A DNA stretch of 64,000 nucleotides from contig NZ_BSTQ01000006.1 of the NCBI RefSeq assembly GCF_030269605.1, forward strand, positions 1 to 64,000. Reading direction: 5' to 3'. Shown here piece by piece: positions 1-64,000 of this stretch (within the stretch, counting starts at the first letter, position 1; the number at the start of each line of letters is the position of its first letter). The notes beneath the pieces are model-generated. The model saw only the letters and a program-made list of their open reading frames with translations. It did no database searches and had not been told where the DNA came from. Source of the stretch: Lentzea sp. NBRC 105346 (lineage in GTDB: Bacteria; Actinomycetota; Actinomycetes; Mycobacteriales; Pseudonocardiaceae). The position numbers and the translations under genes were made by a program.

Positions 1-92
1 AAGGCCCCCAGCTAGACCACTGGGTTGATAGGCCAGAGATGGAAGACCGGTAACGGTTGGAGTTGACTGGTACTAATAGGCCGAGGACTTGT
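1..92 (+). rRNA. rrl: 23S rRNA, 3' end (partial)
   Basis: The window opens inside the last part of a 23S rRNA gene. The stretch ending in ACTAATAGGCCGAGGACTTG is the universally conserved 3' end of bacterial 23S rRNA. The 5S gene follows about 90 bases later in the same direction, the usual 23S-5S order. The exact 3' end is estimated. Confidence 0.93.
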
Positions 93-183
93 TACAAAGA
101 CGCTACGCATCCACTGTGCGGTTCTGGGAGAACGAACCAGGCCGATCGAGCATCTCTCGGGGTGCTGGTTTGAATTCCATAGT

Positions 184-302
184 GTTTCGGTGGTTATAGC
201 GTTGGGGAAACACCCGGTCCCATTCCGAACCCGGTAGTTAAGCCCTTCTGCGCCGATGGTACTGCACTGGTGACGGTGTGGGAGAGTAGGTCGCCGCCGG
301 AC
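184..302 (+). rRNA. rrf: 5S rRNA
   Basis: A 119-base stretch begins GTTTCGGTGGTTATAGCG and contains the conserved CCCGGTCCCATTCCGAACCC loop segment. It ends GTAGGTCGCCGCCGGAC, which pairs with the 5' end. It follows the 23S tail and is followed at once by a strong terminator, so it closes the rRNA operon. Confidence 0.95.
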
Positions 303-309
303 AAAATTT

Positions 310-351
310 CCCTGTGGGGGTCCAGTACGCTGGACCCCCACAGGGCTTTTT
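310..351 (+). terminator. rRNA operon terminator
   Basis: A perfect 16-bp stem (310-325 pairs with 330-345) with a TACG tetraloop is followed by CTTTTT. It is a textbook rho-independent terminator directly after 5S. Confidence 0.93.
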
Positions 352-374
352 GCGTTCTTGGGGGAGCCAGCCCG

Positions 375-1178
375 ATGGAAGCAGTCGCCCACGCCGACGC
401 AGTCGAGTTCGCCGACCTCGTAACCCCGTTCCTGGCGACAGACCCGGCCCGATACAGCGTGCACCTGACGACCGTGGACCTGGCGCTGCGAGGTTCCGAT
501 GCAACCCTGATCTCGCTACACGACAACGGAAACCTCGCCGGCGTAGCGACGCGTCTGCGCCCGGCGCGCCCGGTCCAGGTGGCCGGCATGCCTCCTGGTG
601 GCGCTGAAGCACTGGCGAATCTGCTGCGTTCGGCCGATCCCGAGGTGCCGGCCGTGGTCGGGCCGCGGGATCGAGTGTCGGAGTTCCGAGCGGCCTGGTC
701 CCCGGACGGCGTGGAGACCGTCGCGACCCTGCTGTACCGGCTGGACGCGCTCATATCCCCGAACGTGCCAGGCGACGCGCGCGAGGTGCCCCTTTCGTCG
801 CTGGGCGACTGGTGGCGAGCCTTCCTCAGGGACACCACCGAGATGACGGACGAGGAGGCGTTCGCGTTCGTCGAGGCGAACCGCGCGATGCCGACGCGCC
901 ACGTCGTGTGGGAGGTCGACAGCACGCCGGTCGCCTGGGCCGCCACGACAGTCCCGGTGGGAGGCGTGTCGCGAATCGGCCCCGTCTACACCCCGCCCGA
1001 CCAGCGAGGGAACGGATACGCCGCCGCGGCCACGGCGGCGATCACGCGGTGGGCGCTGGATGCAGGCGCGCACGAGGTCGTGCTCATGACCAACGCCGAC
1101 GCGGCCGGGCCGAACAGGCTGTACCGCCGACTCGGCTTCGAGGTCATCGGCGACTGGTCCTACTGGACGTTTTCCTGA
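375..1178 (+). CDS. GNAT family N-acetyltransferase
   Basis: A 267-residue protein starting at the ATG at 375 after a GGGGG-rich site. The C-terminal half carries the acetyl-CoA binding pattern of GNAT enzymes: VYTPPDQRGNGYAAAAT matches the R/Q-x-x-G-x-G/A motif A, followed by a helix, and NRLYRRLGF is the usual motif B region. The N-terminal half looks like a second, degenerate GNAT fold, as in many two-lobed actinobacterial acetyltransferases. The substrate cannot be inferred. Its last 19 bases overlap the convergent XRE gene. The frame is open further upstream, but that part lies in 5S rRNA and is not coding. Confidence 0.85.
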   Translation: MEAVAHADAVEFADLVTPFLATDPARYSVHLTTVDLALRGSDATLISLHDNGNLAGVATRLRPARPVQVAGMPPGGAEALANLLRSADPEVPAVVGPRDRVSEFRAAWSPDGVETVATLLYRLDALISPNVPGDAREVPLSSLGDWWRAFLRDTTEMTDEEAFAFVEANRAMPTRHVVWEVDSTPVAWAATTVPVGGVSRIGPVYTPPDQRGNGYAAAATAAITRWALDAGAHEVVLMTNADAAGPNRLYRRLGFEVIGDWSYWTFS

Positions 1179-1384
1179 GCCGTGCTCCGGTAGGTCAGCA
1201 GATCGCCAGGCTGGCACCGAAGCACCTCGCACAGGCGCGTGAGCGTGCTGAAGCGAATCGCCTTGGCGCGCCCGTTCTTGAGCACCGACAGGTTGACCAC
1301 GGTGACGCCGACCAGGTCGGCCAGCTGCGTGAGGGTCATGCCGCGCTCGGCCAGGAGCTTGTCCAGGTGCACTTCGATGATCAC
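1160..1384 (-). CDS. small XRE/Cro-type transcriptional regulator
   Basis: A 74-residue, almost pure helix-turn-helix protein (GMTLTQLADLVGVTVVNLSV, then NGRAKAIRFSTLTRLCEVL and QPGDLL). It resembles the small YozG-like regulators that in many bacteria follow a gene for a DUF2975-type membrane protein. The GTG start at 1384 overlaps the TGA of the upstream membrane-protein remnant by four bases (GTGA), which suggests translational coupling. It is convergent with the acetyltransferase and overlaps its 3' end. Confidence 0.8.
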   Translation of the reverse strand: MIIEVHLDKLLAERGMTLTQLADLVGVTVVNLSVLKNGRAKAIRFSTLTRLCEVLRCQPGDLLTYRSTAQENVQ

Positions 1385-1737
1385 ACGGTTCCCTCGAGGT
1401 ACTCGGCCATGCGGGAGCTCTCGCGCAGGGAGATGGGGCGGCGCCGGCCTGCCGCGTGATGCGCATGACCGACGCGAGCAGCGTGGCCAGCGGGTCGGCG
1501 ATCAGCAGGAACAGGCTCAGCATGCGCGCACCGCCCGCCGTTCCGGCGTTTTGGAAACCGGCCGGCGCGACCTGGTTGACCAGGCGGTTCGTCACGAACA
1601 GGGCGACCGCCGCGACCACCAGGCGGGCAAGGTCAGCATGGCCGTGAGGCGCTTTGGCCGATGTAGCACGCCGCTCACTTCCAGCTGACGACCGCGAGCG
1701 CGATCAGCACGGATATGACGCTCAGCAGGCTTGTCAT
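1381..1737 (-). pseudogene. small membrane protein gene broken by apparent frameshifts
   Basis: Sensible membrane-protein sequence is spread over three or four reading frames in one direction. First comes MTSLLSVISVLIALAVVSWK (1737-1678). Then, in the next frame, comes a basic stretch around RPKRLTAMLT. Then LARLVVAAVALFVTNRLVN continues to IADPLATLLASVMRITRQ. The last piece is LRESSRMAEYLEGTV, ending at the TGA at 1381. Each switch is a -1 step, as expected if single bases were lost. The start at 1737 has a TAGGAG site just after the Lrp stop codon. It may be a decayed DUF2975-like partner of the XRE gene, a cluster of sequencing deletions, or several tiny overlapping genes. Confidence 0.45.
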
Positions 1738-1742
1738 CGCTC

Positions 1743-2252
1743 CTATCGATCAACAACACCGTCGAAAATCGATATGACCACCGGCCGGTTGCGCACCGCC
1801 GACGAGAACACCAGCGACGTGGTCGTGTCGCCGTACCGCTGAGCCTCCTCAACCAACTGCTCCAGCTCGACCATCGACCGGCACACCACACGCAACAGCC
1901 AGCAGTCGTCACCGGTCACGTGGTCGGCGTCGCGAATCTGAGGCAGAGCCAGGATGTGCGACCGAAACCGAGGCGTGTCGAGCGACCGAACCCGAACCCG
2001 CACGATCGACTCGATCGGCAGCCCAAGCCGCTGCGGGTCGACGACGGCCGCATACCCGGTGATCACCCCAAGGGACTCCAGGCGCCGCACCCGTTCGGTA
2101 GCGGCCGGCGCCGAGAGCGAGATCCGCTTGGCCAGTTCGGTGAACGTCATCCGGCCGTCCTCCTGCAGGAAGGCCAGAATCTTCCAGTCCAGATCATCGA
2201 GCTCCACCGTGGAATCGTAGGCCGAAGCCAAGAAACGCCTGGACTTCTCCAT
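1743..2252 (-). CDS. Lrp/AsnC family transcriptional regulator
   Basis: A 169-residue protein. The AsnC-type winged helix-turn-helix lies near the N-terminus (LDDLDWKILAFLQEDGRMTF, FTELAKRISLSAPAATERVR, LESLGVITGY), and the RAM effector-binding domain follows (LPQIRDADHVTGDDCWLLRV). It probably binds an amino acid and autoregulates. The ATG at 2252 was chosen; an in-frame TTG lies seven codons upstream. It is divergent from the rhodanese gene with only about 35 bases between starts, so the shared gap probably holds its operator. Confidence 0.88.
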   Translation of the reverse strand: MEKSRRFLASAYDSTVELDDLDWKILAFLQEDGRMTFTELAKRISLSAPAATERVRRLESLGVITGYAAVVDPQRLGLPIESIVRVRVRSLDTPRFRSHILALPQIRDADHVTGDDCWLLRVVCRSMVELEQLVEEAQRYGDTTTSLVFSSAVRNRPVVISIFDGVVDR

Positions 2253-2287
2253 GGAGACAGAAAAACCTAGCAAGCACGATCAACAGC

Positions 2288-2701
2288 ATGAGCAACGTGT
2301 TGCGCCACGCCCCAGCCGCACCGGCCAAGGCCGCCGAGTTCTTCGCCGCCGAACTGGCCTTCGAGGCCGACCCGGACGACGTCGTCCGCGACATGAAGGA
2401 GGGCACGACCGAGGGGTACGTGCTCGTGGAGACCCGAGCCGGAGAAGCGTTCGACGCGCTGCGGATTCCGGGCGCGATCAACCTGCCGTACCGGGAGATC
2501 GGCGAGCACACGAAGCTGGACCCCGGCCTCGTGTACGTCTGCTACTGCGAGAGCTTCCAGTGCAACGCGGCGACCAAGGGAGCCTTGAAACTGGCCGAGC
2601 TCGGGTACCGCGTGAAGCGGCTGGCCGGAGGCATCACCGCGTGGCGGGCCGCCGGTTACCCCGTCGAGGGGAATGGCGTGCAGGTCGCCTGCAGCTGCTG
2701 A
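2288..2701 (+). CDS. rhodanese-like domain protein
   Basis: A 137-residue single rhodanese domain. It has VLVETRAGEAFDALRIPGAI followed by NLPYREI, the CH2A-like entry motif. The catalytic loop region is VCYCESFQCNAATKGA, and AGGITAWRAAGYPV closes the fold. Several cysteines cluster at the loop and at the very C-terminus (VACSC), so the nucleophile is not certain. Such proteins move sulfane sulfur. It is divergently transcribed from the Lrp-type regulator, which may control it. Confidence 0.85.
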   Translation: MSNVLRHAPAAPAKAAEFFAAELAFEADPDDVVRDMKEGTTEGYVLVETRAGEAFDALRIPGAINLPYREIGEHTKLDPGLVYVCYCESFQCNAATKGALKLAELGYRVKRLAGGITAWRAAGYPVEGNGVQVACSC

Positions 2702-2726
2702 GGCAACGCGACCTAGGCTCACATCC

Positions 2727-3467
2727 GTGACCCGCATCCTCGTGTTGCAGCCGTCGAAGTCGGACCCGCTCGCCCGGCTCGGCGAGTGGTTGACCTCCGG
2801 CGGTGCCGAGTTGGACGTCGTCGGACTGTGGGAGCGGGCCGCGCCCGAAAGCCTCGACGGGTACCAGGGCGTGGTCTGCCTCGGCGGCGAGATGGGGGCG
2901 CTCGACGATCTCGAGTACCCCTGGCTCGCGGACGTGCGGCGGTTGCTGTCCAGCGCCGTGGCGAAGCGTGTGCCCGTGCTCGCGATCTGTCTCGGGGCGC
3001 AGTTGCTCGCGGTGGCCACCGGCGGGCAGGTGCGGCGTGGGCCGAACGGGTGCGAAATCGGTGTGCTGCTCGTCGCGAAGCGGGACGTGGCCGGCCGCGA
3101 CCCGTTGTTCGCCGAGCTGCCGTGGACTCCGGACGTCCTGCAGTTCCATCACGACGAGGTGCACGTTCTGCCTCCGGCGGCAGAACACCTCGCCGCGTCA
3201 CCCATGTACCCGCATCAGGCCTTCCGCGTCGGGGAGAGCGCCTACGGGCTGCAGTTCCACATTGAAACCACGCCCGAGATCGTGCTCAACTGGGCTGAGA
3301 AGAATCCGGAGAGCGCGGCCCTCGCCCGTCCTGGGCAGTTGGATCCCGGCTTCCTGGTCGAGGCGCACCGCGACATCGAGGAGGTCTGGCGGCCCTTCGT
3401 GGCGAGATTCACGGCGTTGACGCGCGGTGAGATGGCCCCGGCGGGAATACAGCTTCCCCTTGTGTGA
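2727..3467 (+). CDS. class I glutamine amidotransferase-like protein
   Basis: A 246-residue stand-alone glutamine amidotransferase domain of the GMP-synthase type. The nucleophile elbow is LAICLGAQLLAVATGG with the catalytic Cys. The His/Glu part is GLQFHIETTPE. The GTG at 2727 was chosen because it begins the first beta strand (TRILVLQP). No synthase partner lies beside it, so the acceptor is unknown. Confidence 0.85.
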   Translation: MTRILVLQPSKSDPLARLGEWLTSGGAELDVVGLWERAAPESLDGYQGVVCLGGEMGALDDLEYPWLADVRRLLSSAVAKRVPVLAICLGAQLLAVATGGQVRRGPNGCEIGVLLVAKRDVAGRDPLFAELPWTPDVLQFHHDEVHVLPPAAEHLAASPMYPHQAFRVGESAYGLQFHIETTPEIVLNWAEKNPESAALARPGQLDPGFLVEAHRDIEEVWRPFVARFTALTRGEMAPAGIQLPLV

Positions 3468-3548
3468 CCTTACTTTCGTAGCTCGATCGGTACGCAAAGT
3501 TCCCGGTACCTTCAAGTTGGCCTGTTTCGATCCAGCCGGAGGATCAGT

Positions 3549-4682
3549 GTGGATCCCGCACTCATAGTGGCCGTCGTCATCACGACGGCCCTCATCTTCG
3601 ACTTCACCAACGGTTTCCACGACACGGCCAACGCGATGGCCACCTCCATCGCGACAGGCGCGCTGCGACCGAGAACAGCGGTCGCACTGTCGGCGGTGCT
3701 GAACCTCGTCGGCGCGTTCCTCTCCGTCGAGGTGGCCAAGACCATCTCCGGCGGCATCGTGGACGATGCCAAGATCACCCCCGCGATCATCTTCGGCGGG
3801 CTCGTCGGTGCGATCATGTGGAACCTCGTGACCTGGTACATAGGGTTGCCGTCGAGTTCCTCGCACGCGTTGTTCGGCGGTCTGATCGGCGCGGCCTGGG
3901 TCGCCGCGGGCATGGACTCGATCCACTTCGCCAAGGTCTTCGACAAGGTCGTCATCCCCGCGGTCGCGGCGCCGCTCGTGGCGGGAATCGTGGCGGCGAT
4001 CGCGACGAACGTCGCCTACCGGCTCAAGCGCAAGACCGACCCGCGCGTCTCGCACGTCGGGTTCAAGGTCGGTCAGGTCGCGTCGGCGTCGATGGTGTCG
4101 CTCGCGCACGGCACGAACGACGCGCAGAAGACGATGGGCATTATCACCCTCGCGCTGATCACGTCCGGCTCGCTCGCACCCGGTTCGCCGCCGCCCACCT
4201 GGGTGATCGTCAGCGCCGCGCTCGCGATCGCGCTCGGCACCTACCTCGGCGGCTGGCGCATCACGCACACCATGGGCCGCGGCCTCACCACGATCGAGCC
4301 CGCTCAGGGCTTCGCGGCGCAGACCAGCACCGCGGCCGCGATCATGGCCTCGTCGCACCTCGGGTTCGCGCTCTCCACGACGCACGTCGCGTCCGGCGGC
4401 ATCATGGGCTCCGGCCTCGGCCGCGACCGGCGCGGCGTGAAGTGGGGCATGGCGGGCAAGATGGTGCTCGGCTGGGCGTTCACGCTGCCCGCCGCGGGCA
4501 TCGTCGGCGCGATCGCCGGCAAGTGGGCGTCGAGCGGCACCTCCGGTGTCATCGGCGTCGCGGTGGTCGGCATCGCCGTGTCGGTCGGAATCTGGATCGC
4601 GTCGCGGCGTGAGCCCGTTCGCCCCGAGCACATCGTCGACGAGGTCGCCGCGCAGGCCGAGCTGCACAAGGTGGCGGCGTGA
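3549..4682 (+). CDS. pit: PiT family inorganic phosphate transporter
   Basis: A 377-residue integral membrane protein with both halves of the PiT signature: FTNGFHDTANAMATSIATGA near residues 19-38 and SLAHGTNDAQKTMG near residues 184-197. It should be a low-affinity proton- or metal-phosphate symporter. The GTG start follows CCGGAGGATCA. Its stop overlaps the next small membrane gene (GTGA). Confidence 0.92.
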   Translation: MDPALIVAVVITTALIFDFTNGFHDTANAMATSIATGALRPRTAVALSAVLNLVGAFLSVEVAKTISGGIVDDAKITPAIIFGGLVGAIMWNLVTWYIGLPSSSSHALFGGLIGAAWVAAGMDSIHFAKVFDKVVIPAVAAPLVAGIVAAIATNVAYRLKRKTDPRVSHVGFKVGQVASASMVSLAHGTNDAQKTMGIITLALITSGSLAPGSPPPTWVIVSAALAIALGTYLGGWRITHTMGRGLTTIEPAQGFAAQTSTAAAIMASSHLGFALSTTHVASGGIMGSGLGRDRRGVKWGMAGKMVLGWAFTLPAAGIVGAIAGKWASSGTSGVIGVAVVGIAVSVGIWIASRREPVRPEHIVDEVAAQAELHKVAA

Positions 4683-4864
4683 AAATCAACTGGATGGCGC
4701 TGCTGACCGTCTTCGGCGCCACGCTGCTCACGACGCTCGCCGTGGTGGTGCTCTTCGTGATCGGCATCCGCGCGTTGTCGGCGGACCGCAAGCCGGTCGC
4801 GTACGCGAGCTTCGGCGGGTGCAGCGCGGTAGTCCTTTTCGGTCTCTACCTGATCGTGGCGTAG
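4679..4864 (+). CDS. small two-helix membrane protein coupled to pit
   Basis: A 61-residue protein with two hydrophobic helices (MALLTVFGATLLTTLAVVVL and SFGGCSAVVLFGLYLIVA) separated by a short basic loop. The GTG start overlaps the pit stop codon by four bases, so it is probably co-translated with the phosphate transporter. It may be an accessory subunit; the function is unknown. Confidence 0.75.
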   Translation: MKINWMALLTVFGATLLTTLAVVVLFVIGIRALSADRKPVAYASFGGCSAVVLFGLYLIVA

Positions 4865-4888
4865 CAACGCCGACTAAGTTTGCTCTCG

Positions 4889-7792
4889 ATGAGCGAACCG
4901 GTCCGCGCCGCGTCACCAGCCCGCTTCGGGCTCACCGAGCCGCGCAGCGAGGAGATGCTGCACGCGGCGGGCTGGTGGGCGGACCGCCGGCCCGCCGAGG
5001 GCGGTGAGCACGTCCTCGCGGCCCTGTCGCGCACCCCGGATCCCGACCTCGCGCTGCGCGGGCTGGACCGGCTGCGCGACGCCGTCGGGGACGCCTGGCC
5101 CGAGCTCTCGGGCCGGCTGCACGACGACCGGGTGCTGCGCGGCAGGCTGCTCGCGGTGCTCGGGTCGTCGACCGCGCTGTCGGACTTCCTGATCGCGAAC
5201 CCGGATCGCTGGCGTTCGCTGACCGCGCCGTTCGACTTCGAGTCCCTGAACGGGGCGGCTCAGCTGCGGGTCGAGTACCGCATGCAGCTGTGCCTGATCG
5301 CCGCGGCGGACCTCGCGCACATCGTCGAGCCCGAGCTGCCGTTCGTGCCGTACGACGAGGTGGCGGAGCAGCTGTCCGACCTGGCCGTGGCCGCGCTGCG
5401 CGCGTCGTTGACGCTGGCGGCGCAGCGGATCGGTGACAAGGTGGCCGACTGCCGGCTCGCGGTGATCGCGATGGGCAAGTGCGGCGCGCGCGAGCTGAAC
5501 TACGTGAGCGACGTCGACGTCGTGTTCGTCGCCGAGGGTGATCTCGGGGTGGCGACGCGGCTGGCGTCGTCGATGATGCAGATCGCCGGCCAGGCGTGCT
5601 TCGAGGTGGACGCGGCGCTGCGGCCGGAGGGCAAGGCGGGCGCGCTCGTCCGGACACTGGACGGCCACGCGTCGTACTACAAGAAGTGGGCGCGCACCTG
5701 GGAGTTCCAGGCGCTGCTCAAGGCACGGCCGGTCGCGGGCGACGCCGAGCTCGGCCAGGCCTACCTCGACGTCGTGCGGCCGATGGTGTGGCAGGCCGCC
5801 GAACGTGAGAACTTCGTGGCGGACGTGCAGGCCATGCGCAGGCGCGTCGAGGACCACGTGCCGTCCGGGCTCGCGGAGCGCGAGCTGAAGCTCGGCCGTG
5901 GCGGCCTGCGCGACGTCGAGTTCGCGGTGCAGTTGCTGCAGCTCGTGCACGGCCGCAGCGACGAGGCGTTGCGCATCCAGGCGACGACCGCGGCGCTGGC
6001 GGCTCTGGGCCGGGGCGGCTACGTCGCCCGGACCGACGCGGCGGACTTCGGCCGCTCCTACCGGTTCCTGCGCACGCTCGAGCACCGGCTGCAGCTGCAG
6101 CGTTTACTGCGCACGCACCTGTTCCCCGCCGACGACGACACGTCGGCGCTGCGCTGGCTCGCCCGCGCGTCCGGGCTCGCCGCCGAGGGCCGCAGGTCCG
6201 AGAGCGAGGTGCTGGTCGCCGAGTTCCGCAGGCACGCCAACCAGGTGCGGCGGCTGCACGAGAAGCTGTTCTACCGGCCGCTGCTGGAGGCCGTCGCCGG
6301 GGTGCCGACCGAGGCGCTGCGCCTGACCACGGCCGAGGCGGGCGCGCGCTTGGAGGCGTTGGGCTACACGTCGCCGGACGGTGCGCTGCGGCACATCCAG
6401 GCGTTGACGCACGGTGTGTCGCGCCGCGCGAAGATCCAGATGGCGCTGCTGCCGGTGCTGCTGGACCTGTTCGCCGAGACGCCCGACCCGGACGGCGGGC
6501 TGCTCGCGTACCGGCGGGTGTCCGAGGCACTGGCGGAAACGCCCTGGTACCTGCGGCTGCTGCGGGACGAGGGCGCGGTCGTCGAGCGCCTGGCGACGTT
6601 GCTCGGCACGTCGAAGCTCGTGCCGGACCTCCTGGTGCGCGCGCCCGAGGTGTTGCGGCTGCTGGCCGACCCGGACGCCCTGGTCGGCCGTGATCCGCTG
6701 ATCGTCGGGAATCCCTTGCGCAGCGCCGTTTCCCGGTACGCGGATCTGGAACGCGCCGCGTCGGCCGCGCGGTCGCTGCGCCGCCACGAGCTGTTGCGCG
6801 TGGCGGCGGCCGACCTGCTCGGGCTGATGTCGCTGGACACCGTGTGCGTGTCGCTGTCCGAGGTGTGGGCCGCCGTCCTGCAGGCCGCCCTGGACGCCGC
6901 GATCCGCTCGTCGGGTTCGCCGCTGGCCACGATCGCGGTGATCGGCATGGGCCGGCTCGGCGGGCGTGAACAGGGCTACGGCTCGGACGCCGACGTGATG
7001 TTCGTGTGCCGGCCGTTGGACGGTGTCTCCGACTCGGATGCCGTGCGGTACGCGAGCCCGATCGTGGAGAACATCCGGCGCGTGCTCGGCTCGCCGTCGC
7101 AGGACCCGCCGCTGCAGGTCGACGCGGACCTGCGGCCGGAGGGGCGGCAGGGGCCGCTGGTGCGGACGCTCGAGTCCTACCGCGCGTACTACCGGCAGTG
7201 GGGCGAGATCTGGGAACGCCAGGCCCTGCTGCGCGCCCGGCCCATTGCCGGTGATGTCTCCTTGGGTGCCGAGTTCGTCGAGATGATCGATCCGTTGCGG
7301 TATCCGGACGCCGGGCTGGACGCCGCGGCCGTGCGCGAGATCCGGCGGATCAAGGCGCGGGTCGACGCGGAACGCCTGCCGCGCGGCGCGGATCCGTCGA
7401 CGCACACCAAGCTGGGGCGTGGCGGGCTCGCCGACGTCGAGTGGACCGTGCAGCTGTTGCAGCTGCGGCACTCCGGTGCCGTGCCCGCCTTGCGTACACC
7501 GTCCACAATGGCCGGAATGGCCGCCGCCGTCTCCGCCGGTCTGCTGACCGAAGAGGACGCCTCGGCGTTGCAGACGGCCTGGAACCTCGCGACCCGCGCG
7601 CGCAACGCCGTGATGCTGGTGCGCGGCAAGTCGTCCGATCAGCTGCCCACGTCTGGCCGGGAGTTGTCGGGTGTGGCGTCCATCATGGGACATCCCGTCG
7701 AGCGCGATCCCGGCGAGTTCCTCGACGAATACCGGCGGACGGCCCGTCGTGCGCGCGCGGTGGTCGAGCGGGTGTTTTACGGTGAGGAATAG
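4889..7792 (+). CDS. glnE: bifunctional glutamine synthetase adenylyltransferase / adenylyl-removing enzyme
   Basis: A 967-residue protein with two homologous nucleotidyltransferase halves, the normal GlnE architecture. The first active-site motif is LNYVSDVDVVF near residue 207. The second is QGYGSDADVMF near residue 698. Each is followed by a LKLGRGGLRDVEF- or TKLGRGGLADVEW-type segment. It attaches or removes AMP on a tyrosine of glutamine synthetase according to nitrogen status. Its target glnA lies at 12579-14003. The ATG at 4889 gives a standard-length protein. Confidence 0.95.
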   Translation: MSEPVRAASPARFGLTEPRSEEMLHAAGWWADRRPAEGGEHVLAALSRTPDPDLALRGLDRLRDAVGDAWPELSGRLHDDRVLRGRLLAVLGSSTALSDFLIANPDRWRSLTAPFDFESLNGAAQLRVEYRMQLCLIAAADLAHIVEPELPFVPYDEVAEQLSDLAVAALRASLTLAAQRIGDKVADCRLAVIAMGKCGARELNYVSDVDVVFVAEGDLGVATRLASSMMQIAGQACFEVDAALRPEGKAGALVRTLDGHASYYKKWARTWEFQALLKARPVAGDAELGQAYLDVVRPMVWQAAERENFVADVQAMRRRVEDHVPSGLAERELKLGRGGLRDVEFAVQLLQLVHGRSDEALRIQATTAALAALGRGGYVARTDAADFGRSYRFLRTLEHRLQLQRLLRTHLFPADDDTSALRWLARASGLAAEGRRSESEVLVAEFRRHANQVRRLHEKLFYRPLLEAVAGVPTEALRLTTAEAGARLEALGYTSPDGALRHIQALTHGVSRRAKIQMALLPVLLDLFAETPDPDGGLLAYRRVSEALAETPWYLRLLRDEGAVVERLATLLGTSKLVPDLLVRAPEVLRLLADPDALVGRDPLIVGNPLRSAVSRYADLERAASAARSLRRHELLRVAAADLLGLMSLDTVCVSLSEVWAAVLQAALDAAIRSSGSPLATIAVIGMGRLGGREQGYGSDADVMFVCRPLDGVSDSDAVRYASPIVENIRRVLGSPSQDPPLQVDADLRPEGRQGPLVRTLESYRAYYRQWGEIWERQALLRARPIAGDVSLGAEFVEMIDPLRYPDAGLDAAAVREIRRIKARVDAERLPRGADPSTHTKLGRGGLADVEWTVQLLQLRHSGAVPALRTPSTMAGMAAAVSAGLLTEEDASALQTAWNLATRARNAVMLVRGKSSDQLPTSGRELSGVASIMGHPVERDPGEFLDEYRRTARRARAVVERVFYGEE

Positions 7793-7821
7793 GCGGAGCC
7801 TCACGGAAGTTGGTCTTGGTT

Positions 7822-8754
7822 GTGAAAGCGATCGCGTTGACCGAATACGGTGACCCCGACGTACTGACGCTGCAGGACCTGCCCGACCCGCTCGTCGGCC
7901 CCGACCACGCGCTGGTCGAGGTGAAGGCGGCGGGCATCAACCCGGTGGACTTCAAGATCCGCCAGGGCTACCTGCAGGGCATTCTCCCGCATCACACGCC
8001 GTTGATCCCCGGCTGGGACGTCGCGGGCGTCGTGCGGTCGGTCCCGACCGCCGTGCGCGACTTCAAGGCCGGCGACGAGGTGCTGGGGTACATCCGCAAG
8101 GACCACGTGCAGCACGGCGCCTACGCCGAGCTCGTCTCGGTGCCGACCCGGATGCTCGTGCGCAAGCCGTCCACTGTGGACTGGGAGGTCGCGGGTGCGC
8201 TGCCGCTGGCGGGTCTGACCGCGGTGCAGTCGTTGCGGACGGCCGGGGTGTCGTCGGGTGACACGGTTCTCGTGCACGCGGCCGCGGGTGGCGTCGGTCA
8301 CCTCGCGGTGCAGATCGCGTTCCAGCTCGGCGCGAAGCGCGTGATCGGCACGGCGTCGCCGCGCAACCACGACTTCCTGCGTTCGCTCGGCGCCGAGCCC
8401 GTCCCGTACGGCGACGCGCTGCTGAACGCGGTGGCAGAGGTGGTCGGTGGCGACGGCAAGGTCGACGCGGCACTGGACTTCGTCGGCGGACCCGCGCTGG
8501 ACGACTCGCTGCAGCTGGTCCGGGACCGTTCCCGCATCGTGTCCATTGTGGATGGACCGCGCACGGTCGAGCAGGGCGCGAAGCACGTCTGGGGCCACGC
8601 CTCGCAGGAGGACCTGCAGTGGCTGGTGGACCTGGTGGCCGCGGGTTCGTTGAAGGTCGAAGTGCAGCGGACGTTCCCGCTGGAGCAGGCGGCGGACGCG
8701 CATCGGTTGCTCGAAGGCGGGCATGTGCGCGGCAAGGTCGTGCTCACGGTCTGA
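7822..8754 (+). CDS. NADPH:quinone oxidoreductase-like (zinc-independent MDR) protein
   Basis: A 310-residue medium-chain dehydrogenase/reductase. It has the GroES-like N-terminal fold (KAAGINPVDFKIRQG, LIPGWDVAGVV) and a Rossmann domain with the dinucleotide motif HAAAGGVGHLAVQIA. Structural zinc cysteines are absent, typical of quinone oxidoreductases. The GTG at 7822 gives the usual MKAIALTEYG start; a TTG at 7810 is also in frame. It ends just before a shared hairpin. Confidence 0.88.
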   Translation: MKAIALTEYGDPDVLTLQDLPDPLVGPDHALVEVKAAGINPVDFKIRQGYLQGILPHHTPLIPGWDVAGVVRSVPTAVRDFKAGDEVLGYIRKDHVQHGAYAELVSVPTRMLVRKPSTVDWEVAGALPLAGLTAVQSLRTAGVSSGDTVLVHAAAGGVGHLAVQIAFQLGAKRVIGTASPRNHDFLRSLGAEPVPYGDALLNAVAEVVGGDGKVDAALDFVGGPALDDSLQLVRDRSRIVSIVDGPRTVEQGAKHVWGHASQEDLQWLVDLVAAGSLKVEVQRTFPLEQAADAHRLLEGGHVRGKVVLTV

Positions 8755-8761
8755 CGACGAA

Positions 8762-8787
8762 TGAGGGGGCCGCGACAGGCCCCCTCA
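8762..8787. terminator. hairpin between convergent genes
   Basis: A 10-bp G/C stem, TGAGGGGGCC pairing with GGCCCCCTCA around a 6-base loop, sits between the oxidoreductase and the convergent acidic protein gene. No long T-tract follows. It probably terminates both directions. Confidence 0.65.
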
Positions 8788-8793
8788 CTCGGA

Positions 8794-9027
8794 TCACTCT
8801 TCGTCCGCGTCGGGATCGACCGCGGGCGCGCTGGTGAACACCTCGACGACCCACTCCTCCTCCAGCGAGTCGCTGTCCTCGGAGTCGGGAACGAGGCGGT
8901 TGTACAACTTCACGCCGAGCCCGAGCACGTCGGCGGCCTGGACGGCCTCAATGGCCTCCTGGGCGGAGTCGACGATGTTCGTGGTCAGCAGCTGCGTGGC
9001 CGTGTATTCGGCAACTTCTTCAGACAC
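8794..9027 (-). CDS. small acidic hypothetical protein
   Basis: A 77-residue, strongly acidic protein. It has a helical N-terminal part (SAQEAIEAVQAADVLGLG) and a C-terminal tail rich in Asp and Glu (DSEDSDSLEEEW, DPDADEE). No known family recognised. It is a separate unit, convergent with the oxidoreductase gene. Confidence 0.6.
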   Translation of the reverse strand: MSEEVAEYTATQLLTTNIVDSAQEAIEAVQAADVLGLGVKLYNRLVPDSEDSDSLEEEWVVEVFTSAPAVDPDADEE

Positions 9028-9131
9028 GCGCGGACCCTAACGCATTGACTCTTCACCCGATCGAGTTGACACTATCTGCGCTCGTCGGGGGAGCTGTGTT
9101 TGTCATGCCGGGGGTACAGACGGGGAACTAG

Positions 9132-9713
9132 ATGCATCAGCACCGCGTGACGCACCGTGGTCGAACCGCGATCACCATCGCGGCGGTGATACTCGGCGTG
9201 CTGGTCTTACTGGGCGTGATCCAGTTCGCACTCAGCGGTAACAAGCCCGAGGCGACGCAGACCCCCGCGGTGAGTACGAGCAACACGTCCAAAGGCAACG
9301 CCGAAGGCGCGCTTGGCCTGGACGAGACCACCCAGCCGTCGGTCGACACCAAGGTCGCGACCGGCGTGTTCCGGCAGCAGCGCGGCATGCTGACCGTCGA
9401 GGTGACCCGCATCGAGAACGCGGGCGGCAAGATCTCCCTCGAGGTGTCCGCGACCAACGCCTCCACCGCCCGGATGACACTCCCCGTAACCGGGATCATC
9501 GTGGTGGACAACGCGAATCGCACCTATGTGGCGTCCCACTCGAAGTGGGAAGGACTGCTGACGCAGGGCGGACGGGCGTCCGGAACGGTCACCCTGGACG
9601 AGAAGGTGTCGCCGGACGTGACGACTCTCACACTCACGTTCTCGTCGATCTCGGGCCAGTTCGCGCCGACCGGAGCGGCGATCTCCGTGACCGGTATCCC
9701 GGTACCCCGCTGA
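9132..9713 (+). CDS. membrane-anchored extracytoplasmic protein of unknown function
   Basis: A 193-residue protein with a short basic N-terminus and one hydrophobic helix (ITIAAVILGVLVLLGVIQFA, about residues 15-34). A Ser/Thr/Asn-rich linker follows, then a beta-rich domain (LTVEVTRIENAGGKISLEVS). This looks like a DUF4352-style single-pass outward-facing domain, but no firm family match can be given. Confidence 0.7.
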   Translation: MHQHRVTHRGRTAITIAAVILGVLVLLGVIQFALSGNKPEATQTPAVSTSNTSKGNAEGALGLDETTQPSVDTKVATGVFRQQRGMLTVEVTRIENAGGKISLEVSATNASTARMTLPVTGIIVVDNANRTYVASHSKWEGLLTQGGRASGTVTLDEKVSPDVTTLTLTFSSISGQFAPTGAAISVTGIPVPR

Positions 9714-9715
9714 GA

Positions 9716-10195
9716 GTGTTTGATCAACGGGTGACGTGGTTACCCGTGCTGACGGTCGTCGTCGGCGCCCTGATCGGTTTTGTGCCGAACTACCTGATCG
9801 AACGCCGCAAGGAGCGGACGCTGCTGCGGACTCGGTGGGACAGCCCGCTTTTCGAGCTCTGCTCGGAGTTCACGTCGACCGCCCGGCGCTTCCTGGAGCT
9901 GTGCGCGAAGAAGTCGCCGGACGTGGACGAGACGCACGAGTCGCTGCGCACTTTGTGCGAGCAGCTGCGGTTGCTCGGCAGCTACGACGTGCAGGTCGCG
10001 GCGCGGTGGGTCATCCGGCACGCCTTCGCGGTGCGCGAGGTGGGCGAGGGCCGGGAGGATCCGCGGGCCGGCGAGTTTCCCGGTCAGGCTCCCGATGTGC
10101 GGATGCACGAGGCCCTCAACACCCTGTACGTGGCCGCCCGCAAGCAACTCCGGGTCGCTTCGCCGGATGCCGTCGCGCCGAGGGAGCTCGGGTGA
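9716..10195 (+). CDS. single-pass membrane-anchored hypothetical protein
   Basis: Up to 159 residues. An N-terminal hydrophobic segment (LPVLTVVVGALIGFVPNYLI) is followed by ERRKERTLLRTRWD and a helical cytoplasmic domain. GTG codons at 9716 and 9731 are both possible starts. Its TGA overlaps the GTG of the PPOX gene (GTGA). Function unknown. Confidence 0.6.
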   Translation: MFDQRVTWLPVLTVVVGALIGFVPNYLIERRKERTLLRTRWDSPLFELCSEFTSTARRFLELCAKKSPDVDETHESLRTLCEQLRLLGSYDVQVAARWVIRHAFAVREVGEGREDPRAGEFPGQAPDVRMHEALNTLYVAARKQLRVASPDAVAPRELG

Positions 10196-10548
10196 TCGAC
10201 CGGCTGGGGACCGAGCGCAACGCCTGGATGTGCACGCTGCGGCCGGACGGCTCGCCGCACGTGACGCCCGTCTGGTTCGTGTACCTGAACGACACCTGGT
10301 GGGTCGCCAGCGAACGGCCGAACGCCAAGCTGCGCAACATCCACGCGGACCCACGGGTGGCACTGCACCTGTCCGACGGCGACGCTCCCGTTGTCGCGGA
10401 AGGACGTGCGGTCGTGCACCGGTCCGGGTACCCGGACGCCGTCGTGGAGGCGTTCCACGTGAAGTACGGGTGGAACATCGACACCGGGGAGAGCGTGCTC
10501 TACGAGGTGCCGGTCTCGAAGTGGTTGCTGTCCGGCGCGGCCCAGTAA
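10192..10548 (+). CDS. PPOX-class F420/FMN-dependent enzyme
   Basis: A 118-residue split-barrel protein with the typical start of the family (MCTLRPDGSPHVTPVWFVYL), then WWVASERPNAKLRNIHADPR and VALHLSDG. These small proteins bind F420 or flavin and reduce or oxidise varied substrates. The GTG start overlaps the previous stop by four bases. Confidence 0.82.
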   Translation: MIDRLGTERNAWMCTLRPDGSPHVTPVWFVYLNDTWWVASERPNAKLRNIHADPRVALHLSDGDAPVVAEGRAVVHRSGYPDAVVEAFHVKYGWNIDTGESVLYEVPVSKWLLSGAAQ

Positions 10549-10579
10549 ATCGCTCGTGCGCCGGGTGACACTGGTCGGC

Positions 10580-11080
10580 GTGAGATACCTGTTCTTCTGG
10601 GGCCATCGGCCCGAGCGCGACGGTAGTGCCGGCAAGGGGTGCCTGAGCCAGTGGTGGCCGGCACCGTTCGTTGTGGACGGTCTGACGTACGCGACCGCCG
10701 AGCACTACATGATGTGGGGCAAGGCGATGCTCTTCGGTGACACGGAGACTGCGGCCCGCGTGCTCGAGACGACGGATCCCAAGCAGGCCAAGGCCATCGG
10801 GCGCGAGGTGCGCGGGTTCGACGACGCGGTCTGGCAGCGGGAGCGGCTCGCCATCGTCGTGCGCGGGAACCTCGCCAAGTTCTCGCAGCACGAGGACCTG
10901 CGCCGGTTCCTGCTCGGCACCGGCGACCGCGTGCTCGTCGAGGCCAGCCCGCTCGACCGCGTGTGGGGCATCGGTCTCGCCGCCGACGACCCGCGCGCCC
11001 AGGACCCGGAGCAGTGGCAGGGCCTCAACCTGCTCGGCGCCGCGCTGACCGAGGTCCGGGCGTCTCTGTTGACGATGTAA
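10580..11080 (+). CDS. NADAR (YbiA/DUF1768) family protein
   Basis: About 166 residues from the GTG at 10580; an in-frame GTG at 10556 also exists. Motifs of the NADAR superfamily are present: LSQWWPAPFVVDGLTYATAE, then EHYMMWGKAMLFGD, then WGIGLAADDPRAQDPEQW, then GLNLLGAALTEVR. Known members hydrolyse N-glycosidic bonds in riboflavin precursors or remove ADP-ribose from guanine. The role here is not shown. Confidence 0.85.
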   Translation: MRYLFFWGHRPERDGSAGKGCLSQWWPAPFVVDGLTYATAEHYMMWGKAMLFGDTETAARVLETTDPKQAKAIGREVRGFDDAVWQRERLAIVVRGNLAKFSQHEDLRRFLLGTGDRVLVEASPLDRVWGIGLAADDPRAQDPEQWQGLNLLGAALTEVRASLLTM

Positions 11081-11134
11081 CGCGGCGGGTTTCACCAATG
11101 GTGTGACCGCGGCCACCGTTCCTAACGTCGTCGT

Positions 11135-11668
11135 ATGAAGCTACGACGGACCGCCGTGGCGCTGTTCGCGCTCGTCGCCGTGGTGCACGTGGTGCTGATC
11201 TTCGTGCACACGGCGCCGTTCCGGCTGCCGTTGCGCGCCGCGGCGAACTCCTACGCGGACCCGTACTTCCGGCAGGACTGGGGCCTCTTCGCGCCCGATC
11301 CGGGAACCGAGAACCAGGCCGTCGTCGCCCGGCTGGAGCTCGCGGACGGCACGATCACGCCATGGGTCGACCTGACCGCGGAGGACCTTGAGGCCGTCCG
11401 GCATTCGTTGCTGCCGGGGCAGGTTCCGCAGGTCCAGCTCGACTACGCCCTCGGGTACTACAACGACACGCACCGCGAGGGCGCGATTCCCGAGGACGCC
11501 CGCGCCACCGAGATCTACCTCGGCAACATCGTGCTGCACCGCCTGGCGCCCCGATATCCGACGCCCGCGGTCGCCGTGCAGGTGAAGGCGGTCTACACGC
11601 GGGTCGTGCTGTCCGGGGCTCCTCCGCCTTCGGAAGAGGTCGAGTTGCCGTGGTGGAGGGTGGGATGA
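11135..11668 (+). CDS. DUF5819 family membrane-anchored protein
   Basis: A 177-residue protein. One N-terminal transmembrane helix (VALFALVAVVHVVLIFVHTA) leads into an extracytoplasmic domain with YFRQDWGLFAPDP and NQAVVARLEL. It is followed with an ATGA overlap by an HTTM protein, and such pairs recur in actinobacteria. The arrangement resembles SdpA/SdpB pairs of Bacillus, a parallel in layout only. Confidence 0.75.
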   Translation: MKLRRTAVALFALVAVVHVVLIFVHTAPFRLPLRAAANSYADPYFRQDWGLFAPDPGTENQAVVARLELADGTITPWVDLTAEDLEAVRHSLLPGQVPQVQLDYALGYYNDTHREGAIPEDARATEIYLGNIVLHRLAPRYPTPAVAVQVKAVYTRVVLSGAPPPSEEVELPWWRVG

Positions 11669-12591
11669 GGGTCCTGGACCGCTTGTGTGAGCGACCGGTC
11701 GGGCTCTACGCCGCCGCTGCGTTGCGAATCGGCTGTGCCCTGCTCGTCCTGCTGCAGCTGGTGCGCGAGTTCCCCTCGCGGCGCGAGGCGTGGGGGCCGG
11801 CATCACCGTGGCCGCAGTACGTCCGCGGCACGTCCTACGATCGGTTCGGGCTGCTGGACCTGTCGTCCTCGATGCTGTACTTCGAGCTGTTCTACCTGGC
11901 CTCACTGCTGGTCTGCGCGCTGTTCGCGCTCGGCTGGCACCCCAGGCTCACGTCGGTGCTGTTCGCGCTCGTGGTGGTGTCGTTCAACTTCCGCGCGCCC
12001 ATGATGGTGCTCGGCGGGCAGCGGATGATCCAGCTGCTGGCCATCTACCTGATCTTCGCCGCTTGCGGTCAGGTGTGGTCGCTGCACCGGTCTTCCTTGC
12101 GGCCCTTGACGATCGCGCTGCACAACCTCGCGATGTTCGTCATCGCCGCCCAGGTGTGCACCGCCTACCTCTGGGCCGGTCTGTCCAAACTGGAGGGACC
12201 GACGTGGCGCGACGGCACGGCTCTCGGCTATGCGTTGCAGCTGTCGAATCTCCGGGTGTGGCCGGAGCTTTCGGATCTAGTGCGCTCCAACGGCCTGCTC
12301 GTGATGGTCGCCTCGTACGCCGCCGTGTTCGTGTCGGCGTCGTTCCCGTTCACGTTGTTTTCCCGCTGGCTCAAGTACCCCGCGCTGCTGATGCTGGTCT
12401 CGATGCATCTCGGCATCGCGGTGCTGATGGGGCTGCCGCAGTTCTCCGCGGCCATGATCGTGGCGGACTTCGTCTTCATCCCGGACCGGTTGTGGCAACG
12501 CGCCGGTGCGTGGGTTCGGCGGCGAACGGCCGAGGGCCCGGCGGACGAATCCACCGGGCCCTCGGTCAGATCAACGGATCACACGTCGTAG
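11665..12591 (+). CDS. HTTM domain membrane protein (vitamin K carboxylase-like fold)
   Basis: A 308-residue polytopic membrane protein with at least six hydrophobic helices. It carries HTTM-type features ([18 protein letters not shown] near the start, [20 protein letters not shown] in the middle, [20 protein letters not shown] later). The ATG at 11665 overlaps the DUF5819 stop (ATGA). Its 3' end overlaps the convergent glnA by 13 bases. Confidence 0.82.
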
Positions 12592-14003
12592 TACAGCGCG
12601 AACTCGTAGGGGTTCGGGCGCAGGCGCAGCGGGTCGATCTCCTGCTCCCGCTTGAACGAGATCCAGGTGTCGATCACGTCCGGCGTGAACACGCCGCCCT
12701 CGAGCAGGAACTCGTGGTCGGCCTCCAGGTTGTCGAGCACGGCGTCGAGGGTCGCGGGGACCTGCTTGACGTCGCGGGCCTCCTCCGGCGGGAGCTCGTA
12801 GAGGTCCTTGTCGATGGGGGCCGGCGGCTCGATCTTGTTCTTCACGCCGTCGAGGCCCGCCATGACCATCGCGGAGAACGCGAGGTACGGGTTGCCCGAG
12901 GAGTCGGGGCAGCGGAACTCGATGCGCTTGGCCTTCGGGTTGTTGCCCGTGATCGGGATGCGGACACACGCCGAGCGGTTGCGCTGCGAGTAGACCAGCG
13001 AGACCGGGGCCTCGTAGCCCGGCACGAGCCGGTGGTACGAGTTGACGGTCGGGTTGGTGAACGCCAGCAGCGAAGGCGCGTGGTGCAGGATGCCGCCGAT
13101 GTAGTGGCGGGCGGTGTCGGACAGGCCCGCGTAGCCCGACTCGTCGTGGAACAGCGGCGCGCCGTCCTTCCACAGCGACTGGTGGGTGTGCATGCCCGAG
13201 CCGTTGTCGCCGAAGAGGGGCTTCGGCATGAAGGTGACGGTCTTGCCCGCCTGCCACGCCGTGTTCTTGATGATGTACTTGAACAGCATCAGGTCGTCGG
13301 CGGCGTGCAGCAGCGTGTTGAAGCGGTAGTTGATCTCCGCCTGGCCCGCCGTGCCGACCTCGTGGTGGGCGCGCTCGACGCTGAAGCCCGAGTCGCCGAG
13401 GTTGAGGACCATCTTGTCGCGCAGGTCGGCGTAGTGGTCGGTCGGCGTGACGGGGAAGTAGCCGCCCTTGTACTTGACCTTGTAGCCGCGGTTGCCGCCC
13501 TCCTCGTCACGGCCGGTGTTCCACCAGCCGGAGATCGAGTCGATCTCGTGGAAGGCCGCGTTCGCGGTGGTGTCGAAGCGGATCGAGTCGAAGATGTAGA
13601 ACTCGGCCTCGGCACCGAAGTACGCGGTGTCGGCGATGCCCGACTCGGTGATGTACTGCTCGGCCTTGCGCGCGATGTTGCGCGGGTCGCGGCTGTACGG
13701 CTCACGCGTGAACGGGTCGTGCACGAAGAAGTTGACGATCAGCGTCTTCTCGATGCGGAACGGGTCCAGGCGCGCGGTGTAGAGGTCGGGCAGCAGCAGC
13801 ATGTCCGACTCGTGGATCGACTGGAAACCACGCACGGAGGAGCCGTCGAAGGCGAGCCCGTCGTTGATCGCGTCGGCGTCGAACGCCGCCGCGGGCAGGG
13901 TGAAGTGCTGCATAACGCCCGGCAGATCGCTGAACCGCACGTCGACGAACTTCACGCCCTCGTCGGAGATGAACTTGAGCACCTCGTCGGAATTTTTGAA
14001 CAC
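12579..14003 (-). CDS. glnA: glutamine synthetase, type I
   Basis: A 474-residue protein, the normal length of GSI-beta. It has the N-terminal [11 protein letters not shown] segment, [20 protein letters not shown], metal-site motifs such as [13 protein letters not shown]-like [13 protein letters not shown], and [14 protein letters not shown]. The adenylylation site is LYELPPEE, the target of GlnE encoded at 4889-7792. The GTG at 14003 was chosen because AAGGAG lies nine bases upstream. The enzyme makes glutamine from glutamate, ammonia and ATP. Confidence 0.97.
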
Positions 14004-14172
14004 CCTCGTCGACTCCTTGACTATGGAATACGGCTGGTCATCGCGAGCGACCGTATGTCGATGGTGTTGCCCGTCGGTCACTCGGATGTTTCGCCAGTGT
14101 TAACGGGGCGGTCCCAGGGGGCAAGACGACCTGCCGATCCTCACCCGTTGAGCACAGGCTTACTCTGGTGGG

Positions 14173-14637
14173 GTGAGCAGGTGGACCGGTTCGTGGCTGT
14201 CCGGACCCCGTTCCGTACTGGAACCGGGCGAGGGCACCCAGCAGCAGCAATGGCGCGGGGAGCGGCACGGCTTCCCCAAGGACGGACCGGGCTCCATCGC
14301 CTCGATCGGGCGACGCACGTTCGCGATCCTGGTCGACTTCCTGCTGGCGGCCGGAGTGGCCGGCCTGTTCACCCGGCCTGAGCTGCCGAAGAACTGGAGT
14401 CTGCTGGCCTGGTTCGTCATCACCGTCATCGCCGTGGCGTTCTTCGGGTTCACGCCCGGTCACGCGCTGTTCGGCCTGCGGGTGGCGCGCATCGACGGGA
14501 GCGGGACGGTCGGGCCGCTGCGGGCGCTGGTGCGCACCGTGCTCATCTTCCCGATCATCCCGGCGCTCGTGTGGGACTCCGACGGACGGTGCCTGCACGA
14601 CAAGGCGGCAGGCACCGTCGTCATCAGGGTTCGATGA
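14173..14637 (+). CDS. RDD family membrane protein
   Basis: A 154-residue protein with an RDD domain: GRRTFAILVDFLLAAGVAGL, then HALFGLRVARIDGSG, and DKAAGTVVIRVR at the end. It lies divergently beside glnA, as in mycobacteria, where an RDD protein separates DUF4191 and glnA1. Function unknown. Here it is separated from its usual DUF4191 neighbour by the 14647-20042 cassette. Confidence 0.85.
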   Translation: MSRWTGSWLSGPRSVLEPGEGTQQQQWRGERHGFPKDGPGSIASIGRRTFAILVDFLLAAGVAGLFTRPELPKNWSLLAWFVITVIAVAFFGFTPGHALFGLRVARIDGSGTVGPLRALVRTVLIFPIIPALVWDSDGRCLHDKAAGTVVIRVR

Positions 14638-14646
14638 CGCGCGGTC

Positions 14647-14901
14647 TCAGCAGCTCCCGGGCTCGGTGCTCTGGATACCGCTGACGCGGGTCTGCTCCGG
14701 GCGCACGCCCAGGTCGTTGCCGCCCTGGATGCCGCCGACGCGAGTCTGCTCCGAGTGCCTGCCCCCGTCGTAGCTCTTGAGGCTGATCGCGCGGGTCTGA
14801 GCGCAGTGGCGGGTGTCGTCGTCGCCGGCCAACGCGACCGCCCCGCCGGCAGTCAGCAGGGCCGCGGCGGCGACAACAACTCGGATCGTGATTTTGCGCA
14901 T
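14647..14901 (-). CDS. secreted small peptide A with QTRVxGIQ repeats
   Basis: An 84-residue precursor. The signal peptide ends in VALAG near residue 26 and leaves a mature chain of about 58 residues. The mature part has two copies of EQTRVxGIQ, a related AQTRAISL, and two cysteines (HC near its start and the final C). The signal region is close to that of peptide B (VVAAAALLTAGGAVALAG against VIVAAAALSVIGAGMALAG). It is the last gene of a minus-strand run of regulator and peptide genes. No known family recognised. Confidence 0.75.
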   Translation of the reverse strand: MRKITIRVVVAAAALLTAGGAVALAGDDDTRHCAQTRAISLKSYDGGRHSEQTRVGGIQGGNDLGVRPEQTRVSGIQSTEPGSC

Positions 14902-14948
14902 TGTTCGACTCTTTTCCGTTGCGTCTGGAGGTTTCCGGCGACAACGGA

Positions 14949-15001
14949 AAAGTATCTTTCGATACTGACCTGAGAAAATAGGTGAAACCCGCAGGTGTTA
15001 C
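14949..15001 (-). promoter_or_regulatory. conserved promoter element upstream of peptide A
   Basis: On the minus strand GTAACACCTGCGGGTTTCACC (15001-14981) is followed after exactly 26 bases by TACTTT (14954-14949), a plausible -10 box. The same layout occurs before peptides B and C. The placement fits an activator site centred near -44. Confidence 0.65.
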
Positions 15002-15047
15002 ACAGCGCGGGTGCGAGAGAAAACGCAGCGTTACGATATATGTGGTT

Positions 15048-15084
15048 GACGGTGCCTGCAACGACGAGGTGAGCAGGCACCGTC
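15048..15084 (-). terminator. hairpin downstream of peptide B
   Basis: A 12-bp perfect stem, GACGGTGCCTGC (15048-15059) pairing with GCAGGCACCGTC (15073-15084), lies just after the stop of peptide B. It separates B from the promoter element of A. Confidence 0.65.
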
Positions 15085-15095
15085 ATCGAGGTGCG

Positions 15096-15311
15096 TTAAC
15101 GCTCGGACGTGATGCCGTTCAGCCGGCCGCCCGCGACCGCGTTCGTGCGGTTGCCCTCGGGGTGGCCGGCGATGGCGACCATGTTCGCCCGGCCGCCCGC
15201 CGGGTGAACACCGGGCGCCTGCTGCTCCGACGCACCGGCCAGCGCCATGCCAGCACCGATCACGGACAGAGCAGCGGCGGCGACGATGACCGACTTCGTG
15301 AACGAACGCAT
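15096..15311 (-). CDS. secreted small peptide B
   Basis: A 71-residue precursor with a clear signal peptide ending MALAG near residue 26. The short mature chain is rich in Gly, Asn and Ala and lacks Cys. It ends RTNAVAGGRLNGITSER, in which GRLNGI matches the R-V/L-x-G-I/V motif of peptides A and C. It lies downstream of the first regulator gene and has its own conserved promoter element. No known family recognised. Confidence 0.7.
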   Translation of the reverse strand: MRSFTKSVIVAAAALSVIGAGMALAGASEQQAPGVHPAGGRANMVAIAGHPEGNRTNAVAGGRLNGITSER

Positions 15312-15369
15312 GCCAGAACTCGCTTTCGTTGATTTTCAGCTTGGCTGAAGAGAATTCTTCGTTGAACTG

Positions 15370-15421
15370 AAGGTAGCGAGATCGGCCGTTTCGTAGTCAG
15401 TGGTGAAACCCGCAGCGTTGC
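15370..15421 (-). promoter_or_regulatory. conserved promoter element upstream of peptide B
   Basis: On the minus strand GCAACGCTGCGGGTTTCACC (15421-15402) is followed after exactly 26 bases by TACCTT (15375-15370). GCGGGTTTCACC is identical to the element before peptide A. It begins about 23 bases after the regulator stop codon. Confidence 0.68.
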
Positions 15422-15444
15422 GTTACGTGTCGCGACGCCGAAAT

Positions 15445-17409
15445 TCATGCGCCGACGGACATCGACCAGGCCACGACCTGCGTGCGGGTGCGCAGGCCGA
15501 GCTTCTCCCTGATCCGGGCCAGATGCGCCTCGACGGTTCGTTCGGACACACCCACGATGCGTGCGATCTGCCGGTTGGTGTCACCGCGCGCGACCAGTGC
15601 GGCTATTTCTCGTTCGCGAGCCGTCAACGGCGAGTCGGATTCGGTCGGCAGCAGCCATTCGTCGTGAACGGCATACGCGATGATCTGGTCGCGTTCGAGG
15701 CTCGCGCCGCCCGCGACGGCCGCGTGTGCGGTCGGTGCGTGAACCACCTGGCGGGCGAGGTCCTCGGCGGCCCGCACCATCGGCGCCCAGCGCGGGTCGT
15801 CGGTGGTGCGCAACGTCGTCGCGCCGCCGACCAGCCGCAGCGCGCGCTCCGGGCGTTCGGTCCGGGCGGCCACGACGGCGAGACCTTCCACGAGGTACGG
15901 CGTCTCGTAGACGTTGTCCGGCGCGGAACGCAGGCCCTCGGTGAACAGGCTCTCCGCCCGCGCGAGGTCGCCGCGCAGCACGGCGACGGTGCCCGCCGTG
16001 TGCAGCAACGCGGGCAGCTTCGGCGGCTCGGCGTACAGGCGGTAGATCGGCAGCGCGCGGTTGACCAGCTCGTCGGCGAGCTCCCGGTCGCCGTCCTGCA
16101 GCACCGCCCACGCCAGGTTGTGCAGGCAGGTCGCCTTGTCCATGGGCGCGTCGAGCTGGTCGAGGCACACCTCGTAGGTGGCGCGCGCGGACGCGAGCTC
16201 ACCGCGGGCGAGGTGCACGGCGGCGAGCACGTTCAAGGACCGGCCGAGCAGGTGACGTTCGCCGGTCGACACCGCCACCTCGACCGCGCGTTCGGCGAGC
16301 ACGAGCGCCTCGTCGCGGTCGCCGTCGGCGCTGGCGAGCCAGCCCGCGTGGGTCAACGCGACGCACCGGTCGTGCGGGTCGGCGTCCGCGTGGTCGAGCG
16401 TGTCCTTCAGCAACGTCAGGCCCCGAGCCGTCTCGCCGTTGATCCACAAGCAGATAGCCAGGGTGGTGACGAGCGGGAGCACCGGACGGCCCAGCCGCGC
16501 GGCGGAGTCGGCCGCGAACTCCAGCAGGTCCACCAGGCCGATCAGCTGTTCGTGCCGGCCCGCCGGCGTGAACACCGGTTCGGTGAACTCGCGCGCGATG
16601 ACGCTCAGTCCGTGCACCATCCGCAGCTCGGTGACGGCCACCTCGCCCGCCGCGGCGAGACGTTCCCGCGCGTACTCCCGGATCGGCGCCAGCAGCCGGT
16701 ACCGGCCGTCGTCCGCGACCACCAACGACTTCGCGACCAGCGCGGCGACCGTGGCCGCGCAGCGCGTCGGGTCGAGATCGCACACCGCACCCGCGGTGCG
16801 CAGGTCGAACCAGCCCGGCAGCATGGCCAGCGTCCGGAACACCCGTCGTTCCCGCGGGGTCAGGCCGTCGTGACCGCGGTCGATCGCCGCACGCAGGCGT
16901 TGATCATCGAGCACCGCGGGCAGGAGCTCGGCGGGGGAGGGCCGGAGCCGCGCCGCCGCTTCGATCGCGAGCGGCAACCCGTCCAGTTGCGCGCAGATCC
17001 GCTCGGCGACGTCGGGGGCGGTGTCGTGCCGGAAGAGCGCCACGGCGTCGGCCGGTGGGAGCGGGCCGACCGGGAAACGGACCTCGCCGGGCACGAGCAA
17101 CGCCTCGCGGCCGGTCGCGACGATCCGCACGTTCGGGCATTGGGTGAGCAGCTCGGTCGCCAGCCGGGCGTACTCGTCGATGTCCTGCTCGCACCCGTCG
17201 AGCAGCACGACACATCGGCGCTCGCCGATCGCCTCGATGTCGAGATCGGCGACGGGTACGGGGCGCTGCCGGGAGAGCAGCTCGGCCGCGAGGCGGCTCT
17301 TGCCGACGCCCGGCGGTCCGACCAACGTGACAAGACGGTCCTTGCGTAACAGCCTGCGTAGCTCGACGAGTTCGTCAGCGCGTCCGGCGAAACCGCAGTT
17401 CGAACACAT
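15445..17409 (-). CDS. STAND-type LuxR family regulator 1 (AAA/NB-ARC, TPR-like, LuxR HTH)
   Basis: A 654-residue protein. An NTPase domain comes first (FAGRADELVELRRLL, Walker A VGPPGVGKSRLA near residues 30-41, Walker B CVVLLDGCEQD), then a long helical TPR-like sensor region. A LuxR/GerE helix-turn-helix ends it (LTAREREIAALVARGDTNRQ, VSERTVEAHLARIREKLGL). The ATG at 17409 follows AAAGG. It is paralogous to the gene at 17937-20042, but its N-terminus keeps only MCSNCG of the zinc-finger-like segment seen there. It probably senses a ligand and activates the neighbouring peptide genes. Confidence 0.88.
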   Translation of the reverse strand: MCSNCGFAGRADELVELRRLLRKDRLVTLVGPPGVGKSRLAAELLSRQRPVPVADLDIEAIGERRCVVLLDGCEQDIDEYARLATELLTQCPNVRIVATGREALLVPGEVRFPVGPLPPADAVALFRHDTAPDVAERICAQLDGLPLAIEAAARLRPSPAELLPAVLDDQRLRAAIDRGHDGLTPRERRVFRTLAMLPGWFDLRTAGAVCDLDPTRCAATVAALVAKSLVVADDGRYRLLAPIREYARERLAAAGEVAVTELRMVHGLSVIAREFTEPVFTPAGRHEQLIGLVDLLEFAADSAARLGRPVLPLVTTLAICLWINGETARGLTLLKDTLDHADADPHDRCVALTHAGWLASADGDRDEALVLAERAVEVAVSTGERHLLGRSLNVLAAVHLARGELASARATYEVCLDQLDAPMDKATCLHNLAWAVLQDGDRELADELVNRALPIYRLYAEPPKLPALLHTAGTVAVLRGDLARAESLFTEGLRSAPDNVYETPYLVEGLAVVAARTERPERALRLVGGATTLRTTDDPRWAPMVRAAEDLARQVVHAPTAHAAVAGGASLERDQIIAYAVHDEWLLPTESDSPLTAREREIAALVARGDTNRQIARIVGVSERTVEAHLARIREKLGLRTRTQVVAWSMSVGA

Positions 17410-17501
17410 AGGCAGGCCTTTCGGTCGACCTTGCGTGTAAACGGCGGCGTCCGCTGAAGATAGCGAGGGAATTACTAGGTATCGCGTTAGTTCCGCCAAA
17501 T

Positions 17502-17529
17502 CGCGGAAGGCCGTTGCCGGCCTTCCGCG
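17502..17529 (-). terminator. hairpin downstream of peptide C
   Basis: An 11-bp perfect stem (CGCGGAAGGCC at 17502-17512 with GGCCTTCCGCG at 17519-17529) lies ten bases after the peptide C stop codon and ahead of regulator 1. It probably limits read-through. Confidence 0.7.
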
Positions 17530-17538
17530 GAAAATGGT

Positions 17539-17850
17539 TCAGCTGACGCCGCCCAAGCGGTTGTCCGGACGGTCACCGGTGACACCCATGACGCGGCTGT
17601 CCGGGCGGTCACCGGTCACGCCCATGACCCGGCTGTCCGGGCGGTCACCGGTCACGCCCATGACCCGGCTGTCCGGGCGGACGTCCTGGGCGGTGCCGCC
17701 GCGACCGTCCGGCTCGACGCTCTGGATTCCGCAGTGCTTGCGGCCGGGGATCGGGCACCACTGCGAGTCGGCCGAATCGGCCAGCGCGATACCGCCGCCG
17801 CTGAGGATGAACAACGCGCCGGTCGCGACAATGATCTTCTTGAGGTTCAT
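17539..17850 (-). CDS. secreted small peptide C with tandem 12-residue repeats
   Basis: A 103-residue precursor. The signal peptide is MNLKKIIVATGALFILSGGG followed by IALAD. A segment with two cysteines follows (WCPIPGRKHCGIQSVEP). Then come three repeats of DRPDSRVMGVTG and a final RPDNRLGGVS. GIQSVEP recalls GIQSTEP of peptide A. The ribosome-binding region GACCGAAAAGAGCTGCC resembles that of both regulator genes. It is probably an exported signal or structural peptide. No known family recognised. Confidence 0.75.
   Translation of the reverse strand: MNLKKIIVATGALFILSGGGIALADSADSQWCPIPGRKHCGIQSVEPDGRGGTAQDVRPDSRVMGVTGDRPDSRVMGVTGDRPDSRVMGVTGDRPDNRLGGVS
17570..17677 (-). repeat. three tandem 36-bp repeats inside peptide C
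   Basis: Units at 17570-17605, 17606-17641 and 17642-17677. The last two are identical and the first differs at a few positions. Each encodes one 12-residue repeat in frame. A degenerate fourth unit lies at the 3' end of the gene. The identity suggests recent expansion. Confidence 0.9.
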
Positions 17851-17888
17851 GGCAGCTCTTTTCGGTCGAGAATGTCGCTTGCGGTGAG

Positions 17889-17940
17889 AACGTTGCCATC
17901 CGGTGACTTACCCGAATATTCGCAAAACCCGCTGCGTTAC
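17889..17940 (-). promoter_or_regulatory. conserved promoter element upstream of peptide C
   Basis: On the minus strand GTAACGCAGCGGGTTTTGCG (17940-17921) is followed after exactly 26 bases by AACGTT (17894-17889). The element overlaps the stop codon of regulator 2. It matches the elements of peptides A and B through GCGGGTTT and the preceding AAC, with a weaker -10 box. Confidence 0.55.
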
Positions 17941-20042
17941 GCACTGGCGGAGAGCAGCCAGGCCGCCACCTGCGTTCGGGTCCGCAATCCGAGCTTCTCC
18001 CTGATTCGGGCCAAATGCGCCTCGATCGTGCGTTCCGAGAGTCGTACGACGCGCGCGATCTGCCGGTTGGTGTCCCCGCGCGCGACCAGCGCCGCGATCT
18101 GCCGTTCCCGCGGCGTCAGCGGTGAGTTCTCCGTTCCCTCCGGCCATTCGCCGTCGCGCGCGTACCTGATGACCCGGTCGCGGTCGAGCCGGGCGCCCGC
18201 GGCGAGGGCAGCGCGGGATTCCGCGTCGGGCAGCTGGCCTCGCGCCAGCCGGTCGGCGGCACGGACGAGCTGCCGCCAGCCGGGGTTCTGGCCGGTGGAC
18301 AGCGGGCCGCGCAGCGCCGATCCGGCGCCGATGAGCCGCAGTGCGCGTTCGGGGTCGTCGTCCCGGGCCGCGACGATCGCCAGTCCTTCGACGAGAAACG
18401 GCAGGTCGTGCGCGTTGTCGGGTGCGATGCGCAGAGCGTCCAGGAAGAGCGCCTCGGCCCTGCCGACGTCGCCTCGGTGCAACGCGATCGTGCCCGCGGT
18501 GTGCAGGATCGCGGGCAGCTTCGCCGGTTCGGCGTACAGCCAGTACACCGGCAGCGCCCGGTTCACCAGCTCGTCGGCGAGCGCGGCGTCACCGCCCTGC
18601 AGCACCGCCCACGCGAGGTGGTGCGTGCAGGTCGCGCGATCGAGCGGATCGTCGAGCACGTCCAGGCAATCCGTGTAGGTCGCGTGGGCACGGGCGAAGT
18701 CGCCGCGCGAGAGGTGCACGCCGGCCAGCGCGCTGAGCGCCCGGCCGATCTGCGCCCGGTCATCGCCGGCCGCGAGGACGGCCGCTTCGGTGAGGGCGAG
18801 GGCCTCCTCGTGATCACCTTCCACGCACGCCAGCCAGCCCGCGTGCGTGAGCGCGAGGCAGCGGTCCGCCTCCGGCGCGTCACCACGCGCGAGCGTCTCG
18901 TTCAGCAGGCGCCGTCCCTCGGCGGTGTGCCCCTGGCTCCACCAGTAGAGCGACGGGGTCGTCGCGATCGGCAGGTCGCAGCGGCCGTCGCCGACCGCGG
19001 CCGGCGTGAACACCGGGCCGGTGACCTCACCCAGCCACGCCACGACCCGGTCCTGCGCCGCCTCCCGCTCGCCCGCCTCGACGAGCCGTTCGTGCGCGTA
19101 CAGCCGGATCGACTCCAGCTGGTGATAGCGGCCGTCGCCCGCGACGACCAGCGACTTCGCCACCAGCGACGTCACCAGCACGGCGAGCCGGGCCGCGTCG
19201 ATCTCGCAGATCGCGCTCGCCGTGGCGAGGTCGAACCCGCCGGGCAGCACGGAAAGCGTGCGGAATACGCGCTGCTCGGCCGGGTCGAGCGAGCGGTAGC
19301 TCCACTCGATCGCGGCCCGCAGGCTGCGGTGCCGCGACGCGCACGTGCGGCCGCCGACGGTCAACAGGTCGAGCCGCTGGTCGAGCCGGGCCAGGATCTC
19401 CGCCGGCGGCAACGCGGGCACGAGCCGCGCGGCCAGCTCGATCGCGAGCGGCAGCCGGTCCAGCCGCGTGCAGATCCGGTCGACGACCTCCGACCGTCCG
19501 ACATCGCCCTGCGCGCGGTCGGAGAACAACGTCGCTGCCGCGTCCGGCCGTAGTGGAGGCACCCCGAACACGGTCTCGCCGGGCACCAGCAGGGCCTCGC
19601 GGCTCGTCGCGAGGATGCGCAGACCGGGACAGCGGCCCAGCAGCGTCTCGGCGAGCCGGGCGCACGCGTCGATGTCGTGCTCGCAGTTGTCCAGCAACAG
19701 CAAGCACTTCCCTTCGCCGACCTCGTCCGCGATCTCGGCCGGGCCGTACTTCGCGACGTCGACGAGGCGCACCTCGGGCTGTCGCGCCACGAGCTCGAGC
19801 GCCAGCCGCGTCTTCCCGGCGCCGGCGGGACCGACGAGGGTGAGCAGCCGGACGCGGCGCAGCAGCTTGCCGAGCTCGGCGAGCTCGTCGTCGCGGCCGA
19901 CGAAGCTGTCCAAAGTGGCTGGTGGTGTCAAACGCGTCGCAGGGGCGGTCTCTCTGCTGCGACTGCGGTAGGCGCGCTGGCGGCAGGCGTTGGAGCAGTA
20001 GCGGGCACGGCCGTTGGCTGCCGCACCGCAGACCGAGCACAT
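17937..20042 (-). CDS. STAND-type LuxR family regulator 2 with N-terminal zinc-finger-like segment
   Basis: A 701-residue protein. The N-terminus (CSVCG, then RARYCSNACRQRAYRSR) has four cysteines spaced as in a small zinc finger. The NTPase follows (FVGRDDELAELGKLL, Walker A VGPAGAGKTRLA near residues 72-83, Walker B CLLLLDNCEHD). Then come a TPR-like region and a LuxR helix-turn-helix (LTPRERQIAALVARGDTNRQ, LSERTIEAHLARIREKLGL). Start ATG 20042 follows GAAGGG. It is paralogous to regulator 1, including the leader sequence, and lies immediately upstream of peptide C. Confidence 0.9.
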   Translation of the reverse strand: MCSVCGAAANGRARYCSNACRQRAYRSRSRETAPATRLTPPATLDSFVGRDDELAELGKLLRRVRLLTLVGPAGAGKTRLALELVARQPEVRLVDVAKYGPAEIADEVGEGKCLLLLDNCEHDIDACARLAETLLGRCPGLRILATSREALLVPGETVFGVPPLRPDAAATLFSDRAQGDVGRSEVVDRICTRLDRLPLAIELAARLVPALPPAEILARLDQRLDLLTVGGRTCASRHRSLRAAIEWSYRSLDPAEQRVFRTLSVLPGGFDLATASAICEIDAARLAVLVTSLVAKSLVVAGDGRYHQLESIRLYAHERLVEAGEREAAQDRVVAWLGEVTGPVFTPAAVGDGRCDLPIATTPSLYWWSQGHTAEGRRLLNETLARGDAPEADRCLALTHAGWLACVEGDHEEALALTEAAVLAAGDDRAQIGRALSALAGVHLSRGDFARAHATYTDCLDVLDDPLDRATCTHHLAWAVLQGGDAALADELVNRALPVYWLYAEPAKLPAILHTAGTIALHRGDVGRAEALFLDALRIAPDNAHDLPFLVEGLAIVAARDDDPERALRLIGAGSALRGPLSTGQNPGWRQLVRAADRLARGQLPDAESRAALAAGARLDRDRVIRYARDGEWPEGTENSPLTPRERQIAALVARGDTNRQIARVVRLSERTIEAHLARIREKLGLRTRTQVAAWLLSASA

Positions 20043-20398
20043 GGTGGAGCCCTTCGGTCACCGTGGGTGTGCAGCGGCGGTGCACTGACGCTATCGAAAG
20101 TTACTGACCAGCGGCAATCGCCGCCCCCAAGGCTGGTGAAGTGCCTAGGGGTCGTAGGGGAGCCGGTAGGGGAGACCCGCTGACCTCGTTGTCATGCAGG
20201 TCACATTAGGTGCCGATAGATCCACTCGGGTGTTCGGGAAACACTTAAGACAAGGTCCAATTGGGACAGTCCAACGGCGATTCGAGACAGACGGCGGGTT
20301 CACCTCTGGGGGTGCGCCGCACGCGGTTGAAACTTTCGACGACAACGCGGCCCCGGAGGCGATTCGCCTTCCGGGGCCGTGATGGAGTCGTTCGGCTA
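20043..20398. other. intergenic region before regulator 2
   Basis: A 356-base gap without a convincing gene. TAGGGG is repeated at 20146, 20155 and 20167 (plus strand), possibly an operator for regulator 2. A hairpin lies at 20348-20379. The rest shows nothing recognisable. Confidence 0.5.
20348..20379 (-). terminator. hairpin downstream of the DUF4191 gene
   Basis: CGGCCCCGG-AGGCG pairs with CGCCTTCCGGGGCCG with one bulged base. It lies about 20 bases after the DUF4191 stop codon on the minus strand. No T-tract follows. Confidence 0.6.
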
Positions 20399-21127
20399 CT
20401 AGCGGCGGCGCATCGTGCGCTGGACGTTGCGCATCTTGGCGCCCTGCGGCAGCGGGCCCTTCGGCATCGCGGCGCCGCGGCTCGCCAGCGCGGCGAGGCG
20501 GGTATCCAGGCTGTCGACCTGCGCGGTGGAGATGTTGCGCGGCAGCTTCATGAGGTGGCTCTGCAGCTTGCGCAGCGGGACCTGGCCCTCCTCGGCGCCG
20601 ACGATCACGTCGTAGATCGGCGTCTCGCCGACCACGCGGGCGATGCGCTTCTTCTCCTGGGCGAGCAGGCCCTTCACGCGGTGCGGGGCACCCTCGGCGA
20701 CGAGCACGATGCCCGGCCGGCCGACCACGCGGTGCACGGCGTCGAGCTGGGTGGTGCCCGCGACGGCGGGGGTAACGCGCCAGCGGCCGCGCAGGTTCTC
20801 CAGCGCCCACGCCGCGGCGCCCGGCTGACCGTCCGCCTTCGCGTAGACGTTGCGCTGCACCCGGCGGCCGAAGATCACGACCGCGAGCAGCAGGCCGACG
20901 GCGATGCCCAGCGGGACGAACACCCAGACCATCTTGAGCAGCAGGCCGGCGACGACGGCGACCGCGGTCGCGCCGAGCACCGCCGCCAGCATCAGCGGAA
21001 CGAGCGCCTTGTCCTCGCGGCGTTGCATCTTGAACGCCTCGAAGATCTGCTTGCGCCGTTCGCGAGATGCCGCGCGCCGGGCCTTCGTCGCTTCCTTGGC
21101 AGCCGACTTGTCCTGCTTTCCAGCCAT
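20399..21127 (-). CDS. DUF4191 family membrane protein
   Basis: A 242-residue protein. The N-terminus is very basic and Lys/Arg/Ala-rich, then come two adjacent transmembrane helices ([20 protein letters not shown] and [19 protein letters not shown]) and a soluble domain ([20 protein letters not shown]). The C-terminus is basic. In mycobacteria a DUF4191 gene lies beside the RDD gene and glnA1. Here the regulator/peptide cassette separates them. It is divergent from uvrD2 with about 60 bases between starts. Confidence 0.85.
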
Positions 21128-21189
21128 ACCCACCAGGATACGGCGCTCCGTTCTCAGGCATCACTCGGCCATCTGCGAGACTGCCGGAC

Positions 21190-23238
21190 GTGGACGCGCT
21201 GCTGGAGGGACTCGATCCGGAACAGCGGGCCGCGGTCGAGGCGCCCCGCGGTCCGGTGTGCGTGCTGGCGGGGGCGGGGACCGGCAAGACGCGGACCATC
21301 ACCCATCGCATTGCCCACCTGGTCCAACGGGGGCATGTCGCGGCCGGTCAGGTCCTCGCCGTCACGTTCACCAAGCGCGCCGCGGGCGAGATGCGCACTC
21401 GGCTGCGCGCGCTCGAAGTCCACGGCGCGCAGGCCGTCACGTTCCACGCCGCCGCCTCGCGGCAGCTGCGCTACTTCTGGCCGCGGGTGATCGGCGGACC
21501 ACGCTGGGAGCTTGTCGACCACAAGATCCGCATCATCGGCCGCGCCGCCACCCGCCTCGGCCTGCCGACCGAGGCCGAGGCGCTGCGCGACCTCGCGTCC
21601 GAGATCGAGTGGGCCAAGGCATCCCTGATCGCGCCCGAGGACTACCCGGCCGCGGCCGCCCGCGCGCAGCGCGACATCCCGGCGCCCGCCGAGCAGATCG
21701 TCCGCGTCTACCAGGGGTACGAGGCGCTCAAGGCCGAGGCGCAGATGCTCGACTTCGACGACCTGCTGCTGCACACCGCCGCCGCGCTGGAGGACAACGC
21801 CGAGGTCGCGCAGGAGTTCCGCGACCGGTACCGGTGCTTCGTCGTCGACGAGTACCAGGACGTGACGCCGTTGCAGCAGCGCGTGCTGGACGCGTGGCTC
21901 GGCGACCGCGACGACCTCACCGTCGTCGGGGACGCCAACCAGACCATCTATTCCTTCGCGGGGGCGTCGCCGCGGCCGCTGCTCGACTTCCCGCGCCGGT
22001 TCCCCGAGGCCGTCGTCGTCCGGCTGGAACGCGACTACCGGTCGACGCCGCAGGTCGTCGCGCTGGCCAACGAGGTCATCAAGTGGGCGCGCGGACGTCC
22101 GGCCGGGTCGCGGCTGCGGCTGGTCGGCCAGCGTCCCGAGGGACCCGCGCCGGTGTTCCACGAGTTCGACGACGAGCCGTCCGAGGCGGCCGCGGTCGCC
22201 GCGAAGATCAAGAAGCTGATGGACAACGGGGTGGCGGCGTCCGAGATCGCCATCCTCTACCGGGTGAACGCCCAGTCCGAGGCCTACGAGCAGGCGCTCG
22301 CCTCGTTCGGCATTCCCTATCTGGTGCGTGGCGGCGAGCGGTTCTTCGAACGCGCGGAGGTGCGGCAGGCGATGATCGCCCTGCGGTCCGCCGGCTCCGT
22401 CGAGGGTTCGCTTCCTCTTGTGGTGCGTTCCGTGCTGGCACGGGTCGGGCTGAGCGACGAGCCGCCCGCCGGTGGTGCCGCGCGGGAACGGTGGGAGTCG
22501 CTGCTCGCGCTGGTCGAGGTGGCCGAGGAACTGGAGGCCGCGCTGCCGGGCGCGGACCTGCCCCGGTTCTGCGCCGAGCTCGACATGCGCGCCGAGGCGC
22601 AGCACCCGCCGACCGTCGAGGGCGTGACGCTGGCGTCGTTGCACGCGGCGAAGGGCCTCGAGTGGGACGCGGTGTTCCTCGTCGGGCTCGTCGAGGGGAC
22701 GCTGCCCATCCAGTACGCCGACGGCGACGAGGCCGCGGTCGAGGAAGAACGCCGGCTGCTTTATGTAGGCGTCACCCGTGCGCGTGAACACCTCTGGCTC
22801 TCATGGGGTCTGTCGCGTGCCGCGGGCGGCCGGAAGTACCGGCGGCGCTCGCGCTTTCTCTACGGCCTGCTGCCCGACGAGCACCCGGCGGCGCGGGTGG
22901 CCCGTGCCGCCACCCCCAAGAAGGAGAAGCCGACCTGTCGCGTGTGTGCCGGCGTGCTGGTCGAGGCGCAGGCCGTCAAGCTGGGGCGCTGCCTGTCGTG
23001 TCCGTCCGATGTGGACGAGGAGCTGCTCACGCGGCTGCGCGCGTGGCGGTCCGAGCGGGCGCGTGAGCTGAAGGTGCCCGCCTACGTCGTGTTCACCGAC
23101 GCGACGCTCGTGGCGATCGCCGAGCAGCGGCCGATGGACACGGCGGGACTCGTCGCGATCTCCGGCATCGGCGCGTCGAAGCTCGACAAGTTCGGCAGCG
23201 ACGTCCTCGGGCTCGTCCGCGCAGGTAGCGGGTACTGA
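21190..23238 (+). CDS. uvrD2: superfamily I DNA helicase UvrD2 with tetracysteine motif and HRDC domain
   Basis: A 682-residue 3'-5' helicase. Walker A is [13 protein letters not shown] near residue 27. Other helicase motifs are [13 protein letters not shown] (Ia), [14 protein letters not shown] (II), [12 protein letters not shown] (III), RLERDYRST (IV) and [12 protein letters not shown] (VI). After the core come CRVCAG and CLSCP, the four-cysteine linker known from mycobacterial UvrD2, and a C-terminal HRDC domain. The GTG at 21190 places the Q-motif region at the N-terminus. whiB7 and the ABC1 kinase follow, as in mycobacteria. Confidence 0.93.
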
Positions 23239-23377
23239 CCCACAACTTCGGACGAGTTTCGTTAAATCGGTTGCACACCCCTAGCAGGGGGTCATAACCT
23301 GCATTGGCCGGGCCGGAAGGCCCGTCTGGGGAAGAAGAACTACTACTCGCATCAGCCCTCTAGAGGAGGTGGCACCC

Positions 23378-23587
23378 GTGGAGATCTTCACGACTTCGCG
23401 CGCTCTCGGCCACCTCATGTCCGGGGGTCTTTGCGTGCCAGCCGGCAGTGCCGCTCAGCGGGACAAGTCTGCCCTCATCCAGGTTCGTGACCGCGCGCAG
23501 GCGCAGTCTGTCCTGGTGCCGATCACCACTGACGTTCCGAACAACTACACGAGTGTGCTGTCCGCACATCACGTGAGAAGGACCTGA
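23378..23587 (+). CDS. upstream leader ORF of whiB7
   Basis: A 69-residue ORF starting at the GTG at 23378, eight bases after GAGGAGG (23363-23369). It ends 33 bases before the whiB7 attenuator stem. Ribosome-mediated attenuation through a leader ORF controls whiB7/wblC in mycobacteria and streptomycetes. Stalling by translation inhibitors lets transcription pass the terminator. The chain (MEIFTTSRALGHLMSGG at the start, VRRT at the end) matches no known protein. Its likely role is the act of translation. Confidence 0.7.
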   Translation: MEIFTTSRALGHLMSGGLCVPAGSAAQRDKSALIQVRDRAQAQSVLVPITTDVPNNYTSVLSAHHVRRT

Positions 23588-23620
23588 CGACCCGACGTCG
23601 ATCAGGACCCATCCTGACTC

Positions 23621-23666
23621 ACGAAGGCCGCGGACTCGCACAGAGTCCGCGGCCTTCGTGTTTTTT
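23621..23666 (+). terminator. whiB7 transcriptional attenuator
   Basis: A perfect 17-bp stem (23621-23637 with 23643-23659) with a 5-base loop is followed by G and six T. It lies 29 bases before whiB7 and after the leader ORF. A small upstream hairpin, TCAGGA with TCCTGA (23602-23617), may compete. The layout fits antibiotic-induced antitermination. Confidence 0.85.
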
Positions 23667-23694
23667 GCACTACCCCACACAAGGAGAAAACCTG

Positions 23695-24000
23695 ATGTTG
23701 ACCGCAACTGTCCCGCTTTCGGGCGAGACACTGCCGGACGTCGCGGAGGGCCTTGACCTGCCCTGCCGCACCCACAACCCGGACCTCTGGTTCGCCGACG
23801 CCCCCGCCGACCTCGAGAAGGCGAAGACGTTCTGCGCGACCTGCCCGGTCCTCGCCGAGTGCCTCGCCGGTGCGCTCGCACGGCACGAGCCGTGGGGCGT
23901 CTGGGGTGGCGAGATCTTCGAGCGCGGTGTCGTGATCGCGCGCAAGCGTCCCCGTGGCCGTCCCCGCAAGGACGCCGCTGTTACGGAGGCCGCCGCGTGA
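23695..24000 (+). CDS. whiB7: WhiB7 transcription factor (antibiotic-resistance regulator)
   Basis: A 101-residue Wbl protein. The four iron-sulfur cysteines are Cys24, Cys47, Cys50 and Cys56 (C...CATCPVLAEC). GVWGGE follows at residues 69-73. An AT-hook RGRPRK at residues 87-92 distinguishes WhiB7 from other Wbl proteins. AAGGAG lies eight bases before the ATG. It works with the primary sigma factor to induce intrinsic drug-resistance genes. Its place after uvrD2 matches mycobacteria. Confidence 0.95.
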   Translation: MLTATVPLSGETLPDVAEGLDLPCRTHNPDLWFADAPADLEKAKTFCATCPVLAECLAGALARHEPWGVWGGEIFERGVVIARKRPRGRPRKDAAVTEAAA

Positions 24001-24215
24001 ACACCCAGCTGATCGACCTGCCGCGCCATGACTACGACAGCAAGGGAATGAACACCATGTCTCTCAACGAAGAGCTGGTCCGGATACGAATACATGAAGC
24101 ACAGAGGTACGCCGAGGAGCAACGCCTGGCCCATCGGCTGTCGTCCGCCCAGAGGTGGCGGCGGCTGTCGAGTTGGGCCGCTCGCAGGGCGGCGCGCTTC
24201 GACCGTTCCCTCTAA
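23997..24215 (+). CDS. small basic helical protein coupled to whiB7
   Basis: A 72-residue ORF whose GTG overlaps the whiB7 stop (GTGA), with GGAGG upstream inside whiB7. The sequence is helical and basic (SLNEELVRIRIHEAQRYAEE, then RLSSAQRWRRLSSWAARRAA). ATG codons at 24049 and 24058 could also start it. It is probably expressed with whiB7; function unknown. Confidence 0.6.
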   Translation: MNTQLIDLPRHDYDSKGMNTMSLNEELVRIRIHEAQRYAEEQRLAHRLSSAQRWRRLSSWAARRAARFDRSL

Positions 24216-24231
24216 CCACAACTGAACAGCC

Positions 24232-24260
24232 GGGCCGCCACTCCTCCGGGGTGGCGGCCC
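24232..24260 (+). terminator. hairpin after the whiB7 operon
   Basis: A 10-bp stem GGGCCGCCAC (24232-24241) with GTGGCGGCCC (24251-24260) starts 16 bases after the preceding stop codon. Confidence 0.7.
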
Positions 24261-24270
24261 CGCTCCTACC

Positions 24271-24356
24271 CGCGAGTCCCACCTTTACGCACCCCGTGTC
24301 CCACCTTCGTGACTGCATGAAGGTGGGACACGGGGTGCGCGAGGGTGGGACTCGCG
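24271..24356. repeat. long imperfect palindrome (nested inverted repeat)
   Basis: The inner arms are a perfect 20-bp pair (24289-24308 with 24319-24338) around a 10-base loop. The outer arms are a 15-bp pair with one mismatch (24271-24285 with 24342-24356). No T-tract follows. It is one of several long intergenic hairpins in this window. Confidence 0.85.
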
Positions 24357-24418
24357 TGGTCCTTGATCCACGGGGTTAGTGGATGGCGGGCCGGGCCGTT
24401 CCTCCGTACCGTCGTCGT

Positions 24419-25285
24419 GTGGCGCAACACACTCATGACGGAATCGACTGGGCAGCGCGCGTCGCCGCGGCACGGCGGACGGCGGAGCTGGAGGCCGAGG
24501 CGTTGCGGGTGGTCGCGCGCAGACTCGTCCGGCCGCTGCCCGACAACCCGACGGTCTACGACGTGGGGTGCGGCGTCGGCGCGATGAGCGTGCCGCTGGC
24601 CGAGGCGCTCGCGGCGCGCGGTGGCGGGACGCTCGTGCTGGTCGACGCGGTGCCCGAGGTGCTGGACGCGGCGACGTCCGCGGCGCGCTCGCTGGGCGCG
24701 CTGACCGTGAAACCGGTGCTGGCCGATCTCGCCAGTGAGGACCCGGCCGGGTTCGGCAAGCCGGCGGACCTCGTGTGGGCGTCGCGGGTGGTGCATCACC
24801 TGCCTGATCAACTCAAAGCGGTGAAACGCCTGGTCGGAGCCCTGGCGCCGGGTGGCTGGCTGGCGCTGGCCGAAGGCGGGCTCGAGGGGCGGATGCTGCC
24901 GTGGGACCTCGGCGTCGGCGAGCCGGGGCTGCAGGATCGGCTCGCCGCGGCGCGGGCGGAGTGGTTCTGCACGATGCGCGAGGGGATTCCCGGCGCGGTG
25001 CAGCTGCCGGTGGGCTGGAACGTCGCGCTCGGCGACGCCGGGCTCGGGGAGATCAGCGCGTTCAGCTTCGTGATCGACCACCCCGCGCCGGCGAAGCAGG
25101 TCGTGCGGGACTGGGCCGTCGAGCGGCTCGGCTGGCTCGCCGAGGTGTGCGGGCCGCGGCTGCACGCGTCCGACCGCGCCGCGCTGCGGCGGTTGCTGAA
25201 CCCGCGCGACTCCGAGTTCCTCGGTGCGCGCGACGACGTCTTCATGCTCATGACCGATACCGTCCACATGGGACGTAAGCCGTGA
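24419..25285 (+). CDS. class I SAM-dependent methyltransferase
   Basis: A 288-residue protein. Motif I is VYDVGCGVGAMSVPLAEAL, the acidic motif II ends LVLVDAVPEVL, and motif IV region is DLVWASRVVHHLPD, followed by LAPGGWLALAEGG. These bind S-adenosylmethionine. The GTG at 24419 was chosen as the first start close to the domain. The substrate is unknown. Its TGA overlaps the next small gene. Confidence 0.87.
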   Translation: MAQHTHDGIDWAARVAAARRTAELEAEALRVVARRLVRPLPDNPTVYDVGCGVGAMSVPLAEALAARGGGTLVLVDAVPEVLDAATSAARSLGALTVKPVLADLASEDPAGFGKPADLVWASRVVHHLPDQLKAVKRLVGALAPGGWLALAEGGLEGRMLPWDLGVGEPGLQDRLAAARAEWFCTMREGIPGAVQLPVGWNVALGDAGLGEISAFSFVIDHPAPAKQVVRDWAVERLGWLAEVCGPRLHASDRAALRRLLNPRDSEFLGARDDVFMLMTDTVHMGRKP

Positions 25286-25455
25286 CGGCGTCCTGTTATT
25301 ACTGCGGGCGGCTGAGATCTTCGGTGACCGATCCGCTCGAGCTGCTCGCGTGGTCCGTCGAACGCGAAGGCGTCAGCGAACGCTGGCTGTGTCACGTGTG
25401 CGCCAAGAAGCACGTGCGTGACATCGAAGGCAAGCTGCCCGCCGAGTACTGGTAG
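25282..25455 (+). CDS. 57-residue zinc-ribbon-like protein
   Basis: The short ORF starts with GTG overlapping the methyltransferase stop (GTGA). It has two paired cysteine motifs, CYYCG at residues 5-9 and CHVC near residues 41-44, as in small zinc ribbons. It ends EYW. It is conserved-looking and probably co-translated with the methyltransferase. Its 3' end overlaps the convergent AbiEi-like gene by 64 bases. Confidence 0.65.
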   Translation: MTASCYYCGRLRSSVTDPLELLAWSVEREGVSERWLCHVCAKKHVRDIEGKLPAEYW

Positions 25456-25979
25456 GACAATGCGGTAAGTGCTTTCCGCACCACGGCGGAACCGCGGCTC
25501 GTGCCCGCGTCCAGCTCGGTGCGCAGACCGTCGAGACAGCACAGGTCCAGCGCCGCGCCCAAGATCCGGAGAACCCGCATCGGTTCGGACTCGCGCCGGG
25601 CGGCGTCGAGGGCGGCCCGATGGGGTTCGGCGACCACCAGCCCGTCGGCCTCGACCGTCGCGGGCGGGCGCGAGGTGCGTTCGAACAGCAGGCCCTGGCC
25701 GTTCAGGCGCTGGTTGGGGCCCTGCAGCACGTGGATCAACGACGGCTCGGGCAAGTCGGCGCCCAGCACGCGCAGGGCGTCGACGCCGGTGATGATCGTG
25801 CCGGGGGCGAACGCGAGCACGGCTTTCAGGCGTTCGGCACGGGTCGGGTAGCCGTCCTTCAACAGCACGACGCCCGGCAACACCTGCTGCCACGGGCCGC
25901 CGGGACGGCAGCGAGCGGCGATCACTCGCGGGGCGACTCCGGATTTGCGCAGGTCACGGGTAGTGGTGATGGTGTCCAT
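25392..25979 (-). CDS. AbiEi-like antitoxin/transcriptional regulator family protein
   Basis: A 195-residue protein. The N-terminal winged-helix-like region (MDTITTTRDLRKSGVAPRVI, then LPGVVLLKDGYPT) is typical of actinobacterial AbiEi-type proteins. LAFAPGTIITGVDALRVLGA and an Arg-rich C-terminal half follow. AbiEi is the antitoxin of type IV systems, but no AbiEii nucleotidyltransferase lies nearby, so this is probably an orphan regulator. The ATG at 25979 was chosen. Confidence 0.6.
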   Translation of the reverse strand: MDTITTTRDLRKSGVAPRVIAARCRPGGPWQQVLPGVVLLKDGYPTRAERLKAVLAFAPGTIITGVDALRVLGADLPEPSLIHVLQGPNQRLNGQGLLFERTSRPPATVEADGLVVAEPHRAALDAARRESEPMRVLRILGAALDLCCLDGLRTELDAGTSRGSAVVRKALTALSYQYSAGSLPSMSRTCFLAHT

Positions 25980-26038
25980 GCGTCGATCGTGGAGCAGCGG
26001 CCACGTCCGCGGGCCGCCGCTCGGCGATCTGTGGACAA

Positions 26039-27352
26039 CTAGTCCTCTTCGAACCCCGGCTGCCAGCGCGTCACGATCGCGCGCGCGGGCACGTGGGCGT
26101 CGAGCTGGCACAGGATGCCGGTCGCGCCCAGCGTCACGCGGTGGATCAGCAGGTACTGCGGCGGCAGGTTCAGCGACCGGCCCGTCTGCGAGTCCGGGCT
26201 GCGCAGGTCGCCCACCCGTTCCGCCTGTTTCTGCAGCCAGCGGCGGGTGAAGTGGAACGACTCGGCGCGCAGCGGTTCGACGAACGGCGCCAGGTAGCCG
26301 AGCACGTCCTCAGCGTGCAGGACCGTGCCCTCACGGATGAAGTTCTCTGATCGCAGCAGGTCGAGCAGGTCGTTGGACCGGCCTTCGAGCGCCAGCCGGG
26401 TCATCCGGCCGAGCGTCTTCGGCAGCCCGTCGGGCAGGCGGGCGACCGCGCCGAAGTCGATCACGCGCAGGCGGCCGTCCTCACCGAGCATGAAGTTGCC
26501 GGGGTGCGGGTCGGCGTGCAGCAGGCCGGACCGTGACGGCGCCGAGAAGTGGAACTCCGACAACAGCTTGCCCGCAAGGTCGCGTTCCTCGACCCCGCCC
26601 TCGCGGATGATCGCCGACAGCGGGGTGCCGGTGATCCAGTCCGTGACCATGACCTTCGGCGACGACGCGACGACCTTCGGAACGACGACGTGTTCGTCGT
26701 TCGCGAACGCCTTGGCGAACGCGCGCTGGTTGTTGGCCTCGTCGCGGTAGTCGAGCTCCTCGAGGTACCGGTCGCGCAGCTCCTCCAGCAGCGGGCGCAC
26801 CTCGGTGCCCGGCATGATCGCCTGGATCAGCCGGGAGAACCGCAGCAGCTGCTTGAGGTCCGCGCGCAGGGCCTCGTCCGCGCCGGGGTACTGGACCTTG
26901 ACCGCGACCTCGCGTCCGTCATGCCACACCGCGCGGTGCACCTGCCCGATGCTCGCGGACGCGGCCGGCTCGTCGTCGAACTCGGCGAACCGCTTGGTCC
27001 ACGACGACCCGAGCTGCTCGGCGAGCACCCGGTGCGTGGTGCGTGCGGGCATCGGGGGCGCGGCGTGCTGCAGCTTGGTGAGCGCCTCGCGGTACGGCGC
27101 GGCGAGCTCGTCCGGCACGGCGGCCTCGAACACGCTCAGCGCCTGGCCGAACTTCATCGCGCCGCCCTTGAGCTGGCCGAGCACCGCGAACACCTGCTCG
27201 GCGGTCTTCGCCGTGACCTCGGCGTTGACCTCCTCCGAGCTGCGTCCCGTCAGGCGCTTCCCCCAGCCGCCGACCACGCGACCGGCGACACCGAGCGGAA
27301 GGCTGGCGAGCTTGGCGGTGCGCTGCACGGCCTTGCGCGGAATCTCGGTCAC
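26039..27352 (-). CDS. ABC1/AarF (UbiB-type) atypical kinase
   Basis: A 437-residue protein with the ABC1 signature KGGAMKFGQALS (KxGQ motif, near residues 62-73). It has ASIGQVHRAVWHDGREVAVK, the catalytic-loop equivalent LHADPHPGNFMLGEDG and the metal-binding VIDFGAVARL. UbiB-type proteins act on isoprenoid lipids or quinones. In mycobacteria this gene lies beside whiB7 and uvrD2, as here. The GTG start overlaps the preceding stop codon. Confidence 0.92.
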   Translation of the reverse strand: MTEIPRKAVQRTAKLASLPLGVAGRVVGGWGKRLTGRSSEEVNAEVTAKTAEQVFAVLGQLKGGAMKFGQALSVFEAAVPDELAAPYREALTKLQHAAPPMPARTTHRVLAEQLGSSWTKRFAEFDDEPAASASIGQVHRAVWHDGREVAVKVQYPGADEALRADLKQLLRFSRLIQAIMPGTEVRPLLEELRDRYLEELDYRDEANNQRAFAKAFANDEHVVVPKVVASSPKVMVTDWITGTPLSAIIREGGVEERDLAGKLLSEFHFSAPSRSGLLHADPHPGNFMLGEDGRLRVIDFGAVARLPDGLPKTLGRMTRLALEGRSNDLLDLLRSENFIREGTVLHAEDVLGYLAPFVEPLRAESFHFTRRWLQKQAERVGDLRSPDSQTGRSLNLPPQYLLIHRVTLGATGILCQLDAHVPARAIVTRWQPGFEED

Positions 27353-28128
27353 CAGGTCATGTTATGTGCGGAGCACGCGCAGTCAGGGTGCGGCTGCCAG
27401 CTTCGCTGAGAGCATTCTCCGGACGCCGGGTGCAGTTCGAGCGCCGCGTTCCAGGTAGGCGGCCTGGTGCGCCCGCCACGCACGAAATCCACTATCAGCA
27501 GCGCCTGTGTGACGCTCAGCGCAGCCGTCGCGGTCGCCAGGATCTTGTCTTCCGGCGGTTTTCGTGCCACGAGCTGCGCGGCGATCGCCGGCCAGCACGG
27601 GTCACGGTCGGTCCGGTGCAGGTCCGCGCAGGTCAGGCAGCTGGTGCGGCCTGGGAGGACGAGCGGTCCGACGACACCGACGCCTTCTCTCGCGCGTACG
27701 GCCAGGTGCGGGGTCCGGTCGTGCATGAGCCGGGCAACGACCTCGGGGGCGGGGAAGCCGGTGACGATCGTCAGCTCGGGTTTCGCCGGCGGTTCGCCGA
27801 GCAGGGCGCGGATCGTCTCCGCGAGCTCGCCTTCGCCGTGCACCGCGATGCCCGGCGGCGCGCTCGGCCGTGGCCGGTCGAGCACACCGGCCTCGTCGAG
27901 GTGGGCGAGCACGGACATCAACTCGGCGGGATCTTCGCCCCGCTCTCGCACTCTTTCACCCAGTTCAGCGACAGTGTGCCGGCCGTCCAACGCGAGCAGC
28001 TCGTCGACGAACGCCTCGGGCAGCTCGCCGACGACGACCGCGTGCCTGGGATCTACACCGATCTGCAGCTCACCGGGCCCGCGCCGCACGACGGCGAGGC
28101 CCGGCCGGGTTCTCGGACGTTGGTCCAC
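27349..28128 (-). CDS. TOMM/cyclodehydratase-like protein (ThiF/YcaO-partner fold)
   Basis: About 259 residues from the GTG at 28128. A leader-peptide-binding-like winged region comes first (VVVGELPEAFVDELLALDGR, TVAELGERV). A degraded ThiF-like Rossmann domain follows with CLTCADLHRTDRDPCW and later CACSAH, which form a probable zinc site. Such proteins normally help azole-forming YcaO enzymes, but no YcaO or precursor peptide lies nearby. Equivalent genes sit next to the ABC1 kinase in other actinobacteria. It overlaps the kinase start (GTGA). Confidence 0.65.
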   Translation of the reverse strand: MDQRPRTRPGLAVVRRGPGELQIGVDPRHAVVVGELPEAFVDELLALDGRHTVAELGERVRERGEDPAELMSVLAHLDEAGVLDRPRPSAPPGIAVHGEGELAETIRALLGEPPAKPELTIVTGFPAPEVVARLMHDRTPHLAVRAREGVGVVGPLVLPGRTSCLTCADLHRTDRDPCWPAIAAQLVARKPPEDKILATATAALSVTQALLIVDFVRGGRTRPPTWNAALELHPASGECSQRSWQPHPDCACSAHNMTW

Positions 28129-28138
28129 GGTGCTGAGA

Positions 28139-28165
28139 CTGGCAGGGGGCCAGGCCCCCTGCCAG
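28139..28165 (-). terminator. hairpin between the DUF5679 and cyclodehydratase-like genes
   Basis: An 11-bp stem CTGGCAGGGGG (28139-28149) with CCCCCTGCCAG (28155-28165) around CCAGG. It follows the DUF5679 stop codon on the minus strand. Confidence 0.75.
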
Positions 28166-28172
28166 CGGAAAC

Positions 28173-28328
28173 TCAGACCTTGGCCTTTCCGAGGATCCGC
28201 GTCATCTTCGTCCCGCAGACAGGGCACGTGCCCTTGGCCATCCGCCGGCCGTTGGTCTCCTCGACCTTGCCGTCGAAGTCACGCTTCTCGCGGCACTTCA
28301 CGCAGTAGCCGTTGTATTTCTCGGCCAC
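28173..28328 (-). CDS. DUF5679 zinc-ribbon protein
   Basis: A 51-residue protein. CVKC near residue 10 and CPVC near residue 38 form a zinc ribbon (YNGYCVKCREKRDF and GTCPVCGTKMTRILG). The GTG at 28328 follows GGGAGGGG. Very small conserved actinobacterial family; function unknown. Confidence 0.85.
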   Translation of the reverse strand: MAEKYNGYCVKCREKRDFDGKVEETNGRRMAKGTCPVCGTKMTRILGKAKV

Positions 28329-28522
28329 AGCCCCTCCCTTGCAGTTGTGAGTGCGGACACACTCGGGGACCTTGCCGCGACCGTACCTCCGGAAGGGTGC
28401 GATTCGCCGCATGTATAGCGGCGCGTGTCTAGCCGCCGATCGGTGTAACTTCACCCGCCGGGTGCCCACGAGCCGCCGGTTGGTGGCCGCGAATTGTCGG
28501 TGCTGGGCTTTACGGTTGCTCC

Positions 28523-29050
28523 ATGGCCGAACCGCGGGTGGAGGTGCGACGGAGCCCCAGACGCCGTCGCATGGTCAGTGCGTACCGGGAGGGCGACACC
28601 GTAGTCGTGCTCCTACCTGCACGAATGACCAAGGGGGAAGAGAAGCACTGGGTGGCTGAGATGCTCAGCCGCCTGCAGCGCAGCGAGACGCGCCGTCGCT
28701 CGCCTGCGCGTACGTCGGACGAGGCGTTGCTGATCCGATGTGCCGAGCTGAACGCCAAGTACCTGGACGAGGCGTTCGAGCCGACGTCCGTGCGCTGGGT
28801 GCCGCCCATGCGTACGCGGTGGGCGTCCTGCACGCCCACGGAGGGCACCATCCGGGTGTCCGAGCGGCTGCGTGAGGTGCCGGGCTGGGTCCTGGACTAC
28901 GTCCTGGTGCACGAGCTGGCGCACCTGCGGGTGCCGGGGCATGGGAAGGACTTCTGGGCGCTGGTGCACCGGTACCCGAAGTCGGAGCGCGCGATCGGGT
29001 ACCTCGAAGGGCTGTCGGCGGCAGCCGGGCTGGGGATCACCGAGGACTGA
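28523..29050 (+). CDS. YgjP-like (M48/DUF45) metallopeptidase domain protein
   Basis: A 175-residue protein with the zinc motif LVHELAHLRVPGHGKDFW (HExxH plus a third His) and WASCTPTEGTIRVSERL ahead of it, typical of the YgjP/WLM group. It starts at the ATG at 28523. It is convergent with the DUF2342 gene. Confidence 0.88.
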   Translation: MAEPRVEVRRSPRRRRMVSAYREGDTVVVLLPARMTKGEEKHWVAEMLSRLQRSETRRRSPARTSDEALLIRCAELNAKYLDEAFEPTSVRWVPPMRTRWASCTPTEGTIRVSERLREVPGWVLDYVLVHELAHLRVPGHGKDFWALVHRYPKSERAIGYLEGLSAAAGLGITED

Positions 29051-29053
29051 ACG

Positions 29054-29078
29054 GCCCACTCGGCGGTGCTGAGTGGGC
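29054..29078. terminator. hairpin between convergent genes
   Basis: GCCCACTC (29054-29061) pairs with GAGTGGGC (29071-29078) right after the metallopeptidase stop. It probably serves this gene and possibly the convergent one. Confidence 0.55.
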
Positions 29079-29142
29079 AACACGCGGGGGCGGAACGGGC
29101 GACACGCGGTTCGCGGGGCCGGGAGAGCCCCGCGACCAGCGA

Positions 29143-30435
29143 CTATTCGCTTTCCGGATCCTTGCTCTCGGCCTCGCGCATCGTGCGCTCCAGCTCCGCG
29201 ATCGGGTCCTCGAGGGCCTTGCGCGTCTCCGCGAGGCGTTCCACGAACTCCAGCGGGTCGTCCAGGTCCTCGGCGGTCGGCACGAGCTCAGCGTGCTCCC
29301 AGATGCCGTCCCGGACCTCGAGGCCGTGCTGGTCACCGACCAGCTTCCACAGCGCGGAGGCGGCCCGCAGCCGGCGCGGCCGCAGCTCCAGTCCGACCAG
29401 CGTCGCGAACGTCTGCTCGGCCGGACCGCCCGAGGCGCGCCTGCGCCGCAGGGTCTCGCGCAGGGCGTTGGCGCCGGGCAGGCGCTCGGAGACCGCGGCG
29501 TCGACGACGACGTCGACCCAGCCCTCGACCAGGGCAAGCAGCGTCTCCAGCCGGGCGAGCGCGGCCTTCTGCTCGGGCGTCGTCTGGGGCTCCAGCACGC
29601 CGGACGACATGGCCTCCTCGATCGACGCCGGGTTGGCCGGGTCGATCTTGCCCGCGAGGTCCTCGAGCGCCGAGGTGTCGACCTTGATGCCGTGCGCGTA
29701 CTCCTCGACCGTGTCGAGCAGGCGCTGGCGCAGCCACGGGACGTGCGAGAACAGGCGCTGGTGGGCGGCCTCGCGGGCGGCGAGGAAGACCATCACCTCG
29801 GAGGCGGGCCGTTCGAGTCCCTCGGTGAACTTCTCGATGTTCGCGGGCAGCAGAGCCGCAGTGCCCTCGGGGCCGAGCGGAAGGCCGACCTCGGTGGACG
29901 TGAGGACCTCGGAGCCGAGCTGCGCGAGCGCGTTGCCGAGTTGCGAGCCGAACGCCATGCCGCCCATCTGCCCGAGCATCGACAGCAGCGGCCCGGCGGC
30001 CTGCTTGGCCTCGGCGGGCATCGCGTCGACCCAGGCGCCGGACATGCGCTGGGCGACCGGGTCGCACAGGCGCTGCCAGGTCGGGATCGTGCGCTCCACC
30101 CAGTCGCGGGCCGTCCACGCCTGCGTGACGCGGGTGCCCGCGGGCAGCGCGGTGACGGGGTCGAGCCACATCTCGGCGAGGTGCACCGCGTCGGTCACGG
30201 CGGAAGTCTGGTCGGGCGCGAACCCGATCGTTGTCGTCGTGGAGGACAGCCGCTGGAACGCGATCTGCTTGGCCAGGTCGTAGTTGACCGGGCCACTGGA
30301 CGAACCGGCGCTGCTCAGCATCGCTCCGAGCTGGCTCAGCATGTTGCCGAGCTGGCTGAAGTCGAAGGGGTTTCCCTGCTGTCCGCTCTTGTCGTCGGGA
30401 TCGTGCGGGTTGAACCCGAACGGCACGTCACTCAT
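29143..30435 (-). CDS. DUF2342 zinc-dependent metalloprotease-like protein
   Basis: A 430-residue protein matching the mycobacterial family found beside the YlbL protease. The N-terminus is Gly/Gln/Ser-rich (DKSGQQGNPFDFSQLGNMLS). The likely metal region is VFLAAREAAHQRLFSHVPWL, where EAAH-type spacing replaces a canonical HExxH. It is divergent from the YlbL-type gene at 30480, with only 44 bases between starts. Confidence 0.85.
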   Translation of the reverse strand: MSDVPFGFNPHDPDDKSGQQGNPFDFSQLGNMLSQLGAMLSSAGSSSGPVNYDLAKQIAFQRLSSTTTTIGFAPDQTSAVTDAVHLAEMWLDPVTALPAGTRVTQAWTARDWVERTIPTWQRLCDPVAQRMSGAWVDAMPAEAKQAAGPLLSMLGQMGGMAFGSQLGNALAQLGSEVLTSTEVGLPLGPEGTAALLPANIEKFTEGLERPASEVMVFLAAREAAHQRLFSHVPWLRQRLLDTVEEYAHGIKVDTSALEDLAGKIDPANPASIEEAMSSGVLEPQTTPEQKAALARLETLLALVEGWVDVVVDAAVSERLPGANALRETLRRRRASGGPAEQTFATLVGLELRPRRLRAASALWKLVGDQHGLEVRDGIWEHAELVPTAEDLDDPLEFVERLAETRKALEDPIAELERTMREAESKDPESE

Positions 30436-30479
30436 GCCTCTACCGTACGCGGATCCACTTGGTCGTACGCTGTTCAGCC

Positions 30480-31562
30480 GTGAGTGAAACCGTCACGACC
30501 GATCCGGTGCCCGCGGCCCCTCCGCCCAAGGAGCGCGGCCTCACCCGACGCACGTGGACGTTGATCATCAGCTTCGTGGTCGTAGCCGTGCTCGGCCTGC
30601 TCGGCGGCTTCGCGAAGGTGCCGTACGTCGCGCTCGGACCGGGGCCGACCTACGACACGCTGGGCGAGGCCAAGGGCACCGCCGTGGTGAGCGTCGAGGG
30701 CCAGAACACGTTCCCCACCAAGGGAACGCTGACGATGACGACGGTGTCGCTCACCGACGACGTCTCGTTGTTCGGCGCCCTGGGCCTCTGGCTCAGCGGC
30801 CGCTACGCGCTGGCGCCGCGCGAGGAGTTCTTCAAGCCGGGCGAGTCCGAGGAACAGGTCCAGCAGCAGAACCAGAAGGCGTTCAGCGACTCGCAGACCT
30901 CCGCTGAGGTGGCCGCTCTGCACTACCTCGGGTATCCGGGGAAGGTCGTCGCCAACGAGATCACCAAGGGTAGTCCGGCCGATGGGGTCATCCCGCTTGG
31001 TGCTCGGATGCTCAATGTGAATGGCAAGCAGGTCGCTAGTGCGGATGACGTGCGTGCTGCGTTGGAGAACACCAAGCCCGGTGATCGGATTGAGGTGTCG
31101 TTCGAGGCTGATGGCACTTCGAAGTCGACTCAGCTGGTGCTCGGGACTCGTGACGATGGTCGGCCGTCCGGGTTCATCGGGATCCTGCCGGTGGATCGGG
31201 CGGATACGCCGTTCAAGATCAAGATTAGTTTGTCGGATGTGGGTGGGCCGTCTGCCGGGTTGATGTTCGCTTTGGCGATTGTTGACAAGTTGACGCCTGG
31301 GGAGCTCAACGGTGGGCAGAACATTGCAGGGACCGGGGAGATTCAGGGTGATGGGACTGTGAAGCCCATCGGTGGGATTGCGTTCAAGATGGTTGCGGCT
31401 CGGGAGGCTGGGGCTACTACGTTCCTCGTGCCGGCCGCTAACTGTGTGGATGCTCGGCAGCAGACGCCTGAGGGGATGAAGCTGATCAAGGTCGAGAAGC
31501 TGGCCGATGCTGTGTCCTCGTTGGAGGCTCTGGCTAGCGGGAAGCCGACGCCGGGCTGCTGA
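30480..31562 (+). CDS. YlbL-type membrane-anchored PDZ/Lon-like protease
   Basis: A 360-residue protein. One transmembrane helix follows a short proline-rich cytoplasmic tail (WTLIISFVVVAVLGLLGGFA, residues 24-43). A PDZ domain comes next (GSPADGVIPLGARMLNVNG). The Lon-like S16 domain has the nucleophile in VGGPSAGLMFALAIVDKLTP, with the probable Lys in AFKMVAAREAGA. The second half, from about 30960, uses many more T-ending codons than the first half. The GTG at 30480 was chosen. Confidence 0.9.
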   Translation: MSETVTTDPVPAAPPPKERGLTRRTWTLIISFVVVAVLGLLGGFAKVPYVALGPGPTYDTLGEAKGTAVVSVEGQNTFPTKGTLTMTTVSLTDDVSLFGALGLWLSGRYALAPREEFFKPGESEEQVQQQNQKAFSDSQTSAEVAALHYLGYPGKVVANEITKGSPADGVIPLGARMLNVNGKQVASADDVRAALENTKPGDRIEVSFEADGTSKSTQLVLGTRDDGRPSGFIGILPVDRADTPFKIKISLSDVGGPSAGLMFALAIVDKLTPGELNGGQNIAGTGEIQGDGTVKPIGGIAFKMVAAREAGATTFLVPAANCVDARQQTPEGMKLIKVEKLADAVSSLEALASGKPTPGC

Positions 31563-31627
31563 GGCTTTCGTTGTGGTGACGCGGCGGCTTTCGTTCGTGG
31601 CTGGGTTTGGGTTGACGCGCTGACTTT

Positions 31628-31717
31628 CCTTGGCTGCCGGTTTCGTGCGTGGTTGCGCCTTGGCTGCCGGTTGGGTGCGTGGTTGCGCCTTGGCTGTCGG
31701 TTTCGTGCGTGGTCGCC
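31628..31717. repeat. three tandem 30-bp repeats
   Basis: Units start CTTGGCTGCCGGTTTCGTGC, CTTGGCTGCCGGTTGGGTGC and CTTGGCTGTCGGTTTCGTGC, each continuing GTGGT. They lie just downstream of the YlbL-type gene and are not coding as far as can be seen. Confidence 0.85.
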
Positions 31718-31814
31718 TTTTCCTGCTCGGGGCTCCGCCCCGGACCCCGGCTCAGCTCAAAGAGGGGCCCTCCCGGTGGTCCGGTTTCGTAGTGGGTTGC
31801 GTTGGGGTGGTGTG

Positions 31815-31933
31815 CCCCTCCCGTCGCATCGCACCTGAGGCAGCCGCATCCGAGACCCCAGGTCAAGCGAAAAGCGTGCTTGACCTGGGGTCTCGGATGC
31901 GGCAGGGCTTCGCCTGCGATGCGACGGGAGGGG
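31815..31933. repeat. 119-bp nested inverted repeat
   Basis: The outer arms are a perfect 18-bp pair (31815-31832 with 31916-31933). The inner arms are a perfect 23-bp pair (31846-31868 with 31878-31900). Unequal unpaired segments lie between the two stems. It is placed between convergent genes and could act as a two-way terminator. Confidence 0.88.
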
Positions 31934-32072
31934 CCCACCACCTGGTGGTTGTGCGCGCTGGCGCGCGGGGTGGGGGCTCGCTTCGCATCGCGAGTCGTAC
32001 GTTCGCGGGCCGTGAGTCGTAGGTTCCCGACCGGTGAGTTGTACGTTCCCGGACCCCGGTGGCCGCCCAAGC

Positions 32073-32615
32073 TCAGGGCTGCAGCGTCTGTAGCAGCGCC
32101 TTCGTCAGGTTCGGTGCCAGCTCCGGGTGCTCGACGACCTCCTCGGGAATCTCGGAGGTCCCACGCAGCCGAAGCACGCAGGAGACGGTCCCATCCCGCA
32201 CGACGGCCGCCACCAACCTTGCCTCCCGCCGCTGCGGGTGCTCAGCGGCGAACCGCCTCGCGGCCTCGTCATCCAAAGACGACGAAGCCAGTTCGGACTC
32301 GGCGTCCGGAGGCAGTACGACGATCTCCTGAGCGAGTGCGCATCCGTGCACGGCAGGAGGCCACTCGATACCGGCCAGCGCCTCACCCAGGTCTGACTCG
32401 GGCAGGGAGTCCTGCGCGATCGGTGTCAGCGGGGACGCCACGGGGTCGAGTTGCGCGGCCAGTGAGGGTTGCTGCGCGATCAGGTCCGCGGTCGAGACCA
32501 GGGCGAACAGCTGGGGGGCCTGGTCCCAGCCGCCGGAGGCTACGAACTCCTCCACCTCGCGGGCGACGGTGGGCAGCACGACTGCGGGCGTTTCACTCGG
32601 TGACACGCGGGCCAT
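32073..32615 (-). CDS. PPA1357 family protein
   Basis: A 180-residue soluble protein with an acidic, Ala- and Pro-rich composition (GWDQAPQLFALVSTADLIAQ, then VVLPPDAESELASSSLDDEA and AARLVAAV-like EARLVAAVVRDGTVSCVLRL). It corresponds to a conserved actinobacterial family found beside UPF0182 genes. Function unknown. It is divergent from the UPF0182 gene with 95 bases between starts. Confidence 0.75.
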   Translation of the reverse strand: MARVSPSETPAVVLPTVAREVEEFVASGGWDQAPQLFALVSTADLIAQQPSLAAQLDPVASPLTPIAQDSLPESDLGEALAGIEWPPAVHGCALAQEIVVLPPDAESELASSSLDDEAARRFAAEHPQRREARLVAAVVRDGTVSCVLRLRGTSEIPEEVVEHPELAPNLTKALLQTLQP

Positions 32616-32710
32616 AGTAAAACGACGGACCCGGCCGGGAACCCGCGGCGCCGTCCGTAGAGTTGGACTAAACGTACGTATCTCAAGACCGCGATCCAGG
32701 AGCGTGCCTC

Positions 32711-35700
32711 GTGGCCACTAGGCCTCCGGTCGGACTGCCGAAACTGTCCCGGCGCAGCCGAATCCTGCTCATCGTCGGTGTGGTGCTGCTGTTCGGACTG
32801 ATCACCGGATCACGGCTGCTCGACACCTATGTGAACTGGCTCTGGTTCGGTGAGGTCGGTTTCCGCAACGTCTACACCACCGAGATCCTGACCAAGCTGG
32901 GGTTGTTCCTGGCGGTCGGTGTGTTCGTCGGCGGCGTCGTGGGCCTCAACCTCTACCTCGCCTACCGGTCGCGTCCGGTGTTCGTGCCGGTCGCCGGGCC
33001 GGACGACCCGGTGGCGCGCTACCGCACCGTCGTGATGCGGCGGATGCGCCTGTTCGGGCTTGGCATTCCGCTGTTCATCGCGTTGATCGCGGGTGCGTCG
33101 GCGCAGGCCGACTGGCAGCAGGTGCAGCTGTTCTTCAACGCTACTTCGTTCGGTGTCACGGACCCGCAGTTCGGGCACGACATCGGGTTCTACGCGTTCA
33201 AGCTGCCGTTCTTCGAGTGGCTGCTGTCGTGGCTGTTCATCACGACCGCGATCTCGTTCATCGGCGCGGTTGTCGGGCACTACCTGTTCGGGGGCATCCG
33301 GCTCGCCGGGCGCGGTGGGCAGTTGTCCAGCCCCGCTCGGCTGCACCTCGCGCTCGTCGCGGGCTCGTTCGTGCTGTTGAAGGCCGTCGCGTACTTCTTC
33401 GACCGGTACGAGTTGCTCTTCTCCAACCGTAACGAGAAGTTCGACGGCGCCAGCTACACCGACCTCAACGCGGTGTTGCCCGCCAAGCTGATTCTGCTGT
33501 GCATCGCGGTGTTCTGCGCCGCGGCGTTCTTCGCCGGCGCGTTCATGCGCAACGTTCAGCTGCCCGCGATCGCGACCGTGCTGCTGGTGCTGTCCAGCGT
33601 GCTGGTCGGTGCTGCGTGGCCCGCGGTTCTCGAGCAGTTCTCGGTCAAGCCCAACGCGATCGAGAAGGAAGCCCAGTCGATCCAGCGCAACATCGACGCC
33701 ACCAAACAGGCGTACGGGCTCACCGAGGACAAGGTTCAGACGAAGCCCTACGAGGGCAAGCAGAACGTGTCGCTCGAAGAGCTGCGCGGCGACCAGGCGA
33801 CGCTCGGCAACATCCGCCTGCTGGACCCGGCCGTGCTGGCGAAGACGTTCACGCAGCTGCAGCAGCAGCGGCCGTTCTACGGGTTCCCGACCAAGCTCGA
33901 CATCGACCGGTACACAGTGGACGGCAAGGTTCGCGACTACATCGTCGCCGTCCGCGAGCTCAACAGTGGCGGTCTGCCGGAGAACCAGCGTGACTGGATC
34001 AACCGGCACCTGATCTACACCCACGGCAACGGCTTCGTCTACGCCGAGGCGAACAAGGTCAACGCGATCGCCTCTGACACCGGCAACGGCGGCTACCCCG
34101 ACTTCAAGGTCGGCGAGATCGCCTCGAACGGCAAGCTGTTCAACAGCACCGACGGCATCGAGGTCAAGGAGCCGCGCACCTACTACGGCGAGCTGTTCGG
34201 CGCCGACGACTACGCCATCGTCGGTGGCCGTCCCGCGGGGTCGAGCGGCGAGTACGACACCGACACCTCGCAGTACACCTACACCGGCACCGGTGGCGTG
34301 TCCGTCGGCAGCATCTTCAACAAGCTCGTCTTCGCCGCGAACTACGGCGAGCGGAACATCCTGTTCAACTCCGCCATCGGCGACGAGTCGAAGATCCTCA
34401 TCAAGCGGCACCCGCGCGACCGCGTGCAGGCCGTGGCGCCGTGGCTGACCGTGGACGGCGACCCGTACCCGGCCGTCGTCAACGGCAAGATCATCTGGAT
34501 CGTCGACGGCTACACCACGCTGGACAACTACCCCTACGCGCAGAAGCAGCAGCTCGGTGAGGCGACCAACGACTCGCTGACCACCGAGGGCGGCGTCGTC
34601 CAGCAGGTCAACCGCCCGGTCAACTACATCCGCAACTCGGTCAAGGCCACTGTGGACGCCTACGACGGCACGGTGACCCTGTACGCGATGGACGAGAAGG
34701 ACCCGGTGCTCAAGGCGTGGCAGGGGGTCTTCCCCGGCACCGTCAAGCCGTCCAGCGACATCTCCGCCGAGCTGCGGGCGCACTTCCGTTACCCGGAGGA
34801 CCTGTTCAAGGTCCAGCGGCAGACGCTGGCGTCCTACCACGTCACCAACCCGCGCGACTTCTTCTCCGGTGTCTCGTTCTGGGGCGTCCCCAGTGACCCG
34901 ACGATCGACAACGTGATCACGGCGCAGGCCCAGGAACAGCAGGGCAAGCAGCGCAAGGACCGGCAGCCGCCGTTCTACGTGCTCGCCGGCGACCCGAACG
35001 ACTCGGACAAGGTGAGCTTCCAGCTGACCAGCTCGCTGGTGCGGCAGAACCGGGAGTTCATGGCGTCGTACGTCTCGGTCAGCTCCGACCCGGACACCTA
35101 CGGCAAGATCAGCGTGCTGCAGCTGCAGCAGGACGCGAAGGGCCCGCAGCAGATCCAGACGCAGTTCCTGACGTCCGACACGGTCTCCAAGGACCTCAAC
35201 ATCCTCAACCAGCAGAAGTCGAACGTCGTGTACGGCAACCTGCTGACCCTGCCGGTCGGCGGCGGCCTGCTCTACGTGGAGCCCGTCTACATCGAGCGGG
35301 CCTCACAACAGACGTCGTACCCGCAGCTGTCCAAGGTGCTCGTCAGCTTCGGCGACAAGGTCGGCTACGGCTCGACGCTGAAGGACGCGCTGGACCAGGT
35401 GCTCACCGGGGCCGGAACGACCGTGCCGGCGCCGACCGACCCGAACAACAACGGCCAGCCGCCGTCGACCACGCCGTCGACGCCCACGCCGCCCAACGCC
35501 AACCTGAGCCCCGAACTGCAGCAGGCCATCAAGGACATGCAGTCCGCGCTCACCGACATCCGCAACGCCCAGAAGAACGGCAACTTCACCGAGCTCGGCG
35601 CGGCGTACCAGCGCCTCGACGACGCGATCAAACGGTTCGACAAGGCCAACACGAACGGGGGCGGCTCGCCGTCCACGCCGCCGCCCTCGTCGGTCGTTCC

Positions 35701-35722
35701 ATCGCCCACCCCGTCGGGCTGA
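32711..35722 (+). CDS. UPF0182 family large membrane protein
   Basis: A 1003-residue protein. About seven transmembrane helices lie in the first 310 residues (ILLIVGVVLLFGLITGSRLL is the first). WLWFGEVGFRNVYTTEI is a UPF0182 hallmark. A very large extracytoplasmic region follows, and a Pro/Thr-rich segment and short helical tail end it. The mycobacterial homologue lies in the same neighbourhood. Function unknown. Start GTG at 32711. Confidence 0.92.
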   Translation: MATRPPVGLPKLSRRSRILLIVGVVLLFGLITGSRLLDTYVNWLWFGEVGFRNVYTTEILTKLGLFLAVGVFVGGVVGLNLYLAYRSRPVFVPVAGPDDPVARYRTVVMRRMRLFGLGIPLFIALIAGASAQADWQQVQLFFNATSFGVTDPQFGHDIGFYAFKLPFFEWLLSWLFITTAISFIGAVVGHYLFGGIRLAGRGGQLSSPARLHLALVAGSFVLLKAVAYFFDRYELLFSNRNEKFDGASYTDLNAVLPAKLILLCIAVFCAAAFFAGAFMRNVQLPAIATVLLVLSSVLVGAAWPAVLEQFSVKPNAIEKEAQSIQRNIDATKQAYGLTEDKVQTKPYEGKQNVSLEELRGDQATLGNIRLLDPAVLAKTFTQLQQQRPFYGFPTKLDIDRYTVDGKVRDYIVAVRELNSGGLPENQRDWINRHLIYTHGNGFVYAEANKVNAIASDTGNGGYPDFKVGEIASNGKLFNSTDGIEVKEPRTYYGELFGADDYAIVGGRPAGSSGEYDTDTSQYTYTGTGGVSVGSIFNKLVFAANYGERNILFNSAIGDESKILIKRHPRDRVQAVAPWLTVDGDPYPAVVNGKIIWIVDGYTTLDNYPYAQKQQLGEATNDSLTTEGGVVQQVNRPVNYIRNSVKATVDAYDGTVTLYAMDEKDPVLKAWQGVFPGTVKPSSDISAELRAHFRYPEDLFKVQRQTLASYHVTNPRDFFSGVSFWGVPSDPTIDNVITAQAQEQQGKQRKDRQPPFYVLAGDPNDSDKVSFQLTSSLVRQNREFMASYVSVSSDPDTYGKISVLQLQQDAKGPQQIQTQFLTSDTVSKDLNILNQQKSNVVYGNLLTLPVGGGLLYVEPVYIERASQQTSYPQLSKVLVSFGDKVGYGSTLKDALDQVLTGAGTTVPAPTDPNNNGQPPSTTPSTPTPPNANLSPELQQAIKDMQSALTDIRNAQKNGNFTELGAAYQRLDDAIKRFDKANTNGGGSPSTPPPSSVVPSPTPSG

Positions 35723-35773
35723 CCACCCGATTTGCATTGTTGATGCTCCACCCCGTAGGGTTCTGTTTACCGA

Positions 35774-35847
35774 CGCGGGGTGGAGCAGCTCGGTAGCTCG
35801 CTGGGCTCATAACCCAGAGGTCGCAGGTTCAAATCCTGTCCCCGCTA
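35774..35847 (+). tRNA. initiator tRNA-fMet (CAT), copy 1
   Basis: A 74-base cloverleaf. The 1:72 position is unpaired (C and T), and three G:C pairs border the anticodon loop (GGGCTCATAACCC), the two hallmarks of initiator tRNA. The T-arm is GCAGGTTCAAATCCTGT. The 3' CCA is not encoded. It is identical to the copy at 36147-36220. Confidence 0.96.
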
Positions 35848-36146
35848 CAAAGCCGGGAGAGCCCTGTTCGCGGAATGCGCGAACAGGGCTTTTTCGCATT
35901 ATTTTGGGGGGCCGAGCCCCCCAAGCCCCCCACGTGCGGGCTTGCCGCCCTCGGGCTGCGCCCGTCGGGCGGCTGCGCCCGCTAGATGTGGCCCACCTGC
36001 GGGAGATGCCCACCAGATGTTTGGTGATCGCTCGATGTTCGGCGCTCACCAAATGTCGCCCTCTACCTGCGGAAATGGGCGGTTGTGGGGGGCGGTGAAA
36101 AGTGGTTTTTGAAGGGTGTATAGTTCTTCATGTAGCAAGACAGCGG
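35848..36146. other. spacer between the two tRNA-fMet genes
   Basis: About 300 bases containing the first terminator and a G-run/C-run hairpin (GGGGGGCCGAGCCCCCC, which recurs after the second tRNA). The rest shows no gene. Minus-strand open frames here are antisense to the tRNA and are not genes. Confidence 0.7.
35860..35894 (+). terminator. terminator after tRNA-fMet copy 1
   Basis: A 13-bp stem AGCCCTGTTCGCG with CGCGAACAGGGCT, a 5-base loop and TTTT. The same stem follows copy 2. Confidence 0.9.
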
Positions 36147-36220
36147 CGCGGGGTGGAGCAGCTCGGTAGCTCGCTGGGCTCATAACCCAGAGGTCGCAGG
36201 TTCAAATCCTGTCCCCGCTA
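36147..36220 (+). tRNA. initiator tRNA-fMet (CAT), copy 2
   Basis: Identical in sequence to copy 1, 373 bases downstream. Its terminator and the following G/C-run hairpin are nearly identical too, so the whole unit was duplicated. Confidence 0.96.
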
Positions 36221-36231
36221 CAAAGTGGGAA

Positions 36232-36266
36232 AGCCCTGTTCGCGGAGATCGCGAACAGGGCTTTTT
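36232..36266 (+). terminator. terminator after tRNA-fMet copy 2
   Basis: The 13-bp stem is the same as after copy 1 (36232-36244 with 36250-36262), with a different loop (GAGAT), followed by TTTT. Confidence 0.9.
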
Positions 36267-36319
36267 CGCATGGTATTGGGGGGCCGAGCCCCCCAAGCCC
36301 CCGCGAAGGGCGCGGTGAT

Positions 36320-36523
36320 TCAGGTCATGTTCTCCGCCCAGTAGCGCGCGCAGAGCATGCTGCTGCAGATCCGCCCCTGACCGTGGACCGTGCGGTGCTT
36401 CTTGATCGTCTTGCCGCACACCATGCACTCGTCGTTGCCGCGCTGCTCCGGGATCGTCCCCGCCGCCCACGCCGCCGCGTGCTGCACGACCTTGTGGTCC
36501 TTCCACTTCATGTTCATGCCCAT
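36320..36523 (-). CDS. small Cys-rich protein
   Basis: A 67-residue ORF. It has CMVCGKTIKKH and a later CSSMLCARYW, which together could bind one zinc ion. Its basic N-terminal part is MNMKWKDHKVVQHAAAWAAG. Two ATG codons (36523 and 36517) are possible starts after a GGTCGGGG site. No family recognised with certainty. Confidence 0.6.
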   Translation of the reverse strand: MGMNMKWKDHKVVQHAAAWAAGTIPEQRGNDECMVCGKTIKKHRTVHGQGRICSSMLCARYWAENMT

Positions 36524-36908
36524 CGTCCCCGACCTCCTGCGCTCAGACCTGACCCGGCAGTGATCATTTTCTCAGTCCACCTGGGATGGGCCAGGGGTCG
36601 GCGCCGGGTTCACCGGGTTGTGGGAACAGGAGTGCAGGGGAGCAGTAGTCGGTCGGCTCCGGCCGGTGAGAATGTGCCGCCGATCGGGTGAGGGGGACGG
36701 GTTTTCGTTGCCGCCGAAGGGGTTTTCCATCCCAGGTGGATACTGACGGTCAAGCGGCCAAACGAGGGGCGCCGATCGAGACGCGGCGACTCAGTGCGAC
36801 TTTTCGTTGCTCCGCATGGCCCAACAACGCTAGCCCGTGATCAGCCACTGTGGACTCAACGGCTGACCATTGTGGACAGGTCGGTGTGGACGTGGGAACG
36901 TTGTCGTT
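36524..36908. other. intergenic region with spaced inverted repeat
   Basis: A 385-base gap between divergent genes. A perfect 13-bp inverted repeat, CCACCTGGGATGG at 36577-36589 and CCATCCCAGGTGG at 36727-36739, lies 137 bases apart. It may hold operators for the PadR-type regulator downstream. No gene seen. Confidence 0.55.
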
Positions 36909-37409
36909 GTGTCAGACCTGAATGCGACCGCAGCCGCCCTCCTCGGGCTGCTGCACGACGGACCCAAGACCGGTGGCCAGTTGGTGGCGGAGGCCGGGGA
37001 GCGCTTCGGTGCGTTCTTCAGCGTGACCCGCAGCCAGGTGTACCGCGAGCTGCCCGCGCTGGCCGACGCCGGCCTGCTGCGACTCGGCAAGCAAGGGCCG
37101 CGCTCCAGCCAGCAGTACGTGCTCACCGCGGCGGGCAAGAAGGCCTTCAAGACCTGGCTGCTCTCCGAGCCCGGTCCGGACCACCTGCGCAGCCCGCTGA
37201 TCCTGCGGCTCGTGCACGCCGGCTCGTTGACCGCGAAGCAGCGCCAGAGCCTGATCGACACGGCGCGCGCCTCGTACGGGCAGGAGCAGGAGACCGCCAA
37301 GCTGGCCGCGAAGACCGCGGAGGACCCCTACGCGAAGGCGGTGGCCGAGTTCGGCCTGGCCCACGCGAAGGCCGTCCTCAAGCTCCTGGACGCCATCCCC
37401 ACGGCCTGA
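36909..37409 (+). CDS. PadR family transcriptional regulator
   Basis: A 166-residue protein. The winged helix has the PadR pattern (LLGLLHDGPKTGGQLVAEA, FFSVTRSQVYRELPALADAG, LLRLGKQGPRSSQQYVLTAA). A helical C-terminal dimerisation arm follows. The GTG at 36909 was chosen. It is a repressor family that responds to aromatic or toxic compounds; its target here may be itself. Confidence 0.85.
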   Translation: MSDLNATAAALLGLLHDGPKTGGQLVAEAGERFGAFFSVTRSQVYRELPALADAGLLRLGKQGPRSSQQYVLTAAGKKAFKTWLLSEPGPDHLRSPLILRLVHAGSLTAKQRQSLIDTARASYGQEQETAKLAAKTAEDPYAKAVAEFGLAHAKAVLKLLDAIPTA

Positions 37410-37413
37410 GGTG

Positions 37414-37470
37414 GTGCCGTTATGGCCACCTTCACGGACCTCACGTCCGTGAAGGTGGCCATAACGGCAC
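37414..37470. repeat. perfect 26-bp stem hairpin
   Basis: The arms 37414-37439 and 37445-37470 are exactly complementary over 26 bp with a 5-base loop (CTCAC). It starts a few bases after the PadR stop codon and ends 77 bases before prfB. It has no T-tract and is probably a terminator. Confidence 0.92.
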
Positions 37471-37547
37471 ACCCCTGAGCGGCCGTGTTCACGGCACGTG
37501 CGAGCACCGGTCGCACCCCGCGACCGGTGCTGGCGTAATCTTCTGCC

Positions 37548-38648
37548 GTGAACCCGGACGTCGAAGCTGACATCAAGGACCTCTCCGCCACGCTCTCGAG
37601 CATCGAGGCGGTGATGGACCTCGATGGACTGCGCGCGCAGGTCGCCGACTTGGAAGAGCAGGCCGCGCGCCCGGACCTCTGGGACGACCAGGAGAAGGCT
37701 CAGAAGGTCACCAGCGCGCTCTCGCACAAGCAGGGCGAGCTGCGCCGCGTGACGGGCCTGCGCGAACGTCTCGACGACCTCCCGTTGCTCTACGAGCTCG
37801 CCGAGGAAGCGGACGACGCCGACGCGCTGGCCGACGCCGACAACGACCGGTCGAAGCTGCGCGAGGAGATCGCGAGCCTCGAGGTGCGCACGCTGCTGTC
37901 CGGTGAGTACGACGAGCGCAACGCGCTGATCACCATCCGCGCCGAGGCCGGTGGCGTCGACGCCGCGGACTTCGCCGAGATGCTGCTGCGCATGTACTCC
38001 CGCTGGGCCGAGCGCCACGGCTACGGCGTCGAGGTCTTCGACACCTCCTACGCCGAAGAGGCGGGCATCAAGTCCGCGACCTTCCGCGTCACCGCCCCGT
38101 ACGCCTACGGCACGCTGAGTGTCGAGCAGGGCACGCACCGGCTCGTGCGCATCTCGCCGTTCGACAACCAGGGCCGCCGCCAGACGTCGTTCGCCGGCGT
38201 CGAGGTCGTTCCGGTCGTCGAGCAGACCGACCACGTCGAGATCGACGAAAAGGACCTGCGCGTCGACGTGTACCGCTCGTCCGGTCCCGGTGGGCAGGGC
38301 GTCAACACGACCGACTCCGCCGTGCGCCTGACGCACATCCCGACCGGCATCGTGGTCTCCTGCCAGAACGAGCGCTCCCAGCTGCAGAACAAGGCGACCG
38401 CGATGAACGTCCTGCAGGCCAAGCTCCTCGAGCGCAGGCGGCAGGAGGAGCAGGCGAAGATGGACGCGCTCAAGGACTCCGGCTCCAGCTGGGGCAACCA
38501 GATGCGCTCCTACGTGCTGCACCCCTACCAGATGGTGAAGGACCTGCGGACCGAGCACGAGGTCGGCAACCCGTCGGCGGTGCTCGACGGCGAGATCGAC
38601 GACTTCCTCGAGGCCGGCATCCGGTGGCGCAAGCAGTCCCAGAGCTGA
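37548..38648 (+). CDS. prfB: peptide chain release factor 2
   Basis: A 366-residue protein with the stop-codon recognition motif in [16 protein letters not shown] (SPF, near residue 203) and the catalytic GGQ in [18 protein letters not shown] (near residue 248). It releases peptides at UGA and UAA. The frame is continuous, so there is no programmed frameshift as in Escherichia coli. The GTG at 37548 was chosen. ftsE, ftsX and smpB follow, as in mycobacteria. Confidence 0.96.
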
Positions 38649-38770
38649 TCTGGTGTTTAGCCTCACGACGTGGCATCACCTGAGGTGAAGCCTCCTTCGA
38701 TCTCGCCGATCGACCGGGAAAGTTAACCGGAACGGGGGCTTTACCCAGCCCACGGGTAGACTCGCCGCTC

Positions 38771-39460
38771 GTGATTCGCCTCGAACACGTTTCCAAGGTC
38801 TACAAGACCTCCACGCGTCCCGCACTCGACGACGTGTCCGTCGAGATGGACAAGGGTGAGTTCGTGTTCCTGATCGGACCTTCCGGGTCCGGCAAGTCGA
38901 CCTTCCTGCGGCTTCTGCTGCGCGAGGAAGTGCCGACCAGGGGACGCGTCTACGTGTCCAACTTCGACGTCGCCAAGATGTCCCGGCGCAGGGTCCCCCG
39001 CCTGCGTCAGTCGATCGGCTGCGTGTTCCAGGACTTCCGCCTGCTGCCGTCCAAGACGGTGGCGGAGAACGTGGCGTTCGCTCTCGAGGTGATCGGCAAG
39101 CCCCGCAACACCATCGTCAAGGTGGTGCCCGAGGTTCTGCAGCTGGTCGGCCTCGACGGCAAGGCGGACCGCTTCCCCACCGAGCTGTCGGGTGGTGAGC
39201 AGCAGCGCGTCGCGATCGCCCGTGCGTTCGTGAACCGGCCGCTCGTGCTCATCGCGGACGAGCCCACCGGAAACCTGGACCCCGACACGAGCCAGGACAT
39301 CATGTTGCTGCTGGAGCGCATCAACCGCACCGGCACGACGGTCATCATGGCGACCCACGACCACTCCATCGTCGACTCGATGCGCCGCCGCGTCGTCGAG
39401 CTGAGCTTCGGCAAGGTCGTCCGTGACGACGCGCGGGGTGTCTACGGCGTAGGCCGCTAG
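38771..39460 (+). CDS. ftsE: cell division ATP-binding protein FtsE
   Basis: A 229-residue ABC ATPase. Walker A is [11 protein letters not shown] near residue 37, the signature is [15 protein letters not shown], and Walker B is [13 protein letters not shown]. FtsEX activates peptidoglycan hydrolases at the septum. ftsX follows 42 bases downstream. Confidence 0.96.
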
Positions 39461-39502
39461 GACACCCACCCCCGACCCCGACCCCAAGGAACACCGGCCC
39501 CG

Positions 39503-40408
39503 ATGCGTACCAGCTTCGTGTTCAGCGAGGTCATCACCGGCCTGCGCCGGAACGTCACGATGACGATCGCGATGATCCTCACGACCGCGATCTCGCTCTT
39601 CCTGCTCGGCGGTGGCCTGCTCGTCGTCCGCACGATCGACAAGATGCAGGCCAACTACCAGGGCAAGCTCGAGGTCTCCATCGTGCTGACGAACGACGTC
39701 AGCGCGAACGACAAGGACTGCGCGCAGCAGCCCTGCGCCGGCCTGCGCTCCGAGCTGGAGACCACGTCCGGCATCGACTCGGTCATCTTCGAGAACCGCG
39801 ACAAGGGCTACGAGCGCTTCAAGCAGATCTTCGAGTCGCAGCCCGAGCTGCTCAAGCTCGCCCGGCCCGAGGCGATCCCGGCGACGTTCCGCGTCAAGCT
39901 GGCGGACCCGGAGCGCACGGACGTGATCGTCCAGGCGTTCACCGGCAAGCCCGGCGTGAAGAGCATCGACGACCAGAGCAAGTTCCTGCAGCGGTTCTTC
40001 GACGCGTTGAACGGCGTGCGCGACTTCGTGCTCCTCATGGCGCTCATCGTCGGTATCGCGTCCGTGCTGCTGATCTCGAACACGATCCAGCTGTCGGCGT
40101 TCACCCGGCGCACCGAGGTCGGCATCATGCGCCTCGTCGGCGCGACGCGGTGGTACACGCAGCTGCCGTTCCTCATCGAGGCGGTGGTCACCGGCCTGGT
40201 CGGTGCGCTGGGCGGCGTGGCGCTGCTCGCGGGCCTGAAGGCGGCGTTCCTCGGCCGCGTGTCGGGCAGCCTGACCGAGTCCGGGATCGTGCCGAACATC
40301 GGCTACCTCGACATCCTGGTGTACGCGGCGCCGTGGATGTTCCTGGTCGCGATCATGATCTCGGCGGTCACCGGCTACGTCACGCTGCGCCTCTACGTGC
40401 GGCTTTAA
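39503..40408 (+). CDS. ftsX: cell division membrane protein FtsX
   Basis: A 301-residue protein with one N-terminal transmembrane helix (ILTTAISLFLLGGGLLVV), an extracytoplasmic domain with a short Cys pair (KDCAQQPCAG), and three C-terminal helices. RRTEVGIMRLVGATRWY is the FtsX/MacB-type signature before the last helices. It forms the FtsEX complex. Confidence 0.95.
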   Translation: MRTSFVFSEVITGLRRNVTMTIAMILTTAISLFLLGGGLLVVRTIDKMQANYQGKLEVSIVLTNDVSANDKDCAQQPCAGLRSELETTSGIDSVIFENRDKGYERFKQIFESQPELLKLARPEAIPATFRVKLADPERTDVIVQAFTGKPGVKSIDDQSKFLQRFFDALNGVRDFVLLMALIVGIASVLLISNTIQLSAFTRRTEVGIMRLVGATRWYTQLPFLIEAVVTGLVGALGGVALLAGLKAAFLGRVSGSLTESGIVPNIGYLDILVYAAPWMFLVAIMISAVTGYVTLRLYVRL

Positions 40409-40437
40409 CGGCTGGCGCGGTCACGTAGAGTCAGAGC

Positions 40438-40914
40438 ATGGTCAAGGAACGCGGGCAGAAGGTGATCGCGTCGAACCGCAAGGCTCGGCACGACTACACC
40501 ATTCTGGACACCTACGAGGCCGGGATCGTGCTCGTCGGCACCGAGGTGAAGAGCCTGCGGATGGGGCGGGCGTCCCTTGTGGACGCCTTCGCCCAGGTCG
40601 ACGACGGCGAGATCTGGCTGCACGCGCTGCACATCCCCGAGTACGTGGCGGGGACCTGGACCAACCACGAGGTGCGGCGCAAGCGGAAGCTGTTGCTGCA
40701 CCGCAAGGAGATCGAGCGGCTGATCGGCAAGACCAAGGAGTCGAGCCTGACGCTCATCCCGTTGCAGATGTACTTCAAGGACGGGTACGTCAAGGTCGAG
40801 CTGGCGCTGGCGCAGGGCAAGAAGGCCTACGACAAGCGGCAGGCGATCGCCAAGCGCGACGCGAACCGCGAGATCGCCAAGGCGCACGGCCGTGCCCTCA
40901 AGGGTCGGTACTGA
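40438..40914 (+). CDS. smpB: SsrA-binding protein SmpB
   Basis: A 158-residue protein. It carries [20 protein letters not shown], then [20 protein letters not shown] and a basic C-terminal tail ending RALKGRY. SmpB binds tmRNA, encoded here at 50814-51186, and helps rescue stalled ribosomes. Its 3' end overlaps the next gene by 23 bases. Confidence 0.96.
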
Positions 40915-41764
40915 CGACGAGGTCCGGCCCTGGCTCGACGAGCTGGGGCTGCCGGGCCTCGTCGACATCCACGTTCACTTCATGCCGCAGAACGTGCTCG
41001 ACAAGGTCTGGTCGTATTTCGACGGAACCGGTATCTGGCCCATCAACTACCGGACCAGCGAGGAAGAGCGACTCCAGACGCTGCGGAACCTCGGCGTCAC
41101 GGGGTTCGCGCCGCTCGTCTACCCGCACAAGCCCGGCATGGCGGCGTGGCTGAACGACTGGGCGCTCGACTTCGGCACCCGCGTTCCCGAGGCCGTCCCG
41201 ACGGCCACCTTCTTCGCCGAGCCGGACGCCGACGAATACGTGCGCAAGGCCCTGGACGCCGGCGCGCGGTGCTTCAAGGTGCACGTGCAGGTCGGCGCCT
41301 ACGACCCGCGTGACCCACTGCTCGACCCGGTGTGGGGCATGATCGCCGAGGCGGGTGTCCCGGTCGTCACGCATGCCGGCAACGGGCCGATTCCGGGCGC
41401 GCACACCGGGATGGACGTGCTGGCCCAGGTGCTCGAACGGCATCCGCGGCTCACCGCCGTCATCGCGCACGCGGGCATGCCGGACTACCTGCCCGCGCTC
41501 GACCTGGTGCGACGCTTCCCGCGCGTGCATATCGACACGACCATGGTCGGCGTCCCGTTCTCCGAGGCGTTCGCGCCGTTGCCGGACGACTGGGCCCTCA
41601 GGCTGGCCGACCTGGGCGACCGCGTCGCGTTCGGCAGCGACTTCCCGAACATCCCGTACGACTACGCGACGCAGCTGCGAGCGATCGCCGAGTGGGAAAT
41701 AGGGTCTGACTTCCTGCGTTCCGTGCTCTATTTCAACCCCTCGGCCCTACTCCGTCTCAATTGA
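40892..41764 (+). CDS. amidohydrolase 2 family metal-dependent hydrolase
   Basis: A 290-residue TIM-barrel protein. The metal pair is in [10 protein letters not shown] near residue 26. [30 protein letters not shown] and [10 protein letters not shown] give the further His and Asp ligands. The substrate is unknown; related enzymes hydrolyse or decarboxylate ring compounds. The GTG at 40892 overlaps smpB and was chosen because no later start precedes the metal motif. Confidence 0.85.
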
Positions 41765-41785
41765 TCATCGTTACGATCCGCAGTC

Positions 41786-43447
41786 GTGGCGATACACGAC
41801 GGAGTCAGCCCGCGGCTGCTCGGCCCCGTCCAGGTGATCGTCGACGGCAGATCGGTCGCGCTCGGTGGGCCCAAGCAGCGGGCCTTCCTGGCCGCCCTCG
41901 TGCTCGGCGGCGGACGCCCGGTGTCCGTGGACCGGCTGTGCCGCGCGCTGTGGGGTGACGAGCCGCCCAGCTCGTCGGCGGCGAACCTGCGGACGTACGC
42001 GGCCGCGCTGCGGCGGCTCGGGCTGCGGCTGGTCAGCCAGCGGCCCGGCTACCGGCTGGAGGTCGACCACTGCGACCTGACGGAGTTCGAGCGGCTGCTC
42101 ACGACCGCCGCCGAGACGGGTGACCCGGTCGTCGTCGCGCAACGGCTCGGCGAAGCACTGGACCTGTGGCAGGGCGACGCCCTGGACGGCATCCCGGACG
42201 AGTCCGCGCTGCACGCCGAGGCAGCGCGCCTGAACGAGCTGCGCCGCGCGGCCGTCGAGGACCACGTGCAGGCGCGGCTGGAGCTCGGCGAGCACGCCGC
42301 GTTGATTCCGGAGCTGCTCGGGCTGGTGCGCGAGTTCCCGCTGCGGGAACGGCTGTGGGAACAACTGGTCGTCGCGCAGTACCGCAGCGGCCGGCACGCC
42401 GAGGCGCTCGACACGTACGCGCAGGTGTCCGATGTGCTCTCCACCCAGCTCGGGGTGTCGCCGGGACCACGGCTGCGGCAGCTGCACGAGACCTTGCTGC
42501 GCAACGATTTCGTGCTCGACGTCCGCCCGGTCGACCTGCGCTCGGCGGTGGACCCGCTGGACCTCGCCGTGGCGCAACGCTCACTCGGCCGCAAGGCGGC
42601 GGAGGAGGGCCGGATCGACGAGGCGCTGGCGTTGTTCGACCACAGCCTGGCCACGTTCCTCAGCGAGGGCTGCCCTGGAGAGGCGGGGTACGTGCTCGCG
42701 TACCGCAGCACGTGGCTCAACGAGGCGGGCCGGTGCAGCGAGGCGCTGGCGGACGCGACGCGGGCGCTGGACCTGATGACCGCCGCCGACGACCGGTACG
42801 GGAGTGTGCTGGCCCGGCGGCGGATCGGGACCTCACTGGTGTACCTGGAACGCTACGACGAGGCCACATCGTGCCTGGCCGAGGCGCTGCGGATGTCCGG
42901 AGAGCTGGGCGACCAGGCTTTGCAGGCGGACGTGTGGAGCGCGATCGGCGGGACGCAGCTCGGGCTGGGCGCGTTCACCTCGGCCGCGGAGGCGTTCGAG
43001 CGGTCCGGAATGCTGTTCCGCGCCGTCGGGCAGCTGCCCGGTCAGGCCTACGCGATGCTGAACACCGCGCGCTGCCTGTGGGAGCTCGACATGCTCTACG
43101 ACGCCCTGGAGCTGCTCGACCGCGCGACCGTGATCTTCGCCGAGTGCCGGGATCGGCGTGGGCAGGCGTTCTGCGCTTTGTGGCTGGGGAAGGTGCGCGC
43201 TTCGCTGGGTGGGCACCGGCAGGCGTTGCGGGATCTGCACTTCGCCCGGCACCTCTTTCACGGGTTCGGGATGCGGCGGATCGAGGCCGAGGCTTTGTGC
43301 GAGCTCGTGCCCGTGTTGCGGGCTCTGGGGCGGAACGTGGCGGCTCGGACCGCGGCTGAGCAGGCTTTCGGGTTGCTGACGGCGTTGGATGATCCGACCG
43401 TGGCGCGGGCGGCGGCGTTGCTGGCGGGGCTGCGGTCGGCCGGGTGA
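41786..43447 (+). CDS. SARP-type transcriptional activator with TPR tail
   Basis: A 553-residue protein. The N-terminal OmpR-type DNA-binding domain (SPRLLGPVQVIVDGRSVALG, VDRLCRALWGDEPPSSSAAN) and a bacterial transcriptional activation domain to about residue 245 (LWEQLVVAQYRSGRHAEALD) are typical of SARPs. TPR-like helices fill the rest. There is no NTPase domain. SARPs usually activate an adjacent antibiotic cluster by binding direct repeats. The genes at 43783-48769, in the same direction, are the obvious targets. Confidence 0.88.
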   Translation: MAIHDGVSPRLLGPVQVIVDGRSVALGGPKQRAFLAALVLGGGRPVSVDRLCRALWGDEPPSSSAANLRTYAAALRRLGLRLVSQRPGYRLEVDHCDLTEFERLLTTAAETGDPVVVAQRLGEALDLWQGDALDGIPDESALHAEAARLNELRRAAVEDHVQARLELGEHAALIPELLGLVREFPLRERLWEQLVVAQYRSGRHAEALDTYAQVSDVLSTQLGVSPGPRLRQLHETLLRNDFVLDVRPVDLRSAVDPLDLAVAQRSLGRKAAEEGRIDEALALFDHSLATFLSEGCPGEAGYVLAYRSTWLNEAGRCSEALADATRALDLMTAADDRYGSVLARRRIGTSLVYLERYDEATSCLAEALRMSGELGDQALQADVWSAIGGTQLGLGAFTSAAEAFERSGMLFRAVGQLPGQAYAMLNTARCLWELDMLYDALELLDRATVIFAECRDRRGQAFCALWLGKVRASLGGHRQALRDLHFARHLFHGFGMRRIEAEALCELVPVLRALGRNVAARTAAEQAFGLLTALDDPTVARAAALLAGLRSAG

Positions 43448-43466
43448 GGCGGCTTGCGGCCCGGAA

Positions 43467-43495
43467 TTGTCAGACCTGTCTGGGAGAATTAAGAC
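43467..43495 (+). promoter_or_regulatory. candidate promoter with dyad for the biosynthetic operon
   Basis: TTGTCA (43467-43472), a 17-base spacer and TAAGAC (43490-43495). A perfect dyad CAGAC-CT-GTCTG overlaps the -35 box and the spacer, a plausible operator. It lies about 290 bases ahead of the first biosynthetic gene. Confidence 0.5.
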
Positions 43496-43666
43496 AAGGG
43501 GTCCCCCTTCGGATCGGGGACGCCCGCTTCGCGGTGCACGGCGTTGGCGAAGCCCGCGGGCCGGCCGGTCAGCAGATCTCGTCCGTGTGCTGGGAGATCG
43601 CGTCTGCAAGTACCACCAACCCCTGATCGAATCACCCGACTCGGCCGCCGGATCTGCTCCCGCACG

Positions 43667-43716
43667 AGCGAACGTGACGTATGGGGACATAGATGTCCGC
43701 GAACGTCACGTTCGCT
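43667..43716. repeat. 50-bp palindrome upstream of the aminomutase gene
   Basis: The outer arms AGCGAACGTGACGT and ACGTCACGTTCGCT are perfect over 14 bp. An inner GGACAT-AG-ATGTCC continues the symmetry. Four positions in the arms do not match. It could be a terminator for the SARP gene or a binding site. Confidence 0.8.
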
Positions 43717-43782
43717 AGCACCGGGCCTGGCGAGATTCGTGTCTGTGCGGTTTTTGTGCACGGTGCCGAGAAGGTGCCGCGC

Positions 43783-45369
43783 ATGAACGAACAGATCGCG
43801 ATCGGAGCCCGCCTGCTCACCGTCGCGGACGCCGTGCGGATCGCCCGCGGGGGCAAGCCGGACGTGCGGCTCGACGACGCGGCGGCCGCCCGCATGACGG
43901 CATCGGTCGAGCTGAAGAACCACCTGATCGCCACCGGGCAGCCGATCTACGGCGTCACCACCGGGTTCGGTGCGAGTTGCATCCGGCAGATCGGTGCCGC
44001 GAAGACCGTTGCGCTGCAGCGCAACCTGGTCCAGTACCACCTCAACGGCAGCGGACCGATCGCGCAGCCGGACGTGATCAGGGCGACGATGGCCGTCCGG
44101 GCGAACTGCCTGGCGCGCGGGTATTCGGGGGTGCGGCCCGAGGTCGTCCGGCTGCTGCTCGACTGTCTGCGCCACGACGTGTTGCCGCTGATCCCGGAGC
44201 GCGGCTCGGTCGGCGCCAGCGGCGACCTGGTCCCGTTGTGCTACCTGGCGAACCTGCTCACCGGCGAGGGCGACGTGCTGTTCCGGGGCCGGGAGACCAC
44301 GGCCGAGGAAGCCCTGAAGGAGTGCGGGCTCACGCCGGTCACCCTGGAGGCGAAGGAAGCGCTCGCCCTGATCAACGGCACGTCGTTCATGACCGGGTTC
44401 GCGGCGCTCGCGTTGCACGACGCCGAGGAGCTGGCGTTCGCGGCGGACCTGTGCACCGCGCTCGCGTCCGAGGTGCTGCTGGGCAACCGCGGGCACTTCG
44501 ATGCCGTGATCCACGATCAGAAGCCGCACCAAGGGCAGGTGCGCAGCGCCGCCCAGGTGCGGGAGCTGCTCGCCGGCTCCGGGCTGTCCAAGGACTACCC
44601 GCAGGTCCTCGGCGCTCTGCCGGCGATCGAGGACGGGTCGTTCCTGGAGCTCAACCACTCGATCCAGGACCGCTACTCGGTGCGGTGCGCGCCGCACGTG
44701 GTCGGCGTGCTGCGCGACACCACGCGGTGGGCGCGCGAGTGGCTGGAGGTGGAGATGAACTCCACCAACGACAACCCACTGTTCGATGTGGACAGTGGCA
44801 ACGTGTACAACGGCGGCAACTTCTACGGCGGGCACGTCGGGCAGGCGATGGACTCGCTGAAGACCGCGGTCGCGTCCGTCGGTGACCTGCTGGACCGCCA
44901 GCTCGCGTTGATCGTCGACGAGAAGTTCAACAACGGGCTCACGCCGAACCTCATCCCGCGGTTCACCGATGACGACGATCAGGGCCTGCACCACGGGTTC
45001 AAGGGCATGCAGATCGCATGCTCGGCGCTGACCGCCGAGGCGTTGCGCAACACCATGCCGGCCACGTCGTTCTCGCGGTCGACCGAGGCGCACAACCAGG
45101 ACAAGGTCAGCATGGGCACGATCGCGGCTCGCGACGCGCGCACCGTCGTCGAGCTCGTGCAGAATGTCGTCGCGATCCACCTCCTGGCGTTGTGCCAGGC
45201 CGCTGACCTGCGTGATCCGGCGAAGCTCGGGGCGGGCACGCGGGCGGCGTACGAACTGGTGCGCTCCGAGGTCGCGTTCCTCGACGGCGACCGCAGGCTC
45301 GACCACGACGTCGCCGCGGTGACGGAGATGGTGCGCGACGGCGCGCTGCGCAAGGTGTGTGGTTGCTGA
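43783..45369 (+). CDS. MIO-dependent aromatic amino acid ammonia-lyase or aminomutase (HAL/PAL/TAL family)
   Basis: A 528-residue protein. YGVTTGFGASC lies at the N-terminal side. The self-cyclising Ala145-Ser146-Gly147 in GSVGASGDLVPL forms the MIO cofactor. NGTSFMTGFAALALHDAEEL and EMNSTNDNPLFD are family motifs. The selectivity position has His86-Leu87 (QYHLNG), like tyrosine-specific members, which hints at tyrosine but does not prove it. The ATG at 43783 follows GAGAAGGTG. In natural-product clusters such enzymes make cinnamates or beta-amino acids. Its stop shares one base with the Rieske gene start. Confidence 0.88.
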   Translation: MNEQIAIGARLLTVADAVRIARGGKPDVRLDDAAAARMTASVELKNHLIATGQPIYGVTTGFGASCIRQIGAAKTVALQRNLVQYHLNGSGPIAQPDVIRATMAVRANCLARGYSGVRPEVVRLLLDCLRHDVLPLIPERGSVGASGDLVPLCYLANLLTGEGDVLFRGRETTAEEALKECGLTPVTLEAKEALALINGTSFMTGFAALALHDAEELAFAADLCTALASEVLLGNRGHFDAVIHDQKPHQGQVRSAAQVRELLAGSGLSKDYPQVLGALPAIEDGSFLELNHSIQDRYSVRCAPHVVGVLRDTTRWAREWLEVEMNSTNDNPLFDVDSGNVYNGGNFYGGHVGQAMDSLKTAVASVGDLLDRQLALIVDEKFNNGLTPNLIPRFTDDDDQGLHHGFKGMQIACSALTAEALRNTMPATSFSRSTEAHNQDKVSMGTIAARDARTVVELVQNVVAIHLLALCQAADLRDPAKLGAGTRAAYELVRSEVAFLDGDRRLDHDVAAVTEMVRDGALRKVCGC

Positions 45370-46631
45370 TGCTCTCCGTTGAGCGCAACGAAACCCTGAC
45401 GCGGTTCGGCGCGGGCACGCCGATGGGCGAGCTGCTGCGCCGGTACTGGTGGCCGGTCGCGATCAGCTCGCAGGTGCGCACGCACGACCTCATGCCCGTC
45501 CGCGTGCTCGGCGAGGACCTCGTGCTGTACCGGCTGCTCGACGGCAGCGTGCACCTGCTCGAAGACCGCTGCCCGCACCGCGGCGCCGCGTTGTCGCACG
45601 GCATCGTCGAGGTCGACGGGCTGCGTTGTCCTTACCACGGCTGGCTTTTCGACGGCAGCGGCTCGTGTCTCGAACAGCCGGGTGAGCCCGAGTCGTCCAC
45701 GTTCGCGCATCGCGTGCAGGCGCGGGCCTACCCGGTCGAGGAACTGGGCGGCCTCGTGTTCGCATACCTCGGTCCGCAGCCGGCGCCGGTGCTGCCGTTG
45801 TACGACCTCTTCACGTGGGACGACGCCATCCGTGACGTCGGGTGGGCGGTCGTGCCGTGCAACTTCGTGCAGATCATGGAGAACGCGGTCGACCTCGACC
45901 ACGTCGCGTGGCTGCACGGGCGGTACAGCGAGTGGCTGGCGAGCCGCGGCATGCCCGTCGAGATCCCGCGCACGTTCTCGAAGCTCAACCAGGAGACGGC
46001 GTTCGAGAAGACCGACTACGGGATCCTCATGCGGCGCAAGCTGGAGGGGCAGGACGCTTCCGCGGACGACTGGTCCGTCGGGCATCCGCTGGTGTTCCCG
46101 AACATGCTGCGGCTCGGCGGTGGCGGCAGCTTCGGTTTCCACCTGCGCACGCCGATCGACGACGAGCACACGTTGCTGCTCTGGTACACGACGTACAAGC
46201 CGGGCGGGCTGCCCGTGCCCTCGCCGGGACCGGTGTCCTGCTACGAGGTGCCGTGGCAGTGGGAGGACGGCAGCTTCCGCCTCGACCACGTCGAGGGCCA
46301 GGACATCATGGCGTGGGTGACGCAGGGGCGGATCAGCGACCGTTCGCGCGAGCATCTCGGCACCGTCGACCGCGGCGTGATCATGTTGCGGCGCATGTAC
46401 TTCGAGCAGATGGAGCGGGTGCGCATCGGGATGGACCCGATGGGCGTGCACCGGAGCGGCGGCGTCATCGACCTGCCGCAGGAGAACGAGAAGTTCGGCG
46501 AGGGCACCGGGTTCGTGCGCGACTTCCTGTCCGCCGCGCACGCCAGGTTCAGCACGCGGGTGGACGAGATCGTCCGGCGGTACGCGGAGGTGGGCCTTGA
46601 CGTCTCCGGCGCGCTGCCCGTGGTGCGGTGA
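45369..46631 (+). CDS. Rieske non-heme iron oxygenase
   Basis: A 420-residue protein. The Rieske [2Fe-2S] ligands are Cys68-His70 in CPHRGAALSHG and Cys87-His90 in CPYHGWLFDG. The catalytic domain has ENAVDLDHVAWLHGRYSEW, the usual D-x2-H-x4-H type iron ligands. It probably hydroxylates or demethylates an aromatic intermediate and needs a reductase from elsewhere. The ATG at 45369 overlaps the previous stop by one base (TGATG). Confidence 0.9.
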   Translation: MLSVERNETLTRFGAGTPMGELLRRYWWPVAISSQVRTHDLMPVRVLGEDLVLYRLLDGSVHLLEDRCPHRGAALSHGIVEVDGLRCPYHGWLFDGSGSCLEQPGEPESSTFAHRVQARAYPVEELGGLVFAYLGPQPAPVLPLYDLFTWDDAIRDVGWAVVPCNFVQIMENAVDLDHVAWLHGRYSEWLASRGMPVEIPRTFSKLNQETAFEKTDYGILMRRKLEGQDASADDWSVGHPLVFPNMLRLGGGGSFGFHLRTPIDDEHTLLLWYTTYKPGGLPVPSPGPVSCYEVPWQWEDGSFRLDHVEGQDIMAWVTQGRISDRSREHLGTVDRGVIMLRRMYFEQMERVRIGMDPMGVHRSGGVIDLPQENEKFGEGTGFVRDFLSAAHARFSTRVDEIVRRYAEVGLDVSGALPVVR

Positions 46632-46644
46632 GGAGCTGGCCCTC

Positions 46645-46752
46645 GTGCAGGAGTTCTGGGTGCGCGACGAGAGCTGGTTCTCCTGCTGGTGCGCCGCCTG
46701 CGGGCGGTCGTTCGAGCTCGTCGTGGCGGGGGATCGGATGGTGATCGGATGA
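46645..46752 (+). CDS. 35-residue Cys/Trp-rich peptide
   Basis: A tiny ORF from the GTG at 46645, nine bases after GAGGAG. The core is WFSCWCAACGRSFE, three cysteines in C-x-C-x2-C. Its TGA overlaps the ATG of the glycosyltransferase (ATGA). It could be a small zinc or iron-sulfur partner, for example of the Rieske enzyme, or a peptide substrate. No family recognised. Confidence 0.5.
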   Translation: MQEFWVRDESWFSCWCAACGRSFELVVAGDRMVIG

Positions 46753-47765
46753 AGGTCCTGTTCTCGGCTCCGGCCGGCGTCGGGCACTGCCTGCCGCTGG
46801 TGCCGCTGGCGTGGGCGATGCGTACGGCGGGACACGACGTCGTGCTGGCGACGACCGGACGTGGTGCCGCGGGCCTGGACGCCGTGCTGTCGTGCGGCCT
46901 GCCGGTCGTGGACGTCGCACCGTCGGCGGATGTCGACCGGGTGTTCGGGCGGTTCACGTCCGATCCGGGCTTCCGGGCGACCACGCGGCAGGCGCGCTCA
47001 CCGGGTGACCTCGCGTTCGCCGCGACGGTGTTCGCCGAGCTGGCCGCGCTGATGCGTGACGGGCTGCTGGCGTTCGCGCAGACGTGGGGCCCGGATGTCG
47101 TGGTGCACACGCCGTTGGACGGCGCCGGCCCGCTGGTCGCGGCCAAGCTCGACGTGCCCGCCGTGCAACACGGGATGAGCTTCGCGGAGACGACGCGGAC
47201 CGGGTTCCTGATCGCCTCGGCGATGGGGGAGAGCTGGCGGCCACCGGTGTTGTCGCTCGACGTGACGCCGCCGTCGCTGCGGCTGGCCGAGGGACTCGGC
47301 CGGTCGATGCGGTACGTGCCGCCCTCCGGCGGGCGGATGCCGGTGCTGGACGACCGGCCGCGCATCGCGCTGACGTTCGGAACCGTGCTGCCTTCGTTGC
47401 CGCAGCTGGACTTCGGCGACTACGAGGTGGTGATCGCGGGGACGCAGACCGCAGCGGGCGCGCGGACGCTGGGGTGGGTGCCGCTCGGGTCGTTGCTGGC
47501 GCGCTGCTCGGCGGTGATCCATCACGGTGGTGCGGGAACGACGTTGACGGCGCTCGCGCTCGGGGTGCCGCAGCTGTTGCTGCCGCAGGGTGCGGACCAC
47601 TTCGTGAACGCCTCGGCCGTCGTGCGGTCCGGTGCCGGGGTGGTCGGTGGCGACGTGTCGGCCGTGCTGGAACCGCAGGTGCGCGAGGCGGCGGCTCGGG
47701 TCGCCCAGGAGATCGCCTCGCTGCCGCCGCCTTCGTCGTTCGTGTCCACAGTGGAGGAATTGTGA
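46749..47765 (+). CDS. GT1 (macrolide-type) glycosyltransferase
   Basis: A 338-residue GT-B enzyme. It starts MKVLFSAPAGVGHCLPLVPL. The nucleotide-sugar site is VIHHGGAGTTLTALALGVPQ followed by LLLPQGADHFVNA. The length is shorter than usual macrolide glycosyltransferases (about 400). It should attach a sugar to the cluster product, although no sugar-biosynthesis genes lie nearby. Both ends overlap neighbours by four bases. Confidence 0.9.
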   Translation: MKVLFSAPAGVGHCLPLVPLAWAMRTAGHDVVLATTGRGAAGLDAVLSCGLPVVDVAPSADVDRVFGRFTSDPGFRATTRQARSPGDLAFAATVFAELAALMRDGLLAFAQTWGPDVVVHTPLDGAGPLVAAKLDVPAVQHGMSFAETTRTGFLIASAMGESWRPPVLSLDVTPPSLRLAEGLGRSMRYVPPSGGRMPVLDDRPRIALTFGTVLPSLPQLDFGDYEVVIAGTQTAAGARTLGWVPLGSLLARCSAVIHHGGAGTTLTALALGVPQLLLPQGADHFVNASAVVRSGAGVVGGDVSAVLEPQVREAAARVAQEIASLPPPSSFVSTVEEL

Positions 47766-48769
47766 CCGCGGTGCTGTCGGAGGGCGTCGTCTCCGGCGCC
47801 ACGGACGAGCTGTTCTCCGTCGGCTCGATCACCAAGCTGTTCACCGCGACGCTCGTGCAGCGGCTCGTCCTCGACGGGATGCTCGACCTCGACGCGCCGG
47901 TGCGCACGTACCTGCCCGAGTTCGAGGTGCCGTTCACGACGCGGCACCTGATGACGCACTCGGCCGGGTTCGAGGGCGACGTGTACGTCGACTGCGACCT
48001 GACGCGGTTGCCGCAGATCACGCCGCCGGGTTCCGTGCACTCCTACAGCCAGACCGGCTGGCAGGTCGCGGGCTTGCTCGTGGAGTCGTTGCGCGGCAAG
48101 CCGTTGCCAGTGCTGATCGACGATCTGGGGCTGCCCGGCATCGACGCGTGGGAGGCGCGGGGGCACTACGGCCTGCGCGCCTCGACGCGCGGGCTGCTGG
48201 AGTTCGCCCGGCTGCACATGGAGGATCCGGCGCTGGCGGTGATGCGGGACGTGCACGCTCCCGTGCCGGACCGGTATCTCGGCGGGGCGTGGGGCCTGGG
48301 CTGGCGGATCCTGGCGCCGGGTGTGGCCGGGCACGAGGGCAACTCGCCGGGGGAGCACGCGATGCTGGTGGTGACGCCGTCGTTCGCGGTCGCCCTGCGC
48401 GGTGAGCCTGCCAAGGTGCACGCGTCGCTGCGGTCGTTGTTGCCGGAGATCCCGCGGTTCCCCGGCCCACCGGCGACTCCGATCCCGGTCGATCCGCATC
48501 GCGCTGTCGGGGTGTACGCCTCGATGTCGTTGCGGGAGGAGGTGTTGGTCCGTGACGGCGAGGTCTGGCTGCACGTCGAGCCGCTGCGGCCCGATGTCGC
48601 CGAGCTGATCCCGGAGCAGACCGTGCGCGCGGTGCAGTTGCTGCCGGATCACCTGGTGGCGGTGGAACCGGTGCGGGGCCTGCACCACGTGCACGTCCTG
48701 CTCGGCGACGACGGCACGGGCCGCGCGACGATGCTGCACAACAGCCGGGCTCAGCCTCGCGTGGCTTAG
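47762..48769 (+). CDS. beta-lactamase-fold serine hydrolase
   Basis: A 335-residue protein with the catalytic S-x-x-K in FSVGSITKLFTA (Ser22, Lys25) and YSQTGWQ as the Y-x-N-like second motif. HLMTHSAGF is a class C / EstB type feature. The nucleophile lies unusually close to the N-terminus and there is no signal peptide, so it probably works in the cytoplasm, as an acyltransferase, esterase or amidase on the cluster product. The GTG start overlaps the glycosyltransferase stop (GTGA). Confidence 0.82.
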   Translation: MTAVLSEGVVSGATDELFSVGSITKLFTATLVQRLVLDGMLDLDAPVRTYLPEFEVPFTTRHLMTHSAGFEGDVYVDCDLTRLPQITPPGSVHSYSQTGWQVAGLLVESLRGKPLPVLIDDLGLPGIDAWEARGHYGLRASTRGLLEFARLHMEDPALAVMRDVHAPVPDRYLGGAWGLGWRILAPGVAGHEGNSPGEHAMLVVTPSFAVALRGEPAKVHASLRSLLPEIPRFPGPPATPIPVDPHRAVGVYASMSLREEVLVRDGEVWLHVEPLRPDVAELIPEQTVRAVQLLPDHLVAVEPVRGLHHVHVLLGDDGTGRATMLHNSRAQPRVA

Positions 48770-48770
48770 T

Positions 48771-48823
48771 GCTATGGGGGGAGCTTTCCAAGCGCTGGGC
48801 GCTTGGAAAGCTCCCCCCATAGC
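48771..48823. terminator. perfect 25-bp hairpin between convergent genes
   Basis: Arms 48771-48795 and 48799-48823 are exactly complementary around a 3-base loop (TGG). It fills the whole gap between the serine hydrolase and the response regulator. It probably stops transcription both ways. Confidence 0.88.
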
Positions 48824-48824
48824 G

Positions 48825-49469
48825 TCAGCCCAGGTTGAGGTAGGCCAGGACGGCGCGGACCCGGCGGTGCTCGGAGTTGCTCGGCTCGAGGCCGAGCTTG
48901 GCGAAGATGTTGCCGACGTGCTTCTCCACCGCGCCGTCCGACACGACCAGCGACGACGCGATCGCCGCGTTCGACAGGCCCTGCGCCATCAGGCTGAGCA
49001 CCTCGCGTTCGCGCGGGGTCAGCGAGTCGACCGGGCTCTTCTTGCTGCGCACCATGAGCTGTGTGATCACCTCGTGGTCGATGCTGGTGCCGCCGTCGGC
49101 GACGCGGCGCACCGCCTCGACGAACTCGGCGACGTCCGCGACGCGTTCCTTCAGCAGGTACCCGACCCCGCTGGCCCCGCCGGCCAGCAGCTCGACCGCG
49201 TACCGCTCCTCGACGTACTGGGAGAGCACGAGCACCGGCAGGTTCGGCGTGCGCTTGCGCGCCTCGATCGCCGCGCGCAACCCCTCGTCGGTGAACGTGG
49301 GCGGCATCCGCACGTCGACGACACACAGGTCGGGCTCGTGCTCGGCGACCGCGTCGAGCAGGTCGTCCCCGTTCTCGACGGCCGCGACCGTCTCGATGCC
49401 CTCGTCGGCCAGCAGGCGCTGGACGCCCTCCCGGAGGAGGACCGAGTCCTCGGCGATCACCACGCGCAC
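48825..49469 (-). CDS. NarL/FixJ-type response regulator
   Basis: A 214-residue protein. The receiver domain has acidic Glu7-Asp8, phospho-acceptor Asp52 in LCVVDVRMPP and a Lys in YLLKERV. The LuxR-type helix-turn-helix is LTPREREVLSLMAQGLSNAA and VVSDGAVEKHVGNIFAKLGL. The GTG start at 49469 overlaps the histidine kinase gene by 13 bases, so they form one two-component system. Confidence 0.92.
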   Translation of the reverse strand: MRVVIAEDSVLLREGVQRLLADEGIETVAAVENGDDLLDAVAEHEPDLCVVDVRMPPTFTDEGLRAAIEARKRTPNLPVLVLSQYVEERYAVELLAGGASGVGYLLKERVADVAEFVEAVRRVADGGTSIDHEVITQLMVRSKKSPVDSLTPREREVLSLMAQGLSNAAIASSLVVSDGAVEKHVGNIFAKLGLEPSNSEHRRVRAVLAYLNLG

Positions 49470-50680
49470 GGCAACTCCGCTCGAATCACGGTCGGCCCGC
49501 CCTCGGGGCTGACGACCACAACAACACCGTCGATCGTGGCGGCCCGGTCCGCGAGACCCGCGAGCCCGCCGCCCGGCCGCAACGTCGCCCCACCCTGGCC
49601 GTTGTCGGTTACTTCGACCAGCACCCCGGTCTCGGTTCGGTTGACCTTGACCGTGGCCCTGGTCCCGTTCGAGTGCTTGGTGATGTTGGTCAACGCCTCG
49701 GCGACCGTGAAGTAGGCCGCGCTCTCGACGCTCGTCGGCGGCCGCGGCTCCACGTCCACCTGCAGTTCCACCTCGATCGGGCACCGCGCCGCCAGCGCAC
49801 TCAGGGCCGGGTCCAGCCCTCGGTCACCCAGAACGCTCGGGTAGATACCCCGCGCCAGGTCCCGCAGCTCCTTGATCGCCAGTTTGGCGTCCGCATGCGC
49901 CTCTTCCAGCAGTTTCTTGGCTGTTTCGGGGTCGCTCCCCATCTTCGACTTCGCGCGTCCCAGCCCCATGGCCACCGCCACGAGCCGCTGCTGAGCCCCG
50001 TCGTGCAGATCCCGCTCGATGCGCCGCCGCTCGGCCTCGGCCGCCTCGACGCCCCGCGCCCGGCTGGACTGCAGTCGTTCCGCCTCGACACTCAGCAGCT
50101 CGGCCCGGCTCGGCCCGAGCAGAGCGTGCGCGAACCGCCCGTGCGCCATACCCAGCGCCCGCGTGGCGTAAATGCCCAGCGGAACCAGCAGCAGACCCAG
50201 CGCGGCCAGCGGCAACGCCGTCACGAACGAGTCGATCACCCACCCGGAGATGACGATGTCGAACATCGAGTACTCGATCCAGAACGGCACTCCGACGAGG
50301 GTCGCGATGACCGACCAGATGGCCACGACCGCACTGAACTCCAGCGCCCCGACCGGCAGCAACAGGACGAAGTACAGGAACGACCGCCACACGGCCGGGT
50401 CCAACGCCTTCTGCCGCGCACCCCGGAGGCCCGTCGTTTCCGCAGGTAGCGGCGGTGTCGCGATGTCGACTTTAAGCGCAGACCGCACCCACGCCCGCTC
50501 CAGCTTCGCCGCCCCGCGCGTGAGCTCGACCGTCCCGTAGAGCAGCACCAGACCGATCCCCAGCGGCGCCAGGCCCAGTCCCACGGCCACCAGAGTCACC
50601 AGCAGGACGAACCAGAAGATGCCGGAGGCCAGGTTGAGCAGCAGATACAGGCCGGCTGCGAGCGGGTTCGGTTTCGTCAT
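49457..50680 (-). CDS. NarL-partner sensor histidine kinase (HisKA_3)
   Basis: A 407-residue protein. The N-terminal membrane domain has several hydrophobic helices (LLNLASGIFWFVLLVTLVAV and further pairs). The dimerisation/phospho-His motif is RRIERDLHDGAQQRLVAVAM. The ATPase motifs are TVAEALTNITKHS, VEVTDNGQGG and GGGLAGLADRAATIDG. The sensor region resembles actinobacterial kinases responding to envelope signals. The ATG at 50680 was chosen. Confidence 0.9.
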   Translation of the reverse strand: MTKPNPLAAGLYLLLNLASGIFWFVLLVTLVAVGLGLAPLGIGLVLLYGTVELTRGAAKLERAWVRSALKVDIATPPLPAETTGLRGARQKALDPAVWRSFLYFVLLLPVGALEFSAVVAIWSVIATLVGVPFWIEYSMFDIVISGWVIDSFVTALPLAALGLLLVPLGIYATRALGMAHGRFAHALLGPSRAELLSVEAERLQSSRARGVEAAEAERRRIERDLHDGAQQRLVAVAMGLGRAKSKMGSDPETAKKLLEEAHADAKLAIKELRDLARGIYPSVLGDRGLDPALSALAARCPIEVELQVDVEPRPPTSVESAAYFTVAEALTNITKHSNGTRATVKVNRTETGVLVEVTDNGQGGATLRPGGGLAGLADRAATIDGVVVVVSPEGGPTVIRAELPCAW

Positions 50681-50813
50681 GGGTCCAAGCATGGCGTTGT
50701 AGCTGGTCAGAGACCATGCGGCCAACCAGCGTGCAGAGGGTGGGGACAGCCCTACCGGCACTGGGAATGAACTCGTTGGCCCCCGTCGTTATGCTAGGCG
50801 GTACCAACACAAC

Positions 50814-51186
50814 GGGGGTGAACGGTTTCGACTGTGGACGTTGATGCAAGGGAAGCGTGCCGGTGCAGGCGAGAGACCACCGCAAGCGTCATCGCAAACC
50901 AATAAGCGCCACGTCTAACGACAAGCGCGCGTTCGCTCTCGCCGCCTGAGGCGAGTAGCAACGCTGTCGGCCTGGAAGTGCCTTCGGTCCAGTAGCCGGC
51001 ATCAGCTAGAGGGCTTACCAGCAGTTCCGGTCGCGGGGACTGTTCGGGACACTCACAGCGACTGGGCCCGTCACACCAGCTAGTCCGCGTGATTGGTGGG
51101 GTCAAGCAGAGACATAGCGGACTGCGCACGGAGAAGCCTTGCTGAGACGCCAGAGGACCCGGGTTCGATTCCCGGCACCTCCACCA
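50814..51186 (+). ncRNA. ssrA: tmRNA
   Basis: About 373 bases. The acceptor stem pairs GGGGGTG (50814-50820) with CACCTCC (51176-51182), followed by an encoded ACCA. The 5' part reads GAACGGTTTCGACTG, diagnostic of tmRNA. The tag ORF ends NDKRAFALAA followed by TGA (50917-50949). The T-arm is GGGTTCGATTCCC. It acts with SmpB (40438-40914) in ribosome rescue. The 3' end is the integration site of the element to the right. Confidence 0.96.
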
Positions 51187-52897
51187 CAGCAGGCTTACTA
51201 GAACCCTTGTCCGCAAGGAAACGCTCTAGTGCGTCTGCGAGGGTTACACCCAGGTCAGAGCCACCGGTGCCGCAAGGCACGGTGGCTCTTTCCATGTCCA
51301 CCACCAGGCTGCGCCGGTGGTAGCTCCGTGCCTCATCGCCCCTGCTGTATAGGCGGTACTCAGCGGACAGGATGCCGTCGAACGGCTCCTGTAGCGCGTG
51401 TTCGAGAACGGCCGCCTTCTTGCCATCGGCGTACAGCCGCGTGAAGAAGACCTTGTTCATGAGGCTCCGCACGGTCTCATTGCCCGCCCGGTAGGCCGCC
51501 TCTGGACGCTCCAGGAGGTCAAGCGCCCGGTGCAGGACGTTCCGGCCAGTAGCCAGGCCGCTGCCGTCCTGTTCGAGCTGTCGTGAGATCGTCTCGCGCT
51601 CGGTGCGGAGCGTGCCGATCTTCTCTCGCAGCTTGTCTTTCGGCCACCCTTCCTCTGCGGCCAGGTCGAGGAAGTAGCTCTCCTTGGCGTCCAGCTTGTC
51701 CGAGCGCTTCTCAAGCTGCTCTCGGAGTGCTGCCGTCAGCGCTTGGCCATCCGTGGCCGACGCGTCCACGATCAGGCGCGCGGCCGACAGCTCTTCAGTG
51801 CTTAGCCACACGGCACGGCGGTAGTGGTCAGCGACGGCTGCTTCCATCAGCTCCACGGGGATGTACGGCTGGTTGCACTCACCGTCCTGTCGTCCCATGC
51901 AGAAGAAGTAGTAGTACACCGTGCCGTGACGGTTCTTCGTTCGCTGCACCGTGAACTGACGGCGGCAGCGGAAGCAGCGCATCAGCCCTTTGAGGTAGTG
52001 CGGGTGGCTGTGCTGCCTAGTCCCGGTTCCTGAGTGTGCATCCAAGATGCGTTGCACTCTCTCAAACAGCTCATCGGAGATTAGGCGTTCGTGTCGCCCA
52101 TTCTCGTACTCAATGCCCTTGTAGATGACGTTGCCGAGGTAGTACTTGTCCCGCAACAGCTTGTAGAGCGTCTGTTCGGAAATCGGCTTGCCAGTACGAG
52201 GCATCCGCAGCCCGGCAGTCGTCAGCTTGTCTTGCAGGGTGACAATGTTCGGGTAGCGACCAGTCGCGAACAGCTCGAACGCCATGACCACGAACGGCGC
52301 GCGTTCTTCGTCCTTGACGATGGTGTTGACTCGCCGCCCTTCGACAAACTTAATGCCATTCAAGTAGCCGAGTTTGGCAACGCCGTTCGTGCCGCCATTC
52401 TGTGCTTTGTGCAGCATCTTGGTTGAGATGTCCTGCCCACTGAGCCGCACTTGCACTTCGTTCATGATGTCAGTGACAGCCTCCATAGCGTCAGCCATGA
52501 TGCCTTCACCGAAATCTTCCTTGGCTGAAATGAGCTTGACGCCCATCTCAGCAAGCTGCCGCTTAGTGATTGCGGCATCGGTGTAGTTCCTGAACGCCCG
52601 TGACCGCATGTAGATGAAAACGTAGCGGACTTCTGGGTGTTCCTTGAGATAGGCCAGCAGCTCCTTGAAGACCTTGCGCTTGGCGATGCTTTGCGCAGAC
52701 TTACCCGGCTCTATGAACTCTTTGACGACCGGCACACGCATGGCAGTTGCCTTTGCGCCCGTGTGCTCCCGCTGTGTCGCGATCGAATTGCCGTCGCGGT
52801 CGACGTCCGACGCCGTATCCATCTGACGCTTAGAGCTGACGCGTAGATAGCTAACGCCAACCGCAACGCTTGTCACGTCCACTTTCGTTGATCGCAT
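51080..52897 (-). CDS. int: large serine recombinase (integrase)
   Basis: A 605-codon ORF. The resolvase domain starts VSYLRVSSKRQ with the nucleophile at Ser21. Then come the recombinase domain (AKLGYLNGIKFVEGRR, then LLRDKYYLGNVIYKGIEYE) and a zinc ribbon (LMRCFRCRRQF, YYYFFCMGRQDGECNQ). A coiled-coil segment follows (LREQLEKRSDKLDAKESYFL). The last 35 or so residues are encoded by the antisense of ssrA (including VPGIEPGSSG, a typical product of reading a T-arm backwards). Excision would therefore change the C-terminus. AGGAGGGAGGGG precedes the ATG. Confidence 0.93.
   Translation of the reverse strand: MRSTKVDVTSVAVGVSYLRVSSKRQMDTASDVDRDGNSIATQREHTGAKATAMRVPVVKEFIEPGKSAQSIAKRKVFKELLAYLKEHPEVRYVFIYMRSRAFRNYTDAAITKRQLAEMGVKLISAKEDFGEGIMADAMEAVTDIMNEVQVRLSGQDISTKMLHKAQNGGTNGVAKLGYLNGIKFVEGRRVNTIVKDEERAPFVVMAFELFATGRYPNIVTLQDKLTTAGLRMPRTGKPISEQTLYKLLRDKYYLGNVIYKGIEYENGRHERLISDELFERVQRILDAHSGTGTRQHSHPHYLKGLMRCFRCRRQFTVQRTKNRHGTVYYYFFCMGRQDGECNQPYIPVELMEAAVADHYRRAVWLSTEELSAARLIVDASATDGQALTAALREQLEKRSDKLDAKESYFLDLAAEEGWPKDKLREKIGTLRTERETISRQLEQDGSGLATGRNVLHRALDLLERPEAAYRAGNETVRSLMNKVFFTRLYADGKKAAVLEHALQEPFDGILSAEYRLYSRGDEARSYHRRSLVVDMERATVPCGTGGSDLGVTLADALERFLADKGSSKPAVVEVPGIEPGSSGVSARLLRAQSAMSLLDPTNHAD
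51125..51195. mobile_element. probable attachment site (attL) of the integrated element
   Basis: The element begins at the 3' end of ssrA. The chromosomal gene stays intact, and the integrase reading frame crosses the same segment from the other side. The exact core cannot be set without the other end, which lies outside the window. Confidence 0.6.
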
Positions 52898-52916
52898 AAC
52901 CCCTCCCTCCTAGGTT

Positions 52917-53564
52917 CTAGGCCGCGCAGCACAGCGCGTCGCCCAATGCTGCACCTGCTTGCCGGAAATACGTGCGTGGCTTCTCTTCGGGACGCTCGAT
53001 CAGCCCCAGATCCCGTAACCGCTTGCTCATTGCCTCTGGCGACACATTGAACAGTCCGGCCATTAGGTCAACGTTCTGCGTTGCAAACCAATGCGACTTG
53101 ACGAGCGCAGTAGGCATCAAGACGTGCGCAGCAAAGTGGTTGCAGATCAGTTCCATTTGCAGTTCTTTGCGCTTCTGGTCGCCGCTGCCAAGCCGTTCGT
53201 ACAGGTGATCGCCATCGGTGAAGTCAAGCACGTGCTTGAACTCGTGGAGCAGCGAAAACCGTTGCCGCGTAAGCGGTTCGTTCTGGTTGATGAAGACCTG
53301 AACCTTACCCCCGACCGCATTCGTGGTCAGTCCGCTCTCTTCGCTGAGCTTATGGGCCGGGACGAAGTGCACGGGTACGGCGCGTTGCTCGATCAGCCAG
53401 ATGAGGTTTATGTCTGGCTGGTCAGCTTCCGCCCATCGGCGAAATCGAGCCGCTTGCAGACGCGCTACCTGTATCGCTTCTCCGTAGCTGATCGCGCGCT
53501 TTGGTGCGAGCGAGCGCAACGACGTGATTAGCTCATTGACCGCTTTCTTGGTTGTTGTTGCCAT
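52917..53564 (-). CDS. ImmA/IrrE-type zinc metallopeptidase
   Basis: A 215-residue protein. The zinc motif is LLHEFKHVLDF (HExxH), with a downstream ICNHFAAHVLMPTALV glutamate/histidine region typical of ImmA/IrrE. ImmA-type proteases cleave the ImmR repressor after DNA damage and so induce element excision. It overlaps the XRE gene by 32 bases. Confidence 0.9.
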   Translation of the reverse strand: MATTTKKAVNELITSLRSLAPKRAISYGEAIQVARLQAARFRRWAEADQPDINLIWLIEQRAVPVHFVPAHKLSEESGLTTNAVGGKVQVFINQNEPLTRQRFSLLHEFKHVLDFTDGDHLYERLGSGDQKRKELQMELICNHFAAHVLMPTALVKSHWFATQNVDLMAGLFNVSPEAMSKRLRDLGLIERPEEKPRTYFRQAGAALGDALCCAA

Positions 53565-53916
53565 TGGCTCCCTCCTTATCTTTCGCTTTTATGTACTGTT
53601 CAATCCTGCTGATGATCTCGTCTGCTTCTGCGTCGCTCACGCCGTATGTACTGCGGAAGAATGCCCGTCTCGTAGGCATCACCGCAGCCGGTTTCACGCC
53701 GATAAAGGCGAATGCTTCGGCCGGATCAAGTCCGAGTTCGTCTACGAACCGTTGCATCATCTCGGGTGTTGGCTTGCTACGCTCTCCGCGTTCCAGGCGA
53801 TTCAGGTAGCCGCCGGTGATTCCCATGCGGCGAGCAAGTTCCTCACCTGACAGCTTGGCTGTCTCACGCGCTGCCCGCAGATACTCACCCAGTGCTATCG
53901 AGTGGTCTTCACTCAT
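53533..53916 (-). CDS. XRE-family repressor (ImmR-like)
   Basis: A 127-residue protein. The helix-turn-helix lies at residues 12-65 (ALGEYLRAARETAKLSGEEL, ARRMGITGGYLNRLERGERS). The C-terminal part is helical and charged, ending in Asn/Gln-rich sequence. Transcribed with the ImmA-like protease, it is the likely master repressor of the element. AGGAGG lies before the ATG. The promoter upstream contains an 18-bp palindrome. Confidence 0.88.
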   Translation of the reverse strand: MSEDHSIALGEYLRAARETAKLSGEELARRMGITGGYLNRLERGERSKPTPEMMQRFVDELGLDPAEAFAFIGVKPAAVMPTRRAFFRSTYGVSDAEADEIISRIEQYIKAKDKEGANGNNNQESGQ

Positions 53917-53943
53917 TCCATTTTCCTCCTGCTACTGCCCTCC

Positions 53944-53974
53944 ATTATCCGCCAACCCTTGCCTACAGGCAAGG
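53944..53974 (-). promoter_or_regulatory. promoter of the immR-immA-int operon with palindromic operator 1
   Basis: Minus-strand TTGCCT (53972-53967), 17-base spacer, GATAAT (53949-53944). The palindrome CCTTGCCTACAGGCAAGG (53957-53974) covers the -35 box. Two related palindromes lie before the transfer operon. Confidence 0.75.
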
Positions 53975-54001
53975 TTCATAACGCCGTAGAATCGGCAACA
54001 T

Positions 54002-54835
54002 TCACGCCGAAAGCTCGTTCGCAACGAGTTTCACGGCGTCCGATTCGAGCGCTACCCGGAACAGTGCCCCGGACGTATCCGGTAGGCCGTTCACGAGTGC
54101 GGCAATATCCTGCCGTCGCTGCTCGTTCGGCACTGTGAAGAGAACACGGGGCATGACGTCGTCGCGCCCGAGCTGACCGCGACGCATGAAGTCTATGTAG
54201 GTGTCCAGCTTGCGCCGGATGGTCGGCAAATGCTCGGTAGCCTTATCGACTTCAACGGCCCAGTGGTCTTCAATCTCGCCACGACCGGCGACCACATACG
54301 CGTCCGGCTTAAGCCAACCGCCTAATCCGTCCCGAAGCCAGGCCGCAGGTTCAGCAAGAAATCCACTCAGCTCAAATAGTCCTGCCCGTTGCGCTTCAAT
54401 GCACTGCACGTACAGCTCCGACACGGTGAGCGAATGTTGCAAGAATCGCTCACCGGGCAGCGCAGGCCGCCGCATTCTTCCCTCGCGAACCTTGTCAGCC
54501 TTTGATAGGCTGGACATGAGAGCGAGTCCGGCAGAATCCAACGCCCAAATCATTTGCGCGGAACCGCGTCGCGCACCGCCAACGCGGCGATCAAAAGGAA
54601 CAATGACGCGCCAATCTGCCAAACGCTTGAGTACACGAGCACGAACAACAGAACGGCTTTTGCCAGTCAATTCAGAAAAGTGAAGCCGTTCAATATGGGC
54701 GCTGGTCAGGAGACGGACGGCGTGCAGGTCAGCCATGATCCGATGATCGCGGCCGGCCAGGTGCTCGGAGAGCCAGGCGACGTGGGCATGTCGTACGCGC
54801 TGAGGCTGGCGGCCCCCGCTCGTGTAAGTACTCAT
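54002..54835 (-). CDS. replication-relaxation family protein
   Basis: A 277-residue protein. The N-terminal winged helix has AHVAWLSEHLAGRDHRIMAD and LHAVRLLTSAHIERLHF, then RVLKRLADWRVIVPFDRRVG and a basic helical domain (VEVDKATEHLPTIRRKLDTY). Such proteins accompany VirD4-like ATPases on actinobacterial plasmids and conjugative elements. The ATG at 54835 overlaps the stop of the tiny membrane gene (ATGA). Confidence 0.8.
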   Translation of the reverse strand: MSTYTSGGRQPQRVRHAHVAWLSEHLAGRDHRIMADLHAVRLLTSAHIERLHFSELTGKSRSVVRARVLKRLADWRVIVPFDRRVGGARRGSAQMIWALDSAGLALMSSLSKADKVREGRMRRPALPGERFLQHSLTVSELYVQCIEAQRAGLFELSGFLAEPAAWLRDGLGGWLKPDAYVVAGRGEIEDHWAVEVDKATEHLPTIRRKLDTYIDFMRRGQLGRDDVMPRVLFTVPNEQRRQDIAALVNGLPDTSGALFRVALESDAVKLVANELSA

Positions 54836-54957
54836 GGGGAACCCCAGAGTGTCCCTGGCGCTATCCAGCTGATCGTGCCCCTGACCAGTGGCGTCCAGCC
54901 AACGAGGTTCCCAGCGGCACCAACACCGAGGACAACACCGATACCAACAGCGGTCAT
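54832..54957 (-). CDS. 41-residue membrane peptide in the transfer operon
   Basis: A short ORF (MTAVGIGVVLGVGAAGNLVG at the start, then PLVRGTISWIAPGTLWGSP) that overlaps both neighbours by ATGA. GGAGGTGG precedes the ATG. It is one hydrophobic helix plus a short tail and probably a small subunit of the transfer apparatus. Confidence 0.65.
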   Translation of the reverse strand: MTAVGIGVVLGVGAAGNLVGWTPLVRGTISWIAPGTLWGSP

Positions 54958-57239
54958 GATCCACCTCCGCGGATGCGGCGGCCGACCGGTGACGTACTGC
55001 CGGTTGCTGCTGTTCGTGCTCGCAGTCCGGCTTCTACAGCCGTCCTTTCCATGCCGTGCCTGTCCCTGCTGTGGGCGGCCAGCTCGGACGCGTCTCGGAG
55101 CGGCTTCTCCAGGGGCAGCGTTGTGAGCGTCACCGGGGACACCGTGACTCCGTTGACGCATGGCCTCAGCGCAGCCTCGTAAGGCTGCAAGCCTTGAAGC
55201 TCATCAGCACTCAGCGGGGCGAACCGGGATGCAAGGGCGGTCGCATCGTCGCGCTCGACCGCGAACACGAGCTGGCTGCGCACCGTTCCGAGCAAGGCCG
55301 TCCTGATGGCCTGCGGCACCTGGTCGATGAACTGCGTGGCCAAGGTGATCCCGAGGCCCAAGCCGCGCGCCTGGCTAAGCATCTCGCTCAGCGGCACCGG
55401 CAAGCGCATCAGGTCAGGTGCTTCGTCGATGTAGGCGAAGACTGGTCGCCGTGCTTCCTGGGGCACGGCTGTGCGTGACAGCGTTGCCTGCCACAACAGC
55501 ATGACCAACAGCGATCCCAGCAGATTCGCGGTCTCGGTACCGATGCTGCCCTTGGCCAGCGAGACCAAGACGACTTTCCGCTTCGTGAAGACGTCGCGGA
55601 AGTCGAAGCCGGTTGTCTGCCCAAGCATGAGGCGGATTGGCGTTCGACTTGTGAACGCCTCAACCTTGTGCAGCAAGGGATTGATGACCTGTTGTCGCTC
55701 CCCTTCGGACAGTGCCTCGAACCGCTGCCAGTAGGCCCGTGCGGTATCGGGTACCCCAGCCTGGCGGACGACGAAACGTCGGAAGGACGGCTCGGTGAGG
55801 AGCGGCACCAACTCGCACAGCGTCAACGCTGACCCATCCACGCCACGTGCGTGCACAAGGGTGTTCAACGCAGCACGACACAGGCTGTCGCTTCGGGGCC
55901 CCCAGAAGTCCGACCAGATCGAGCGGAAGACCCCAAGCACGTTGTCGGCCAGGAGCTCACGGCTCGTTTCATCGTGCGCACCGCCGAGGATGTTCAGCCC
56001 GATGGGCTGGTTACGCTGGCTCGCGTCGATCATGACCACCCGGTCGGTGTCGGCTGGATCTATCCGGCCGAGGATGTCCGTTATCAGGTCGCCTTTCGGG
56101 TCGATGACGACCGTGCCGAAACCAGCCTTGATGTCCTGCAACGCCATACGTGCCAGCAACCAACTCTTGCCCGCACCGGTCGGCGCAATCACCGACATGT
56201 GTCGCAGCCGATCATTCGGCCGCAGCCCAATGCGGCGGTTGGTGAGTCCGAGGTAGTTCGACACCCCGAGCACGTTGCCGCCACTTGGTACCTGTGGCCC
56301 TGGCGGCAGTTGTCGCGCAGGACTCGGAGCCATGCCCGGCAGCACCAGGCCGGAGACGGGCAGGCCGACGAGGCCAGCCGCTTCACTGGTTCGCAGCAGC
56401 ACCGGCCAATGGATGAGCGGCACTGCTCGCTCAGTCAGTCGCTGCGCCACAGTCGTAGTTGGGAGCCACCGCCGCACGAGCTGTACGCCAGGGTTGTTCA
56501 GGCCGTGCAGATTGCTCCACACCCTACCGAACAACGCGTGTGCTTGCGCGCTGCTTGGCGCGGCCACGCCAATACGTGCCACTGCCAGCAGATGCGGTTC
56601 GCGTGACTTCAGACGTGCCGCTTTGACTGCTTCCGCGTCATGTGGTGATGCGTTCTCCCACATCCAGGCGGGCGATGCATTCGCGACAGCGTTTGGTGTC
56701 GAAACTGGGCGCGGCGTGCCTCCGCTGGTCACTATCCACTGCATACGGATCACCGCATCACCGGATACAGGCTGAAGTGATGAAATCAGGGCTGCGTTTG
56801 TGACCTCGGCGCGAACGTCAGCAAGTGGACGCCGCAAGTTAGTGATCCGTGCTTCTCCCGCGACGTTGAACGCCGGACGCTCATTGAGATAGTCCGCAGC
56901 CTCTATTACAGCCGTGCCGGGCATGGTCGCCTGGATACCAGCCAGAATCCTGGCCTCATTGCCCTTGGTGACGAGCACATATATGGCGATGCCGGCCGCG
57001 GTGCTCGAAACCTCTACACAGACAGGCGGTAAAGGCAGGAGTGCCAGCCGCGTCGGATGGGTTATAGCTGCGATATGCCCGAGCCATGAACCGACCTGCT
57101 CAGCGGTGAGCTTTGACGATGGCTGTAGCCGATAGGCCACCAAGGATCTTCGCCAGCTCATCGCTTCAAGCCGACGTGCGGCCACGATAGCGAGCATGGG
57201 GATCGTTCCCAGCAGCACGAGTAGGAATGCCATCATCAT
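54954..57239 (-). CDS. VirD4/HerA-type conjugative transfer ATPase
   Basis: A 761-residue protein. Two hydrophobic segments lie at the N-terminus (AFLLVLLGTIPMLAIVAARR). Walker A is VIAPTGAGKSWLLARMALQD near residue 355. VVIDPKGDLITDILGRI follows, and Walker B is PVFAYIDEAPDLMRLP. The C-terminal tail is basic. It should pump DNA during conjugation together with the replication-relaxation protein. GAGGAGG precedes the ATG, which overlaps the upstream small gene. Confidence 0.9.
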   Translation of the reverse strand: MMMAFLLVLLGTIPMLAIVAARRLEAMSWRRSLVAYRLQPSSKLTAEQVGSWLGHIAAITHPTRLALLPLPPVCVEVSSTAAGIAIYVLVTKGNEARILAGIQATMPGTAVIEAADYLNERPAFNVAGEARITNLRRPLADVRAEVTNAALISSLQPVSGDAVIRMQWIVTSGGTPRPVSTPNAVANASPAWMWENASPHDAEAVKAARLKSREPHLLAVARIGVAAPSSAQAHALFGRVWSNLHGLNNPGVQLVRRWLPTTTVAQRLTERAVPLIHWPVLLRTSEAAGLVGLPVSGLVLPGMAPSPARQLPPGPQVPSGGNVLGVSNYLGLTNRRIGLRPNDRLRHMSVIAPTGAGKSWLLARMALQDIKAGFGTVVIDPKGDLITDILGRIDPADTDRVVMIDASQRNQPIGLNILGGAHDETSRELLADNVLGVFRSIWSDFWGPRSDSLCRAALNTLVHARGVDGSALTLCELVPLLTEPSFRRFVVRQAGVPDTARAYWQRFEALSEGERQQVINPLLHKVEAFTSRTPIRLMLGQTTGFDFRDVFTKRKVVLVSLAKGSIGTETANLLGSLLVMLLWQATLSRTAVPQEARRPVFAYIDEAPDLMRLPVPLSEMLSQARGLGLGITLATQFIDQVPQAIRTALLGTVRSQLVFAVERDDATALASRFAPLSADELQGLQPYEAALRPCVNGVTVSPVTLTTLPLEKPLRDASELAAHSRDRHGMERTAVEAGLRARTAATGSTSPVGRRIRGGGS

Positions 57240-57400
57240 GACGCCTCCTCCTCAGTTCCGTCGTGCTCGTGGCACTCATCGCCACGAGTTTGTTCCTCGC
57301 CGTGTATCTGCTCGCCTAAAGCGATCACGGCCTGCGCTAAGAGATCCAAGTCAATCTCCTTGCGCCGCGACCCTGTAATTCGTATATACCAATCTCCCAT
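57236..57400 (-). CDS. 54-residue acidic protein leading the transfer operon
   Basis: The ORF begins MGDWYIRITGSRRKEIDLDL. A helical part (LLAQAVIALGEQIHG) and an acidic tail rich in Glu, Asp and His follow. GAGGG lies six bases before the ATG. Its stop overlaps the ATPase start (ATGA). No family recognised. Confidence 0.7.
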   Translation of the reverse strand: MGDWYIRITGSRRKEIDLDLLAQAVIALGEQIHGEEQTRGDECHEHDGTEEEAS

Positions 57401-57436
57401 CCGTTGCCCTCGCGCTTGCCGTTGATAAGTCAGTGA

Positions 57437-57490
57437 CCTTGCCCGCAGGCAAGGCCCTTATTTGTTCTTATGCCTTGCCTACAGGCAAGG
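57437..57490 (-). promoter_or_regulatory. palindromic operators 2 and 3 before the transfer operon
   Basis: Two palindromes, CCTTGCCCGCAGGCAAGG (57437-57454) and CCTTGCCTACAGGCAAGG (57473-57490), lie 36 bp apart. The second is identical to operator 1 of the repressor gene. Minus-strand TTGCCT boxes within them fit -35 positions, with ACAAAT or CTTATC 17 bases downstream. Upstream of operators 1 and 3 (minus strand) the sequence CGATTCTAC is also shared. Confidence 0.72.
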
Positions 57491-57567
57491 GTCAAGCGGT
57501 AGAATCGACAACGGCGCGAATGACAGAGATGATCGGTCACTCGCGCCGTACGCGGGATATGGAACGA

Positions 57568-57795
57568 CTATTCGCCCGGCACGTAGTCCTCACGCGCGAA
57601 CTCCCACGCAAGCGGGTCAGCGGCCAAAGCCGTCGCCCGTGCCCGTTCAGCCTGGAGCGCACAGCGGCAGTTCTGCGGGTACAGCTCCCGCAGTTCCTCG
57701 TACATCCGCAGCAGCTCATCCTGCCCGTCCCGCAGCTCGGTGACTGCGGCCTGGAGCGCGTCCAGCCCATCGGGGGCCGGTTCCTGGTCTTGCAT
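57568..57795 (-). CDS. 75-residue acidic helical protein
   Basis: A short protein with MQDQEPAPDGLDALQAAVTE at the start, then a charged helix (LLRMYEELRELYPQN) and CRCALQAERARATALAADPL. GAGAGGAG lies eight bases before the ATG. No family recognised. It may be a small coiled-coil partner. Confidence 0.68.
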   Translation of the reverse strand: MQDQEPAPDGLDALQAAVTELRDGQDELLRMYEELRELYPQNCRCALQAERARATALAADPLAWEFAREDYVPGE

Positions 57796-57809
57796 CGGTA
57801 CGTCTCCTC

Positions 57810-57974
57810 TCAGGCCAGGCGCTTGCGAACGAGCCGCACAACCCAGATGGCCACGCCGATCAGGACGAGCGCGATGACGAACGGTGCGACGAAGACGGCC
57901 ACCTCGTACATGAGCTGCACGGCGACCAGAACGACGAAAAAGCAGAAGAACACCTTCACGAAGAACACGAACAT
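57810..57974 (-). CDS. 54-residue two-helix membrane protein
   Basis: Two hydrophobic helices (MFVFFVKVFFCFFVVLVAVQ and then VAPFVIALVLIGVAIWVVRL) and a basic tail (VRKRLA). The ATG at 57974 has GGAGG eight bases upstream. It is probably a membrane part of the transfer machinery; no family recognised. Confidence 0.65.
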   Translation of the reverse strand: MFVFFVKVFFCFFVVLVAVQLMYEVAVFVAPFVIALVLIGVAIWVVRLVRKRLA

Positions 57975-58011
57975 GACAAACCTCCCTCCGAGGTTCGAGA
58001 AGGAAAAAGAA

Positions 58012-58257
58012 TCACTGCCGCCGGTTCGAGATGACCCAGAGCAGTGAAATGAGAATGACTCCCGCCATCATGGCCGGCATCGCCGATGCGACGTAGCCGT
58101 ACAGCAGATCCCAGCCAGCCAACAGGTCACGGTTCATGGACTCAGGAAGCACCGGCGTCAAGATTGCCACCAGCAATTTGAGCACAATGCCCACCACAAC
58201 GAGCACGCCCGCCACCGCGGCTACACGGAACAGAATTGCCCCGATACCTTGGCGCAT
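58012..58257 (-). CDS. 81-residue two-helix membrane protein
   Basis: Two hydrophobic helices (FRVAAVAGVLVVVGIVLKLL and AMPAMMAGVILISLLWVISN) separated by a polar loop. It may be a further transfer-apparatus component. No family recognised. Confidence 0.65.
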   Translation of the reverse strand: MRQGIGAILFRVAAVAGVLVVVGIVLKLLVAILTPVLPESMNRDLLAGWDLLYGYVASAMPAMMAGVILISLLWVISNRRQ

Positions 58258-58381
58258 AGCTTTCCTTATATGGAGTTACCAAACGACAACTCCCCGGAGA
58301 AGAATCATCCGATGGGGAGTGCCGGGCGATTGCCCTGACGCATCCCAGATTGCACGAGGGAAATTGGGAGGTCGAGCAAAT

Positions 58382-58473
58382 GAACAGCAGAACAGCACGT
58401 GCACAGCGCGTCTGCGCAGGTTGCGGCGTTGGAGTGCGCGGGAACTGAACAGTAGAGTGAACAGCTTGAACAG
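58382..58473 (+). repeat. five iteron-like GAACAG repeats
   Basis: GAACAG occurs at 58382, 58390, 58447, 58459 and 58468 on the plus strand, in two groups. It lies between two minus-strand genes. It could be an operator array, an iteron-type origin or part of an origin of transfer. Confidence 0.5.
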
Positions 58474-58486
58474 TGCCGTAGCGGGG

Positions 58487-58840
58487 CTACTCGGGTTGCG
58501 CAGGAGGCATGGGGCCTGCCTCACCTGGAGGCGGAGGTATGTCGCCAGGGCCTGGGGTATCCCCGATGATCCGCTGTGCGGCCTCGGCGGCGGCGTCGGC
58601 TTCGAGGAGTCGTGCTAGCCGTTCGCGAGCAAGTGTCTCACTCAGCCCTGACTGATACTCGTCGATCGTTTCGCCAGTGCCATATTTGGCCACGACATCG
58701 ACGCCGGGTTCTTCTTTGGCCTTCTCAAGGAGATGCTGATCCCATATGGCGCGCATTCGCGCGTCGCTGCTATCCAATGGCTCACCATAGACATCTACGC
58801 CTTGAATCTCTGGTTCTTGTCCACGACGTCTTTCGGGCAC
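58487..58840 (-). CDS. 117-residue acidic hypothetical protein
   Basis: A helical, acidic protein (LLEKAKEEPGVDVVAKYGTG, then ETLARERLARLLEADAAAEA) with a Pro/Gly-rich tail (GPGDIPPPPGEAGPMPP). GTG at 58840 is the likely start, with a weak ribosome-binding site. It is divergent from the next gene. No family recognised. Confidence 0.6.
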   Translation of the reverse strand: MPERRRGQEPEIQGVDVYGEPLDSSDARMRAIWDQHLLEKAKEEPGVDVVAKYGTGETIDEYQSGLSETLARERLARLLEADAAAEAAQRIIGDTPGPGDIPPPPGEAGPMPPAQPE

Positions 58841-58890
58841 TTGCGTTTATCCTACTTACTGCACTAGTTATAACATTTCCGGCGTCGTAG

Positions 58891-60405
58891 GTGAACCCGC
58901 TGGCGTATGATGTGCGTCCGGCAGATGGAAGGAGGGACTTGCAAACTTCTGAGGCTGACGTACTGCGCGCGTGCCTGACTGAACTTGCCCAGGGACGCGG
59001 CGTGCAGCGTGACGACCTGGTGTCCCTCTTCAAGGAAAAACTGGCCCCGCTTCAGCGGAAATGGGGAATTAACCTAAGTAGCGCAGAGTTCGCGCGTAGA
59101 ACTGTGGCTGCGAACCTTAAGGTTCATCTGGAAACACTTGCACGAGGCGAAAAATTCAATAGCGCCGTATGGATCAGTTTCAACCTGACTGGATCGCAAG
59201 CTTTGCATGAGACCGGACTCGACCAGCGGCGTCTTTGGCTACAAGATGCAGCGCCTAGGCACGTGAGGATGTCTGTAAGCACCGCGCGTCGTTACCTTGC
59301 GGAAGCAATCGGGATAATCGTTGACCAACTAACCGCACCCGACTACCAGCCCGTTATTACCCAGGACGCAACAGCAGCGCCAGCCGACGTTCCAGAAACC
59401 CCGCCCGCCCCCAAGCCAGCGCAGAAGCTCCCGCCCACAACACCACTCCCGCCACTCCCGCAACCGGCTTTCATCAAGGAGTCCACACCCGAGCGCATCT
59501 TGCAGGCCCAGACTTTCCCGAACCGACGTGCAGTCATGGCCGGACTCCGCACGCGCTTTGACCTGGATTCGGACACGCCGGACGCCGACATTGACCACGC
59601 TTCGCTTGCCGTCAAGCGCTACGGCAGCTACGGCCGGAAAAAGCAAGAAGACGCGGCCATCCGACTTGCGCAGACTGAAGCCGGGTACTTTGGCGTTGCG
59701 CAGGTACACAAGACCGTTCTCGAAATGTATCGAGCGATGGCGCCAGCTTTGCCGCTCGTGGTGAAAATCTCCGAAGCCGCGGAGCGCGCTGGACGATTCG
59801 ATCTGGCCCTTTCGCACGAGCAGCACACGGAAATGCTCAGCCTCCTGCGGTTCGAGGAGGAAAGCCCCGAGAAGTACGATCTCTACAACGGTCTCATTGA
59901 CCGTGCGTACCTGGACCTAGCGATGCGCATCGGCCCGGCAGGACTCATCACCTCGCGCACGCAATGTGTTCTAAACCTGGCCAATGCGCTGCGTCTTGGC
60001 ATCCTGAACGCCCGGATTAACTATCTTCGAATTGATGATAGCGCTGAACTTCTGGGCAGGCTGACAGGCTTTGTAGATAACCTGCAACGACTCAGCAGTT
60101 CGGCCACGCCGGCCGTGTCCCACATCCTCCGTACCAGGCTCTATGAGCCGAGCGAGGGTGCGCGACGCGATGCAAAAGAGATGATCTGGCAACACCTGCC
60201 GGATGAATACGTGCAGTACGAAGATGGATCGTACGCAGTCGACCCGTTCACGGGTGAGCGATTGCCGATTCTCGACGTGAAGTATCATCCGGACGTTGCG
60301 CGCGGTTATTGGGAGCAAGTAGACCCGGCATCACTGCCCAGCGACTTTCCGCCTGGTAAAGACTTTCTCGGCCGCGACCGGGCACTACGCCCAAAATCTG
60401 ACTAG
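58891..60405 (+). CDS. 504-residue protein of unknown function
   Basis: An N-terminal helical domain (VLRACLTELAQGRGVQRDDL, to about residue 150) is joined by a Pro-rich linker (TPPAPKPAQKLPPTTPLPPL, about residues 168-200) to a larger helical C-terminal domain. No recognised motif, membrane segment or nuclease signature. The codon use is clearly lower in GC than the chromosome. The GTG at 58891 is used; a TTG at 58939 follows GGAGGGAC and is possible. It may be a cargo or mobilisation gene. Confidence 0.65.
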   Translation: MNPLAYDVRPADGRRDLQTSEADVLRACLTELAQGRGVQRDDLVSLFKEKLAPLQRKWGINLSSAEFARRTVAANLKVHLETLARGEKFNSAVWISFNLTGSQALHETGLDQRRLWLQDAAPRHVRMSVSTARRYLAEAIGIIVDQLTAPDYQPVITQDATAAPADVPETPPAPKPAQKLPPTTPLPPLPQPAFIKESTPERILQAQTFPNRRAVMAGLRTRFDLDSDTPDADIDHASLAVKRYGSYGRKKQEDAAIRLAQTEAGYFGVAQVHKTVLEMYRAMAPALPLVVKISEAAERAGRFDLALSHEQHTEMLSLLRFEEESPEKYDLYNGLIDRAYLDLAMRIGPAGLITSRTQCVLNLANALRLGILNARINYLRIDDSAELLGRLTGFVDNLQRLSSSATPAVSHILRTRLYEPSEGARRDAKEMIWQHLPDEYVQYEDGSYAVDPFTGERLPILDVKYHPDVARGYWEQVDPASLPSDFPPGKDFLGRDRALRPKSD

Positions 60406-60575
60406 CTCGTAGCTGATTCGTTTCTACTTAGGGTTGCTTGAAGACCCCGAAACCCTATTTCCGCTGCTCCATCCGGGCGTACCTCCGACCGAGCAGCACA
60501 GTTCGTGCCCGAACCACTGCTACAACTCGCCGTGCCAGCACAGCGACAGTCAGTAGCAGGGGGACGCGAAGGCAG

Positions 60576-61193
60576 ATGGCACGCACCAAGTCTGGAACTG
60601 GCCTCTTCTGGCCCGTCGTGATCGTCGTCGGTCTCATGGCGGTCTTCGGCGCGAACACGGTCATCGACACCGGCAAGGACTTGCTCGGCATCGGCGATGA
60701 ACCGGCCTCGGAGTACGTCACGTCGCCGGACGGTCACGGCAAAACGAAGACCTGCACGGCCGCCCAGGTGCTGAACGACCGCCGCTGTGGGGATCTCAAG
60801 ATTCTGGTCATCGACGCCAAGCGGATGTCGTTCATCGGTCGCAACATTCAACTCGCCTGGGGCCAGGGCATCCCCGCCGTGCTGACCCGCAACTCTGCCA
60901 AGCAGGCCACCAACCGCGCAGCGGCCTGCGGCAGCTTCGTGCCGAAGTACGGCGGCAGTTGTGATGAGTACGCCTTTGCCACCACCGACGAGGGCGGCAA
61001 CGGTTCCCGCATCGAGGAAGTGCCGCTCCGCGAACAGCGCTGCCAGGGCGGTGCGATTGCAGGCGGCTACTCCAAGGCCAAGATTGGGCAGGGAGATCAG
61101 TTCCTCGTGGTGATCTCGAACCCGGACAAGATCGCCCCAACTGCCTTCACGGGCGATGACATCGCGGAGGATCAGGCACAATGCCTCGTGTGA
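60576..61193 (+). CDS. membrane-anchored NucA/NucB-type deoxyribonuclease
   Basis: About 205 residues from the ATG at 60576. An N-terminal helix (LFWPVVIVVGLMAVFGANTV) comes first and an extracytoplasmic domain follows. The NucA/NucB motif is GGSCDEYAFATTDEGGNG, with further cysteines. The family cleaves DNA outside the membrane, for example during DNA uptake or as a toxin. It overlaps the following gene by 13 bases. Confidence 0.82.
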   Translation: MARTKSGTGLFWPVVIVVGLMAVFGANTVIDTGKDLLGIGDEPASEYVTSPDGHGKTKTCTAAQVLNDRRCGDLKILVIDAKRMSFIGRNIQLAWGQGIPAVLTRNSAKQATNRAAACGSFVPKYGGSCDEYAFATTDEGGNGSRIEEVPLREQRCQGGAIAGGYSKAKIGQGDQFLVVISNPDKIAPTAFTGDDIAEDQAQCLV

Positions 61194-61735
61194 GTGACTA
61201 CGCCTGGGCGGACGCGGCCTATGACCTCGCCTGGTCGCTAGCGGTCGTCCAGGGCCGGACGGACGACGAGTTGCGCGACGCATACGGCGTTACTAACGAC
61301 GCGCCCGAGTCGCTGACGTTCGATGCGGCGTTCGAGCTGCGCAGCGAGCACGAAGACGCGTTTGCTCTCATCCAGGTGAAGCGCCACCTGGACTACGCAC
61401 TCGTGATCGAGCCGAACGGCTGGGTCGGCAACGCCCCAGAGGTAGCCCGCAAGCTTTCGAGCCCCGAGGGGTTGTTCCTCTCGCTGTACTGGAGTCCGAG
61501 CGGCCACCAGTTCGTACAAGCCACGGACGGCCAGATCACCGGCCGCTTTGACCCGACGTTCATCGGGCTGCCCGCCGGAGCGAATGACATGCTTCCCGGT
61601 TGGGTGGAGCCGGAAGACTTTCCCCTGGAGCGCTTGAAGTCTGCGAGCCTCGAAGCCGTCGAACGCGTCACGGGGTTGGCGTTCGATCCGGCCTGGCTCG
61701 AAGAAGAGCTACCGACCTACCGCGTGCCGGTCTAA
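61181..61735 (+). CDS. DUF6461-type cytoplasmic protein
   Basis: A 184-residue acidic protein. It has WADAAYDLAWSLAVVQGRTD, ALVIEPNGWVGNAPEVARKL, LSLYWSPSGHQFVQATDGQI and FDPTFIGLPAGAND. These features match the DUF6461 family, common beside toxins in actinobacteria. It is encoded immediately after the NucA/NucB gene and could be its immunity protein; this is inferred from position. Confidence 0.7.
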   Translation: MPRVSDYAWADAAYDLAWSLAVVQGRTDDELRDAYGVTNDAPESLTFDAAFELRSEHEDAFALIQVKRHLDYALVIEPNGWVGNAPEVARKLSSPEGLFLSLYWSPSGHQFVQATDGQITGRFDPTFIGLPAGANDMLPGWVEPEDFPLERLKSASLEAVERVTGLAFDPAWLEEELPTYRVPV

Positions 61736-62133
61736 GCCAGCTTCCGCAGCCCGTTGAGCACCTGGCTCAACACGAGCGGATCACGTTGAAACCACAGCGG
61801 TTCGTTTGTCTCGTCAGGCTCCGGAAAGACGGTGTTTCGTGGTCGCTGGGGCAGCTCGCCGGCCGAATCCGCGGTGACCTCTTCGCCGCGCATGGCGGGG
61901 ATCGTCGGCATGATTCCTGTCGGCCAGTCGTCATCGTCGCGTTGGCGCGCAATCCCTTGTGCGTCAAGGTCTTGCGTTCGCCAGTGCAGGCGGAGCGAGT
62001 GCCCAGCATTTGCCTCGCGCTCAAGCAGCTCGGCCACCGGAACGGCTCCCGGTCGGCAGCCGTCATGCTTGGCTGTGCATCGTCGGTTCGCCGACTCGAC
62101 AGGCTGGACAGCCGCCGCAGATCGTCCGCTCAT
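61732..62133 (-). CDS. 133-residue hypothetical protein
   Basis: A polar, acidic protein (ELLEREANAGHSLRLHWRTQ, then DLDAQGIARQRDDDDWPTGI and PEPDETNEPLWFQRDPLVLS). It overlaps the upstream 75-residue gene by ATGA and the convergent DUF6461 gene by four bases at the stop codons. No family recognised. Confidence 0.6.
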   Translation of the reverse strand: MSGRSAAAVQPVESANRRCTAKHDGCRPGAVPVAELLEREANAGHSLRLHWRTQDLDAQGIARQRDDDDWPTGIMPTIPAMRGEEVTADSAGELPQRPRNTVFPEPDETNEPLWFQRDPLVLSQVLNGLRKLA

Positions 62134-62357
62134 CGTGTCTGTCCAAGCGTTGCTATCGGGGAATCTGGATGTCTGGCCGCCGCTTCACGCAGCTTGCGGA
62201 GGGCGCTCTCAGCCGCGTTGATAAAGGCCGGTTCGCCGGACGCGGTCACCACGACGGCCGCCCGGCTGATCGCCGCCAGCTCGGCGGCGGTGAGTTGCAC
62301 CGTCACCGCCGACAGGTCCTCTGCGGGTGGCTTCTTGGGCTTCGCTGCACGCGCCAT
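62130..62357 (-). CDS. 75-residue helical protein
   Basis: A short protein with a basic N-terminus (MARAAKPKKPPAEDL). Then comes VTVQLTAAELAAISRAAVVV and a helical rest. The pattern recalls ribbon-helix-helix DNA-binding proteins, but no firm assignment is possible. The ATG at 62357 is used and its stop overlaps the next gene. Confidence 0.55.
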   Translation of the reverse strand: MARAAKPKKPPAEDLSAVTVQLTAAELAAISRAAVVVTASGEPAFINAAESALRKLREAAARHPDSPIATLGQTR

Positions 62358-62364
62358 AACCCGG

Positions 62365-62766
62365 CTACCACGGGAGTGTTGGCGTCGTGTGAGCGTCCCG
62401 AATATCCGCAATGCTCGGCTGCACGACGAACAGCAGACAGCCCTGTTGCCGCAGGAGCACCGCAGCGCCCAGCACCTCACCGTGATAGCCCGAGAGGTGC
62501 CCAAGTGACGGCATGACAACGCCTGCGGGGCGATGGATGCTCACGAGCCGATGCAAGGCGTGAAATCCCGGACGTCGAAGCGGAGCCTGTACGCCGGTGT
62601 CAGCGCACACGGTGCCAAGCACCAATCGGTGCTCGACTGCCCAGCGCTTGAGCGCCAACCGTGCGTCAGGCACCGAGCCGAGTTGGTCGGCTGACACCCG
62701 TACGTAGCCGAAGACTTCCGTACCAGGAGGCAACCGCCGTGTGAGCGTAGGGACGATGCGGATCAC
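62365..62766 (-). CDS. resolvase-like protein 1
   Basis: About 133 residues from the GTG at 62766. The start of the serine-recombinase fold is visible (EVFGYVRVSADQ), retaining the nucleophile Ser. The rest of the catalytic domain is unusual: DARLALKRWAVEHRLVLGTV, then RPGFHALHRLVSIHRPAGVV and a C-terminal PSLGHLSGYHGEVLGAAVLL. There is no DNA-binding recombinase domain. It overlaps resolvase-like protein 2 (GTGA). Confidence 0.6.
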   Translation of the reverse strand: MIRIVPTLTRRLPPGTEVFGYVRVSADQLGSVPDARLALKRWAVEHRLVLGTVCADTGVQAPLRRPGFHALHRLVSIHRPAGVVMPSLGHLSGYHGEVLGAAVLLRQQGCLLFVVQPSIADIRDAHTTPTLPW

Positions 62767-63131
62767 GCCGACACGCCGTTCCCGCTGATGACGAACAGCT
62801 TGCACGCGGCGCTCGTGATGCGGTCTTTCAGTACGTTCCGGAGGCCGCTCTCGGTCGACAGGTCGTCGAGCGTCGGCACGACCACGCCGAACGTGTCCGG
62901 GAACGACAGCACGTCGACCAGGGCCGTGAACCCCATCCGCGCCACGGTGTCAGCGGGCACCTGGCGATCTATGAAGACCGCACCCAGCCAACACCCGTGC
63001 GCGGCTGCCACCACCGCCATCTGCTTACGCAGCAAGGCAATCTCGATCTCGTCCGGCTCTTCCATGCGGATGTAGCCGTACATCACCTTCTGGAGCAGTC
63101 CGCCGGTTGTTGGGTCGGCCGGGAACGGCAT
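62763..63131 (-). CDS. resolvase-like protein 2 (no catalytic serine)
   Basis: A 122-residue protein. The same fold start is present as VMYGYIRMEEPDEIEI, but the usual RVS is replaced by RME, so the nucleophile is missing. Downstream it aligns with protein 1 (ADTVARMGFTALVDVLSFPD, PTLDDLSTESGLRNVLKDRI). It is probably a regulatory or structural relative, not an active recombinase. The ATG at 63131 is used. Confidence 0.6.
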   Translation of the reverse strand: MPFPADPTTGGLLQKVMYGYIRMEEPDEIEIALLRKQMAVVAAAHGCWLGAVFIDRQVPADTVARMGFTALVDVLSFPDTFGVVVPTLDDLSTESGLRNVLKDRITSAACKLFVISGNGVSA

Positions 63132-63311
63132 CACAGCGCTACCTCTGTCGTCAGCGTGGCGGGCATGGGCGGCACCTGAACGCCAGGGCTTTTCGGGGGT
63201 TGTGCGGGCAAGGGTCGAGGGAGAGAAGCCCCGCCCGCGCCCCGGTCGGGGTGCCGCCAACGTCCAGGTGCCTGAAACCCACTCAAGCCCGGCCCTCGGA
63301 CTGTGGGTAAG

Positions 63312-63335
63312 TGTGTGGCGACGCATTGCCACACA
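63312..63335. promoter_or_regulatory. inverted repeat ahead of the XRE gene
   Basis: TGTGTGGC (63312-63319) pairs with GCCACACA (63328-63335) around 8 bases, in the gap between the divergent resolvase-like and XRE genes. It is a plausible operator. Confidence 0.5.
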
Positions 63336-63389
63336 GACCGCCACCTGCGACTACGCTTCTGGGGGAGCAATCGCGGCGACACTGGACGG

Positions 63390-64000
63390 GTGAACGACAT
63401 GACGCGGGAAGCGGCAGCAATCGCGGAGCTGCGCCGCACCCTCGGTAAGCGACTCGCCGGGTTCCGCAAGGCCGCCAAGCTCACGCAGGCCCAACTTGGG
63501 GCAGCCGTGCACTGCCACCGGACGACCCTCGCCCACCTGGAGATCGGGCGCGGCCGTGCCGACGAAGACTTGTGGGCGCGTGCCGATGAAGCCTGTCAGG
63601 CAGACGGCGCACTACTCGCTGCGTTCCAGGAGTTCGAGGCGCAGCGGCAAGCTCACCTGCACCAAGCCAAGATGGTTGAACTGGCCGCTGTCCATGAGCG
63701 CCTAGAGACCTGGCGAACGGTGCCACTCGGGGGAGACGAGCCATTTACTGCGCATGGAGTTTCTGCACCCGGTCAGTCGCTCGCTGGACTCATCGACGTG
63801 CTTGGCCCAGCCCAGACGCTCACCACCGCCGCCGAGTACACCAGGGGGATCATCCAGCGCTACGAGCTGGAAGGGCCGCAGCGTCTTGCCCCGGAGCTGT
63901 TCAGCCTGCGGCAGCTCAACCAGGAGCTCGGTAAGCGCATCGAAGAAGCCGACCGCGCAGCGCTGACAAAGCTCAGTGCGCAGCAGGCCGCCTTGCTGGC
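63390..64000 (+). CDS. XRE-family regulator with TPR-like tail (partial)
   Basis: The frame is open from the GTG at 63390 (or ATG at 63399) to the right edge. It has a helix-turn-helix (LGKRLAGFRKAAKLTQAQLG, then AVHCHRTTLAHLEIGRGRAD) and a long helical region with QGLIDVLGP-like GLIDVLGPAQTLTTAAEYTR. This is the type of regulator that governs conjugative elements and antibiotic clusters in Streptomyces. The C-terminus is outside the window. Confidence 0.8.
   Translation, partial: MNDMTREAAAIAELRRTLGKRLAGFRKAAKLTQAQLGAAVHCHRTTLAHLEIGRGRADEDLWARADEACQADGALLAAFQEFEAQRQAHLHQAKMVELAAVHERLETWRTVPLGGDEPFTAHGVSAPGQSLAGLIDVLGPAQTLTTAAEYTRGIIQRYELEGPQRLAPELFSLRQLNQELGKRIEEADRAALTKLSAQQAALL

Follow-up and report, generated by a model that had tools for sequence, protein, structure and literature searches.

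Why should two closely related regulators stand among three very small secreted peptides on one strand of an actinomycete genome? The question is raised by a stretch of 64,000 nucleotides from Lentzea sp. NBRC 105346 (contig NZ_BSTQ01000006.1, positions 1 to 64,000), referred to below as the window. A preliminary description had proposed that the peptides are exported signals or surface peptides whose production is controlled by the regulators, possibly in a feedback loop.

Two regulators and three repeat peptides

The five genes lie on the minus strand in the order originally described, namely regulator 2, peptide C, regulator 1, peptide B and peptide A, so that peptide genes lie directly downstream of regulator genes (C after regulator 2, B after regulator 1). 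The relevant features, including a second gene pair considered below, are as follows.

11135..11668, plus strand: DUF5819 gene (177 aa)
11665..12591, plus strand: HTTM gene (308 aa), its start overlapping the DUF5819 stop
14647..14901, minus strand: peptide A gene (84 aa)
15048..15084, minus strand: 12-bp perfect hairpin, 3' of peptide B
15096..15311, minus strand: peptide B gene (71 aa)
15445..17409, minus strand: regulator 1 gene, from the ATG with the leader; an upstream TTG start is at 17499
17539..17850, minus strand: peptide C gene (103 aa)
17937..20042, minus strand: regulator 2 gene

Both regulators (654 and 701 aa) consist of a STAND-type ATPase, TPR repeats and a C-terminal LuxR/GerE HTH, the order seen in MalT-type STAND-LuxR proteins. 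The GerE (E 1.6e-18 and 3.7e-16) and TPR_12 (E 5.6e-17 and 2.5e-11) matches are above the cut-off, and the AAA_16 matches lie below it (31.8 and 26.7 vs 32.6 bits). Unlike MalT, however, the two proteins reach only 35 and 47 bits on the MalT model (cut-off 537), and regulator 2 has a Cys-rich N-terminus, a full CxxC...CxxxC; that of regulator 1 is of a short Cys type. A comparison of the regulators bears out their proposed paralogy, with 60% identity over 626 aligned residues and 82% over the last 65. Their HTH domains are 82% identical, and other paralogues in the fetched stretches reach at most 59% to that of regulator 2. The common leader is likewise real: GACCGAA and a purine-rich site stand ahead of both ATGs, and also precede the start of peptide C. 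Dozens of paralogous matches to the regulators occur in the same genome, and the best-scoring candidate outside it is 48% identical (congeners and 390 family genomes, with two candidates scored per family genome); a scan of genome contigs for relatives gave one locus, at 40%. A search for anti-phage defence genes (PADLOC) gave a regulator match confined to the HTH.

All three peptides have a signal peptide as judged by sequence, and the motif R[VL]xG[IV] was found, as had been reported, in seven copies: two in A, one in B and four in C. Joint shuffling of A, B and C gave a mean of 0.04 copies and a maximum of 2 in 10,000 shuffles. Peptide A has an ALA cleavage site (placed by eye) and a mature part of 59 aa with RVGGI and RVSGI; the mature part of B is 46 aa, with RLNGI; and that of C is 79 aa, containing a tandem array of four units, three copies of RPDSRVMGVTGD followed by RPDNRLGGVS. 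These mature parts are hydrophilic (GRAVY -1.03, -0.56 and -0.87), and the genes look coding, with a GC content of 0.87-0.90 at the third codon position vs 0.54-0.59 at the second. The signal peptides are similar in all three pairs (none of 2000 shuffles reached the score of any pair), and similarity of the mature parts is weak, the three scores being reached by 48, 92 and 130 of 2000 shuffles.

No known family matched A, B or C above the cut-off, C had no match in plasmids, and A had none in phages. A profile of the three peptides was run against the source genome, 24 genus genomes (the source included) and 390 family genomes, with 14 candidates scored per family genome. It gave seven weak matches, two within the genus (E up to 0.01) and five in family genomes other than the source (E up to 0.001); one of them was judged on visual inspection to be a small, unrelated secreted protein.

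A promoter element common to four transcription units

One element lies upstream of each peptide gene, GTAACNC(n)GCGGGTTT, 38 bp ahead of a -10-like hexamer as counted from the first base of GCGGG. The pattern was written from the three peptide promoters, and a subsequent search of the genome brought out a fourth copy.

11077..11092, plus strand: fourth element, GTAACGCGGCGGGTTT, overlapping the NADAR stop codon; -10-like TAACGT at 11123-11128
14985..15001, minus strand: peptide A element, GTAACACCTGCGGGTTT; -10-like TACTTT at 14949-14954
15406..15426, minus strand: peptide B element, GTAACGCAACGCTGCGGGTTT; -10-like TACCTT at 15370-15375
17925..17940, minus strand: peptide C element, GTAACGCAGCGGGTTT, overlapping the regulator 2 stop codon; -10-like AACGTT at 17889-17894

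The 38-bp spacing holds in all four elements and in none of 20,000 shuffles. These four are the only exact copies in 9.4 Mb, all within the window, and the fourth, 3.5 kb away, precedes the DUF5819-HTTM operon, its -10-like hexamer six bases ahead of the DUF5819 ATG, a leaderless-type arrangement. The reversed element, used as a control, has no match in this genome and 17 in 24 genomes; the element itself has three exact matches among 23 congeners, one each in three genomes. A looser form is absent from 15 DUF5819 stretches of the family. Neither the element nor its fourth copy was part of the preliminary description. From promoter sequence, co-regulation of peptides A to C with the DUF5819-HTTM pair is a well-supported prediction, and the defined element would predict the regulon; since the genome search covered exact copies only, more distant members may exist.

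Do the regulators control this regulon? The proposal that they govern exported peptides gains from the predicted export, the common element and the likeness of the two HTH domains. Its feedback component fares less well: the regulators' own upstream regions are without the element, so feedback on the regulators is not indicated.

The DUF5819-HTTM pair here and elsewhere

The DUF5819 protein (Pfam PF19136, E 3.1e-29) is small, with a hydrophobic N-terminus, and shares an operon with HTTM; it matched none of the NCBIfam models, SdpA included, at E up to 1. The HTTM membrane protein matches PF05090 (E 2.1e-9) and also the SdpB family TIGR04033 (E 2.2e-13), though at 50.4 bits, far under the curated cut-off of 178.4. 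SDP maturation requires sdpA and sdpB, according to passages of PMC13343845 and PMC5719810. Compared with a PDB set, the HTTM profile aligns weakly, and over the membrane part only, with vitamin K-dependent gamma-carboxylase (GGCX; E 1.7e-4), and an invariant HTTM Lys falls over Lys218 of that enzyme (counted by hand). Excerpts of PMC9146348 state that Lys218 starts the reaction and name His160 as essential.

An HTTM gene adjoins DUF5819 in 30 of 35 fetched stretches. In 10 of these 30 loci the gene immediately upstream of DUF5819 encodes a secreted repeat protein, vs 1 of 208 gene pairs; seven of the ten were counted by script and three by hand (L150, L208 and L209, which the script missed owing to gene calling or its signal filter). 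Of the other 20 loci, 15 have their first upstream gene on the opposite strand, and in 5 that gene is secreted-like but has no repeats. The pair described here has a long branch whose grouping is only moderately supported (86/74), and in its sister branch all seven loci have a secreted repeat partner. The partners elsewhere are not small peptides but large secreted proteins with Ice_binding or DUF6801 domains, those of the sister branch being Ice_binding proteins with long low-complexity tails. Literature searches found no paper naming DUF5819, and none joining SdpC, SdpB and HTTM, gamma-carboxylase and SdpB, or bacterial HTTM and vitamin K-dependent carboxylase. The pairing, and its link with secreted repeats in a third of 30 loci, give a widespread pair a testable role.

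Recurrence and competing readings

The expectation that regulators and such peptides would recur together failed: the combination was not found again in 23 congeners or 390 family genomes (14 peptide and two regulator candidates scored per family genome), nor was the whole gene set found in any of these. In 20 congener regions DUF5819, regulator 2 and peptide B were all not found, and neither the peptide-regulator set nor the DUF5819-HTTM set occupies this place; among the regions compared, only here do these gene sets flank glnA-RDD on both sides, and the RDD-DUF4191 gap is 5762 bp here vs 82-1329 bp in the congeners. One congener has an HTTM-like match of 29 aa (E 5e-4), which sits at the 3' end of glnA and was taken as glnA terminator-region similarity. 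The four block boundaries, compared as possible mobile-element termini, had no 11-mers in common. In 21 neighbourhoods of paralogous regulators (15 from this genome, five from congeners and one Streptomyces locus), lists read by eye held no repeat peptide adjoining a regulator; of the two scans for small secreted ORFs, the stricter recovered one of the three known peptides and the other all three. One paralogue locus has a small lipoprotein (L064, 9187-9606). Searches of the literature found no paper combining STAND, the LuxR family, a secreted peptide and an actinomycete, and none on TPR/LuxR peptide signaling with oligopeptide permease in Streptomyces.

With the DUF5819-HTTM operon taken into account, the locus looks less like a signal-regulator pair alone and more like an export or maturation module. 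We tentatively favor, at somewhat less than even confidence, a species-specific module in which regulated, exported repeat peptides are matured by DUF5819-HTTM. Because their HTH domains are so alike, both regulators may bind the same element; on meeting a ligand, the TPR/STAND sensor would activate peptides and membrane pair in concert. Like SdpA/SdpB, the pair would then work at the membrane, where it would modify or process the exported peptides, with the repeats as the likeliest target, before these are released or become bound to the cell surface. As the sensor parts are more divergent (60% overall identity), two inputs could drive one output.

Perhaps the peptides are simply pheromones. 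In a quorum-sensing system of the Rap-Phr/RRNPP type, A to C would be exported and cut into short peptides around (S/T/N/G)R(V/L)xG(V/I)(T/Q/S); after re-import these would bind to the TPR domain of the neighboring regulator, which would then induce more peptide. The peptide genes directly downstream of the regulators, the TPR repeats and one short motif in 1, 2 or 4 copies per peptide all fit, and RRNPP pairs do consist of a propeptide adjoining a TPR receptor (PMC10075063). The criteria of that paper, however, set receptors at 250-500 aa, and its passages on these systems concern Firmicutes, whereas the regulators here are larger and carry both a STAND ATPase and a LuxR HTH at the C-terminus, and the host is apparently of another phylum. 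The element would also drive the linked membrane pair, which would be superfluous for a simple pheromone, and nothing of the kind recurs in relatives, so that we consider the reading unlikely. A toxin system like sdpABC-sdpIR of Bacillus subtilis, for antimicrobial action or cannibalism, has an exported peptide and two further maturation proteins; with the SdpB-like HTTM, its small operon partner and the co-regulated peptides one could cast A to C as toxins whose production the regulators time. The SDP toxin is hydrophobic, whereas the mature parts here are hydrophilic and unlike a membrane-acting toxin, the DUF5819 protein matches no SdpA model, the regulators are of the STAND-LuxR type, no immunity, SdpI-like or SdpR-like gene was recognised among the genes read, and sister-branch partners are ice-binding-like repeat proteins; such a system seems distinctly improbable.

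Those same partners, with their low-complexity tails, and the hydrophilic, repeat-bearing sequences would suit structural peptides of the envelope or matrix, which DUF5819-HTTM helps to attach and the regulators call up in response to a signal from the envelope or from nutrients. At 46-79 aa, however, the mature parts are small for a structural function, and no sorting signal was seen by eye, leaving this, too, quite doubtful. Could the arrangement be an accident, in which small ORFs for secreted products happen to adjoin two of the dozens of regulator paralogues and the element answers to another factor? The number of paralogues in this genome would allow it, as would the lack of such peptides in 20 paralogue neighborhoods (15 in this genome, five in congeners). 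Against it stand an element of exact spacing common to four transcription units, gene sets that flank glnA-RDD only here among the regions compared, and a regulator-peptide order that occurs twice; we hold chance to be very unlikely.

A bolder variant of the maturation module, which we regard as a long shot, gives the pair a chemistry: a quinone-using DUF5819-HTTM with a Lys218 equivalent would modify acidic residues of the repeats, and STAND-TPR-LuxR receptors sensing the finished peptides would induce both substrate and enzyme. GGCX does act on proteins during secretion, but the repeats of A, B and C share no Glu, and where the repeat of peptide A has Glu that of peptide C has Asp, which speaks against a single common Glu chemistry. 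If correct, this would amount to a bacterial equivalent of vitamin K carboxylation, controlled through peptide sensing, and the role of DUF5819-HTTM would extend to the secreted repeat proteins of many actinobacteria. With its small candidate substrates, putative enzyme pair and candidate regulators, the locus is a compact test case. A second hairpin, with the stem of the peptide B hairpin, lies 3' of peptide A within the 3' end of the RDD gene.

A promoter element common to the peptide genes and a fourth unit

All five peptide and regulator genes lie where the preliminary description placed them. Comparison of their upstream regions uncovered a shared stretch that precedes the three peptide genes and not the regulators. 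Expressed as the pattern GTAACNC, 0-6 bases, GCGGGTTT, and searched by exact matches only in 24 genomes of the genus, this element occurs four times in the 9.4 Mb of the window's genome, every copy inside the window. The fourth copy, which played no part in building the pattern, precedes a further pair of genes.

11077-11092, plus strand: fourth element, running on with CACC like those of A and B; -10-like hexamer at 38 bp, as in the peptide copies
11135-11668, plus strand: DUF5819 gene
11665-12591, plus strand: HTTM gene
14647-14901, minus strand: peptide A
15096-15311, minus strand: peptide B
15445-17409, minus strand: regulator 1
17539-17850, minus strand: peptide C
17937-20042, minus strand: regulator 2

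Three of the 23 congeners carry one copy each (in stretches L107, L108 and L110), and nothing in the 1.5 kb to either side of these copies matched a protein of the module. The reversed pattern, used as a control, gave 0 matches in the window's genome and 17 across the 24 genomes. When the downstream parts were shuffled, none of 20,000 trials had a single offset at which three copies showed TANNNT and all four NANNNT. The predicted start site of the fourth unit would coincide with the ATG of the next gene. The preceding gene's stop codon falls inside two of the four elements, which may be chance.

Distribution among relatives

The order glnA, RDD, DUF4191 is kept in 20 congener regions, with NADAR on the glnA side in 18 of them. 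These regions were queried with DUF5819, HTTM, regulator 2 and peptide B: at E up to 1e-3, HTTM gave a single 29-aa match and the other three had none in any of the 20. The RDD-DUF4191 gap measures 82-1329 bp in the congeners and thus has no space for the 5.8-kb peptide and regulator block. NADAR-glnA gaps range from 403 to 5688 bp, so that gene content is variable on both flanks of glnA-RDD. This variation among congeners (stretches L084-L105 and L114-L133) marks a local gene-gain hot spot, and a related small protein, which we take to be DUF1330-like, is encoded on the RDD side in L084, L091, L093, L100, L103 and L104.

With one genome compared per species, DUF5819 is patchy: it was found in 16 of 390 family genomes (E up to 1e-5), including the window's own and no other of its genus, and, at E up to 1e-9, in 47 of the 394 class genomes, of which 39 belong to a single genus, g71, which we infer to be Streptomyces. 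Given the common promoter and the joint absence from relatives, the peptides, the regulators and DUF5819-HTTM are likely to form one module.

The DUF5819-HTTM operon and its neighbours elsewhere

The fourth unit is an operon for two proteins, one of them DUF5819 and the other a membrane protein of the HTTM type; the match of the latter to the SdpB family model falls below that model's cut-off. A profile of 12 relatives, compared with the PDB set, matched vitamin K-dependent gamma-carboxylase (E 1.7e-4), and all eight PDB entries listed with an E of at most 1 are this enzyme. The invariant HTTM lysine (AGxxKxxGxxW) lies over the second lysine of a KK pair in gamma-carboxylase, which by counting is residue 218 if the longer chains, in which the match starts 31 residues later, use native numbering; according to PMC9146348, carboxylation is initiated by Lys218 of this enzyme.

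Of 35 DUF5819 stretches taken, five were excluded ahead of the count: L156, where the contig ends shortly after DUF5819, and L161-L164, where DUF5819 matches are weak or partial and HTTM matches farther away. An HTTM match adjoins DUF5819 in all 30 others. By script, seven of the 30 loci have as their nearest upstream gene a same-strand, secreted-like one whose product repeats a stretch of at least five residues three times, against one in 208 same-strand gene pairs from 40 other stretches; three further loci (L150, L208, L209) were added by hand. Nine upstream proteins scanned for domains comprised six with Ice_binding (PF11999), two with DUF6801 and one with Collagen slightly below cut-off, while that of L208, outside these nine, was judged by eye. 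At L150, L194, L196, L203, L206, L208 and L209, from two families of genomes, DUF5819 and HTTM come after the gene for a secreted, Ice_binding-like protein whose tail is long and of low complexity. In a tree, the window's pair groups on a long branch with seven Ice_binding-type loci (support 86/74).

Outside the genus, the closest counterpart found to the window's layout is L152 (6032-12378), where genes for a STAND-LuxR protein, a secreted DUF6801 protein containing GGTDEGG repeats, then DUF5819 and HTTM follow one another on one strand. L153 has a STAND-LuxR gene downstream on the opposite strand. Because there are so many such regulators per genome, their presence in two of 15 family stretches is, by rough estimate, about background, and regulator 2 had no match in 20 class-wide stretches at E up to 1e-3. 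Considering the secreted repeat proteins that neighbour DUF5819-HTTM in other genomes, exported repeat sequences are the likely substrate of DUF5819-HTTM.

Peptides and regulators

The codon composition of the peptide genes is that of real genes. The signal peptides of A, B and C, already noted in the preliminary description, prove similar to one another; the common motif, R[VL]xG[IV], stands far above shuffled controls. Beyond the signal peptide the resemblance among the three is only weak, so the case for relatedness of the mature parts is the motif together with the repeated regulator-peptide gene order. Outside the cell, they could serve as pheromones, as toxins or in a surface role, and the hydrophilic mature parts argue against a membrane toxin.

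A perfect 12-bp hairpin lies 3' of the peptide B gene, and one with the same stem lies past A, within the RDD 3' end, where imperfect stems are seen by eye in the eight congeners shown. These hairpins suggest that A and B are products of a local duplication with shared terminators, convergence being a possible alternative. In the RDD-DUF4191 gap of congener G002 (L094, about 1179-1501), the same place as the window's peptide block, a 44-aa secreted-like ORF, whose ATG is preceded by a purine-rich site, sits inside a longer GTG frame; it resembles A-C to a limited degree, with uncontrolled Smith-Waterman scores of 25, 33 and 29.

Both regulators belong to the STAND-type LuxR proteins and contain TPR repeats. 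They share 60% identity, rising to 82% over the final 65 residues, which include the DNA-binding domain; the HTH domains of other paralogues in 20 fetched neighbourhoods are at most 59% identical to that of regulator 2. Position and HTH comparison point to the two as candidate activators of the module.

The N-terminus of regulator 2 (19960-20042) holds a complete CxxC...CxxxC finger, and many paralogues likewise match it starting at residue 2; regulator 1 (17390-17409) retains the first CxxC only. At L064 (9187-9606), a small lipoprotein-like gene is flanked by two STAND-LuxR paralogues, both of the same genome.
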